Assembly: GCA_905479815.1 (NCBI GenBank)
Contig: CAJQOA010000013.1
Location: 1 to 43,573, forward strand
Direction of reading: 5' to 3'
From: an uncultured Psychroserpens sp.
Lineage (GTDB): Bacteria; Bacteroidota; Bacteroidia; Flavobacteriales; Flavobacteriaceae
Length of the DNA stretch: 43,573 bases
The position numbers and the translations under genes are program-made. How positions within the stretch are numbered: position 1 is the first letter of the stretch; every line of letters starts with the position of its first letter. The notes beneath the pieces were generated by a model. It saw nothing but the letters and a program-made list of their open reading frames with translations. It did not search any database and was not told the origin of the DNA. Shown here one piece after another: positions 1 to 43,573 of the stretch.

Positions 1-138
1 TCTCAAATCAAAAAAGAGAAAAGTGTACTCATTAATGATATGATGAAAGCTAAAAATAAAGGTCTTAAAACTCAACCAATTAAGAAGAAAGAAAAAGACC
101 AAATGCATTGTGATTACTTAGACCATGCACAACACTAA
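1..138 (+). CDS. 3' end of an upstream gene, probably an amidohydrolase paralogue
   Basis: An open frame enters from the left edge and stops with TAA at 136-138. It encodes 45 residues rich in lysine and ends in CDYLDHAQH. The stop lies only four bases before the start chosen for the next gene, so the two are probably one transcript. The fragment is too short to identify by itself. The suggestion of an amidohydrolase partner rests only on my recollection that flavobacteria often carry two amidohydrolase-family genes side by side, so the function is inference. Confidence 0.55.
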   Translation, partial: SQIKKEKSVLINDMMKAKNKGLKTQPIKKKEKDQMHCDYLDHAQH

Positions 139-142
139 ATCA

Positions 143-1459
143 ATGAAAATGAAAACACTCAATATAAAATTATTACTGATAGCTGTACTTAGTTTCTCTA
201 TTAGTATCGCACAGCAAACACCTGCTCCAAAACAAAGTAAAGCTATTGCTATAACTGGAGCTACTGTTCATGTTGGAAATGGTAACGTCATTGAAAACAG
301 TATCGTCATTTTTGAAGATGGCAAACTTAAAACCGTAGCAGATATGACACTTGTTAAAATGGATCTTTCTGGTATGGAAATCATAGATGGTAGTGGCAAA
401 CATGTGTATCCTGGATTTATTGTTCCTAATTCTACATTAGGATTAGTAGAAATAGGTGCAGTGAGAGCTACAGATGATGATTCTGAACTTGGCACATGGA
501 ATCCACATATTAGAAGTTTAATAGCTTATAATACAGAATCTAAAATTGTCGAATCTATGAGACCCAATGGTGTTTTATTAGGTCAAATAACACCTCGTGG
601 CGGACGTATTTCTGGTACATCTTCTATCGTACAATTTGATGCTTGGAATTGGGAAGACGCTGTTATAAAAGAAGATGATGGTATTCACATGAATTGGCCA
701 AGCAGTTTTTCTAGAGGTCGTTGGTGGCTAGGAGAAGATCCTGCAATGAAAGTCAATAAAAACTATGACAAACAAGTTACAGAAATTAACGATTATTTTA
801 GTGCAACAAAATCGTATATGGCTGGTGATAAAACCGCAACGCATTTACCATATGAAGCTACAAATGGCTTATTTGATGGATCTAAAACTTTATATATTAA
901 TGTAGATGATGAGAAAGGAATCACAGATGCAATAAACTTTAGTAAAGCGAACAACGTTTCAAAAATGGTTGTAGTTGGAGGCTATGAAGCTCATAAGGTT
1001 GCAGATTTGCTCAAACAGAATAATATTGCTGTTTTATTACAACGTGTACATTCTAGACCTAATCAAACAGATGATGATTATGATATGCCTTTTAAATTAG
1101 CAAAATTATTAACAGATAAAGGTGTTACTGTGGCGTTGGAAACTAGCGGACAAATGGAACGTATGAATTCTCGTAACCTACCTTTTTACGCTGGTACAAC
1201 TGTAGCACATGGTTTAACTAAAGAGCAAGCTTTGCAGTTAATTACACAAAATCCAGCCAAAATTCTTGGTATAGACAAAATGTATGGAACTTTAGAAGTT
1301 GGTAAAAGCGCTACCTTATTTATTAGTGAAGGTGATGCTTTAGATATGAGAACAAATATCTTAACACATGCGTTTATTGATGGTAGGCTATTAAGTCTAG
1401 ATACACATCAAACTGAATTATGGGAACGTTATTCTAAAAAATTTGAAGCTCAAAATTAG
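143..1459 (+). CDS. Secreted amidohydrolase-family protein lacking metal ligands
   Basis: The protein has about 438 residues with a signal peptide (MKMKTLNIKLLLIAVLSFSI, cleavage near SIAQQ). The start at 143 puts a short basic region before the hydrophobic core; an in-frame ATG at 125 would overlap the previous gene, and ATG 149 is also possible. The N-terminal composite-domain strand pattern, the VYPGFIVPN segment and the C-terminal part (ALQLITQNPAKILGID, LEVGKSATLFI) are those of imidazolonepropionase-like amidohydrolases. The HxH metal motif that normally follows PGFID is replaced by VPNSTLGL. The late catalytic Asp region reads NLPFYAGTTVAHG, with no clear Asp. A metal-dependent hydrolase activity is therefore doubtful; it may be a partner subunit or a pseudoenzyme. 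It probably acts in the periplasm. Confidence 0.82.
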   Translation: MKMKTLNIKLLLIAVLSFSISIAQQTPAPKQSKAIAITGATVHVGNGNVIENSIVIFEDGKLKTVADMTLVKMDLSGMEIIDGSGKHVYPGFIVPNSTLGLVEIGAVRATDDDSELGTWNPHIRSLIAYNTESKIVESMRPNGVLLGQITPRGGRISGTSSIVQFDAWNWEDAVIKEDDGIHMNWPSSFSRGRWWLGEDPAMKVNKNYDKQVTEINDYFSATKSYMAGDKTATHLPYEATNGLFDGSKTLYINVDDEKGITDAINFSKANNVSKMVVVGGYEAHKVADLLKQNNIAVLLQRVHSRPNQTDDDYDMPFKLAKLLTDKGVTVALETSGQMERMNSRNLPFYAGTTVAHGLTKEQALQLITQNPAKILGIDKMYGTLEVGKSATLFISEGDALDMRTNILTHAFIDGRLLSLDTHQTELWERYSKKFEAQN

Positions 1460-1480
1460 CACCAAAATTATTCAATAAAA

Positions 1481-1509
1481 AACCTGTCTAGTGTAATACT
1501 AGACAGGTT
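1481..1509. terminator. Bidirectional intrinsic terminator
   Basis: A perfect 11-bp stem (AACCTGTCTAG paired with CTAGACAGGTT, loop 1492-1498) is followed by a T run on the plus strand and preceded by an A run. It therefore has a U tract on both strands. It lies between the convergent genes ending at 1459 and 1543 and can end both transcripts. Confidence 0.85.
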
Positions 1510-1542
1510 TTTTTATGTGTGATTCTAATTACAGAAACTGTA

Positions 1543-2346
1543 CTATTTGATTGCTTCTGCATTTGCTGGCATTGCAAATGATGCAGCACCTTTAGAAGAG
1601 TCTGTTAATATAATATCAGTAAAGTTGCGATCGTTACGTTCTGTTGTTGGCAAATTATCTTCAACATTAAACCATGTTAATCGTTTAGGTAACTTTAATC
1701 CGTTTACGGTTTGCCAATCACTATACTTTATAAAAGACCACTTCTTACTTTTTTCTTTACTAAAATAAGTCACTGTATATCCCAACCAAGCCATTTCGTT
1801 GGTTGAAGGATCATAATATAATATATATTCATCTTCTGGTGATTCTCCTACTCCACTTTCATAAGACACTTTAATACCAGGATATGCTTTTCCTTCAAAT
1901 CTTAAAGGCACAACATCCTCATAAATGATACCATCATCAGCTAGAATAAAAGGCATAGCATAGAAATAGAACATTAAGTTATAATAAAACTTTGGGTTTC
2001 CATCATAAGTAGTTTCATCCTTACTCTGCAACCAAACGACTTCTCCATCATAACCAATGGTATGCTTTGGCATTTCTATAATAGAATACCTGTTATGCAA
2101 ATCTGTAGTTGTGATTTCATCGCCAGTATCTTTAGGCATGGTAAACTTTAAGGTCTTCATTGTCCTCCAAGCATCTATTCCGCCATGTGCATTAAACACA
2201 TTAGTAATATTTTCTGGGTACGTACTTGTTGTAATGTCTAATTCTTCTTCAGAATAATCTATAGACTCAACGGTCTCTGTTGTTTTGTTGTCTTTACAAG
2301 ATGTAAAAACTAAAAGTACGATGAGTAATAAGCTAGTTAATTTCAT
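1543..2346 (-). CDS. Outer-membrane-type lipoprotein, DUF6503-like
   Basis: The protein has 267 residues and a lipoprotein signal peptide with lipobox FTSC (Cys17), followed by KDNKTTE. The lysine and acidic residue after the Cys resemble the Bacteroidota surface-export signal. The rest looks like a single beta-rich domain with the pattern NVFNAHGGIDAW near residue 50 and many aromatic residues, similar to the uncharacterised flavobacterial family I recall as DUF6503. The fold may resemble LolA/LppX-type lipoprotein-binding barrels, but that is inference. The gene is transcribed alone, convergent with the amidohydrolase-like gene. Confidence 0.75.
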   Translation of the reverse strand: MKLTSLLLIVLLVFTSCKDNKTTETVESIDYSEEELDITTSTYPENITNVFNAHGGIDAWRTMKTLKFTMPKDTGDEITTTDLHNRYSIIEMPKHTIGYDGEVVWLQSKDETTYDGNPKFYYNLMFYFYAMPFILADDGIIYEDVVPLRFEGKAYPGIKVSYESGVGESPEDEYILYYDPSTNEMAWLGYTVTYFSKEKSKKWSFIKYSDWQTVNGLKLPKRLTWFNVEDNLPTTERNDRNFTDIILTDSSKGAASFAMPANAEAIK

Positions 2347-2421
2347 TGGTCTCTATTTGCTTTTGATTTAAATTATTTTCAATAATTGACTTTGACGAAG
2401 TTACTAAGAATTGCTTACAAA

Positions 2422-2449
2422 AAAGCCTCAGAATTTTTTCTGAGGCTTT
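2422..2449 (-). terminator. Intrinsic terminator of the large T9SS gene
   Basis: A 12-bp perfect stem (AAAGCCTCAGAA paired with TTCTGAGGCTTT, loop of four T) lies 20 bases past the stop of the minus-strand gene at 2470. Read on the minus strand, the stem is followed by a run of T. Confidence 0.85.
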
Positions 2450-2469
2450 CTTTAACTAATTAAATTCAA

Positions 2470-5400
2470 CTATTCAATAATCAGTTTTTTCACTATGCTT
2501 TTATTATTTGCATTTAATTTCACGAAATAGAGTCCGCTTTGTAAATCTGCAATATCCAATTCAAGATTATTTCCTTCGGAAATTTGCTTTTCTAAGATGA
2601 GCTTTCCTTGGAGATCAATGATATTAACGGTTACATTTCCGAAGTTATTAGCATTTAATCTTATGGTCACCTTATCTTTTGCAGGATTTGGAAACATATC
2701 AAACGCTATAAAGTTTGAATCATCAACAGATAGTGCATCTTCAACAAACTCTGTATCAAATCTATTGGTGATCACTGGCGCATTAAAGTCAAAGAAAATT
2801 GAAGCTGTATTTGGGATAATATCTCCAATACCATATCCAGGATTTGGCTTAATTCTAAAATACACAAAACCTTGGCTTCCTTCTGCATCATCTTGCTCTG
2901 CTGGTAAACTAATATCTTCAAAGAACCACTCTAAATCTGTATCTGTTCTTGTAACCACATAATCATGACTAGACCTCAACATTTGGAATGTTGTTGCATC
3001 TAATTGACTATTTAAAGCATCATCTATTCTAACAAATTCAGCAGCAGCTGTACCTAAGTTCTGGAAACGAATAGTGTAATACAACCACTCATCTGATGCT
3101 GCAAAATCATCATAATTTACTCTAGGACCATGGGATTCTCTTTTATCATTTGGATCCCAAGAACCAACAACCAACTCAGATAATGTTGAGTAGTTATTAC
3201 TAGCAACTAAATCATTTGTATCTGTGATATAGCTTGCGGTGTTAGTTACAATCTCACCTAATTCAACCGAAGCTGGACAGGTTAATGATATATTAATATA
3301 TTCAACATCGCCAGGTTGTAGGTTAACAAAATCTACTGTAAAACCAGTTGCCGTGGCATTCACTGTATAACTTGGGTTTACGCTAAATACGCCATTGTAT
3401 ATAAGCAGAGGATCTGTTGTGAATTCTACTGTACCAGAGACAATTGTTGTAAGTCCTAAATTTTCAAGTACTAAATAATTCTCATGACTAAAGCCAGGTC
3501 TTGGTGGTGTCCAGTAATTAATAAGATAAACGGCAAGATCTTCACAACTTTGTTCTTCTACAACTGCGAAATCTAAAGTTTCGGTTGAACCGTTAACAAC
3601 ACTTACATTATCAAATGTACTTGTCGTAATATCATAACATGGCAAAGACTCTTCATATAAATTAAATGTTACATCATAAACATCTGTTTCACTAGTACTC
3701 AATATTTGAAATGAGCCAGTTGAAGAGTTTACGACATTGATGTTTCCGTCGTTATTCTTTTCATACGTAAAATAACCATTAGAAAAACTAGGTTCTGATG
3801 AATCAAAAATGCTATTTGCATTAGCATCTACAAATGCATTAACGTCTATTAATCCTACGGAAGTTGAACAATACACATCAAAATCAAATTGTACTGTACA
3901 ACAAGCATTTCCATTGGCACAACTTACAGATCCATCGCTACTAAAAGCTACTGTAATTGTTCCTCCTGAAGATGTGTATGACAAGCCTGAGAAATCACCA
4001 TCATTTCCGTAAGGCAAATTTGGATTCATCACAGAACCATCAGAATCTATAATAGACACTTCATCATAGTTAACTTCTGTACCACCTGCATTAAAGAAAA
4101 TAGTTAATGGTTCTCCATTATCACTTTGAAAACTAAACTCTGTTGTGTCATTATTAGCATAGCAATACATAGTATTTACGCCTCCATCATCACAAACTAC
4201 AGTTTGATTTGGATTTACTCTTGTTGTAAAACTTTCTTCGTTACAATCTAAAGCGTCACCATTATCATTATATGCAGTGATAGTTACATAATATGTGATT
4301 TCATAATCTAACGTTCCAATATCATAAGTTAAAACATTTCCGACATCTTGGTTATCAACAACCTCACTTCCTCCTGAAGTAATACCAACATTTAATTTAT
4401 AACCAGCCACTAGACCAGAAGCTGCTGTCCATGTTAAATCTATATTTTCATTGACATCAATATCACCATTGACTGGCGCAGTTAAAACTGACGTACAGTT
4501 TGGTACTGCAGTCAAATCTACACAATTCACATCGTAGTCTATAGGTATATAATTCTCCGTTGAGCAAGCAAAAACTTCATCAGAATCTACATAAATTGTA
4601 AGTGTATCTCCAGAAGACATAAATGTTAAACCTGTAAGGTCTCCATTAGTTCCATATCCAGAGTATAATAAAGTTCCATCTGTATCTAACACCGTTAATT
4701 CATCCCAAGTATCTTCTACTTGACCAGAATTAAAAGTGACTTGCACTGGCGAACCATCTGCACTTGTATACGTATACTCGTCTGCAGAGTTAAGTTCATA
4801 ACAATATGTTGTATTTACAGGACCTTCTTCGCAATCAATTGTTATTGGACAATCTTCTGTAATAAGATCAAAGGCACCAAATGCAAAACAGTCGTCATTA
4901 AGGTTACCAATTCTTATATAAACAGTTTGAGGATTTGATGTTGCAGTATACTGTTCTGGATTAGCAAGCGAATTAATTTGATTAAATACATTATTGAAAT
5001 TGTCGTAAAACGCAATATTATAATTGTTTGGATCTAATCCATTTAATACATCTGGTATAATACTAGTTAAATCAAAAACACCATTAGTACCACATGATGT
5101 AAGAGTTTGAGGTGCATTAATATTTGCAGCTTCACCTAAATCTACTTGAACTTCTGCAAAACCAGAACAACCGGTTAATACATCTGTTACAGTAACGGAA
5201 TATAATCCTGGTTCAAAAACAACAATCTCAGGATCTGTTGAGCCTTCATTCCATAAATATGTAAATCCTGCTCCTGATCCTCCATTTACAAATGGTGTTA
5301 ATACTATTTCGTTTCCTGTACAAATCGTATAAGGACCATTAAAGTCTACTTGTGGATTCACATTAAAGTTCACAAAAATAGTTTCAATCACATTATCTCC

Positions 5401-6876
5401 AGTAACAACCTCTTCTATTCTAACAAAAATTGTAATAGAATTACCAGTAACAGTATAATTATCTGGATTAGTAATCGGGTTTGTTTGAGAATCTGCTTCT
5501 GCCTCAGATAAATAATATACAAATGTAAAATTCGAAGCGTCTTCACCATTTACCATATTTGTTTCTTGAGATGTTAAATCAACATCAACTGAACCGTTTG
5601 GATCATCTCCACATACATTTAAAGTTACAGACGATGAAGAGACACAATTGACATCTACAATTAATTCTAATTGAACTACTGTTGAGCAATCACCAAATAT
5701 AGTAGAGACTCTAACATATAGCGTTTGAATAGATTGTGTGATATTAGTATATGGAGACGCTAATGCATTAACATTATTAGCGGCTTCACTTTCTGTTTCA
5801 TGAAATGTAACAACAAGTGTTGGGTTATCAATTCCGTTAGTGATTTCAGATACTTTATCTTCTAAAGTAAAAGTTGCAAAACCATCATCATCGTCATCAC
5901 AAACCACTAAAGGTGTTGGAGATGTAATGTTACCAAAATCATTAATGATGACTTCAAATTCTGCGTAAAAAGAACAGTTAGATTCCGTAAATACCGAGAA
6001 TGTATAAAAACCTGTTTGGGTCACTTCTAAAGTAGGTCCTGTTTCGTTTGGAAGAATAAATCCGTCATAATACCAATTGTAAAAGTAATTTGGATCATTT
6101 AAACCAGAATCTACAATAATCGAAGATCCATCACAAATTTCATAAATATCTAATAAGTTTGGTAGTGGTGGAAAATCAACTATAAGATCAAACGAGACTT
6201 GCTGTGTATTACCTGTACTGTTACTTATTACATTTACAAAAATCGTTTGTGGATTTGCAATATTTGTATAAGGACTAATCAAAGAATTCATTCCTTCAAC
6301 TGCATCTTGTTGCGTCTCGTGATAAGTTACTTGATAATTATTTGGACTTAAACCAGATAAGATTTCTTGATCCTTTTGTGTTAAGTCAAAATCATAAAAG
6401 CCATCAAAGTCTTCATCACACACAAAATAATCACTTGGCTGATTAATTACAAAAGGAGCTTCATTACATAATACTTCTGCAGACCAACCTGTTGTTGTGC
6501 CTGTATTATTACTTATAAATCTTAGGGTTAAACAACCAGATGCATTATCTGCTTGAACAAAACCAGGACCATTTGTTCCTGAATATGAACCAATTAATGG
6601 ACTATTGACTGAAGCACCATCATAAATGGCTAGAAAATCTTCATTTAATTGTGTAGAAAAATCTAAAAATTCTAATGACACGTAACCGCCATCATTTGGT
6701 GGACATAAAGTTAATGTGAGATCTTCGTTGTTGCCATAATTGGAAGTGACATCTCCAGTATCTGTTAATACAAAATCACATTCTGTCCAAGAGCCATTTT
6801 GCATGACAAGATTTTGAGCATTTGTGAAAAAAGAAAAGAAGAGGGCAAATAGCGGAATGAGTAATTTTGATTTCAT
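2470..6876 (-). CDS. Giant mosaic adhesin-like protein secreted by T9SS
   Basis: The 1468-residue protein has a signal peptide (residues 1-20, cleaved near TNAQ). Approximate domains follow: a CUB domain at 25-137; four copies of a flavobacterial repeat (CDxDxDG, FDLT, a YHET-like strand, then NPQTIFVNV) between about 150 and 665, with a PKD-like segment inside; a CUB-like domain near 690-780; an FN3-like domain near 790-880; a second CUB-like domain near 895-1000; and a DUF11/DUF7619-like module (GSWDPNDK, YTIRFQNLGT, NTASIFFDFN) before residue 1390. The last 75 residues are a type A T9SS sorting domain (FPNPAKDKV, GLYFVKL). It is probably exported across the outer membrane and attached to the cell surface as an adhesin or binding protein. 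The ligand cannot be read from the sequence. Confidence 0.9.
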   Translation of the reverse strand: MKSKLLIPLFALFFSFFTNAQNLVMQNGSWTECDFVLTDTGDVTSNYGNNEDLTLTLCPPNDGGYVSLEFLDFSTQLNEDFLAIYDGASVNSPLIGSYSGTNGPGFVQADNASGCLTLRFISNNTGTTTGWSAEVLCNEAPFVINQPSDYFVCDEDFDGFYDFDLTQKDQEILSGLSPNNYQVTYHETQQDAVEGMNSLISPYTNIANPQTIFVNVISNSTGNTQQVSFDLIVDFPPLPNLLDIYEICDGSSIIVDSGLNDPNYFYNWYYDGFILPNETGPTLEVTQTGFYTFSVFTESNCSFYAEFEVIINDFGNITSPTPLVVCDDDDDGFATFTLEDKVSEITNGIDNPTLVVTFHETESEAANNVNALASPYTNITQSIQTLYVRVSTIFGDCSTVVQLELIVDVNCVSSSSVTLNVCGDDPNGSVDVDLTSQETNMVNGEDASNFTFVYYLSEAEADSQTNPITNPDNYTVTGNSITIFVRIEEVVTGDNVIETIFVNFNVNPQVDFNGPYTICTGNEIVLTPFVNGGSGAGFTYLWNEGSTDPEIVVFEPGLYSVTVTDVLTGCSGFAEVQVDLGEAANINAPQTLTSCGTNGVFDLTSIIPDVLNGLDPNNYNIAFYDNFNNVFNQINSLANPEQYTATSNPQTVYIRIGNLNDDCFAFGAFDLITEDCPITIDCEEGPVNTTYCYELNSADEYTYTSADGSPVQVTFNSGQVEDTWDELTVLDTDGTLLYSGYGTNGDLTGLTFMSSGDTLTIYVDSDEVFACSTENYIPIDYDVNCVDLTAVPNCTSVLTAPVNGDIDVNENIDLTWTAASGLVAGYKLNVGITSGGSEVVDNQDVGNVLTYDIGTLDYEITYYVTITAYNDNGDALDCNEESFTTRVNPNQTVVCDDGGVNTMYCYANNDTTEFSFQSDNGEPLTIFFNAGGTEVNYDEVSIIDSDGSVMNPNLPYGNDGDFSGLSYTSSGGTITVAFSSDGSVSCANGNACCTVQFDFDVYCSTSVGLIDVNAFVDANANSIFDSSEPSFSNGYFTYEKNNDGNINVVNSSTGSFQILSTSETDVYDVTFNLYEESLPCYDITTSTFDNVSVVNGSTETLDFAVVEEQSCEDLAVYLINYWTPPRPGFSHENYLVLENLGLTTIVSGTVEFTTDPLLIYNGVFSVNPSYTVNATATGFTVDFVNLQPGDVEYINISLTCPASVELGEIVTNTASYITDTNDLVASNNYSTLSELVVGSWDPNDKRESHGPRVNYDDFAASDEWLYYTIRFQNLGTAAAEFVRIDDALNSQLDATTFQMLRSSHDYVVTRTDTDLEWFFEDISLPAEQDDAEGSQGFVYFRIKPNPGYGIGDIIPNTASIFFDFNAPVITNRFDTEFVEDALSVDDSNFIAFDMFPNPAKDKVTIRLNANNFGNVTVNIIDLQGKLILEKQISEGNNLELDIADLQSGLYFVKLNANNKSIVKKLIIE

Positions 6877-7037
6877 AAATAAGTGTTTGATTGGTTGTTA
6901 CAAGTTACAAATCCATATCAAAATGACAAAAGATTCGTACATTACTATAACATGTATGTTATTAATTTTCCTACCCTATGATAAAATAGGTTTTAAATAC
7001 TATTTAAAGATTAACGCAGTATATCCTCGATAAACTG

Positions 7038-7045
7038 TAAATTTG
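7038..7045 (+). promoter_or_regulatory. -7 promoter box for the RNA methyltransferase gene
   Basis: TAAATTTG is an exact match to the Bacteroidota -7 consensus TAnnTTTG, 31 bases before the ATG at 7077. No TTG was found at the expected -33 position, so the promoter is only partly supported. Confidence 0.45.
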
Positions 7046-7076
7046 TGGACTTTAAAATATATTGAATTTTAACACA

Positions 7077-7877
7077 ATGCACTATAAAGAAATCACGAGT
7101 ACTCAAAATCAACTGGTAAAACAAATTCTTGCTTTAAAAGATAAATCTCGTGAGCGCAAAAAAACAGGTATTTTTATTATTGAAGGGCAGCGAGAATTAC
7201 GATTAGCTACCAAAGCAAATTATAAGATACAAACGGTATTATTTTATCCAGACTTAGTCTCTGTAGATGATCTAAACGCTCTTGTATCTTCGGAAATAGA
7301 ACGCATTCAAATCTCTAGAGATGTGTTTGAAAAATTGGCACATCGTAGTTCTACCGAAGGTGTTATTGCTATTGCTGAAATGAAACACCATAAGCTAGAA
7401 GATTTAAAATTTCCGACTAAAAACCCTTTAATATTGGTTGCAGAAGCTCCTGAAAAACCAGGAAATATTGGTGCCATCCTTCGTACTGCTGATGCTGCAC
7501 ATGTAGATGCTGTTATAATTGCCAACCCTAAAGGTGATTTATACAACCCAAATATTATACGATCTAGTGTAGGTTGCGTGTTTACAAATCAAATCGCCCT
7601 TGGTGACACGAATACTATTATTGAATTTTTAAAAGACCAAAATATTTCAATTTACAGTGCTATTTTACAAGACGCCGTAAACTATCACGAGCAAGATTAC
7701 ACTCAATCAACTGCAATTGTGGTAGGTACAGAAGCCAATGGTTTAAGCGATGCATGGCGAGAAGCTTCTACGCAAAACATAATCATCCCAATGCAAGGCG
7801 AGATTGATAGTATGAATGTATCTGTTGCAGCTGGGGTTTTAATTTTTGAGGTTAAAAGACAACGTGAATTTAAGTAG
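7077..7877 (+). CDS. TrmH/SpoU-family RNA 2'-O-methyltransferase
   Basis: The 266-residue protein begins at ATG 7077; an in-frame TTG at 7062 would add only five residues and is not needed. The N-terminal 100 residues are a SpoU substrate-binding-type domain (SRERKKTGIFIIEGQRELRLA). The C-terminal half is the knotted SPOUT methyltransferase: APEKPGNIGAILRTADAAH (motif 1), VVGTEANGLSDAW (motif 2) and IPMQGEIDSMNVSVAAGVLIFE (motif 3). These bind S-adenosylmethionine at the trefoil knot. The family methylates a ribose in rRNA or tRNA. The exact target (for example an RlmB-type position) cannot be assigned, so no symbol is given. It is convergent with the T9SS gene ending at 7892, with only 14 bases between. 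Confidence 0.92.
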   Translation: MHYKEITSTQNQLVKQILALKDKSRERKKTGIFIIEGQRELRLATKANYKIQTVLFYPDLVSVDDLNALVSSEIERIQISRDVFEKLAHRSSTEGVIAIAEMKHHKLEDLKFPTKNPLILVAEAPEKPGNIGAILRTADAAHVDAVIIANPKGDLYNPNIIRSSVGCVFTNQIALGDTNTIIEFLKDQNISIYSAILQDAVNYHEQDYTQSTAIVVGTEANGLSDAWREASTQNIIIPMQGEIDSMNVSVAAGVLIFEVKRQREFK

Positions 7878-7891
7878 TCTTCCCTTCTAAA

Positions 7892-9250
7892 TTATTTAAG
7901 GATACGTTTGTAAACAGTTCCGTTTTCCGAAGTTAATTTTATCAAATAGAGTCCGTTACTTACATTAGAAAAATCAATTGAAATACTATCCTCTTGGTTA
8001 TTGATTTTTGTTTTTACTAATTGTCCAGTAATCGTATACACTTCAACGTTTTCTATTTGTGACGTACTCGTATATATAAATAATTGATCTATTACAGGAT
8101 TTGGATATAGCGTTAGCGTATCAAGTTCTAAATCGTCTACACTAAGTAAGTCTGCATCTATTGTGATTTGAAAACTATCTGTAATACTTGTACCAGTGTA
8201 TGGGTTTGTCATACGCACAAAAATGGTTTCAATAGCTGAAGTATTCGTATACGCTTCAGGATTTGAAATGGCATTAATACCACTTTCGGCATCAGATAGA
8301 TTGCTGTGATATGTAAATACAAATGAATACACATTGGTATCTACACTTCCTAACATTGCAGCTTCGTTAGACGTTAAATCAAACACTTCTGTTCCATTTT
8401 CATCTGCATCCTCTACAACAACAGCAACTGGAGGTTGGTCTATAGAAGGAAAAGCACCAAAGGAGTCGTTTCTAACAAAGAGAGCACTATCAAAAACAGT
8501 ATCTAAAGCATCTCCTATGACTATCTTTATCGAGTATGAACTTCCAATGTCTAAATCACCCATGAGCATAAAAACCTTAGTTTGACCATTAAAATCTATT
8601 GGTGAACTCTCCGGAGAATTAAAAGGCAAGTAATTATAGCGATCAAAAAATGCTTCATTTACTGCAGGACAAGCAGTAGTTTGACCATTATGAACGGTCG
8701 TCACAGCAATTGGTGTTGTCGTACCTGGAACCACTGCTAAATTTTCTGAGACACCTGTGTTTAGATTTGTTAATATAAAAGCAAATGTGTCTGCAAAACT
8801 ACACTGAAACGTTTCATCATATTCTTCAGAAGCCATTAAAAAATCAAGACTAACAGACTCAACATCGGCAACAAAATCAAACTCTAATGATGACGCATTG
8901 TTAGTGTTAAAACCAAAAAGTGCATCTAAATCTGCATCACCAGGCCAACTTTGACTACCATAGGATAATTGATTTATGTTAGGTCCTGCTATAAATGTCA
9001 CATCTCCTGTTGAAAGCACTAACCCTTGATCGAAATTAAAATTTGTGCCTACATAATTAAATGTTCCAAGACCATTTACATCACCAAAATTAGTTCCTGA
9101 GCTAACTACAAAATTAGACGCAGGGAAATTTGGATTACCAATAAGTGAGTTAAGAATCAAATCTTGAGCATCTACATTTGGTGTAACCGTCATTTGTGAC
9201 AACATTATATTGAAAGTCATTAAGCATGACATAAGTAAAGTTCTTTTCAT
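7892..9250 (-). CDS. Choice-of-anchor L domain protein with T9SS sorting domain
   Basis: The protein has 452 residues with a signal peptide ending near residue 18. The choice-of-anchor L domain covers about residues 25-265: VDAQDLILNSLIG, GLGTFNY, FDQGLVLSTGDV, FLMASEEYDETFQC. It is followed by one copy of the repeat seen in the 1468-residue protein (ENGTEVFDLTSNEAAMLGS to ETIFVRM, about 285-360). A type A T9SS sorting domain closes the protein (LTLYPNPVIDQLF, GLYLIKLTS). It should be exported through the type IX system to the surface. The shared repeat suggests this protein and its larger neighbour belong to the same class of surface protein. The ligand is unknown. Confidence 0.88.
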   Translation of the reverse strand: MKRTLLMSCLMTFNIMLSQMTVTPNVDAQDLILNSLIGNPNFPASNFVVSSGTNFGDVNGLGTFNYVGTNFNFDQGLVLSTGDVTFIAGPNINQLSYGSQSWPGDADLDALFGFNTNNASSLEFDFVADVESVSLDFLMASEEYDETFQCSFADTFAFILTNLNTGVSENLAVVPGTTTPIAVTTVHNGQTTACPAVNEAFFDRYNYLPFNSPESSPIDFNGQTKVFMLMGDLDIGSSYSIKIVIGDALDTVFDSALFVRNDSFGAFPSIDQPPVAVVVEDADENGTEVFDLTSNEAAMLGSVDTNVYSFVFTYHSNLSDAESGINAISNPEAYTNTSAIETIFVRMTNPYTGTSITDSFQITIDADLLSVDDLELDTLTLYPNPVIDQLFIYTSTSQIENVEVYTITGQLVKTKINNQEDSISIDFSNVSNGLYLIKLTSENGTVYKRILK

Positions 9251-9255
9251 AATTG

Positions 9256-9283
9256 TTGAGCGTTTAATTTTGATGTAAATTTG
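9256..9283 (+). promoter_or_regulatory. Flavobacterial promoter of the M48 protease gene
   Basis: A TTG at 9256-9258 is followed after 17 bases by TAAATTTG (9276-9283), an exact -7 box. A second exact match, TAATTTTG, lies at 9265-9272. The boxes sit in the 64-base gap between the divergent genes starting at 9250 and 9315. Confidence 0.6.
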
Positions 9284-9314
9284 TTTTGAGCTTAAAAATA
9301 AGCATTTCCTATTT

Positions 9315-10547
9315 ATGACATCTACTACTCTATTTTACATTATCGTTTTTATAATCTGCATCAGTTTCATAATTGATAAAGTTTTAGATTATCTCAACGC
9401 AAAATATTATGACAACCCAATTCCTAGTGAATTGCATGACGTCTATGACGATACCGAATACAAAAAGTCTCAAACCTATAAAAAGACCAATTATAAATTT
9501 GGAGTTTGGAGTTCATTGTTTTCTCTTTTACTTACTATAGGGTTTCTAATTTTTGATGGATTTGAATATGTAGACAACATCGCAAGAAGCTATAGCGACA
9601 ACACCATTATCATTGCTTTAATTTTCTTCGGAATAATTATGCTAGCAAGTGATATTATCTCTACACCTTTTAGTTATTATAAAACCTTCGTGATTGAAGA
9701 ACGCTTCGGGTTTAATAAAACCACCAAAAAAACTTTTGTACTTGATAAGCTCAAAGGTTTATTGATGATGGCCATAATTGGTGGCGGAATTTTAACGCTT
9801 ATCATTTGGTTTTATAAGCAAACTCAAGAGTCGTTTTGGCTCTACGCTTGGGGAATTGTCACACTATTCACCGTAGTTATGAATCTATTTTATTCTAAAT
9901 TGATTGTGCCGTTATTTAATAAACAAACCCCTTTAGAAGATGGCACTTTGCGTGATAAAATTTCCGACTATGCAACATCGGTTGGTTTTAATCTCGACAA
10001 AATATTTATTATAGACGGTTCTAAACGTAGCACAAAAGCTAATGCCTATTTTTCTGGTTTTGGTAGCGAAAAACGTGTGACTCTTTTTGACACCCTTATC
10101 AATGAATTAGACGAAGAAGAAATTGTTGCAGTGCTAGCTCATGAGGTTGGACACTATAAAAAGAAGCATATCATTTTTAACTTAGTTGCCTCTATTGCTT
10201 TAACAGGATTGACACTATTTATATTATCTGTGTTTATTTCAAATCCGTTACTATCAAAGGCACTTGGTGTTGAGGTGGCAAGTTTTCATGTAGGATTGAT
10301 TGCTTTTGGATTGCTTTACTCACCTATATCTGAAATCACTGGTTTAGTGATGCATCTATTCTCTCGTAAATTTGAGTACCAAGCAGATGATTACGCAAAA
10401 AATACCTATAAAGCAGAACCTCTAGTATCTTCGCTAAAAAAATTATCTAAAAATAGCTTAAGTAATTTAACGCCTCATCCAGCTTATGTAATAGCGCATT
10501 ACTCACATCCTACATTGTTGGAGCGTGTAAAGAATTTAACGACATAA
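9315..10547 (+). CDS. M48-family Ste24-type membrane metalloprotease
   Basis: The 410-residue integral membrane protein has several hydrophobic segments (near 5-25, 65-85, 100-115, 150-170, 175-195, 290-310, 320-345). It carries the zinc motif HEVGH at residues 276-280 (in LAHEVGHYKKKH) and a downstream glutamate in FEYQADDYA that fits the third zinc ligand. An N-terminal CAAX-protease-1-type region precedes the peptidase domain (ERFGFNKTT). Length and order match bacterial homologues of Ste24/CAAX prenyl protease 1. Bacteria lack most prenylated CAAX substrates, so the role is probably membrane-protein quality control. It starts at the only suitable ATG, 32 bases after a good -7 box. The following lipoprotein gene begins 11 bases later. 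Confidence 0.93.
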   Translation: MTSTTLFYIIVFIICISFIIDKVLDYLNAKYYDNPIPSELHDVYDDTEYKKSQTYKKTNYKFGVWSSLFSLLLTIGFLIFDGFEYVDNIARSYSDNTIIIALIFFGIIMLASDIISTPFSYYKTFVIEERFGFNKTTKKTFVLDKLKGLLMMAIIGGGILTLIIWFYKQTQESFWLYAWGIVTLFTVVMNLFYSKLIVPLFNKQTPLEDGTLRDKISDYATSVGFNLDKIFIIDGSKRSTKANAYFSGFGSEKRVTLFDTLINELDEEEIVAVLAHEVGHYKKKHIIFNLVASIALTGLTLFILSVFISNPLLSKALGVEVASFHVGLIAFGLLYSPISEITGLVMHLFSRKFEYQADDYAKNTYKAEPLVSSLKKLSKNSLSNLTPHPAYVIAHYSHPTLLERVKNLTT

Positions 10548-10558
10548 CATACCAAATT

Positions 10559-11191
10559 ATGACTATAAAAAACACCGTAATACTTTGTATTGCTTTCATA
10601 GGTCTTTTCTCATGTAAAGAGGTAGATCCCAATAATCAAATAGATGAAGGGAACATTGAAAACAATATATACAAGAGCAATGAAATTGGTTGGGAAATAG
10701 AAATACCTAAAGGTTGGGATCTCATAACGATGGAAGAGACTGATGCATTTCAAGATAAAGGCGAAGATCTTTTACAAACAATGGTAGAAGACGATATTGA
10801 CATGAGCCAATTAAGGAACTTATTAGCTTTCAAAAAGAACGCGTTTAATATGTTTCAATCGTCATCAGAACCTTTTGAAATTGAATATGAAGGCGAATGG
10901 AAAGAGAATAATAAAGCATTAAAAGAATTATTAGAAGACGCTTTTGCTCAAGAGGGTATTAAAATTAAAGCATCAGATATCTCTACAGAAATCATTGATG
11001 GTTTAGAATTTATGGTGTATACCTTTACAATCTATAGTCCTGATGACAAAGTGATTTTAACTCAAATAATGTACTCTATATGGATTAATGGGTTTGATTT
11101 TGGTGTCAACATTAATTATAACGATAACAATTATAAAAATGAAATGCTCACAGCTTTTAGAAATTCAAGGTTTAAAAAGGAAAAACTATAG
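10559..11191 (+). CDS. Lipoprotein of unknown function
   Basis: The 210-residue protein has a signal peptide with lipobox LFSC (Cys19) followed by KEVDPNNQIDEGN. The mature part begins with a pattern seen in small substrate-binding or PsbP-like folds (NEIGWEIEIPKGWDLITMEE), then a helical acidic middle and a beta C-terminus ending in TAFRNSRFKKEKL. I do not recognise the specific family. It lies 11 bases after the Ste24-type protease gene and is probably co-transcribed with it, so it could assist that protease, but there is no direct sign of this. Confidence 0.75.
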   Translation: MTIKNTVILCIAFIGLFSCKEVDPNNQIDEGNIENNIYKSNEIGWEIEIPKGWDLITMEETDAFQDKGEDLLQTMVEDDIDMSQLRNLLAFKKNAFNMFQSSSEPFEIEYEGEWKENNKALKELLEDAFAQEGIKIKASDISTEIIDGLEFMVYTFTIYSPDDKVILTQIMYSIWINGFDFGVNINYNDNNYKNEMLTAFRNSRFKKEKL

Positions 11192-11262
11192 ACGGAGTTC
11201 AATACACTTTGTAGATGGCTACAATCTAGATAGAAACACAAATTTAATGTAACACCATAATC

Positions 11263-11889
11263 ATGAATCATAAATCAGTTTTTTGGATAGGAATACTTGG
11301 AGTGACATTTTTTGTTGTTGCATCCATTTTGGGAGGCTTTCAATTTGGTAATTATAATCCAATCTCTCAATACATAAGTGAAACTATGGCAGTAGACACG
11401 CCATATGGAAAAGCACTACGATTTTTTGGGTATATCCCAAGTGGTATTCTATTAACACTATTTAGTTTTGAAGCTTTTAAAAAATTTCCAAAATCTAGTC
11501 TCACCAAAATTGGTTTTTTAGGACTTGCGGTTTTTTATGGTATAGCAACTATAGTTGTTGGAATATTTCCCTGTGATACAGGTTGTAACAAAGAATTAAT
11601 TGACCCAAGTATGTCACAACTAATCCATAATCTAACAGGTCTCTTGACGTATCTCTTTGTACCTATCAGTATTATCACTATTGGTTTTGGATTACGACAA
11701 ACAAAAGCGTTTGATGGGCTTTCAAAAATTGCTTTCTTATGTGGTTTAATTTCTATTGTGTTTGTTGGTGTATTAGTGTTTGATGCATTACCACAATATG
11801 CTGGCTTATTTCAGCGCATTATTGAAGTGACCTTCATTATTTGGGTGATTGCTTCTGCCATGCGCATCAAAAAGGGGCATCAAAGCTAG
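11263..11889 (+). CDS. DUF998-family membrane protein
   Basis: The 208-residue protein consists almost entirely of six hydrophobic segments (about 7-27, 53-72, 82-102, 120-140, 155-175, 182-198). The stretch YNPISQYISETM after the first segment and the FPCDTGCN loop between segments three and four fit the DUF998 family of six-helix membrane proteins. The paired cysteines in the loop (residues 106 and 110) are conspicuous and may form a disulfide on the outer face. The function of the family is unknown. The 71-base gap upstream has no exact -7 box. Confidence 0.78.
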   Translation: MNHKSVFWIGILGVTFFVVASILGGFQFGNYNPISQYISETMAVDTPYGKALRFFGYIPSGILLTLFSFEAFKKFPKSSLTKIGFLGLAVFYGIATIVVGIFPCDTGCNKELIDPSMSQLIHNLTGLLTYLFVPISIITIGFGLRQTKAFDGLSKIAFLCGLISIVFVGVLVFDALPQYAGLFQRIIEVTFIIWVIASAMRIKKGHQS

Positions 11890-11924
11890 TTCAACATTGA
11901 CATCGCATAACATAATAAATTCTC

Positions 11925-12015
11925 GTTAGCAATTACAACACGCTTCATACATTTTTAAAAATATACGTAGAACTACGTATTGACTTTAAGAGAAAAAAAG
12001 TCGAACTTCGCTAAC
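11925..12015. repeat. Putative degenerate cassette-boundary element A
   Basis: The stretch begins with GTTAGC (11925-11930) and ends with GCTAAC (12010-12015). It contains CAACACGCTTCATACA, which resembles the CAACGCAACGAAATCATACA part of the element at 13163-13298. Inside lies a perfect 8-bp palindrome ATACGTAG/CTACGTAT (11963-11980). Overall similarity to the two better elements is low, so this is either a decayed copy or an unrelated palindrome. It occupies the gap between the DUF998 gene and the TIR gene. Confidence 0.35.
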
Positions 12016-12098
12016 GACTGATATAAGTCATTATAACGGACTCATATTGTATAAGTTACCAAACATTTTTGATAATATTAAATTAAAGTATTCAATAG

Positions 12099-13154
12099 AT
12101 GAATAAAAAATATGATGTATTCATTTCTCACGCAAGTGAAGATAAGAATGACCTTGTCAGAGAATTATCAAATGAATTAAGAAAAAGAGGATACAGAGTT
12201 TGGTATGATGAGTTCACTCTAACTGTTGGTGATGGTTTACGCAAATCTATTGATTATGGAATATCTAATTCAAGATATGGAATAGTTATATTATCTAAAT
12301 CCTTTTTTGGAAAGGGGTGGCCAAATTATGAGCTTGATGGTCTAGTCCAACTTAATTTAGAATCATTTGGAAAAATATTACCAATTTGGCATAATTTAAA
12401 TCAAAATGATGTTTCAGATTATAGCCCATCTCTTTCCAATATTTTAGCTATATCAACTGAAGGGTTGGATATTTCTACAATTGCTAACAATTTAGAACGT
12501 AAAATTGGTGAGTTTGAATATTCAGTTAACCAAAATGGTGAAATATTATGCTCTTTAGATAAAAAAAATGTAGGTTTAGAAAGGCTTAAAGCTGGTTTTC
12601 AAATCATTAAAAGTATTCAGACAGACGAATTAATAAATCCAACCTTGAGTAACTCTCGTTATGAAAAAATAATATACCCATACTCAAAAAACTATAATAG
12701 TCATGAATTTCAATACTGGCAAAATGAACCTGGTGAATTGAGACTAATTAGACATATTATTTATGACCTTGATAATGAAGAAATTTTAGATTCGAAAAAC
12801 AGTATATTAAAAAATGATGGATGTCATTTGATATCAAAATCTGAATTTATAAGAAAATCTGAAGGACCTATCAAAATAGTATGTGATGTAGTAGCTACTA
12901 ATTGTTTTATAGGCATTTTTGAGGATGGTTATGATTATGTAGAATTCGACACTAAAAGTAGAATTGATTACTTCAATCATATCTTCATTCTTCCAAAATC
13001 TCCCGAGTTTCAAAAAATAACTGCTTATGCAAATGATGAATTATTAATACCAGAAGAAAATTTCGGTACAATTATTTATAATCATGTTGTTCAACCTGTT
13101 ATTCCAAAGTCAAAGCTAAGATACTCTCTGATTAACAAAAAGATCAGGAAATAA
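12099..13154 (+). CDS. TIR-domain protein with uncharacterised C-terminal region
   Basis: Residues 4-145 of 351 form a TIR domain: KYDVFISHASEDK (strand A and box 1), GYRVWYDEFTLTVGDGL (box 2), RYGIVILSKSFF, then GKGWPNYELDGL. Glu78 in WPNYE aligns with the catalytic glutamate of NAD-cleaving TIR domains such as SARM1. Known bacterial TIR effectors hydrolyse NAD+ or make signalling nucleotides in antiphage defence, so an NADase or cyclase role is plausible but inferred. Residues 150-351 have no motif I recognise; they are rich in Asn, Ile and Tyr. There is no transmembrane segment, and no sensor or partner defence gene is recognised next to it. The gene is flanked by GTTAGC-type intergenic elements, which points to acquisition as a unit. 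Confidence 0.88.
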   Translation: MNKKYDVFISHASEDKNDLVRELSNELRKRGYRVWYDEFTLTVGDGLRKSIDYGISNSRYGIVILSKSFFGKGWPNYELDGLVQLNLESFGKILPIWHNLNQNDVSDYSPSLSNILAISTEGLDISTIANNLERKIGEFEYSVNQNGEILCSLDKKNVGLERLKAGFQIIKSIQTDELINPTLSNSRYEKIIYPYSKNYNSHEFQYWQNEPGELRLIRHIIYDLDNEEILDSKNSILKNDGCHLISKSEFIRKSEGPIKIVCDVVATNCFIGIFEDGYDYVEFDTKSRIDYFNHIFILPKSPEFQKITAYANDELLIPEENFGTIIYNHVVQPVIPKSKLRYSLINKKIRK

Positions 13155-13162
13155 ATTCAAAC

Positions 13163-13298
13163 GTTAGCCAACAAAGTGTGTATTTAATTGCTGGTTTTGT
13201 GTGTACTCGGAAAATCCTGCGGATTTTCCTTCTGGTTCGTTTTCTTTTGCTAACTTAGTTCTTGCCAACGCAACGAAATCATACACAAACACGTTAGC
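13163..13298. repeat. Cassette-boundary-like element B
   Basis: The element is bounded by GTTAGC at 13163-13168 and 13293-13298, with an internal GCTAAC at 13249-13254. It shares with element C a perfect 29-base block (13241-13269 here, 14262-14290 there), plus AATTGCTGGTT (13186-13196) and AATCATACACAA (13277-13288). It also holds a perfect 9-bp hairpin GGAAAATCC/GGATTTTCC (13209-13229) that C lacks, and an inner stem TTCGTT/AACGAA (13236-13241, 13272-13277). The imperfect palindrome with conserved ends and a variable middle resembles integron attC sites, although the ends do not match the GTTRRRY consensus exactly. Confidence 0.7.
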
Positions 13299-13307
13299 TT
13301 TAATACA

Positions 13308-13871
13308 ATGATAAAGTCAAGTTTTTTAACCCAATGGAATAAGTTGGAATTAATCAAAGCTCTTCCTAGTTCAAGGAACAAATTTAAATTGGATCAAAAA
13401 TCAACAGAATTTTTATTTGATATTGGATTGCCAAATGATGTTCTTGAATTAAATTTCGATTATCTGACAGAGAACTTGGAAACGGTAAATGAAACTTGGA
13501 AAATTGGTGATTTGGAATTTGATAAATATGTGAGTATTGGATTTAATGGTTCTGGAGATCCAATTGTAATTAATACAGAAAATGGAGAAATTGTATATCT
13601 AAATCACGACGACGGATTTAAGGAAATTTACATAAATGCTGATATAGAAAAATTTGCTCATTGTGGAATTAAAATAATTGAATTTCAAAATAATCTAAAA
13701 AAGCTAAAGCCAGAATCTTATTTCTCAACGGAGTTTTCAGATATACAATTATTAAATTTAAAGAATACTCTAACAGAAATCGATAACAAAATTTTCGAAA
13801 ATGATACACATTGGAGTCATACGGTTGAATACTGGATTTGGGAAAGAGAAGATGAACGTAAAAGGAACTAA
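13308..13871 (+). CDS. SMI1/KNR4 (SUKH)-like protein
   Basis: The 187-residue protein has the pattern of SUKH-superfamily proteins: a helical start (FLTQWNKLELIKAL), FLFDIGLPNDVLELNFDYL, then IGDLEFDKYVSIGFNGSGDPIVINTENGEIVYLNHDDGF, and a C-terminal helix. SUKH proteins are often immunity proteins against polymorphic or contact-dependent toxins, but many are of unknown role. No toxin gene lies nearby, so an immunity role is only inferred. The ATG is 10 bases after the terminal GTTAGC of element B, as expected if the gene is the payload of a cassette. The next gene follows after nine bases. Confidence 0.72.
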   Translation: MIKSSFLTQWNKLELIKALPSSRNKFKLDQKSTEFLFDIGLPNDVLELNFDYLTENLETVNETWKIGDLEFDKYVSIGFNGSGDPIVINTENGEIVYLNHDDGFKEIYINADIEKFAHCGIKIIEFQNNLKKLKPESYFSTEFSDIQLLNLKNTLTEIDNKIFENDTHWSHTVEYWIWEREDERKRN

Positions 13872-13880
13872 AAAAACAAC

Positions 13881-14201
13881 TTGTCCGTGAGTATAAATAG
13901 TGATAAAATAAAATCTTTGCGCAGAGAAATTGTTAGACTTGAAAAATCAAATAGCAAGTTCAAAAAGAAAATACCGTTATCTTTAGTTATTGGTCTTATA
14001 ATGTCTATAGTTTACCCATATATGCCAAGAAGAATGGTGACTAGTGAACCACTAATAGAAAAAATGAGTTACTTTAATGGAGTTATTTATTTTTTAGTAA
14101 TATTTTTAATAATTCTATTTGGCAGTTACTTCTTTATAACCAATAGAAATAAAAAAACAATCGATAAGTATTATAAACAAATAAGGCAATTAGAAGATTG
14201 A
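13881..14201 (+). CDS. Small coiled-coil membrane protein
   Basis: The 106-residue protein has a charged helical start likely to form a short coiled coil (DKIKSLRREIVRLEKSNSKFKKK), a hydrophobic segment at about 33-47, a loop, and a strong second segment at about 69-88. A short basic tail follows (NRNKKTIDKYYKQIRQLED). No ATG is available: the frame starts at TTG 13881 or GTG 13887, and neither has a clear ribosome-binding site. It starts nine bases after the SUKH-like gene, so the two are probably translated from one message inside the same cassette. I do not recognise the family. Confidence 0.6.
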   Translation: MSVSINSDKIKSLRREIVRLEKSNSKFKKKIPLSLVIGLIMSIVYPYMPRRMVTSEPLIEKMSYFNGVIYFLVIFLIILFGSYFFITNRNKKTIDKYYKQIRQLED

Positions 14202-14220
14202 TTATGATAATGTACATAAA

Positions 14221-14318
14221 GCTAACAACATGATAGTAAATTGCTGGTTCGGTGTATTCGGTTTCTTTTGCTAACTTAGTTCTTGCCAACACAACTAATC
14301 ATACACAAGACCGTTAGT
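14221..14318. repeat. Cassette-boundary-like element C
   Basis: This second good copy of the intergenic element begins with GCTAAC (14221-14226) and ends with GTTAGT (14313-14318). It has an internal GCTAAC at 14270-14275. The 29-base block at 14262-14290 is identical to 13241-13269. AATTGCTGGTT (14239-14249) and AATCATACACAA (14297-14308) are also conserved. Relative to element B it lacks about 29 bases, including the 9-bp hairpin. It starts 20 bases after the stop of the small membrane-protein gene. Confidence 0.7.
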
Positions 14319-14415
14319 GACTCACCCCAAAACTATTCAATGTACATTCCTGAAATTTAGGACATTCATAAATTCATGTAATTCCCTACGCAACCTTTTT
14401 GTATTTTTTGCATCT

Positions 14416-14436
14416 ATTAGTTAAACACCAACTAAT
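14416..14436 (+). promoter_or_regulatory. Hairpin overlapping a start codon
   Basis: ATTAGTT (14416-14422) and AACTAAT (14430-14436) form a perfect 7-bp inverted repeat with a 7-base loop. Its 3' arm covers the first two bases of the ATG at 14435. In mRNA it could limit access to the start. The stem is AT-rich and weak, so it may be chance. Confidence 0.3.
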
Positions 14437-15094
14437 GCCATTAAAACTAACAATTACACTCTTGTTCTTTTCGTTCTTAATGATGTCTCAATGTGAAGAA
14501 CCATTTCCCGCTGGTATTGAAACTACTGTAAGTGGAACTGTTATTGATGAAACTAATGATCTACCTCTAGAAGGTCGAAAAATAAAGATTCTAGAAAATT
14601 TGCAAAATGCGCCATGGCAATCTATAGATTCTACGACTACAGATAGTGATGGGTATTATTCGATGACATTTCAAACGTCTGGTCAAGGTGTAAGATACTA
14701 TGTTGAAGCTATTCAAGATGATTCTCTACAACCATTTTCTAATAACCTCAGACAAATTGATAGCATAGGTAATTTTAATACTATTGATTTTTCTTTCTTC
14801 AAATTATATCCATACACCATAACTATCTCTGGTGAAGATTTAATAGATACTCCTATTGCTATTCGTAGTAATTATACATCGACTAATAGTATTGACCCTT
14901 TAGTTGGGTCAAATTTTATTGAAACAAGAGTACTTTTAATTAGCCCGTATTATAATCATGAACTTAAATTTTCTAGAACTTTAGAAACTGGGGAAATCCA
15001 AAGATATGTTCACTGGATAGAGGCCTCCAATATTTATGGTCCAAATGAACTAGATATTACATTAACAGACGAGCTATTTGAAACTATAAATTAA
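14435..15094 (+). CDS. Lipoprotein with carboxypeptidase-regulatory-like domain
   Basis: The protein has 219 residues from ATG 14435; an in-frame TTG at 14399 would put charged residues before the signal peptide and is less likely. The signal peptide ends in a lipobox-like MSQC (Cys20), followed by EEPFPAG. Residues 30-100 form a carboxypeptidase-regulatory/CNA-B-like beta sandwich (TVSGTVIDETNDLPLEGRKI, TTTDSDGYYSMTF). The C-terminal half is beta-rich without known motifs. It probably sits in the outer membrane. The gene lies about 115 bases past element C and 18 bases before a second lipoprotein gene. Confidence 0.75.
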   Translation: MPLKLTITLLFFSFLMMSQCEEPFPAGIETTVSGTVIDETNDLPLEGRKIKILENLQNAPWQSIDSTTTDSDGYYSMTFQTSGQGVRYYVEAIQDDSLQPFSNNLRQIDSIGNFNTIDFSFFKLYPYTITISGEDLIDTPIAIRSNYTSTNSIDPLVGSNFIETRVLLISPYYNHELKFSRTLETGEIQRYVHWIEASNIYGPNELDITLTDELFETIN

Positions 15095-15112
15095 TTACAA
15101 ACACCAACCGCT

Positions 15113-17317
15113 ATGAAAACAATTACTAAACTACTTCTACTCTTTATAATTGCGCTAACATTTCAAAATTGTGATAAAGATGATTATGATTCTCCAAATG
15201 ATAATGATCCTGACTTAAATGCTAACGATCTTATATTTCAATCTGAAAACTTCGGAAATACAACTACAGGAAACTTTGTGGGATTAATAAAGAACGAAGC
15301 TGGCGAGAAGTTATCTAACGTTCAAATAACGATTGGTAATGTTATCACAACAACAGATCGTAACGGATTATTTATCCTTAATAGTGTTGAAGTTTTTGAA
15401 AACTTCGCATATGTAAAAGCTTTTAAAAATGGCTATATAAAAGGATCTAGAGTGGTGATCCCAAAAACAGATGGTGTCAACAGAATAGACATTACATTAT
15501 TTAAAAAAGAGGTGACTGCAGTGATTAATTCTGGTGAGAGTTCTACAGTCTCAGAACCAAATGGCACAAAAGTTAATTTTCTTGGAGATTTTATAGATCA
15601 AGCTGGTAATCCATATACAGGACAAGTTGAAGTTGTTTTAGATTATATACGACCTAACAACACAGCCGCTTTTACGCGAATGCCTGGAAGTCTTTTTGCT
15701 CAAAATTCAACAAATGATGCAACAAGTTTAGAAACCTACGGAATGGTTTCTGTAAACTTATTCTCGTCTTCTGGTGAAACGTTAAATATAGATGAGAATA
15801 GTCCTGCAACTATAGAGTTTCCAGTAGATTTCTCCCAAACAGGTATCGCTCCAGAAAGCATACCACTTTGGTATTTTGATGACGCTGTTGGGTATTGGAA
15901 AGAACAAGGTCAAGCCATTAAGGTAGATAATACATATATTGGAGAGGTCACCCATTTCACATGGTGGAACTGTGATATCCCATTTGACAATGTAAATTTA
16001 TGCTTTTCAGTGACTTCAAATACTTCTGAAGCATCTACACCATACTATACGTTGATTACGCGTAATAGTACAGATCAAATGATATATAGTGGGATTCTGT
16101 TATCAAGTACTACCGAAGAATGTGGGTTAATACCTCTTAATGAAGACATCACAGTGTCTATTTATAGTACAGGTGCAGAATGTAACTTTCAATTGGTTCA
16201 TGAACAAGTACTAGGTGGTTATAGTTCTGACGCTAGTGTAGATATTTCATTTTCCGAAGAATTCCTAACCACCACAATTTCTGGCACAGTTACCAACTGT
16301 AATGGTACACCGTTAACTAATGGTTATGCTTTCATTGATGAATTTAACACATTCAGCATTACCGACGGAATTATAAATATAGGATTACAACATTGTACAA
16401 CGACAACAACTCTGGTTCAAATATTTGATTTTGATACCAGCCAATGGACCATATCAAACGAGATTACTTTAAATGGGGAAACCATAAACCTTGGGTCATT
16501 AAGCACATGTGAAGATATTGGTGGTATATTTAATGGTAATGTTACATTAACGAACCAGGCAGAGGTCAATGAGTTTGGAGTGTTTAGTTTTGTAACTGTA
16601 GATGGTGATCTTCGTATAGGAGGTGAAAATAGCGATATTGTTGATTTAACGCCTTTGGAAGATTTATCAACAGTGAATGATAATGTTAGTGTTTTTGCAA
16701 ATGATAATTTAGAATCTCTCAATGGACTACAAAATCTTGTAACTATAGGAAGCGGTTTATTTATTAGTAACAATGCTTTATTAACCTCAATCTCTGACTT
16801 AAATAATATAAATAGTCTAAATAGATTATCAATTACAAATAATGATGCTTTAACCTCTCTTGAAGGTCTGAATAATTTATCCAATATTGATGGTTCTTTA
16901 ACTTTAGAGGATAATGATGTACTAACGTCTATTGCTGTTCTAGGTAATTTATCTAATTCTTCAGGTATTTATATAGAAAACAATGATGCTTTGACCACAT
17001 TAGTTGGGTTAGAACAAATTACTGAAATATCCTTTTTATGGATAACATACAACGAAGCATTAATTGATTTAAATGGCTTAGATAATTTGACGACTATAAA
17101 CGTAAGCCCCTTTTTCTCTTCAATACAATTTTTAATAGGATTACAAGCTCAAGATGATGGAACTTCAACACCAGCAGCAAATCCTAACTTATCAGATTTT
17201 TGCGCACTAGAGAATTTATTAGTAAATGGTAATGGCTTGGCTATTCCTATTGGAATTGCAAATAACGCCTACAACCCATCATCTCAAGATATCATTGATG
17301 GTAATTGTAGTCAATAA
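15113..17317 (+). CDS. Large surface lipoprotein with receptor-L-like repeats
   Basis: The 734-residue protein has a lipoprotein signal peptide (lipobox FQNC, Cys20) followed by DKDDYDSPNDNDPD. This acidic stretch resembles the Bacteroidota lipoprotein surface-export signal. Domains in order: a carboxypeptidase-regulatory-like sandwich at about 55-125 (FVGLIKNEAGEKLSNVQITI), a beta-rich middle with NSGESSTVSEPNGTKV, FGxxDDAVGYW-like sequence and HFTWWNCD (about 135-285), another sandwich near 385-460, and leucine-rich receptor-L-like repeats at about 475-660 (ESLNGLQNLVTIGSGLFI, TSLEGLNNLSNIDGSLTL). Such repeats usually bind ligands, so a surface-binding role is likely. It follows the smaller lipoprotein by 18 bases and is probably in the same operon. 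Confidence 0.82.
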   Translation: MKTITKLLLLFIIALTFQNCDKDDYDSPNDNDPDLNANDLIFQSENFGNTTTGNFVGLIKNEAGEKLSNVQITIGNVITTTDRNGLFILNSVEVFENFAYVKAFKNGYIKGSRVVIPKTDGVNRIDITLFKKEVTAVINSGESSTVSEPNGTKVNFLGDFIDQAGNPYTGQVEVVLDYIRPNNTAAFTRMPGSLFAQNSTNDATSLETYGMVSVNLFSSSGETLNIDENSPATIEFPVDFSQTGIAPESIPLWYFDDAVGYWKEQGQAIKVDNTYIGEVTHFTWWNCDIPFDNVNLCFSVTSNTSEASTPYYTLITRNSTDQMIYSGILLSSTTEECGLIPLNEDITVSIYSTGAECNFQLVHEQVLGGYSSDASVDISFSEEFLTTTISGTVTNCNGTPLTNGYAFIDEFNTFSITDGIINIGLQHCTTTTTLVQIFDFDTSQWTISNEITLNGETINLGSLSTCEDIGGIFNGNVTLTNQAEVNEFGVFSFVTVDGDLRIGGENSDIVDLTPLEDLSTVNDNVSVFANDNLESLNGLQNLVTIGSGLFISNNALLTSISDLNNINSLNRLSITNNDALTSLEGLNNLSNIDGSLTLEDNDVLTSIAVLGNLSNSSGIYIENNDALTTLVGLEQITEISFLWITYNEALIDLNGLDNLTTINVSPFFSSIQFLIGLQAQDDGTSTPAANPNLSDFCALENLLVNGNGLAIPIGIANNAYNPSSQDIIDGNCSQ

Positions 17318-17340
17318 TAAAAATTAAAATGTAGTTTAAA

Positions 17341-17370
17341 GGGTTTTGCAAACTTCTTAACGCAAAACCC
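17341..17370 (+). terminator. Hairpin after the lipoprotein operon
   Basis: GGGTTTTGC (17341-17349) pairs perfectly with GCAAAACCC (17362-17370) around a 12-base loop, 24 bases after the lipoprotein stop. No clear T run follows on the plus strand, so it is a weaker candidate terminator than the others listed. Confidence 0.45.
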
Positions 17371-17379
17371 AAAAACTCA

Positions 17380-17410
17380 TTGCACAATAAAATTCTTATG
17401 CTTACTTTAG
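17380..17410 (+). promoter_or_regulatory. Candidate promoter of the (p)ppGpp synthetase gene
   Basis: TTG (17380-17382), a 20-base spacer and TACTTTAG (17403-17410) match the flavobacterial promoter layout with one mismatch in the -7 box. The ATG at 17415 is so close that transcription would give a very short or leaderless message. Confidence 0.35.
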
Positions 17411-17414
17411 TTCT

Positions 17415-19619
17415 ATGACAGAGGAAGCCATAGAAAAAGAAAATGCTGAGATTGCAAAAGCCTACAAAGACCTTCTTAAAGTAAGTTATCAAACACTTAC
17501 AACAGAAGATAAGAAACTGATACGCCAAGCGTTTGAAGTGGCTTTAGATGCTCATAAAGATCAGCGTCGAAAATCTGGAGAAGCTTATATTTTTCATCCT
17601 ATTGCTGTGGCTAGAATTGTAGCGAGTGAAATTGGATTGGATGCCACAAGTATTGCCTCTGCTCTACTCCATGATGTTGTTGAGGATAGTCCTGATTACA
17701 CAAAAGACGATATTGCACGCCTTTTTGGAGAAACTGTTGCTCGCATTGTTGATGGCTTAACAAAAATATCGTCCTTAAGTAAGGAGACAGATGTCTCTAC
17801 ACAAGCCGAGAATTTTAGAAAAATGTTATTGACACTTAATGATGATGTACGTGTGATCATTATTAAAATTGCAGATCGCCTCCATAACATGCAAACCATG
17901 GACTCGATGCGACCAGATAAGCAAGAGAAAATTGCTTCGGAAACCTTATACATTTACGCGCCTTTAGCTCACAGAATAGGTTTATATAATATCAAAACCG
18001 AACTCGAAGATCTTGGCATGAAATATACCGAGCCCGAAATTTATAATGACATCTTAGAAAAGATGCAAGAAAGTAAACAAGAGCAAGACGAGTATATAAA
18101 TGCATTTTCTAAAGTCATCGAAGACTCCTTAGATAAAGAAGGCTTAAACTATGAAATTAAAGGGCGACCAAAATCTATTTATTCTATTAGAAAAAAAATC
18201 GTAAAACAAGGTGTTGATTTCGATGAAGTCTATGATAAGTTTGCGGTTAGAATTATCTATAAATCAGATTCTAAAAATGAAAAATTTCTTGCTTGGAAAA
18301 TTTATTCAATAGTCACAGATCATTTTACTCCAAATCCAATACGACTTCGTGATTGGATCTCTTCACCTAAATCTACAGGGTATGAAGCACTTCATATTAC
18401 GGTTATGGGCCCAAAAAACAGATGGGTTGAAGTTCAAGTTCGTAGTGAGCGTATGAATGAAATTGCAGAAAAAGGGTATGCTGCACATTATAAATATAAA
18501 GAAGGAAACGCAGAAGATGCTTTAGATACATGGATTAATAAATTACAAGAAGCTCTTGAAAGCAACGAAACGAATGCTGTTGATTTTGTAGAACAGTTTA
18601 AGCTTAATCTATATTCAAAAGAGATCTTTGTATTCTCACCAAAAGGTGATTTAAAATCATTGCCAAAAGGTGCTACGCCTTTAGATTTTGCATTTAGTGT
18701 GCACACTCAAGTGGGTATGAAAACACGAGGAGCTAAAGTTAATGGTAAACTTGTACCATTAAGCCATGAGCTTAATAGTGGAGATCAGGTAGAAATTCTA
18801 ACATCTGAAAACATTAAACCAAACCGTAACTGGTTAGACTATGCAACAACTGCTAGAGCTTTAAGTAAAATAAAATCGGCTCTTAAAGCAGATAAAAAAG
18901 AGCTTGCAGAAGACGGCAAAGAAATTCTAAGACGAAAACTCAAACAACTTAAAATTGCACTAGACGAGAAATCAATTAATGAAATGGTTACTCATTTTAA
19001 ATTGAAGACAAGTTTAGACTTATTTTATCGTGTTGGAATTGGTACTATTGACAACCCAATGCTCAAAGACTATGCGTCATCTCGAAGCAATATGTTTATG
19101 AGTTATATCAAGAATAGAATTCGTAAGCCATCTGTTGCTCCAGATATTGATAAAGATGAGATTACTTCAAAATATGATCAGCTAGTTTTTGGTAAAGAAG
19201 AAGAGAAATTAGATTATAAGCTATCAACATGTTGCAACCCTATTCCTGGAGATCCTGTATTTGGGTTCTTAACTATTAATGACGGAATTAAAGTTCATAA
19301 AAAGAACTGTCCAAATGCACTAAGTATGCAGTCTAATTATGCGTATCGTGTCATGATTGCCAAATGGATAGATTCTTCTCAACAAGTATTTGCAACTCAA
19401 ATAAAACTATCAGGAATTGATAATTTAGGATTAGTGAATAACATAACTCAAGTCATTTCATCTAACATGCACGTGAATATGAAAAGTATAAGTTTTGAGT
19501 CTGATGATGGTATTTTTACAGGTAAAATAAATGTTGTTGTACCTAATATCACCATGTTAAAAAAGCTTATTGATAATCTCAAAAAAATTAACGGAATTGA
19601 CAAAGTAACAAGAGTTTAA
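17415..19619 (+). CDS. Bifunctional (p)ppGpp synthetase/hydrolase, RelA/SpoT family
   Basis: The 734-residue protein is a full-length RSH enzyme that makes and degrades the alarmone (p)ppGpp. The hydrolase domain (about 25-200) keeps the metal residues: HP at 61-62, HD at 86-87 in LLHDVVED, and DRLHNMQT near 155. The synthetase domain (about 230-370) has GRPKSIYSIRKKI, FDEVYDKFAVRIIY, GYEALHITV and VEVQVRSERMNEIAEKGYAAH. The TGS domain follows (KLNLYSKEIFVFSPKGDLKSLPKGATPLDFAF), then a helical region, a zinc-finger-like part (STCCNPIPGDPVFGFLT) and a C-terminal ACT domain. Both activities appear intact, as expected where one RSH protein controls the stringent response. No other long RSH gene is present in the window. 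Confidence 0.97.
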   Translation: MTEEAIEKENAEIAKAYKDLLKVSYQTLTTEDKKLIRQAFEVALDAHKDQRRKSGEAYIFHPIAVARIVASEIGLDATSIASALLHDVVEDSPDYTKDDIARLFGETVARIVDGLTKISSLSKETDVSTQAENFRKMLLTLNDDVRVIIIKIADRLHNMQTMDSMRPDKQEKIASETLYIYAPLAHRIGLYNIKTELEDLGMKYTEPEIYNDILEKMQESKQEQDEYINAFSKVIEDSLDKEGLNYEIKGRPKSIYSIRKKIVKQGVDFDEVYDKFAVRIIYKSDSKNEKFLAWKIYSIVTDHFTPNPIRLRDWISSPKSTGYEALHITVMGPKNRWVEVQVRSERMNEIAEKGYAAHYKYKEGNAEDALDTWINKLQEALESNETNAVDFVEQFKLNLYSKEIFVFSPKGDLKSLPKGATPLDFAFSVHTQVGMKTRGAKVNGKLVPLSHELNSGDQVEILTSENIKPNRNWLDYATTARALSKIKSALKADKKELAEDGKEILRRKLKQLKIALDEKSINEMVTHFKLKTSLDLFYRVGIGTIDNPMLKDYASSRSNMFMSYIKNRIRKPSVAPDIDKDEITSKYDQLVFGKEEEKLDYKLSTCCNPIPGDPVFGFLTINDGIKVHKKNCPNALSMQSNYAYRVMIAKWIDSSQQVFATQIKLSGIDNLGLVNNITQVISSNMHVNMKSISFESDDGIFTGKINVVVPNITMLKKLIDNLKKINGIDKVTRV

Positions 19620-19682
19620 AATCAAAAAATATAGCATCCTATTTTTAGCTAAAATTTATAATTTATTTGGTATAAAAATGTG

Positions 19683-19690
19683 TAAATTTG
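19683..19690 (+). promoter_or_regulatory. -7 promoter box for the Fur-family gene
   Basis: TAAATTTG matches TAnnTTTG exactly, 36 bases before the ATG at 19727. The preceding sequence has TTTGG at 19666-19670, but the spacing is shorter than usual, so the -33 element is uncertain. Confidence 0.45.
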
Positions 19691-19726
19691 GTGCTTTAAG
19701 AATTGAAAACTCCACACGAGTTAAAA

Positions 19727-20182
19727 ATGAGTGACAAAACAGAACAGACTAACCAAGAAATTGTAAAAAACGTTTTTACAAAATTTTTAGAAGACAAAGG
19801 CCATAGAAAAACACCTGAACGCTACGCTATTCTTCAAGAAATTTATGATAGTGAAGAGCATTTTGATATAGAATCTTTATATATCAAAATGAAAAACAAA
19901 AACTATCGTGTTAGTCGTGCTACGCTTTACAATACCATTGAAATTTTAATGGAATGTGCTTTAGTTAGAAAGCATCAATTTGGTCAAAACCAAGCACACT
20001 ACGAGAAATCCTATTTTGACAAACAACACGATCATGTGATTATGACAGATACAGGAGAGGTCATAGAATTTTGTGATCCTCGTATTCAATCAATCAAAAA
20101 AACCATAGAAGAGGTTTTTGATATATCTATATCGAACCATTCTCTTTATTTCTACGGAACAAAAAATAAACCAACTAATTAA
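19727..20182 (+). CDS. Fur-family transcriptional regulator without the CxxC zinc site
   Basis: The 151-residue protein begins at ATG 19727; a TTG at 19703 would add eight unrelated residues. The N-terminal winged helix has [16 protein letters not shown] and the recognition region [21 protein letters not shown]. The dimerisation half keeps His-rich metal residues (EEHFD at 44-48, [15 protein letters not shown] at 99-106). The usual second-half pattern CxxCG reads MTDTGEV, so the structural zinc cysteines are missing; only Cys77 and Cys116 remain. The regulated metal or signal (Fe, Zn, or peroxide as in PerR) cannot be decided. purA follows after seven bases, so the two genes are probably co-transcribed. 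Confidence 0.92.
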
Positions 20183-20189
20183 TTACACA

Positions 20190-21461
20190 ATGGCAGTAGA
20201 TCTACTACTAGGATTACAATGGGGAGACGAAGGCAAAGGAAAAATTGTTGATGTACTCACTTCCAAATACAATATCATTGCTCGTTTTCAAGGTGGACCA
20301 AATGCAGGTCATACTTTAGAGTTTGATGGTATTAAACATGTTTTAAGAACAATTCCTTCTGGGATTTTTCATAAAGAATCAATAAATGTTATTGGTAATG
20401 GTGTCGTTATTGACCCTGTCGTGTTTGTTCAAGAATTAGATGGTTTAGATCAGTTTAAATTAGACTACAAATCAAACTTAATTATCTCTAGAAAAGCACA
20501 TGTTATTCTTCCTACGCATCGTTTATTAGATGCCGCTTCAGAAACGTCTAAAGGAAAAGCCAAAATTGGTTCTACTTTAAAAGGCATTGGTCCAACATAT
20601 ATGGATAAAACTGGACGTAATGGTATTAGAATTGGTGATCTAGAACAAGATAACTGGAAAGAAAAATATAGAGCTTTAGCAAATAAGCATGAAGCGATGA
20701 TTGGATTCTATAATGTAGATATTCAATATGATTTAAAAGAAATGGAAGATGAATTCTTCGCTGCTGTAGAGCGTTTAAAAGGATTAGATTTCATAGATAG
20801 CGAAGAGTATTTAAACCAAGCCTTAAAAGCTGGAAAGCCTATTTTGGCTGAAGGTGCTCAAGGATCGCTTTTAGATATTGACTTTGGAACATATCCTTTT
20901 GTAACATCTTCAAACACGACTGCCTCTGGAGCATGTACAGGTTTAGGTGTTGCACCAAATAAAATTGGTGAAGTTTTTGGAATCTTTAAAGCTTACACTA
21001 CTCGTGTTGGCTCTGGACCATTCCCTACCGAATTATTTGATGATGTTGGTGCAGAAATGGCTCGTATTGGACGTGAGTTTGGAGCAGTTACAGGACGACC
21101 AAGACGTTGTGGTTGGTTAGATCTAGTAGCTCTTAAATATGCTTGCCAAGTCAATGGAGTGACACAATTAAGCATGATGAAAGGCGATGTACTCTCTGGG
21201 TTTAAAACCTTAAAAGTATGTACTGCTTATAAATACAAGGGCGAAACAATTACACATTTGCCGTTCAATATTGAAAAAGAAAACGTGACTCCTATTTACA
21301 CCGATTTTAAAGGCTGGAAAGAAGACTTAACTAAAATGCGTAATGTATCTGAATTTCCTTCAGAATTAAATGACTATATCGAATTCTTAGAAAAAGAATT
21401 AGAAATCCCTATTACTATTGTTTCTGTAGGTCCAGATAGAACTCAGACTATTAATCGTTAA
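20190..21461 (+). CDS. purA: Adenylosuccinate synthase
   Basis: The 423-residue enzyme starts at ATG 20190 (MAVDLLLGLQWGDEGKGK), the usual beginning of the family. It joins IMP and aspartate with GTP to form adenylosuccinate, the first committed step to AMP. Visible motifs are the P-loop and catalytic region WGDEGKGKIVD (catalytic Asp13), GPNAGHT with the catalytic His, STLKGIGPTYMDKTGRNGIR, LAEGAQGSLLDIDFGTYPFVTSS, TRVGSGPFPTE and the GRPRRCGWLD loop. All key residues appear present and the length is normal. It follows the Fur-family gene and ends before a strong terminator. Confidence 0.98.
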   Translation: MAVDLLLGLQWGDEGKGKIVDVLTSKYNIIARFQGGPNAGHTLEFDGIKHVLRTIPSGIFHKESINVIGNGVVIDPVVFVQELDGLDQFKLDYKSNLIISRKAHVILPTHRLLDAASETSKGKAKIGSTLKGIGPTYMDKTGRNGIRIGDLEQDNWKEKYRALANKHEAMIGFYNVDIQYDLKEMEDEFFAAVERLKGLDFIDSEEYLNQALKAGKPILAEGAQGSLLDIDFGTYPFVTSSNTTASGACTGLGVAPNKIGEVFGIFKAYTTRVGSGPFPTELFDDVGAEMARIGREFGAVTGRPRRCGWLDLVALKYACQVNGVTQLSMMKGDVLSGFKTLKVCTAYKYKGETITHLPFNIEKENVTPIYTDFKGWKEDLTKMRNVSEFPSELNDYIEFLEKELEIPITIVSVGPDRTQTINR

Positions 21462-21483
21462 GATTCAGAATTAAATATATACC

Positions 21484-21519
21484 AAAAAAGAGATACCATA
21501 GTAATGGTATCTCTTTTTT
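21484..21519 (+). terminator. Intrinsic terminator after purA
   Basis: A 16-bp stem with a GAGATACCAT/ATGGTATCTC core, A-rich start and T-rich end closes on an AGTA loop and ends in a run of T, 22 bases past the purA stop. Confidence 0.9.
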
Positions 21520-21641
21520 TTAAACAGTAACTAATCATAAATCTCCTTGAAACCTTTGTGATTATAGGTGTTACAAAGGTCAAACATTAAAAAAATCTAC
21601 TAAAAATCTGTTAACTCAGATATTTCCGAAGAGATAATAGT

Positions 21642-21649
21642 TATTTTTG
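21642..21649 (+). promoter_or_regulatory. -7 promoter box for the OstA-like gene
   Basis: TATTTTTG matches TAnnTTTG, 17 bases before the TTG start at 21667. Its position supports a short leader and the unusual start codon. No TTG was seen at -33. Confidence 0.4.
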
Positions 21650-21666
21650 GAGCAAATTATTTTGAC

Positions 21667-23436
21667 TTGAATCTAACACTTAGATATTTACTACTCATTG
21701 CCTGTTGTTTTTCAACAGCACTCACCTACGCTCAGGAGCCTAAGAAAATCTTTATAGAATATTCTGGCTTTACCGTAAGAGACTCTTTAAAAGGAGAGAA
21801 TGTCACCACTTTTGTTCGTAGTGATCAAGGACAAATCCATATCATTCATGAAGGTATAGATATGTGGTGTGATAAAGCATTGTATTACCAAAGTGAAGAT
21901 TTTATTGAAGCATATAGTAATGTGAGAATGAAGCAAGGTGATACTATAAATATGACTTCAGATTATGTGGAGTATAGTGGTATTACCCAATTAGCAATTG
22001 CAGCTGGAAAAGTTGTTTTAACAGAACCACAATCAACACTTACAACAGATACTCTTTATTTTAATCGTGTAACACAACAAGCATATTATAATAGTAAAGG
22101 AAAAGTAGTTAGAGACTCTTCTGGAACCATTACAAGCCAGATTGGGCGTTTTTACATGAATCAAAGTAAATACCGCTTTTTAAAAGATGTCGTTTTAGTA
22201 AATCCTGAATACACCCTAGAAACAAATCAACTTGATTTTTATTCTGAAAATGGCCACGCATACATGTATGGTCCTTCTACTATCGTAGGTGAAGCTAGTA
22301 AAGTATATTCGGAGCGTGGCTTCTACGACACCAACAACGATATAGGTCATTTTATAAAAAATTCTAAAATAGATTACGATAATTTGCAAATAGAAGGTGA
22401 TAGTTTATACTTTGACAGAAATCGAAATTATGCCTCTGCAGATAATAATATTACGATTACAGATACTGTAAACAAGACGATTATTAGAGGTCATCATGGC
22501 GAAGTGTATAGAGCTAAAGATTCCTTATTTATCACAAAACGTGCTTTAGCAATTACGGTTCAAGAAAACGATTCATTATATATCCATGCAGATAAGCTAA
22601 TGGTTACTGGGAAGCCAGAAAATCGTATCACTAGAGCGTTTTATAATGCAAAGATGTATAAAAGTGATATGAGTGGTAAAGCCGACTCTATTCATGCAGA
22701 CCACAAATCTGGATTGACACAACTCATAAATCTCAAACGTTTTAATACAGGTGATGCATTTTCTATCAAAAGAAAGCCTTTAATCTGGAACTTAGGCAAC
22801 CAAATGTCTGGAGATTCTATCCATTTAATTTCTAATGTTGAAAAAGAAGAATTAGATTCTCTAAAGGTATTCAACAATGCCTTTTTAATTAGTAAAGACA
22901 CTTTAGGTGACGGTTTTAACCAAATAAAAGGTCAGAAATTAATTGGTCTTTTTAAAGACAATGAACTTTATAACGTTGATATTATTAAAAATGCAGAAAT
23001 CATTTTTTACAGTAGAGATGATAATGATTCATTAGTTGGTATAAATAAATCTAAATCTGGAAGCATCAACCTCCAGTTTGATGGTCCATATAAAATTATC
23101 ACACTAATTAATCAAGTAGATGGTGAGATTTATCCAGAATCATTATTTCCAAAGAATGCCAGACAATTTAGAGGGTTTGATTGGAGAGGTGACGAACAAC
23201 CAAAGAGTGTTAAAGATCTATTTAGTGATGACCCTCCTTTAATTCTCCCAGTAATTAAAGGATTAGAGCCTTATATTGAAGACGAAGAGTTTATTGATGA
23301 AGCACTTTTAAATCGTGTTGAGAAAGCAGGTAAAAGAGATAAAGATGAAGTTAATAAAGCTGGGCGACAACTTCCAAAACCTACTCAAAAAATAAATAGA
23401 ACATTCAATAAGCCCTTGGTTAAAAAAGGAAATTGA
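21667..23436 (+). CDS. OstA-like protein (LPS transport, LptA/LptD N-terminal type)
   Basis: The 589-residue protein has a signal peptide (LRYLLLIACCFSTALTYAQ) and then repeated OstA-like beta-jellyroll strands: IHIIHEGIDMWCDKALYYQSEDFIEAYSNV, GDTINMTSDYVEY, TLTTDTLYFNRVTQQAYYNSKGKV. These modules bind lipopolysaccharide in the LptA/LptD periplasmic bridge. The LptD barrel is absent; the C-terminus is a charged tail after PLILPVIKGLEPYI. It probably works with an Lpt system encoded elsewhere. No ATG exists upstream in frame back to a stop at 21601, and the first internal Met lies beyond the signal peptide. TTG 21667 is therefore the likely start. The stop overlaps the next gene's start in TGATG. 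Confidence 0.88.
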   Translation: MNLTLRYLLLIACCFSTALTYAQEPKKIFIEYSGFTVRDSLKGENVTTFVRSDQGQIHIIHEGIDMWCDKALYYQSEDFIEAYSNVRMKQGDTINMTSDYVEYSGITQLAIAAGKVVLTEPQSTLTTDTLYFNRVTQQAYYNSKGKVVRDSSGTITSQIGRFYMNQSKYRFLKDVVLVNPEYTLETNQLDFYSENGHAYMYGPSTIVGEASKVYSERGFYDTNNDIGHFIKNSKIDYDNLQIEGDSLYFDRNRNYASADNNITITDTVNKTIIRGHHGEVYRAKDSLFITKRALAITVQENDSLYIHADKLMVTGKPENRITRAFYNAKMYKSDMSGKADSIHADHKSGLTQLINLKRFNTGDAFSIKRKPLIWNLGNQMSGDSIHLISNVEKEELDSLKVFNNAFLISKDTLGDGFNQIKGQKLIGLFKDNELYNVDIIKNAEIIFYSRDDNDSLVGINKSKSGSINLQFDGPYKIITLINQVDGEIYPESLFPKNARQFRGFDWRGDEQPKSVKDLFSDDPPLILPVIKGLEPYIEDEEFIDEALLNRVEKAGKRDKDEVNKAGRQLPKPTQKINRTFNKPLVKKGN

Positions 23437-24617
23437 TGACTTCAGATTTTTTTAAATATCAAGCACAAACTACACCTCACCCACTGGCAATGGAGATTTC
23501 ACATGCTGAAGGTTCATATATCTATGACACCAATCAAAAAGCGTATTTAGATTTTGTTGCTGGAGTTTCTGCTTGTAGCTTAGGACACAGGCACCCTAAA
23601 GTCGTTGCCGCTATTAAAAATCAATTAGATAAGTATTTACATGTTATGGTTTATGGAGAATATATCCAAGAACCTGCTGTAGAATTAACTAAACTTTTGG
23701 CTAGACACCTACCAAAATCTTTAGAAAAAACATACTTAACCAATTCTGGTACAGAAGCCATTGATGGCGCATTAAAACTCGCTCGTCGAGTTACTGGAAG
23801 AAGCGAGATTATTTCAGCACATCATGCGTATCATGGTAATACGATGGGAGCACTAAGTGTTATGGGATTTGAAGAACGTAAACGCGCCTTTAGACCTTTA
23901 ATTCCTGATGTAAAGTTTATAACATTTAATAACCAAAATGATGTATCACATATCACGACAAAAACAGCCGCTGTGATTTTAGAAACGATTCAAGGTGGTG
24001 CTGGTTTTATAGAACCTAAAGATGGTTATTTAGAAAACGTGAGAAAACAATGTGATGCCGTTGGTGCTTTACTAATTTTAGACGAGATTCAACCTGGTAT
24101 TGGACGTACAGGACAATTATTTGGTTTTGAGCACTATAATTGCATCCCAGATATTTTGGTTACTGGAAAAGGCTTAGGTGGCGGAATGCCAATTGGTGCT
24201 TTTACATCGTCTTCAGAATATATGGATTTGCTACAAGATAATCCTAAGCTTGGCCATATCACTACGTTTGGTGGTCATCCAGTAATAGCTGCTGCTGCTT
24301 TAGCCACATTAAAAGAAATTACAGAGAGTGATTTAATGCCTAAAACTTTAGAAAAAGAACAATTAATACGTCAACATTTAAAGCATCCTTTAATTACTGA
24401 AATTCGCGGACGAGGATTAATGTTAGCTGCAATTACAAATTCTCAAGAGACCACAAATGAACTCGTTTTGAGATGCAAAGACGAAGGTTTAATTCTATTT
24501 TGGTTGCTTTTTGAACCTAAAGCCATCCGGATTACGCCTCCTTTAACAATATCAAACGACGAAATAATTAAAGGTTGTATGATAATAACTCGTGTTTTAG
24601 ATTCTATTTCGGCATAA
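23436..24617 (+). CDS. Class III PLP-dependent aminotransferase
   Basis: The 393-residue enzyme starts at ATG 23436, one base inside the preceding TGA, so translation is probably coupled to the OstA-like gene. It is a fold-type I, class III (ornithine/acetylornithine type) aminotransferase: LTNSGTEAIDGALKLARRVTGR (phosphate binding), AYHGNTMGALSVMG, ILDEIQPGIGRTGQLFGFEH (Asp216 contacts the PLP nitrogen) and DILVTGKGLGGGMPIGAF with the Schiff-base Lys245. The ARIRITPP-like end (KAIRITPPLTIS) is typical. ArgD, RocD or another omega-aminotransferase are all possible. No other arginine gene is near, so the substrate is not assigned. Confidence 0.93.
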   Translation: MTSDFFKYQAQTTPHPLAMEISHAEGSYIYDTNQKAYLDFVAGVSACSLGHRHPKVVAAIKNQLDKYLHVMVYGEYIQEPAVELTKLLARHLPKSLEKTYLTNSGTEAIDGALKLARRVTGRSEIISAHHAYHGNTMGALSVMGFEERKRAFRPLIPDVKFITFNNQNDVSHITTKTAAVILETIQGGAGFIEPKDGYLENVRKQCDAVGALLILDEIQPGIGRTGQLFGFEHYNCIPDILVTGKGLGGGMPIGAFTSSSEYMDLLQDNPKLGHITTFGGHPVIAAAALATLKEITESDLMPKTLEKEQLIRQHLKHPLITEIRGRGLMLAAITNSQETTNELVLRCKDEGLILFWLLFEPKAIRITPPLTISNDEIIKGCMIITRVLDSISA

Positions 24618-24787
24618 ATAACACTTCTACAAATACCAATTAAACACATGACTTACAAATAGATAACAATCACAACTTAAACTTACTCTCCAACTGTTAA
24701 CTATTTTGTTAAGAACATTAAACCAAAAAAAAGAAAACCCATCGTTGATAGATGTACATTTATTTAAACGAACAATGCTATTTGCTT

Positions 24788-26191
24788 ATGGAGTTTGGTC
24801 TACCCGAAGACAACAATAATATATCGCTTAAAAAATTTGAATCTATGCTCAAAACTAATAATGTTTTGTTCTTTGATTCAAATGAATTTGAAAACATTAT
24901 TCATCACTATTTAGAAATAGGGAAAATAGCGTTGGCAAAAAAAGCTATTAAATTAGGGCTTGATCAACATCCTACATCTATCAATTTAAAATTGTTTCAA
25001 ACTGAAATTTTTGTTTTAGAAAATAAGTTTGATGACGCAAATAAAGCATTAGAAGCACTTCACATTTTAGAACCAGAAAACGAAGAGGTATATATCCAAA
25101 AAGCAAATATCCTTTCAAAGCAAGATGATCATGAAAAAGCAGTAAACACTTTATTAATTGCATTAGATTTAGCTCCAGATGATGAAGGTATTGGAGATTT
25201 GTATGCCTTAATTGGAATGGAATATTTGTTTCTAGATCAATTTGAAAATGCAAAAACATACTTCAAAAAGTGTTTAGATATCGATTTAGAAGATTATTCG
25301 GCATTATATAACATCATATACTGTTATGACTTTTTAGATGAGAATGAAGATGCTATTACTTTTTTAAATACGTATTTGGATAAAAACCCATATTGCGAAG
25401 TTGCTTGGCATCAATTAGGTCGCCAATACGTCACCTTAAAAGAATTAGACAAAGCACTTGCTGCTTTTGAATTTGCTATTATCTCAGACGATAGTTTCGT
25501 TGGAGCCTATCTTGAGAAAGGTAAAGTTCTAGAAAAGAAAAAACAATATCACGAAGCCATAGAAAATTATAAAATAACTCTGGCATTAGATGAGCCAACA
25601 TCCTTTGCATTACTTAGAATTGGTCATTGTTATGATAAGTTAGAAAAATACGATCTAGCCGTTCAATATTACTATAAAACAGTACATGAAGATCCGTTAC
25701 TAGATAAAGGTTGGATTGCGATTACCAAATTTTACAATAAACAAAAGAACTACCAAAAAGCACTATTCTATATTAATAAAGCTATTAATATAGATGGTGA
25801 AAATTCAGTATACTGGAAACTCTATGCTCAAATCAATTGGCGCCTTAACTTTCTTGAAGAAGCTGAACGTGGCTATAAGAACACTTTAGATTTAGGTAAT
25901 TACGAGCTACAAACATGGTTGTCTAGAGCAGATATATTAATTGCTTTAGGTGAGTATGAATCTGCCATACTAAATTTAATACAAGCTGCAGAGTTTCATC
26001 CAGAGACTGCAGAAATTGAATTTCGTTTAGCTGGTTTAAATTTTACACTTCATGAGCATAGTAAAGGTCACTACCATCTTAAAAACGCAATGCTTTTAAA
26101 TCATGAATTTGAATATATTATTGAGGAATTATTTCCAAAAGTGATGCAAAAACCAACTGTAAGACAAATTATTTTAAAAGCTAAAAAATAG
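24788..26191 (+). CDS. Tetratricopeptide-repeat protein
   Basis: The protein has 467 residues from ATG 24788 (MEFGLPEDNNNISLKKFESML). An ATG at 24752 would add 12 residues, and a near -7 box TACATTTA at 24755-24762 favours the later start. Almost the whole length is tandem TPR helix pairs, about eleven or twelve units, with the usual small residues at positions 8 and 20 and acidic loops (ALEALHILEPENEEVYIQKANIL, ALAAFEFAIISDDSFVGAYLEKGKVLEKK). There is no signal peptide or membrane segment, so it is probably a cytoplasmic scaffold. Partners are unknown. The gene stands alone, with 134 bases after the aminotransferase stop to ATG 24752 and 86 bases before the first DUF368 gene. Confidence 0.9.
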   Translation: MEFGLPEDNNNISLKKFESMLKTNNVLFFDSNEFENIIHHYLEIGKIALAKKAIKLGLDQHPTSINLKLFQTEIFVLENKFDDANKALEALHILEPENEEVYIQKANILSKQDDHEKAVNTLLIALDLAPDDEGIGDLYALIGMEYLFLDQFENAKTYFKKCLDIDLEDYSALYNIIYCYDFLDENEDAITFLNTYLDKNPYCEVAWHQLGRQYVTLKELDKALAAFEFAIISDDSFVGAYLEKGKVLEKKKQYHEAIENYKITLALDEPTSFALLRIGHCYDKLEKYDLAVQYYYKTVHEDPLLDKGWIAITKFYNKQKNYQKALFYINKAINIDGENSVYWKLYAQINWRLNFLEEAERGYKNTLDLGNYELQTWLSRADILIALGEYESAILNLIQAAEFHPETAEIEFRLAGLNFTLHEHSKGHYHLKNAMLLNHEFEYIIEELFPKVMQKPTVRQIILKAKK

Positions 26192-26277
26192 TCTAACACA
26201 CCTATTTTTCTTTTCTTTTCTCAGTTAAAAAAACGTTTGGTATTTCATACCTTTACTGCTATTATTCAAAAATAATT

Positions 26278-27246
26278 ATGCAAAGACAATTTAAAGATTA
26301 CTTTTTCGTCACTCTTAAAGGAATTGCTATGGGAGCAGCAGATGTTGTGCCAGGAGTTTCTGGTGGTACAATCGCTTTTATCTCTGGTATTTATGAAGAA
26401 TTAATTGAGAGTATTGATAACCTTAATCTTGGTGTTTTTAAATTATGGAAACAAAATGGATTCAAAGCTGCATGGAACTCCATTAACGGTACTTTCCTCC
26501 TAGCCTTATTCTCAGGTATTGCCATAAGTATTTTGTCTCTAGCAAAGCTTATTAAATACTTATTACACAATGAACCTATTTTATTATGGTCGTTCTTTTT
26601 TGGTCTTGTTTTAGCCAGTATTTTGTATATAGGAAAGCAAATACAATCGTGGTCTCCTAAAATCATCATTGCCATCATTATAACATCAATAGTATCTTAT
26701 TTTATAACACTTGCCGAACCATTTGCATCTCCAGATAGTCCTTTTTACCTACTGTTTTGTGGTTTTATTGCAATCATTGCAATGATTCTACCAGGTGTTT
26801 CTGGAGCATTTATATTGCTTATTCTTGGAGCTTACGAAACCGCAATCAATACTGTAAATAACTTAATTGAAGGTGTTACAACCATGAACTTAGACTTATT
26901 GAAAGATGCTTTATTAAAATTCTTTTTACTTGGTCTTGGAGCAATTGTTGGCCTCAAAGTGTTTTCGAAAATTTTAAACTGGATGTTTAAAAACCATAAA
27001 AATCTCACCTTAGCTATTCTCACAGGGTTTATGATTGGATCTTTAAATAAAATATGGCCTTGGAAATTAGTCACTAAAACAAGAATAAATTCCGAAGGTA
27101 TAGAAGTTACTGCTCTAGATGAAAGTATTTTGCCGACCTCCTATGTTGGAGACAATCAAATCATATTAGCGCTTATATTTATAGTTATTGGTTTTGCAGC
27201 AATTCTAATTTTAGAAAGCTTAGGCAAGAAAAAAACAACTGCATAA
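26278..27246 (+). CDS. DUF368 membrane protein, undecaprenyl-phosphate translocase family (copy 1)
   Basis: The 322-residue polytopic membrane protein has the two DUF368 signature turns: GAADVVPGVSGGTIAFISG near residue 20 and AMILPGVSGAFILLILGAY near residue 168, flanked by about eight to nine hydrophobic helices. The two glycine-proline motifs indicate an inverted internal repeat. DUF368 proteins have been shown in other bacteria (PopT) to return undecaprenyl phosphate to the inner face of the membrane for reuse in cell-wall synthesis; that role is inferred here. Its TAA overlaps the ATG of copy 2 by one base. Confidence 0.92.
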   Translation: MQRQFKDYFFVTLKGIAMGAADVVPGVSGGTIAFISGIYEELIESIDNLNLGVFKLWKQNGFKAAWNSINGTFLLALFSGIAISILSLAKLIKYLLHNEPILLWSFFFGLVLASILYIGKQIQSWSPKIIIAIIITSIVSYFITLAEPFASPDSPFYLLFCGFIAIIAMILPGVSGAFILLILGAYETAINTVNNLIEGVTTMNLDLLKDALLKFFLLGLGAIVGLKVFSKILNWMFKNHKNLTLAILTGFMIGSLNKIWPWKLVTKTRINSEGIEVTALDESILPTSYVGDNQIILALIFIVIGFAAILILESLGKKKTTA

Positions 27247-28265
27247 TGCAAAGCACTAAAACTCTAAAAGATCGTATTTTCTTGGTTTTAAAAGGTCTAG
27301 GTATGGGAGCAGCCAACAAAGTTCCTGGTGTATCTGGAGGTGTCGTGGCGTTTGTAGCTGGTTTTTATGAAGAGTTTATTTTCTCGCTTCAACGTGTCAA
27401 TAAAACAGCACTTAAACTACTATTAAATGGTAGGTTCAAGACGTTTTACAAATATATTAATGGCCGGTTTTTAAGTCTATTGTTTTTAGGCATGATCATA
27501 AGCTACTTTAGTGTCTCAAAAATTTTAGACTATTTAATCAAGCATTATGAACTCTACGTATGGAGTTTATTCTTTGGGATGATTATAGGCTCTATCTACT
27601 ATATCAATAAAGATTTTAAAGATTGGAATTTTAAGAGTATCCTTTCTCTCATTATTGGAATAAGTCTAGGTATTGCCATAAGTTTTCTAGATCCAGCAAT
27701 GGAAAATGACAACCTTTTATTTGTTTTTTTCTGCGGAATAATAAGTGTTTCAGGTATGACACTTCCTGGTTTTTCTGGCTCATTCATTCTTATTCTCTTA
27801 GGTAATTACATTCTACTACTTGTAGATTCTGTAAATGCGCTATATGATACATTTTCAGAAATCATTACAGGAGATTTTAGTTTTATACACAATGAAGTTA
27901 GAACTAGACTTCTCAAGGTTCTTGCAATGTTTACACTAGGCTCTGCAGTTGGTTTAGTATCCTTTTCGCATGTTTTAAGTTATGTGCTTAAACATTATAA
28001 AAGCATAACTACAGCATCCATTATTGGTTTTATAGTTGGTTCACTTGGTGTCGTTTGGCCTTGGAAGAGAACAATTTTCAAAGTTCAAGATGATGGTAGT
28101 TTTTTACTTGATTCTAGAGGAGAACAAATCATTCTAAATTACGAACGTTTTTTACCTCAAATTGAAACTCAAACTTATATTGCAGGTGCTTATATTATTT
28201 TAGGCATACTAATAGTACTCGCCTTAGAACGCTATGGTCAATACACAAAAAACGCACATGAATAG
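27246..28265 (+). CDS. DUF368 membrane protein, undecaprenyl-phosphate translocase family (copy 2)
   Basis: The 339-residue paralogue of the preceding protein carries the same pair of motifs: GAANKVPGVSGGVVAFVAGFYEE near residue 21 and GMTLPGFSGSFILILLGNY near residue 168. The end also matches (VVWPWKRTIFKVQDDG here, KIWPWKLVTKTRINSEG in copy 1). It starts at ATG 27246 in a TAATG overlap, so translation is coupled. It overlaps aroE by eight bases at its own end. In copy 2 the first motif has Asn-Lys in place of Asp-Val, and the second has Phe for Val. The two copies may form a heteromer or have different specificities; that is inference. Confidence 0.92.
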   Translation: MQSTKTLKDRIFLVLKGLGMGAANKVPGVSGGVVAFVAGFYEEFIFSLQRVNKTALKLLLNGRFKTFYKYINGRFLSLLFLGMIISYFSVSKILDYLIKHYELYVWSLFFGMIIGSIYYINKDFKDWNFKSILSLIIGISLGIAISFLDPAMENDNLLFVFFCGIISVSGMTLPGFSGSFILILLGNYILLLVDSVNALYDTFSEIITGDFSFIHNEVRTRLLKVLAMFTLGSAVGLVSFSHVLSYVLKHYKSITTASIIGFIVGSLGVVWPWKRTIFKVQDDGSFLLDSRGEQIILNYERFLPQIETQTYIAGAYIILGILIVLALERYGQYTKNAHE

Positions 28266-28998
28266 ATTAGGTTTAATAGGTAAGGATATTTCATATTCGT
28301 TTTCTAGAGGTTACTTCACATCAAAGTTTGAGGAGCAAAAACTTCCGTTTACCTATGAGAATTTTGATTTAAAGCATATTTCAGAATTCACACAACTCTT
28401 TACCAAAGGTCATAGTATCGTTGGTTTTAATGTGACAATCCCATATAAGGAAGACATTATTCCATACTTGGATAGCCTAAATAAAAAGGCAAGAAAAATA
28501 GGAGCTGTTAACACCATTACAATTAACAAAGAAGGAAAACTAAAAGGGTATAATACAGATTGCTACGGATTTAAAAAATCTATAAAACCATTTTTAAAAC
28601 CACATCATAAAAAAGCTTTAATATTAGGTACAGGAGGTGCTTCAAAAGCGATTGCATATACGTTTAAAAGGTTAGATATCAAATTTGACTACGTCTCTAG
28701 AACCAAAAAACCAGGTGTCAAATTTACTTATGAGACATTAACTTCGGAAATTTTAAAGGATTACACTATTGTAGTAAATAGCACACCAATTGGAACACAT
28801 CCTAATGTAGATGAGTGTCCTAATATTCCATATGATGGCATAACAAATCAACATTTCTTATTCGATGTGATCTATAATCCTAGTCAAACAAAATTCTTAA
28901 AATTAGGTAAAGATCGTGGTGCTGAAATATGCAACGGACTCCAAATGTTAGAATATCAAGCAGAAAAAGCTTGGAAAACATGGAATTCAACCTTTTAA
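28258..28998 (+). CDS. aroE: Shikimate dehydrogenase
   Basis: The 246-residue enzyme starts at ATG 28258, inside the last codons of the second DUF368 gene. It reduces 3-dehydroshikimate to shikimate with NADPH. Motifs: GLIGKDISYSFS (substrate site, a variant of the usual S.S), GFNVTIPYKEDI with catalytic Lys64, GAVNTI, GYNTDCYGFKKS with the second catalytic Asp, and the Rossmann loop LILGTGGASKAIAYTFKRL. NSTPIGTHPNVDECPNIPYDG and NGLQMLEYQAEKAW close the protein. It is shorter than the Escherichia coli enzyme, as is common in Bacteroidota. Confidence 0.95.
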   Translation: MNRLGLIGKDISYSFSRGYFTSKFEEQKLPFTYENFDLKHISEFTQLFTKGHSIVGFNVTIPYKEDIIPYLDSLNKKARKIGAVNTITINKEGKLKGYNTDCYGFKKSIKPFLKPHHKKALILGTGGASKAIAYTFKRLDIKFDYVSRTKKPGVKFTYETLTSEILKDYTIVVNSTPIGTHPNVDECPNIPYDGITNQHFLFDVIYNPSQTKFLKLGKDRGAEICNGLQMLEYQAEKAWKTWNSTF

Positions 28999-29077
28999 CA
29001 GGTCTAAACAACAACTTCTTTTTTGTAAATCAGCCTCTTGTTAGTATATTAGCCTTCTAATATAAAAACATTGAAAA

Positions 29078-31183
29078 ATGTCTGAGAATGATAACCTGCA
29101 AGAAGCAGATGGAAACAAAGAATTAAAATCAAACGAAACACCTCAAACTCCTGAAAACTCGAGTAATGAGACTGAGCCTATTTCCGAAGAGATTAACACA
29201 AACGTAGAAGAATCTATTGATGATGTCATTGAAACCGTAGAACCGGTTACTGAGGATGTCTCTGAAACTGTTGAAGACGTGATTGAAGTGACTGAAGATG
29301 TTGTAGAAGACGTTACAGAAGAAGTAAAAGAGGTCATTGAGCCAATAGAAGACTCTAAGGAACCTGTTGCGGAAGCCGATAAAAAAGCAGATGCTCATGT
29401 TGAAGAAATTGAAGAGTCAAATGCAGAGGATGCAGAAGATGAAGAGAATATTGAGCGTCATACATTAGAATCTAAAGATTACCATGCCATGTCAATGGAG
29501 CAGTTATCAATTGAGTTTGAGCAACTGATAGAAAATCATAAAGTACAAAATATCAAATCACAAGTTGAAGATATAAAATCTGAGTTTAACTCCAAGTTTG
29601 ATGCCTTATTAGACGAAAAAAAGGAAGAGTTTCTAAGTGAAGGTGGAAATGAAATTGATTTCTACTACTCCTCGCCTGTTAAGAAACAATTTAATACTGT
29701 TTTTAAAACATATAGAAATAACTTAGGTTCTTATTATAAGCAACGTGAAAATAATTTAAAGTCAAATCTAGAAAATAGATTAGAAATTATTGAGAAAATA
29801 AAAGGTCTAGTAAGTGATGAAGAAAATATCAACACAACATACAAAACCTTCAAAGATTTACAAGACCAATGGAGAAATGCTGGTCCTATACCAAGAGATC
29901 GTTATAACAATGCTTGGAATTCTTACCATCATCATGTTGAGATTTTCTATGATGTTTTACATTTAAATAGAGACTTACGAGATTTAGATTTCAAACATAA
30001 TCTTGAGAAAAAAACTAAAATCATAGAACGTGCTGAGGAATTAGCAGCAGATGATAATATAAATCGTTCTTTTAGAGAACTACAGGTATTACACAAACTA
30101 TGGAAAGAAGAATTAGGTCCTGTTTCTAGAGAACATCGTGATGAAGTTTGGGAGCGTTTTAGTAAAGCAACTAAAATCATACATGACAAGCGTCAAGGTT
30201 ATTATGCAGATTTAGATAAATCTCGTGAGAAAAATCTAGAATTAAAAGAAGACATTATTTCTAAAATCACAGAAATCTCTAATGATACTTCTAATGCTCA
30301 TAATGCTTGGCAAAAGAAAATAAAATCTATTGAAGCTTTAAGAGAAGAATTCTTTAATGCTGGTAAAGTTCCTCAAAAAGCAAATGAAGCTACTTGGTCT
30401 AAATTTAAAGATGCGGTTAGAACATTTAATCGTCAGAAAAATACGTTCTATAAAAGTCTTAAGAAAGATCAATACGATAATTTAGAAAAAAAGAAAGCGT
30501 TAATACAAATAGCCTTAGACAATAAGGATAATGAAGATTTAGCTGCTACAACACCTTTGATGAAAAGAATACAAGGTGATTGGAAAAAAATTGGTCATGT
30601 TCCTAGAAAAGATAGCGACAAAATATGGAAGCAATTTAAAGGTGCTTGTAATACTTATTTTGATAGGTTAAATGCAGAAAGAAATGAAGCCAACAAAGAA
30701 TTAATGGTTGCATACGAGCAAAAAAACAAAATGCTTACTGAAGTCAATGCTATAGAATTGTCTGGAGATTCTAAAAAAGATATCGTTACAATTAAAGAAA
30801 AGATTGCTGCATGGAAAGCTATTGGTCACGTCCCTTCTAACAAACGTTATATTGATGGAAAATTCAATAAAGCGCTTGATGGCTTATTTGGTAAACTAGA
30901 CATGGATAGAGCTAAACTTGAGATGATCAAGTTTGAAAATAAAATTGAAAATTTAGCGCAACCTGGTGACACTAGAGCATTAGACAACGAACAAAACTTT
31001 ATTAGAAAGAAAATTGGTGAGATTAAAGGTGAAATCATTCAACTAGAAAATAACATGCAGTTTTTCTCAAATGTTGATAAAAGCAACCCTTTAGTTAAAG
31101 AAGTCTTTAAAAACGTTGATAATCACAAGAAAAATCTTTCTATATGGGAAGATAAGTTGAGAAAGATTAAAAGCATGTATTAA
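29078..31183 (+). CDS. DUF349 repeat protein with acidic N-terminal region
   Basis: The 701-residue protein has two parts. Residues 1-130 are low-complexity and very acidic, dominated by Glu, Val and Asp (SETVEDVIEVTEDVVEDV), and probably disordered. Residues 150-690 hold about six tandem DUF349 units, each a three-helix coiled-coil-like bundle with a W..G pattern (QDQWRNAGPIPRDRYNNAW, HKLWKEELGPVSREHRDEVW, GDWKKIGHVPRKDSDKIWKQFK, AAWKAIGHVPSNKRYIDGKF). DUF349 proteins have no established biochemical function. No signal peptide or membrane segment is visible, so it is cytoplasmic. It stands alone between aroE and a strong terminator. Confidence 0.9.
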   Translation: MSENDNLQEADGNKELKSNETPQTPENSSNETEPISEEINTNVEESIDDVIETVEPVTEDVSETVEDVIEVTEDVVEDVTEEVKEVIEPIEDSKEPVAEADKKADAHVEEIEESNAEDAEDEENIERHTLESKDYHAMSMEQLSIEFEQLIENHKVQNIKSQVEDIKSEFNSKFDALLDEKKEEFLSEGGNEIDFYYSSPVKKQFNTVFKTYRNNLGSYYKQRENNLKSNLENRLEIIEKIKGLVSDEENINTTYKTFKDLQDQWRNAGPIPRDRYNNAWNSYHHHVEIFYDVLHLNRDLRDLDFKHNLEKKTKIIERAEELAADDNINRSFRELQVLHKLWKEELGPVSREHRDEVWERFSKATKIIHDKRQGYYADLDKSREKNLELKEDIISKITEISNDTSNAHNAWQKKIKSIEALREEFFNAGKVPQKANEATWSKFKDAVRTFNRQKNTFYKSLKKDQYDNLEKKKALIQIALDNKDNEDLAATTPLMKRIQGDWKKIGHVPRKDSDKIWKQFKGACNTYFDRLNAERNEANKELMVAYEQKNKMLTEVNAIELSGDSKKDIVTIKEKIAAWKAIGHVPSNKRYIDGKFNKALDGLFGKLDMDRAKLEMIKFENKIENLAQPGDTRALDNEQNFIRKKIGEIKGEIIQLENNMQFFSNVDKSNPLVKEVFKNVDNHKKNLSIWEDKLRKIKSMY

Positions 31184-31207
31184 ACTCTTCATTTACATCA
31201 AAACACA

Positions 31208-31235
31208 AAAAGACCATCAATACTGATGGTCTTTT
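31208..31235 (+). terminator. Intrinsic terminator after the DUF349 gene
   Basis: AAAAGACCATCA (31208-31219) pairs with TGATGGTCTTTT (31224-31235) around a 4-base loop, with a T-rich continuation. It lies 24 bases after the stop. Confidence 0.88.
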
Positions 31236-31338
31236 CTCTTTTTCATAGTAATTTTAAGTAGTTCTATTACTACACATATATATACGTGAATTTTAGTCTT
31301 TTGGTTTTTTATACAGGAATAATCATTAACTTTATTAC

Positions 31339-31803
31339 ATGAATTCAATTATAGAAAATTTTTATAGTGCATTTAAAAGTCAAGATGCAGAGTCCATGGT
31401 AGCCTGTTACCACGATGATATTGTTTTTGAAGATCCTGCGTTTGGAGTTTTAAAAGGTGAGCATGCTAAAAATATGTGGCGCATGTTAATTACATCGCAA
31501 AAAGGAAAAGAATTTATAATTGAGTACTCAGAGATCAACTCAAAAGGAGATACAGGAAACGCAAAGTGGGAAGCTCATTATAATTTTAGTAAAACGGGAA
31601 GACCAGTTCACAATAAAATAGTAGCAAATTTTGAATTTAAAGATGGTAAAATCATCAAACATACAGATTACTTTAATCTACATAAATGGTCAAAACAAGC
31701 CATAGGCTTTAAAGGTCTTTTGATGGGAGGTACTTCTTTTTTTAAGAAAAAACTTAATCAACAAACCAATATGCTATTAACTAAATTTGAAACTACGCTG
31801 TAA
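31339..31803 (+). CDS. SnoaL-like (NTF2-fold) protein
   Basis: The 154-residue cytoplasmic protein has the NTF2/SnoaL layout: an initial helix (IIENFYSAFKSQDAESMVACYHDDIVFEDPAFG), the short GEHAKNMWRML helix, then four strands (GNAKWEAHYNFSKTGRPVHNKIVANFEFKDGKIIKHTDYF) and a basic C-terminal helix. Members bind or convert small hydrophobic molecules, or only act as scaffolds. The His-Asp pair in ACYHDD and the HTDYF end are common to the family. A weak promoter (TTG 31301-31303, TAACTTTA 31327-31334) precedes it, and a terminator follows. Confidence 0.88.
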   Translation: MNSIIENFYSAFKSQDAESMVACYHDDIVFEDPAFGVLKGEHAKNMWRMLITSQKGKEFIIEYSEINSKGDTGNAKWEAHYNFSKTGRPVHNKIVANFEFKDGKIIKHTDYFNLHKWSKQAIGFKGLLMGGTSFFKKKLNQQTNMLLTKFETTL

Positions 31804-31808
31804 AACAA

Positions 31809-31839
31809 AAAAGCTACCTAATTAAATTAAGTAGCTTTT
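31809..31839 (+). terminator. Intrinsic terminator after the SnoaL-like gene
   Basis: AAAAGCTAC (31809-31817) pairs with GTAGCTTTT (31831-31839). After one C-A mismatch, the inner AT bases can extend the stem. Confidence 0.8.
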
Positions 31840-31932
31840 GTAATAATTAATTCTGTTTCTTTTTAGGGACTTACGTTTACTTTATGTTTCAGTATTAATT
31901 ACACTATATTTTAATTCAAAAGGCATGCCAAA

Positions 31933-31959
31933 GTGTTGATTTTTAAATAATTTCAACAC
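31933..31959 (-). terminator. Hairpin after the envelope operon
   Basis: GTGTTGA (31933-31939) and TCAACAC (31953-31959) form a 7-bp stem just past the stop of the last minus-strand gene. The following bases on the minus strand are only weakly T-rich, so termination is tentative. Confidence 0.35.
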
Positions 31960-31964
31960 AAATG

Positions 31965-32762
31965 TTATTCTAAAGAGATACAATTAGTATCGTCATCAAA
32001 AGCGCCTTCTGTATCACAAACCTTCACTAATTTTTCGTTTTTGTAGTAGTTACGTTTGGTATAATTACCATTTTCTTTATGTATTTCTACACGATCAAAA
32101 CCATTTACATTATAACGAATACTCGCTAAGCCAGTCATGGCTTGACCATCTACATAAAATAGATTAGAAAACAATTGTCCATCTTTTCGATAAGACATGT
32201 GTGTTTTCTGTTTTAGACCATAAATATCTACTAAGTTGATGGTGTCTTTGTTAACAACCTTAAATATAGGAGCCTTAAGTCTTATTTTATATTTATGTTT
32301 TGTATTTGTAATGATCTCATCATTTAAAGTCACCACTTTTGGTTGCTTGTTTAATCCTGATATTTCATAAATTAATTCATACGCACAATCACATTCTACA
32401 ACCTCTTCAATATACGTTTCTTTGACTTCTGAAACAGAGTCATTTACTTTTATTAGTTCTTCGGAAACCTTTATAAAATTATGATATCTCAATTTAAGCG
32501 TATCATTTATAAATTTGATTTCGCCTTTTGCTGTACGATCACAGCCAGTTGCAACAAACACCTTATAAACTTGAGAAGAATCTGTAATAGTATGACTTAA
32601 AATACGGTTTTGAATTTTACGTCTGTTCATGAAGTATACATCCTCGCATTCTGAAGAAGAATAGGAAATCAACTTAGGATTATTTGGTTTCTGTTCAGAA
32701 TTCAAAAATGCAATACACAGGATAACAAAAATTGAAACATAAAACTTATGATGTGAATTCAC
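31965..32762 (-). CDS. Hypothetical secreted protein
   Basis: The 265-residue protein has an N-terminal hydrophobic stretch (FYVSIFVILCIAFLNSE) that can act as a signal peptide or anchor, then beta-rich sequence. A motif VECDCAYELIYEISGL lies near residues 123-138, with paired cysteines. The end has MORN- or YwqK-like strands (GNYTKRNYYKNEKLVKVCD). I do not recognise a named family, and the repeats at the end are too few to call. It is the last gene of the minus-strand run, 13 bases after plsC, and is probably read from the same message. Confidence 0.7.
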   Translation of the reverse strand: MNSHHKFYVSIFVILCIAFLNSEQKPNNPKLISYSSSECEDVYFMNRRKIQNRILSHTITDSSQVYKVFVATGCDRTAKGEIKFINDTLKLRYHNFIKVSEELIKVNDSVSEVKETYIEEVVECDCAYELIYEISGLNKQPKVVTLNDEIITNTKHKYKIRLKAPIFKVVNKDTINLVDIYGLKQKTHMSYRKDGQLFSNLFYVDGQAMTGLASIRYNVNGFDRVEIHKENGNYTKRNYYKNEKLVKVCDTEGAFDDDTNCISLE

Positions 32763-32775
32763 TTTTAGAATTTAA

Positions 32776-33324
32776 TTAAGAATACTCCGTTACTTTACCA
32801 ACAACACCTTTAAAAAATGCTTTCATAAAAGCAAAGTCTGCTTCTACATCATCTGTTGGATAAAAAGGTTCAGAAATAAGGTTTTGTTTATTTTTAAAAT
32901 CTAAGGTAAACATAATGATAGGCACATTTGCAGCTTTAGCAATGTAATAGAAACCTGTTCGCCACTTATCTGCTTTTTTACGGGTACCTTCTGGAGCGAG
33001 TGTTAATCTAAATTCCTCTTTGTTTTCAAATAATTTTGCGATTGCTTCTACCTTATTTTGGCCAGAAGTTCTATCTAAAGCTGCGCCACCAATAGCTCTA
33101 AAATAATAGCCTAGAGGCCATACGAATAGTTCTTTTTTACCAACAAAATTTGTTTTGACACCAGATATTTTCCGAAGAAAGAGTCCGATAAAAAAATCCT
33201 GCCAACTTGTATGAGGAACAGCGATAATCACCGCTTTTTTAACTGTATCCTGTGAAAAATTAGTATTACCTATGATTTTCCAACCTAATAATTTAAAGTA
33301 AATAATTCGAGCTAGCCATCTCAT
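32776..33324 (-). CDS. PlsC-family 1-acylglycerol-3-phosphate acyltransferase-like protein
   Basis: The 182-residue protein carries both motifs of the glycerophosphate acyltransferase superfamily: the catalytic HX4D (HTSWQD, His38 and Asp43) and EGTR (residues 112-115, in APEGTRKKADKWRTGFYYIA). The short length is typical of the compact bacterial members. It should move an acyl chain to a lysophospholipid or similar acceptor at the inner membrane. A role in lipid A or another envelope lipid is possible given the neighbours, but the acceptor is not known. It starts one base after the oxidase stop. Confidence 0.9.
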   Translation of the reverse strand: MRWLARIIYFKLLGWKIIGNTNFSQDTVKKAVIIAVPHTSWQDFFIGLFLRKISGVKTNFVGKKELFVWPLGYYFRAIGGAALDRTSGQNKVEAIAKLFENKEEFRLTLAPEGTRKKADKWRTGFYYIAKAANVPIIMFTLDFKNKQNLISEPFYPTDDVEADFAFMKAFFKGVVGKVTEYS

Positions 33325-33325
33325 A

Positions 33326-34408
33326 TTACATTTTTTGATATAAGGACTTCAACTTTTCTCTTGTTATAACTTGCTCCCAATTTTTACCAATAGCATTTTC
33401 CCATAAAGGAGTTAAACTTAAGGCAACATCAATCATGGTATCAAATTCATCATCTCCTAAATGTGCACAAATACCTTGAGGAATAGTGATGTTATGTTTT
33501 TTTCTCATGGCTTTATACATGGCTACACCTTCAGGGTAATACTCTTCTAAATGTTCAAATACAATACAGTTTCCTATACCATGTTTGACTCCTAAAAGGT
33601 AACCTAAACCGTAACTCATAGCATGCGCCACACCAACTTGAGAGTAGGCAATACTCATACCTCCATGCCAAGACGCCATCATCAATTTATCTTGTGAATC
33701 TTCTGGAGAAAGAGAGTCTTCCAGAAAAATTTCTTTACAAAGTTCCAATGCTTTTTCACCGTAACTTTGACTGAATGCGTTTAAATAAGTGCCTTCTAGA
33801 GATTCAATACAGTGTACAAAACAATCCATACCAGTATAAAACCATTGATCTTTTGGAACATCTGCTGTCAACTCTGGATCTAATATAACTTGATCAAAAG
33901 GCGTGAAATCACTATTAATACCCAATTTTCGTTCTGGACCAGTTAAAATAGTAGTTCTAGAAACTTCAGCTCCAGTACCAGATATTGTTGGTACGCCTAC
34001 ATGATAAATAGCAGGGTTTTTAACTAAAACCCAACCTTGATAATTTTTAGCTTCACCTTCATTAGTTAGCATTATTGCTACAGCTTTGGCAAGATCCAAA
34101 ACTGTACCACCTCCAATACCAATGATACCAGAAGGTCTGTCTTTATGATTTAATATAATTTGCTCTACCAGTTCATCAACCTGTGATGTTTTTGGTTCTT
34201 CCTTAGCAGATATAAATAATAATTGATCTTCATAAGCTAATGATAGTCTTGATGTTATTAAAGGATTCCCTTTAAACACATCATCAACCAAAAATATAAA
34301 TGGTGCTTTTACATTTAATCGTTTAGGAGCTATTATATCTCCTAGTTGATCAAAACTGCCTCGCCCAAATACGACTCTGGACACCATTGGATAATTTCTA
34401 TAACTCAT
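33326..34408 (-). CDS. kdnB: Iron-containing dehydrogenase, probable 3-deoxy-D-manno-octulosonate 8-oxidase
   Basis: The 360-residue enzyme belongs to the group III metal-dependent alcohol dehydrogenases. GIIGIGGGTVLDLAKAVA binds the dinucleotide, and the metal ligands fit Asp195, His199, His262 and His276 (MDCFVHCIE, HAMSYGLGY, VKHGIGN). The sequence style and the position beside kdsB suggest KdnB. In Shewanella KdnB oxidises C8 of Kdo before KdnA adds an amino group, giving 8-amino-Kdo in lipopolysaccharide. That assignment is inference from family and context; kdnA is not in the window. The start is an ATG, 46 bases after the CAT-like stop, and plsC follows after one base. Confidence 0.82.
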   Translation of the reverse strand: MSYRNYPMVSRVVFGRGSFDQLGDIIAPKRLNVKAPFIFLVDDVFKGNPLITSRLSLAYEDQLLFISAKEEPKTSQVDELVEQIILNHKDRPSGIIGIGGGTVLDLAKAVAIMLTNEGEAKNYQGWVLVKNPAIYHVGVPTISGTGAEVSRTTILTGPERKLGINSDFTPFDQVILDPELTADVPKDQWFYTGMDCFVHCIESLEGTYLNAFSQSYGEKALELCKEIFLEDSLSPEDSQDKLMMASWHGGMSIAYSQVGVAHAMSYGLGYLLGVKHGIGNCIVFEHLEEYYPEGVAMYKAMRKKHNITIPQGICAHLGDDEFDTMIDVALSLTPLWENAIGKNWEQVITREKLKSLYQKM

Positions 34409-34454
34409 TTATTCTTCTTCTTTAACAAAAATAAAAACATAGTTGGATTTATCT

Positions 34455-35075
34455 TTATTTATTTAAATAATGTTGGAATTTTTCGGCAAATAATCCAACA
34501 TGGTAACCGTCTACTAAAGCATGGTTTACGTTTATGGATACATTCATCATCATTTTTCCATCATTTTCTTTAATTATTTTACTAAAAGCAAGCTTTGGCA
34601 CAGAATCTAAAGCACCAGAAAGAGGTTCTTTATGACCAGAAAAATTAACCCAAGGCATTGCTGAGCAATGAATACATTCTAAATCATTTCGTAAAGGAAA
34701 TAATGCTCCTGTGGTTTCAATTCTATTTTTTTCTGAAATGAGATGACTCAAAAATAGGTCTAATTCATTATCAAATTCTATATATGAGAATCCAAATGTT
34801 TGATCTGAACGCATTAATGTTGCTGAAGCATTAATAGTTTCAAACTTAACAACAGTATCGTCTTGTATTCTTAGTTTTAATTCATCAATCTCATTTATCG
34901 CTTTCATACAATCATGCAAGTACTTTCCGAAGAAAGAAACATCATGTGCCTTTGCAAAATCATAAGCTTTACTCACATCAACTGGAAAAACAACTCCAAA
35001 ATAAGGATCTTTTAACGTTCTAAAATGATCGTAATGTTGCTTTCGCTTCCAAGTATTTATATCGATAATTTCCAC
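34455..35075 (-). CDS. CatA-like O-acyltransferase (chloramphenicol acetyltransferase fold)
   Basis: The 206-residue protein has the whole type A chloramphenicol acetyltransferase pattern, including the catalytic HALVDG near the end (His185, Asp189), NTWKRKQHYDHFR at the start and the trimer-interface region. The start is a GTG overlapping the preceding TAG by one base (TAGTG). No ATG is available nearby, so translation looks coupled. Because it lies inside an operon for Kdo and lipid genes, its natural substrate may be a sugar or lipid intermediate rather than chloramphenicol. Resistance should not be assumed. Many flavobacteria carry housekeeping proteins of this kind. Confidence 0.88.
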   Translation of the reverse strand: MEIIDINTWKRKQHYDHFRTLKDPYFGVVFPVDVSKAYDFAKAHDVSFFGKYLHDCMKAINEIDELKLRIQDDTVVKFETINASATLMRSDQTFGFSYIEFDNELDLFLSHLISEKNRIETTGALFPLRNDLECIHCSAMPWVNFSGHKEPLSGALDSVPKLAFSKIIKENDGKMMMNVSINVNHALVDGYHVGLFAEKFQHYLNK

Positions 35076-35779
35076 TAGTTTAACATCATTTTTAATTCTG
35101 ATAAACTTGTTATCGTTTTAAAGGCTTTATTTTTAGTATGTTGCTCATCTACTTGTTCATGCAACCAAGTGGTGTGAAACGGAATATGTATGGCTCCTGC
35201 TCCAATATTTACTAATGGTAGGATGTCTGATTTTAATGAATTTCCAATCATCAAAAATTCTGAAGGCACTATATCCAAATGATCAAGCACCTTAGAATAA
35301 TTAAGATCTTTCTTGTCACTCATGACTTCAATATGATGAAAATAAGAGATCAAATTTGACTTTTCTAACTTTCGTTCTTGGTCTAACAAATCTCCTTTTG
35401 TAAGCACAATTAATTTATAATTTTTTGATAAGGTTTTTAAAACATCCTCTACTCCATCTAATAATTCTACAGGAGCATTCAACATCTGTTTACCTATATT
35501 CAATATTTTAATAATCGTTTCATTTGATACCGAATTATTAGAAATCTCTACAGCCATTTCAACCATTGAAAGCACAAAACCCTTTACACCATAACCATAT
35601 AAAGGTAAGTTTTCAATTTCCTTTTTAAACAACTCTTGATCTATCTTATTAGCAGTCTCGTATGGCGCCATCAATTTAGCAAACTCTAATTCTGCTTCAC
35701 GAAAATAGGTCTCATTAACCCATAAAGTGTCGTCTGCATCAAAACCGATGACTTTTATATTTTTATAATTAGTATCCAA
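35075..35779 (-). CDS. HAD-family hydrolase
   Basis: The 234-residue protein has HAD motif I FDADDTLW (Asp14 nucleophile, Asp16), motif II VLTKGD, motif III lysine in SDKKDLNYSKVL and motif IV IGNSLKSDILPLVNIGAG. A helical cap follows motif I, as in the pyrimidine nucleotidase/YjjG-like class of phosphatases. The frame has no ATG; the likely start is TTG at 35777-35779, directly abutting the kdsB TAA. It could dephosphorylate Kdo-8-phosphate, which would link it to kdsB, but it is not an obvious KdsC (that family lacks a cap), so this is a weak idea. The stop overlaps the CAT-like start. Confidence 0.88.
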   Translation of the reverse strand: MDTNYKNIKVIGFDADDTLWVNETYFREAELEFAKLMAPYETANKIDQELFKKEIENLPLYGYGVKGFVLSMVEMAVEISNNSVSNETIIKILNIGKQMLNAPVELLDGVEDVLKTLSKNYKLIVLTKGDLLDQERKLEKSNLISYFHHIEVMSDKKDLNYSKVLDHLDIVPSEFLMIGNSLKSDILPLVNIGAGAIHIPFHTTWLHEQVDEQHTKNKAFKTITSLSELKMMLN

Positions 35780-36508
35780 TTATTTCCAAAGTTTTTTTGC
35801 ACGTTCTAAATCTTCAGGTGTATCAATTTCGACACCTTCAATAGTAGTTTCTACCATTTTAATTCGCTTACCGTATTCTAAATATCTAATGCATTCAATT
35901 TTCTCTGTAGCTTCAATAAACTGCATAGGCAACTTATAAAAATCTAATAAAGCTTCTTTTCTAAAGGCATAAATACCTTTGTGTTTAAAGTAGCGAGCTC
36001 CAGCTTCTTTATCTCTTGGAAACGGAATTGGACTACGAGAAAAATACAAAGCAAAATTATTTTGATCAACGATCACCTTTACTGTATTAGGATTATTGAT
36101 TTCGTCCCAATCATGTATTTCAACCATTAATGAAGCTAAATCAATGTCCTTTTTGTGATCATCTTTAAAGGCTTTAAGAACTTTCTCTAAGCTCTCCCTT
36201 TCTGTAAAAGGTTCATCTCCTTGCACATTTACAACTATATCAACATCTAAATGCTCTACTGCCTCTGCAATGCGATCACTACCCGATTGATGTTCTTTTA
36301 TACTCATGATAGCCTTACCTCCATTTGAGGTAATTTCATCAAAAATAATTTTACTGTCGGTCACAACATATACTTCATCAAATAACTGTGTTGCTATTGT
36401 AGCCTCATAAGTTCTCAAAATCACAGTCTTACCTTCTAAATCTTGCATAAGTTTAGCTGGAAAACGAGATGCACTGTAACGTGCAGGAATCATTGAAATT
36501 ATTTTCAT
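35780..36508 (-). CDS. kdsB: 3-deoxy-manno-octulosonate cytidylyltransferase
   Basis: The 242-residue enzyme activates Kdo with CTP to CMP-Kdo, the donor for the inner core of lipopolysaccharide. The nucleotide-binding start [50 protein letters not shown] (metal-binding Asp), [13 protein letters not shown] and [15 protein letters not shown] all match the family, and the end [18 protein letters not shown] is typical. The ATG lies 48 bases after the DUF4126 gene. The HAD gene begins directly at its stop. In some bacteria a related enzyme activates 8-amino-Kdo; together with kdnB downstream, that variant is worth considering. Confidence 0.96.
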
Positions 36509-36556
36509 GTGAACTAAATTGAGTGGAGTATCAAAAATAAAACTTTTCGAGTAGAT

Positions 36557-37123
36557 TCAGGTCTTACTTCGCTTAATCTTTTTATAGAATCTAAAAACGA
36601 TATATAAAATAACCAAAACGAATATAAATGCTAAAACAGGTTGAATGAAAGCTATAATTGTTATCAATATAGAACTCCCTGTTTCTAAAGTAGAAATTAC
36701 AGGATTGCCAAGACCTCCTGTAGTTGCTGTAGATGCTAAACGCGTAACACCAGAACTTCCAGCCACTGCAGCAGCTGTTCCTCCTCCAGCAATAATTGCT
36801 AGAGCCCAAGTTATTGCTGGACTTAAATCTGCAACTGTAGAGACCATAACAGCAGTTCCTGCAATTGTAGCTAGTGGAATTGCAATAGAATCTAATAGAT
36901 TATCTACATAAGGTATATAGTAACCAAATATTTCAACTAAAGTAGCGACGCCTAAAGTAACCACTGCAACTAAACTTCCAATCCATTGCCAAGACTCATT
37001 AAGCTCCCATAAATCAAAATAAGCTGCTAGGCTTAATGCAAATAAGGGAACGAATACTCGAAAACCAACTGATGCTGATAAACCAATACCTAGAAATATA
37101 CTGATGATAGTGTCTGTTGTCAT
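36557..37123 (-). CDS. DUF4126 membrane protein
   Basis: The 188-residue protein has about six hydrophobic segments rich in small residues (LGIGLSASVGFRVFVPLFAL, AGGGTAAAVAGSSGVTRLAST). The pattern GLSASVGFRVFVPL at the start, PYVDNLLD in the middle and the GGGTAA loop fit the DUF4126 family of inner-membrane proteins of unknown role. The end is basic (RFYKKIKRSKT). It lies 22 bases after the helicase gene and 48 bases before kdsB on the same strand, so it is probably part of the same message. Confidence 0.85.
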   Translation of the reverse strand: MTTDTIISIFLGIGLSASVGFRVFVPLFALSLAAYFDLWELNESWQWIGSLVAVVTLGVATLVEIFGYYIPYVDNLLDSIAIPLATIAGTAVMVSTVADLSPAITWALAIIAGGGTAAAVAGSSGVTRLASTATTGGLGNPVISTLETGSSILITIIAFIQPVLAFIFVLVILYIVFRFYKKIKRSKT

Positions 37124-37145
37124 TATTTTTTCATTTAATTACAAA

Positions 37146-38573
37146 TCAATCGTCTTCAAAAAACTCATCTTTGAAACCAATAAGATACAATTTTTCTTTA
37201 GCTCTAGTAGCAGCAGTATACAACCACCTCATATAATCTTTATCAATACCATTTGGCAAATAAGGCTGCTCAACAAAAATGGTATTCCATTGTCCACCTT
37301 GTGATTTATGACACGTAATCGCATAAGAAAATTTCACTTGCAAAGCGTTGAAGTGCTTATTACCTTTAATTTTTAGAAATTTTTTATAGTTAGATGTTTC
37401 GTCTTCGTAATCCTTTTGAACCTCTTGGTATAAACGATTGCTATCTTCATAGGTAAGTGATGGTGTCTCTGCTTCTATCGTATCTAATAACAATACTGTT
37501 TCAAAAGGCTGCATTTTGGGATAATCAACCATTTGAACTTTTACTTCCGCGAAGCGAAAATCATACAAAGTTGTAATTGAGAAAATCTCTAAAACTTGAA
37601 TAATATCACCATTGGCTATGAAGCCTGCTTCTGTTGTTGGCTTAACCCAATAATAATTATTTTTCACAACCATTAAAAAGTCTCCAACAGTAAGTTCGTT
37701 TTCATTAAATAGTATTCGGTTTCTTATTTGCTGATTATAAAGATTGGCGCGTTTATTACTTCTTACAATAATAGCAGTGTCTTCATGACCATTTGCACCA
37801 TAAGAATCATTAATAGCATCCATCACTTCATGACCATCAATAAGTCTTACGATATCATCAAACCCGTTGAGATTAAATGTAAAGGACTCATAAAAATCAT
37901 TTTCTATAACGTCTCTAATTCTTGTCGCATTGCTTAGAATTCCTGAATCTTGATTTTGCCTTACGACTTCATCAAGTTCAATACTCGTTACGTTTTTGTC
38001 ATAATTTAATTCTAACAGTCTTTGATCCAAGGCTGGTGACAAATCAGATTTCACTGGAGGCAACTGTGCTTTATCTCCAATGAGTAATAATTTACAGTTA
38101 TGACCAGAATACACATAGCGCATCAAATCTTCTAATAAGGATGTGCTTTCAACATTTTTATAATCTGATGGTACATCTGGAATCATAGATGCTTCATCAA
38201 CCATAAATATTGTATCGCGATGTTTGTTGGGTTGCAACACAAATTTCACTCCGCCTCCTTTATCTTTCTTCGGAAAATAAATCTTTTTATGAATTGTAAA
38301 GGCTTCCTTTTTAGAGTAATTAGAGATTACTTTTGCAGCTCTTCCTGTTGGAGCCAACAAAACAGCACTTTTTTTAGTGTGCCATAAATTAGATACAAGT
38401 GTACCCGTTATACTAGTTTTTCCTGTACCTGCAAACCCCTTTAAAAGGTATAGCGCATTAGAAGAATCATCAAAAACGAAGTTTGATAATTGCTCTAAAG
38501 CAATGGTTTGCTTTAAAGTAGGCTTAAATGGAAACTTTTGAATAAGTAGTTTATAAAAATCTGATGCGGTCAT
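37146..38573 (-). CDS. RecD-like superfamily 1 DNA helicase
   Basis: The 475-residue ATPase has Walker A LLKGFAGTGKTS (GxxGxGKT near residues 46-53), motif Ia LLAPTGRAAKVI, Walker B FMVDEASMI, motif III LLLIGDKAQLPPV, and the C-terminal motifs AITCHKSQGGQWNTIFVEQ and LYTAATRAKEKLYLIG. This is a compact RecD2/Pif1-type helicase of superfamily 1B, expected to move 5' to 3'. It lacks the long N-terminal region of RecD2 and has no RecB/RecC partner nearby. It probably acts in repair or replication restart. It is the first gene of the minus-strand run that continues to kdsB. Confidence 0.93.
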   Translation of the reverse strand: MTASDFYKLLIQKFPFKPTLKQTIALEQLSNFVFDDSSNALYLLKGFAGTGKTSITGTLVSNLWHTKKSAVLLAPTGRAAKVISNYSKKEAFTIHKKIYFPKKDKGGGVKFVLQPNKHRDTIFMVDEASMIPDVPSDYKNVESTSLLEDLMRYVYSGHNCKLLLIGDKAQLPPVKSDLSPALDQRLLELNYDKNVTSIELDEVVRQNQDSGILSNATRIRDVIENDFYESFTFNLNGFDDIVRLIDGHEVMDAINDSYGANGHEDTAIIVRSNKRANLYNQQIRNRILFNENELTVGDFLMVVKNNYYWVKPTTEAGFIANGDIIQVLEIFSITTLYDFRFAEVKVQMVDYPKMQPFETVLLLDTIEAETPSLTYEDSNRLYQEVQKDYEDETSNYKKFLKIKGNKHFNALQVKFSYAITCHKSQGGQWNTIFVEQPYLPNGIDKDYMRWLYTAATRAKEKLYLIGFKDEFFEDD

Positions 38574-38735
38574 CTAAACATTTGATATACAAATTGAAAT
38601 GCAAGGTAAGGTATAATGCCGAAACGTTTTAATCACTTCCAAAACAAATTTTGTTATAGAATATGAAAGTTATTTTATATCTTTCACCTTTGATTGATTT
38701 TATTCTACAATGTTTTAACGGTTAAAAAAAAATTG

Positions 38736-38743
38736 TAGATTTG
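38736..38743 (+). promoter_or_regulatory. -7 promoter box for the 38778 operon
   Basis: TAGATTTG matches TAnnTTTG, 34 bases before the ATG at 38778, in the 204-base gap between divergent genes. The rest of the gap holds only AT-rich sequence; I saw no -33 box for this gene and no exact -7 box for the helicase side. Confidence 0.5.
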
Positions 38744-38777
38744 TATAACTCCTTAACAAAATAAAAAAACACTAACT

Positions 38778-39518
38778 ATGTTAAAAGTAATTCTTGTAGT
38801 TGTTGGCCTAATTGCACTAACAATTGGTATCGTTTGGCTAATCGATAAATTTGTACCTAAAAAACTAAAACCTGTACTTAATATAGTACTATGGGCTTTA
38901 ATAATCTTTTTAGGTTATATAACTGTTATGTCAGTTTATGGCGAGATTCAATTTAATAAACTTAAAGATGAACGTTATAAGAAAGTTATTGTAAAATTGA
39001 AAGATATTAGAGATGCTGAATTAGCACATAAAACTGTAAAAGGACAATTTACTAGTGATTATGCAAAACTAGTTAGTTTCGTAGAGACAGGACAATTCAC
39101 AATTACTCAGCGTAGAGATACTACAGTTATAGATGAAGAATTAACAAAACGATTTGGTGGTGTAGAAATGACTAAGTCATTAATATTAATTGATACCTTA
39201 GGATACGTTTCTGTAAAAGATTCTTTATTTGGCGCAGATACACGATACAAAACAATGATGAACCTTCCTGAAGGTATTGGTGAGCCAGGAACTAAAGTAG
39301 ATTTAAATGCTGGTGTTTTAGCAGATTCTGGTATCCCTGTTTTTATCGCTTCTGTTGATAAAGAAGTTATTTTATTTGATCAAGATAAAAACCTAGTAGC
39401 TAAAGAAAAGGAAGTCATGTCTGTAGATGGTGTTAGAGGTCCTAAATTACAAGTAGGTTCTATGGAAGAAGCAGATACCAAAGGTAACTGGCCAAAAAAC
39501 TTAAGTAATAATAACTAA
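38778..39518 (+). CDS. Membrane-anchored protein of unknown function
   Basis: The 246-residue protein has two hydrophobic helices (about 4-24 and 34-53) joined by a short charged loop KFVPKKLKP, and then a soluble domain of about 190 residues: a long helix (GEIQFNKLKDERYKKVIVKLKDIRDAELAHKTVKGQFT), which resembles the start of pseudopilin-like domains, then beta sequence. I do not recognise a named family. It precedes the DUF3822 gene by four bases and rsmD beyond it, a gene order I recall from other flavobacteria, so the three form a likely operon. Confidence 0.78.
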   Translation: MLKVILVVVGLIALTIGIVWLIDKFVPKKLKPVLNIVLWALIIFLGYITVMSVYGEIQFNKLKDERYKKVIVKLKDIRDAELAHKTVKGQFTSDYAKLVSFVETGQFTITQRRDTTVIDEELTKRFGGVEMTKSLILIDTLGYVSVKDSLFGADTRYKTMMNLPEGIGEPGTKVDLNAGVLADSGIPVFIASVDKEVILFDQDKNLVAKEKEVMSVDGVRGPKLQVGSMEEADTKGNWPKNLSNNN

Positions 39519-39522
39519 AGCA

Positions 39523-40326
39523 TTGAAACAAAATAGTATTAAAGCAATGTCCATTCAAATTCGTTTGAGTGGACTTTCTTTTTGCGTATTAAATCGCTCA
39601 AGTAATACTATTGAGCTAACCAAACATGTACATTTAGAAAAAAAGGCAACGCCTTATGAATTACTAAATGAACTTAAGAGTACAATAGAATCCAACTCAG
39701 AACTTCAACAATCCTTTGATTCTATAACTTGTATTTATCAAAACGAATTATCTTGTCTTGTGCCTAATGATTTATTTGATGAGAATACTATGGCAGATTA
39801 TTTAAAGTTTAATGCCAAAATTTTAAAGACAGATTACATAAGCTTTGACAAGTTAGTTACTATTGGTAGTTCAAATGTTTATGTGCCTCTTATCAATATC
39901 AATAACTATATTTTTGAAACCTTTGGTAGCTTTGACTATAAACATGCGTCTACCGTTATGATTGAAACGCTTTTGCAACAATCATCTCAGAACACAGAAG
40001 CTACCCTTTATATAAATGTTAATGACACAACGTTTGAAATTATAAGTATTGAAAACAAACAACTTCTTTTTTATAATACATTTGAGTACTCCTCTAAAGA
40101 GGATTTTATATACTACGTGTTATTTACAATAGAACAATTAAAATTAAATACAGAAACCATTAAAACAGTTCTAACTGGAAAAATCGAAATGAATGACGCC
40201 CAATATAATATCCTTTATAAGTATATTAGATTTGTAGAATTCTTAAAACCTAATTATGGTTTTGATTTTAAAAGTAAACTAAACAATAATCATAGTAACT
40301 ATATCTTATTAAACAGCTTTAGCTAA
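39523..40326 (+). CDS. DUF3822 family protein
   Basis: The 267-residue protein matches the Bacteroidota family DUF3822 (SIQIRLSGLSFCVLN near the start, KTDYISFDKLVTIGSSNVYVPLININNYIF, then FTIEQLKLNTETIKTVLTG). The frame opens at TTG 39523, with an internal ATG at 39547. The family usually has several residues before the LSIQ-like strand, which the TTG start supplies, so I prefer it; the choice is uncertain. The biological function is unknown. Its stop overlaps the rsmD ATG by one base, so it is coupled to an rRNA methyltransferase gene, and a role around ribosome assembly could be tested. Confidence 0.87.
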   Translation: MKQNSIKAMSIQIRLSGLSFCVLNRSSNTIELTKHVHLEKKATPYELLNELKSTIESNSELQQSFDSITCIYQNELSCLVPNDLFDENTMADYLKFNAKILKTDYISFDKLVTIGSSNVYVPLININNYIFETFGSFDYKHASTVMIETLLQQSSQNTEATLYINVNDTTFEIISIENKQLLFYNTFEYSSKEDFIYYVLFTIEQLKLNTETIKTVLTGKIEMNDAQYNILYKYIRFVEFLKPNYGFDFKSKLNNNHSNYILLNSFS

Positions 40327-40859
40327 TGCGTATCGTATCAGGAAAATATAAAGGTCGAAGAATAACTGCACCAAAGAAATTGCCGATAAGACCAACCACA
40401 GATATGGCCAAGGAGTCCTTGTTTAATATTCTCAACAATCAATATTATTTTGAGGACATTTCAGTATTAGATTTGTTTTCAGGATCTGGTAATATAAGTT
40501 ATGAATTTGCATCTAGAGGAACAGAAAAAATTACTGCTGTAGACAGTCATTATGGTTGTATCAAGTTTATTAATGAAACTGCAGAGAGTTTTGAAATGAC
40601 TATTTCTACCATTAAAAGTGATGTGTTTAAATTCTTAGAAAGAACCGAGCAACAGCATACTATTATTTTTGCTGATCCTCCTTATGATTTTCCTACGGAA
40701 GAATTTTCGAAAATTCCGCAGTTAGTATTTCAGAATACATTATTAGAAACCGACGGGTTATTAATCGTCGAACATTCTAAACACACAGATTTATCTCATC
40801 TAGACCACTACTCCCACTCCAAAGGCTATGGAGGCAACATGTTTAGCTTTTTCAAGTAA
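40326..40859 (+). CDS. rsmD: 16S rRNA (guanine-966-N2)-methyltransferase RsmD
   Basis: The 177-residue class I methyltransferase starts with MRIVSGKYKGRRITAPK, the typical beginning of RsmD. SAM binding is at VLDLFSGSGNIS (DLFSGSGN 49-56), and the N6/N2 amino-methyltransferase motif is ADPPYDF (DPPY 117-120). It methylates G966 of 16S rRNA (E. coli numbering) in assembled 30S subunits. The ATG is in a TAATG overlap with the DUF3822 stop. The 233 bases after it hold no gene. Confidence 0.96.
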   Translation: MRIVSGKYKGRRITAPKKLPIRPTTDMAKESLFNILNNQYYFEDISVLDLFSGSGNISYEFASRGTEKITAVDSHYGCIKFINETAESFEMTISTIKSDVFKFLERTEQQHTIIFADPPYDFPTEEFSKIPQLVFQNTLLETDGLLIVEHSKHTDLSHLDHYSHSKGYGGNMFSFFK

Positions 40860-40916
40860 ATACACCTGATTTTATGATTACGTAAATCTTCTTTAAAAAG
40901 AATGTACACTACTATA

Positions 40917-40924
40917 TATCTTTG
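40917..40924 (+). promoter_or_regulatory. Possible -7 box in the gap before 41093
   Basis: TATCTTTG matches TAnnTTTG but lies 169 bases before the next ATG and has no clear -33 box. It would give a long leader. The rest of the 40860-41092 gap contains no open frame or RNA that I can recognise. Confidence 0.25.
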
Positions 40925-41092
40925 TAGTATTAATCCTAAAAATATTTTTTGTTTAACTTTATAAGTCTTCAACTCTGAGTTTTTACTCAAATTTACACCT
41001 ATAAATTGTCCTCCAATTTGCAGTACTCCCTTTTGATATGGTTAATTATTGGCTATTAATGCAATCAACATATTAACTTAAATCAATTAATT

Positions 41093-41626
41093 ATGAAAAC
41101 TTTTAAAAGTATCTTGTCAGTAGTTTTTGCACTACTATTGTTTTTACCAATGCATGTAAATGCTCAAGATGAAGGACCTAAGGTTACCTTAGAATTTAAA
41201 AATGCAGAAACAGCTGTTAAGCTAGTACAAAATTACACAACAGCATTACAAGAAGGAGATGTCGCTAAAATGAATGCTCAACTTCATGAAAACGCCAGGA
41301 TTTATGGTCTTGGAGGAGGCTTAGACTCTTTAACTGTTGTACAGCATAAAGAATATTTTATGAATAGTACAACTCAATTTACACATTCTATTAGTCAAGA
41401 TTTGTACTTACCCGTTAAAGTTGAAGGCAATTGGAACGAAGGAGAATGGCTATTATCTTGGGGAACAAATACAATTACTGATAAAAAAACAAAAAAAGCA
41501 ATGGTAGTTCCTTATCACACAGTGTCTATGATCCAAGGCGGTAAAATTGTATTCATTCGCTATTTTTATGACATGTTAAACATTATGAAAAGTCAAGGTT
41601 TTACGCTAACATCTCCCAAACAATAA
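41093..41626 (+). CDS. Secreted SnoaL/NTF2-like protein
   Basis: The 177-residue protein has a signal peptide (KSILSVVFALLLFLPMHVNA, cleavage before QDEG). The mature part has NTF2-fold order: a helix (ETAVKLVQNYTTALQEGDVAKMNAQLHENARIYGLGG), then a helix pair, strands EGEWLLSWGTNTITDKKTKKAMVVPYHTVSMIQGGKIVFIRYFYDMLN and an end helix. The similarity to the SnoaL family is by pattern only. It is probably periplasmic. It may bind a small ligand; catalytic residues are not evident. The gene stands alone before a bidirectional terminator. Confidence 0.8.
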   Translation: MKTFKSILSVVFALLLFLPMHVNAQDEGPKVTLEFKNAETAVKLVQNYTTALQEGDVAKMNAQLHENARIYGLGGGLDSLTVVQHKEYFMNSTTQFTHSISQDLYLPVKVEGNWNEGEWLLSWGTNTITDKKTKKAMVVPYHTVSMIQGGKIVFIRYFYDMLNIMKSQGFTLTSPKQ

Positions 41627-41640
41627 ATTATATTAAAAAC

Positions 41641-41669
41641 AAAACCCTTTACAAGTTGTAAAGGGTTTT
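41641..41669. terminator. Bidirectional terminator between 41093 gene and rnpB
   Basis: AAAACCCTTTACA (41641-41653) pairs with TGTAAAGGGTTTT (41657-41669). T runs follow on both strands, so it can end the plus-strand gene and the minus-strand RNase P RNA, whose 3' end lies about ten bases away. Confidence 0.85.
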
Positions 41670-41678
41670 TTTATAAGT

Positions 41679-42000
41679 AAGTAAATCTATAAGCCGGATC
41701 CTGTATACTGACAATGATAAATCATGTCAGCATCCTTATCATTTATCTACGTTTACTATTACTAGCAAACTTTAGCTGCCTACCCTCTAGCATCGCGCGT
41801 GTACGCTCAAACACTAGTTTACATGACATTGCACCACATAGAGTTTACCTGGTTTCACTACAGCATGACCTGTACATACTTTCTGTTGCACTTTTCCTCA
41901 CCTCGCGATGGATGGCTGTTAGCCACTATGATTGCACTATGGTGTCCGGACTTTCCTCCGTCTCGATAAATCGAAACAGCGATAAGGCGATCTACTTGAT
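41679..42000 (-). ncRNA. rnpB: RNase P RNA, bacterial class A
   Basis: Read on the minus strand, the segment has the conserved landmarks of the catalytic RNA of RNase P in order: GAGGAAAGTCCGGACACCA, an ACAGAAA segment in GCAACAGAAAG, AGGGTAGGC, and the 3' end CAGGATCCGGCTTATAGAT. The first and last bases pair as stem P1 (AAGTAGAT with ATTTACTT, forward coordinates 41990-41997 and 41679-41686). The RNA cleaves the 5' leader from tRNA precursors together with RnpA. The ends are placed from the P1 stem and may be a few bases off. A translated frame that covers 41714-42013 is a chance frame within this RNA. Confidence 0.96.
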
Positions 42001-42002
42001 TG

Positions 42003-42035
42003 CAAAGTTATGATTATTGTAATAGATTATAACAA
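42003..42035 (-). promoter_or_regulatory. Promoter of rnpB
   Basis: On the minus strand TTG (42035-42033), a 22-base spacer and TAACTTTG (42010-42003) match the flavobacterial promoter exactly at the -7 box. The box ends about five bases before the P1 stem of rnpB. Confidence 0.65.
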
Positions 42036-42043
42036 ATAAACTT

Positions 42044-42988
42044 ATGAAAGCGTTTTATTCAATTTTATTTATTTTCATATTAATAAGTTCAACTGCATTT
42101 GCTCAAAAAAAGGCTATTCAAAAAATGTTTGACAATACTAAAGAACTCGTTCAAAGACCTCTTAAAGTAGTATTGCTTAAAGAAGGTAAAGAAAAGAATG
42201 ATACCTATAATACATACATAAAATCTGCTATTGAGAGCGAGTTGACTATAATTGAAAATTATAGTTTTATAACTAAAGAAGAATACGAAGATTTGAAAAA
42301 GGACAAATCTTCTGATTTTGCTTTTTTAATATACTATCCAAAAAAAGCCACTACTAGTACCACAATGACTGCTACATCTTCAACCTCTAGCACTAAACAA
42401 ACCAATACAACTTTTAATGAAGATGGTTTAGTCTTATATGGATTTAACAAAAAAGGAAAGAAAATTAAAACTATTGGAGGAGATATTTGTTTTGAGAAAT
42501 CATGTACTCTAGCAGACTATTATTTTTCAATTCAAAACATGCAAAGTCAAATATTTGGGATGGTTAATGCACCAAAAGTTGTTACAAAAATGAAAGAAGC
42601 TCGTGCAATGATAGAAAAAGCGCAAAAGGAGCAACAAGACAATATAAAGAAATTAGAAAACATGACTTTATACGTTAATGAGAAATCAATTAATGAAACA
42701 TTGAAAGGCGAGTTTGGAAAGTATTATAAATATAATTACAAAATAGTTTCTTTTGAGGATATTGAAAATGCTGTCCTTGAAAATAATACTACAGCTGTTA
42801 TTCTATATGCAGATTCAATTAAATCTGCTGATACTGGTTTTCCTTTACTCAGTTTTATAGATATGAAAAAAATGAAAGGCTTTAAGGTTAGTGCAGCACC
42901 AATAGTAGCAGGAACAATTTTTAAAGATATATTTTCTCACGAAATCACAAAAAAAGATTTAACAAGACTAAAAGAAATTCTTAATTAA
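42044..42988 (+). CDS. Hypothetical secreted protein
   Basis: The 314-residue protein has a signal peptide (FYSILFIFILISSTAFAQ, cleavage after residue 20-21). The mature part starts with an alpha/beta stretch (RPLKVVLLKEGKEKNDTYNTYIKSAIESEL, FLIYYPKKA), then a Thr/Ser-rich segment (residues about 103-122) that is probably flexible. A helical coiled-coil-like part (KMKEARAMIEKAQKEQQDNIKKLENM) and a second alpha/beta stretch (YKIVSFEDIENAVLENNTTAVILYAD) follow, so the fold may contain two similar halves. I do not recognise the family. It starts 44 bases from rnpB, on the opposite strand. Confidence 0.75.
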   Translation: MKAFYSILFIFILISSTAFAQKKAIQKMFDNTKELVQRPLKVVLLKEGKEKNDTYNTYIKSAIESELTIIENYSFITKEEYEDLKKDKSSDFAFLIYYPKKATTSTTMTATSSTSSTKQTNTTFNEDGLVLYGFNKKGKKIKTIGGDICFEKSCTLADYYFSIQNMQSQIFGMVNAPKVVTKMKEARAMIEKAQKEQQDNIKKLENMTLYVNEKSINETLKGEFGKYYKYNYKIVSFEDIENAVLENNTTAVILYADSIKSADTGFPLLSFIDMKKMKGFKVSAAPIVAGTIFKDIFSHEITKKDLTRLKEILN

Positions 42989-43013
42989 TTCTTGTTAATA
43001 ACTCCAATAAACT

Positions 43014-43050
43014 AAGCTCAATTTATATTCTAAATTGAGCTTGTTTTTTT
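43014..43050 (+). terminator. Intrinsic terminator before dnaX
   Basis: AAGCTCAATTTA (43014-43025) pairs perfectly with TAAATTGAGCTT (43031-43042) around TATTC and is followed by seven T (43044-43050). It ends the hypothetical gene at 42988. Confidence 0.88.
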
Positions 43051-43057
43051 AACTTTG
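43050..43057 (+). promoter_or_regulatory. -7 promoter box of dnaX
   Basis: TAACTTTG is an exact -7 box that starts with the last T of the preceding terminator's T run. It lies 16 bases before the dnaX ATG. A TTG at 43035-43037 is too close for the usual -33 spacing. Confidence 0.5.
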
Positions 43058-43073
43058 TTTTAAAGTTTTTTTA

Positions 43074-43573
43074 ATGGAACACTTCGTAGTATCAGCTCGC
43101 AAATATAGACCCGAAACATTCAAGGATGTTGTTGGGCAGCAAGCTATTACGAATACGTTATTGAATGCTATTGAAAACAATCATTTAGCACAAGCCCTTT
43201 TGTTCACTGGTCCTAGAGGTGTTGGTAAAACAACATGTGCTCGTATTTTGGCAAAAATGATTAATAGTGATGGTAAGGAAATTGGAGATGAAGATTTTGC
43301 TTTCAATATTTTTGAGCTGGATGCCGCATCAAATAACTCTGTTGATGATATTAGAAGTTTAACAGACCAAGTTCGTATTCCGCCACAAGTTGGTAAATAC
43401 AAAGTGTATATCATTGATGAGGTGCACATGTTATCACAAGCCGCTTTTAATGCGTTTCTTAAAACCTTAGAAGAACCACCAAAACATTGCATTTTTATAT
43501 TAGCGACTACAGAAAAACACAAAATCATACCAACCATTTTATCACGTTGTCAGATTTTTGATTTTAAACGTAT
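43074..43573 (+). CDS. dnaX: DNA polymerase III subunit gamma/tau (5' part, runs off the window)
   Basis: An open frame from ATG 43074 (MEHFVVSARKYRPETFKDVVGQ) continues to the end of the window with 166 complete codons and no stop. It is the AAA+ clamp-loader subunit: ALLFTGPRGVGKTTCARILAKMI (Walker A), YKVYIIDEVHMLSQAAFNAFLKTLEEPP (Walker B, DEVH), FILATTEKHKIIPTILSRCQIFDF (sensor 1 and SRC motif). The four-cysteine zinc module that follows Walker A in most bacteria is missing: only a short acidic segment (NSDGKEIGDEDFAFNIFEL) lies there, as I recall for other flavobacterial DnaX proteins. The tau-type C-terminus lies outside the window. Confidence 0.95.
   Translation, partial: MEHFVVSARKYRPETFKDVVGQQAITNTLLNAIENNHLAQALLFTGPRGVGKTTCARILAKMINSDGKEIGDEDFAFNIFELDAASNNSVDDIRSLTDQVRIPPQVGKYKVYIIDEVHMLSQAAFNAFLKTLEEPPKHCIFILATTEKHKIIPTILSRCQIFDFKR

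What the first reader, a model, noticed from the sequence alone, without database searches (positions are those of the whole stretch)
33326..36508. kdsB operon with a putative Kdo 8-oxidase: possible 8-amino-Kdo lipopolysaccharide
A KdnB-like iron dehydrogenase lies two genes after kdsB in the same minus-strand run. In Shewanella KdnB and KdnA turn Kdo into 8-amino-Kdo, which alters the inner core. No kdnA is in the window, so the aminotransferase must be elsewhere if the pathway is complete. The class III aminotransferase at 23436 is not of the KdnA type by motif.
Basis: partly seen in the sequence, partly recalled or inferred. Interest (0 to 1): 0.5.

Follow-up and report, generated by a model that had tools for sequence, protein, structure and literature searches.

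The report
Amino-Kdo sugar pathway in marine flavobacteria
This flavobacterium carries both enzymes known from Shewanella for putting an amino group on Kdo, the sugar that anchors lipopolysaccharide, so a chemistry reported as a Shewanella hallmark is probably widespread in a family of a second phylum, although no sugar has been measured.

Summary
Window 33326-34408 (-) encodes a KdnB-type Kdo 8-oxidase: 54% identical to solved KdnB 5k8c (456 bits; near-twin 3rf7 455; next 93), in one clade with it, metal ligands intact. It is the third gene after kdsB. The missing partner exists: a KdnA orthologue (52% identity, 472 bits to KdnA 5k8b, next 178) lies on contig C60 beside ribBA. In 60 genomes of the family both occur in 38, KdnA alone in 1 (82% complete), neither in 21. 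In all 38, kdnB lies 28-1420 bases downstream of kdsB; in 5 the two are fused. In G177, which has kdnB but no KdnA, two of four KdnB metal ligands are lost. Unexpected: KdsB residue 227, two before the catalytic Mg-binding Asp, is Glu in 50 of 53 KdsB proteins read from kdn+ genomes and 3 of 87 from kdn- genomes, a candidate selectivity switch for 8-amino-Kdo; the tree-controlled test is too small (3 of 5 pairs agree, 0 oppose, p 0.25). HAD and CatA-like genes persist without kdnB and are probably bystanders. Best reading: 8-amino-Kdo replaces Kdo in the inner core. A known pathway in a new phylum; chemistry untested.

The parts
33326..34408 (-). kdnB: predicted Kdo 8-oxidase (group III alcohol dehydrogenase), 360 aa; metal-ligand columns D195, H199, H262, H276
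   Evidence: 5k8c 456 bits, 3rf7 455, next 93; 54% identity to 5k8c; ligand columns shared with E. coli FucO; ligand identity recalled; clade with 5k8c
35780..36508 (-). kdsB: CMP-Kdo, predicted CMP-Kdo8N, synthetase, 242 aa
   Evidence: TIGR00466 192 bits, above cut-off; solved KdsB enzymes
35828..35830 (-). codon of KdsB Glu227, two residues before D229 (taken as the equivalent of Mg-A ligand D219 of Aquifex KdsB by motif); candidate Kdo8N selectivity residue
   Evidence: Glu in kdn+, mostly Gly in kdn- genomes; PMC3149649 on D219; Gly in aligned solved KdsB
35075..35779 (-). HAD-family hydrolase between kdsB and kdnB; conserved neighbour, probably not a pathway step
   Evidence: PF00702; not seen in the five fusion loci; kept in kdn- G021, G059, G002
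34455..35075 (-). CatA-like acyltransferase; optional neighbour
   Evidence: (PF00302), below NCBIfam cut-offs; 29 of 80 named loci; kept in kdn- G021, 43% identity
32776..33324 (-). PlsC-type acyltransferase, next gene of the run; conserved neighbour
   Evidence: PF01553; 74 of 80 named loci

Best explanation
[quoted passage not shown] KdnB (window 33326-34408) oxidises C8 of free Kdo; KdnA (contig C60) transaminates the product; KdsB (35780-36508) activates it as CMP-Kdo8N; a WaaA-type transferase (contig C198) attaches it to lipid A. Shown here: homology, conserved ligands, co-occurrence, linkage and fusion. Inferred by orthology with Shewanella: substrate, product and order of steps. Glu227 of KdsB is proposed, at lower confidence (about 0.4), to pair with the 8-ammonium group.
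For: KdnB. KdnA. Kdo supply and use: KdsA on C3 over its cut-off (370 bits), WaaA by Pfam domain (below NCBIfam cut-offs). In 60 genomes of the family (59 genera; E 1e-60 for KdnB, 1e-80 for KdnA): both in 38, KdnA alone in 1 (G048, 82% complete, no kdsB found either), neither in 21. In 296 genomes of the phylum: KdnB 22, KdnA 19, all 19 within the 22. Of the 3 KdnB-only genomes, G203 and G227 have a KdnA relative at 39% identity below my threshold (277-280 bits to 5k8b); G177 has none closer than a 35% generic match, and its KdnB alone of 57 has lost metal ligands, DQRH for DHHH. kdnB is downstream of kdsB on the same strand in 38 of 38 and in 79 of 80 named kdnB contigs, the 80th showing no kdsB. 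Five genomes encode KdsB-KdnB as one protein of 609-612 aa without a stop. kdnA-kdsB-kdnB are contiguous in G025 and G253. G021 and G059 keep the neighbourhood but lack kdnB and kdnA. KdsB Glu227.
Against: No chemical or enzymatic data. Counts are over related genomes. kdnA is not linked to kdnB in this genome. Outside the family the kdsB link is looser: of 10 such genomes with KdnA and KdnB, a KdsB relative is in view in 6 (G174, G253 next to kdnB; G306 1.9 kb, G208 2.8 kb, G310 3.1 kb and G150 3.9 kb away) and not in view in 4 (G092, G185, G204, G247). KdsB of G150 and G306 (33-34% identity) lacks Glu227; KdsB of G204 and G247 was not read. Tree-controlled test: 5 independent supported pairs, 3 agree, 0 oppose, 2 do not differ, p 0.25. 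G021, G218 and G345 have Glu227 without kdn genes. The LOS backbone of Arenibacter certesii was published in 2005 (reference seen; not held); Arenibacter amylolyticus has this locus (L188). If A. certesii has kdnAB and its LOS has plain Kdo, that counts against.
Confidence: 0.8

Rival explanations
1. KdnB and KdnA act together, but on another sugar acid (for instance a nonulosonic acid of a surface polysaccharide), and the kdsB linkage is incidental.
For: In G203 a 40% KdnB relative sits in a polysaccharide cluster beside ORFs that I read by eye as NeuB-like and SpsF-like; a Leptospira table lists kdnB near neuA genes (PMC8510873 passage). Outside the family the kdsB link is loose or not in view.
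Against: In the window's family kdnB is next to kdsB in 38 of 38 and fused to it in 5. Across the other kdn+ genomes of the 60, KdnB is 68-89% and KdnA 64-85% identical to the window genome's, and they are 54% and 52% identical to the solved Shewanella enzymes of known substrate.
Confidence: 0.1
2. The pathway makes an N-acylated Kdo8N, with the CatA-like protein of the run adding the acyl group.
For: The CatA-like gene lies between HAD and kdnB here and in 29 of 80 named loci.
Against: It is absent from 51 of 80 named loci and a 43% relative is kept in kdn- G021.
Confidence: 0.07
3. KdnB is a general alcohol dehydrogenase that happens to lie near kdsB.
For: It belongs to PF00465, a broad family.
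Against: Score gap of 455 to 93 bits, clade with 5k8c, co-occurrence with KdnA, fusion to KdsB.
Confidence: 0.03

Closest known systems
Shewanella oneidensis Kdo8N pathway, KdnB (5k8c), KdnA (5k8b), KdsB (organism of the PDB entries recalled)
   Same: Orthologous oxidase and aminotransferase and association with kdsB; kdnA, kdsB and kdnB together in G025 and G253, as in Shewanella (Shewanella gene order recalled).
   Different: Another phylum; kdnA on a different contig from kdsB-kdnB in this genome; HAD and CatA-like genes intervene; KdsB-KdnB fused in 5 of 38 family genomes. Shewanella KdsB could not be obtained, so residue 227 was not compared.
Canonical KdsB (1vh1 and 3k8d E. coli, 1gq9 K5 capsule, 3duv H. 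influenzae; organisms recalled)
   Same: KdsB family and the catalytic Asp of the (I/V)DTPEDL motif.
   Different: Glu two residues before that Asp in kdn+ genomes, Gly in the aligned solved enzymes printed (five chains; Aquifex 2y6p was not printed).

Membership tests
KdnB (Kdo 8-oxidase; FeADH3/cd08184 in a passage of PMC5125639) | Groups with solved KdnB and not with other group III alcohol dehydrogenases | tested here: met
KdnB (Kdo 8-oxidase; FeADH3/cd08184 in a passage of PMC5125639) | Metal ligands Asp/His/His/His | tested here: met
   D195, H199, H262, H276, same columns as E. coli FucO (that these are the ligands is recalled)
KdnB (Kdo 8-oxidase; FeADH3/cd08184 in a passage of PMC5125639) | Oxidises Kdo at C8 | not testable with these tools
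   needs an enzyme assay
KdnA (Kdo8N transaminase) | DegT-family protein closest to solved KdnA, PLP lysine column kept | tested here: met
   (K186 of 5k8b; its role recalled)
Kdo8N pathway | KdnA, KdnB, KdsB, KdsA and WaaA in one genome | tested here: met
   (WaaA by Pfam domain, below NCBIfam cut-offs)
Kdo8N pathway | kdnA, kdnB and kdsB in one cluster, as in Shewanella (not a strict requirement) | tested here: not met
   kdnA on C60, kdnB and kdsB on C13; the three cluster in relatives G025 and G253
Kdo8N pathway | Kdo8N present in LPS | not testable with these tools
   no chemical data

The most novel reading that the evidence does not exclude
Kdo8N is a common inner-core sugar of marine Flavobacteriaceae, and KdsB carries a one-residue Gly-to-Glu selectivity switch (residue 227) that was gained with kdnAB and reversed in most lineages that lost them, so that Kdo8N status can be read from kdsB alone; KdsB-KdnB fusions couple the first and last soluble steps.
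Probability: 0.35. Interest if true: 0.72.

Novelty: new member of a known kind. Interest (0 to 1): 0.5.

Why it matters
Kdo is the near-universal link between lipid A and the core. Kdo8N changes its charge. It was called a hallmark of Shewanella in 2019 (PMC6357163 passage) and set apart from all LPS structures then known in 2011 (PMC3210612 passage). Predicting it for 38 of 60 genomes of a family sampled almost one per genus (10 of 30 family members have KdnB, 9 also KdnA, in the species-weighted phylum draw) makes LPS charge and envelope stability in these bacteria testable, and gives one residue to test for substrate choice in KdsB.

Tried and rejected
Considered and rejected: general alcohol dehydrogenase; the window's class III aminotransferase as the transaminase; HAD and CatA-like genes as pathway steps. 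Led nowhere: no KdnB on plasmids at E 1e-40; none in viral contigs; no Shewanella KdsB sequence obtained. The primary Kdo8N papers and the Arenibacter LOS paper are not held. Paper searches listed no paper that I recognised as placing kdnA/kdnB or Kdo8N in Bacteroidota; two showed 20 of 45 and 20 of 56 papers, listings only, and the library lacks most subscription journals. A beta-strand argument for the direction of Glu227 was dropped: the AlphaFold2 model (mean pLDDT 81) puts residues 221-230 in a loop; no distances were measured. A motif search for the KdnA lysine failed on most rows through my own pattern; the alignment shows the lysine in 12 of 12 rows.

Rows and limits behind the counts: the tree test left out three second KdsB copies (G049b, G033b, G004b); one search dropped three duplicates. 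KdsB of kdn+ G204 and G247 and of G203 and G227 was not read. G177 is counted as kdn-. The first KdsB set held 32 of 38 kdn+ and 16 of 21 kdn- family genomes plus G177; the rest were added. The kdn- rows from the phylum are mostly from the upper part of the ranked list (220 of 296 genomes with a match), not a random draw.
Full report
Observation. The minus-strand run is real: kdsB 35780-36508, HAD hydrolase 35075-35779, CatA-like 34455-35075, Fe-ADH 33326-34408, PlsC-type acyltransferase 32776-33324 (families). kdnB is the third gene after kdsB. The window is contig C13 of a 3.3 Mb draft, 88.7% complete. Its nearest named KdnB relatives are Arcticiflavibacter and Psychroserpens (89-95% identity), so I call the window's coded family Flavobacteriaceae; that the genera are mostly marine is recalled.

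The oxidase is a KdnB. Against solved structures the best hits are KdnB 5k8c (456 bits) and 3rf7 (455 bits, deposited as iron-containing alcohol dehydrogenase); the third has 93 bits. Identity to 5k8c is 54%. In a tree of 72 proteins all 57 homologues found, with 5k8c, form one side of a branch with support 100 against 14 other Fe-ADHs, including E. coli FucO, YiaY and EutG (quick method, long outgroup branches flagged). The metal-ligand columns read DHHH in 56 of the 57 and in 5k8c.

The missing KdnA exists. PF01041 gives 10 matches in the genome, 5 of them long, none on C13. One, L005:1342-2535 (-) = G000:C60:19123-20313, beside ribBA (named by eye), scores 472 bits against KdnA 5k8b, the next PDB entry 178. 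It shares 201 of 388 aligned residues and the PLP lysine column. Reversed, 5k8b scores it 471 bits and the other four 88-122. KdsA is present above cut-off, and a Kdo transferase by Pfam domain (below NCBIfam cut-offs).

Linked fate. In 60 genomes of the family (59 genera) KdnB is found in 38 and KdnA in 39, both in the same 38. The exception, G048, is 82% complete and shows no KdsB either. Naive Fisher p is 2.8e-15, uncorrected for relatedness. In 296 genomes of the phylum KdnB is in 22 and KdnA in 19, all within the 22; in that draw 10 of 30 family members have KdnB, and genus g60 has none in 17. Of the three KdnB-only genomes, G203 and G227 have a KdnA relative at 39% identity, 277-280 bits to 5k8b, under my threshold. 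The third, G177, has only generic 29-35% matches; its KdnB stays in place between HAD and plsC, sits on a long branch and has lost two of four metal ligands (DQRH), which is what decay of an orphaned enzyme would look like.

Linkage and fusion. kdnB lies 28-1420 bases downstream of kdsB on the same strand in 38 of 38 family genomes. In 80 named contigs the orders are kdsB-HAD-kdnB-plsC 45, the same with CatA-like 28, without plsC 6, and one without kdsB in view. Five genomes (G012, G027, G039, G042, G054) encode KdsB and KdnB as one protein of 609-612 aa with both domain sets and no stop; they form one subclade in the KdnB and in the KdsB tree, so probably one event. kdnA, kdsB and kdnB are contiguous in G025 and G253. 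G021 and G059 keep the neighbourhood but lack kdnB and kdnA. HAD genes survive in both and a CatA-like gene in G021, so I do not count them as pathway parts. Outside the family the kdsB link is looser: of 10 genomes with KdnA and KdnB a KdsB relative is in view in 6, 0 to 3.9 kb from kdnB, and not in view in 4.

An unexpected residue. Scanning KdsB columns for differences between kdn+ and kdn- genomes, position 227 stood out. It lies two residues before Asp229 of the IDTPEDL motif, which I take as the equivalent of Aquifex D219, a ligand of catalytic Mg-A (PMC3149649; abstract and section 4 read). In the first set Glu is in 32 of 32 kdn+ and 1 of 17 kdn- proteins. Extended to 140 proteins: Glu in 50 of 53 from kdn+ genomes and 3 of 87 from kdn- genomes, where Gly (54) and Ala (17) lead; it is the best separating column, 0.91 against 0.70 for the next. 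All 38 kdn+ family genomes have Glu in their main KdsB. Among the five genomes without a working kdn pair that lie inside the kdn+ part of the KdsB tree, G059, G016, G041 and the decayed G177 have Gly and G021 keeps Glu. The five solved KdsB chains aligned have Gly.

Limits of that result. The column was found by search and then extended; the first set is inside the second. With the site removed from the tree there are 9 kdn changes, 8 Glu changes and 5 independent supported pairs: 3 agree, 0 oppose, 2 do not differ, p = 0.25. Kdn+ exceptions are G150 and G306, whose KdsB is 33-34% identical to this one, and a second copy in G049; kdn- exceptions are G021, G218 (no KdnB down to 1e-8) and G345 (only a 30% Fe-ADH). 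Shewanella KdsB could not be read. AlphaFold2 puts 221-230 in a loop.

Mechanism. By orthology with Shewanella: Kdo to 8-oxo-Kdo (KdnB), to Kdo8N (KdnA), to CMP-Kdo8N (KdsB), to lipid A (WaaA). The Shewanella biochemistry (Gattis 2013; a structure paper with NAD and zinc in KdnB) is recalled; the Gattis paper is not held and the structure paper was not found by one search. PMC5125639 (passage) names KdnB of S. oneidensis as the Kdo 8-oxidase that starts Kdo8N synthesis.

Literature. A 2011 review sets Kdo8N of Shewanella against all LPS structures then known (PMC3210612 passages), and a 2019 paper calls it a hallmark of Shewanella (PMC6357163 passages). A 2014 review says in its Shewanella section that Kdo8N has been confirmed in 'other bacterial species' (PMC4052302 passage); one of the three references is on S. 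pacifica, the other two I did not trace, so this may or may not mean other genera. The searches named in Tried and rejected listed no paper placing it in Bacteroidota. A Bizionia LPS study (PMC9478572 passages) treats the sugar as Kdo and holds no '8-amino'. The gene name kdnB is already used outside Shewanella, for instance in a Leptospira table (PMC8510873 passage), so the annotation itself is not new.

Verdict. A complete, conserved Kdo8N pathway in this family is the best reading (0.8). It is a known pathway in a new phylum; the KdsB Glu227 signature is the part that a specialist is least likely to expect.

Noticed in passing
L080:3111-7677 and L081 (G203, G227): A 40% KdnB relative sits in a surface-polysaccharide cluster with ORFs read by eye in L080 as NeuB-like, SpsF-like and PseG-like; a 39% KdnA relative is elsewhere in both genomes. 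It may modify a nonulosonic acid rather than Kdo.
   Followed up: partly
L079:6643-7722 (G177): KdnB in its native position with two metal ligands lost, in a genome without KdnA.
   Followed up: yes
L083-L086 (G247, G204, G150, G306): kdnA and kdnB adjacent or one ORF apart; KdsB relatives 1.9-3.9 kb away in two (G306, G150), both without Glu227, and not in view in the other two.
   Followed up: partly
window 36557-38573: A DUF4126 gene and a helicase-like gene (named by eye) upstream of kdsB recur in many family loci, with or without kdnB.
   Followed up: no
L079:2110-3447: Three near-identical 115-codon minus-strand ORFs at 495-base spacing, suggesting a tandem repeat region.
   Followed up: no
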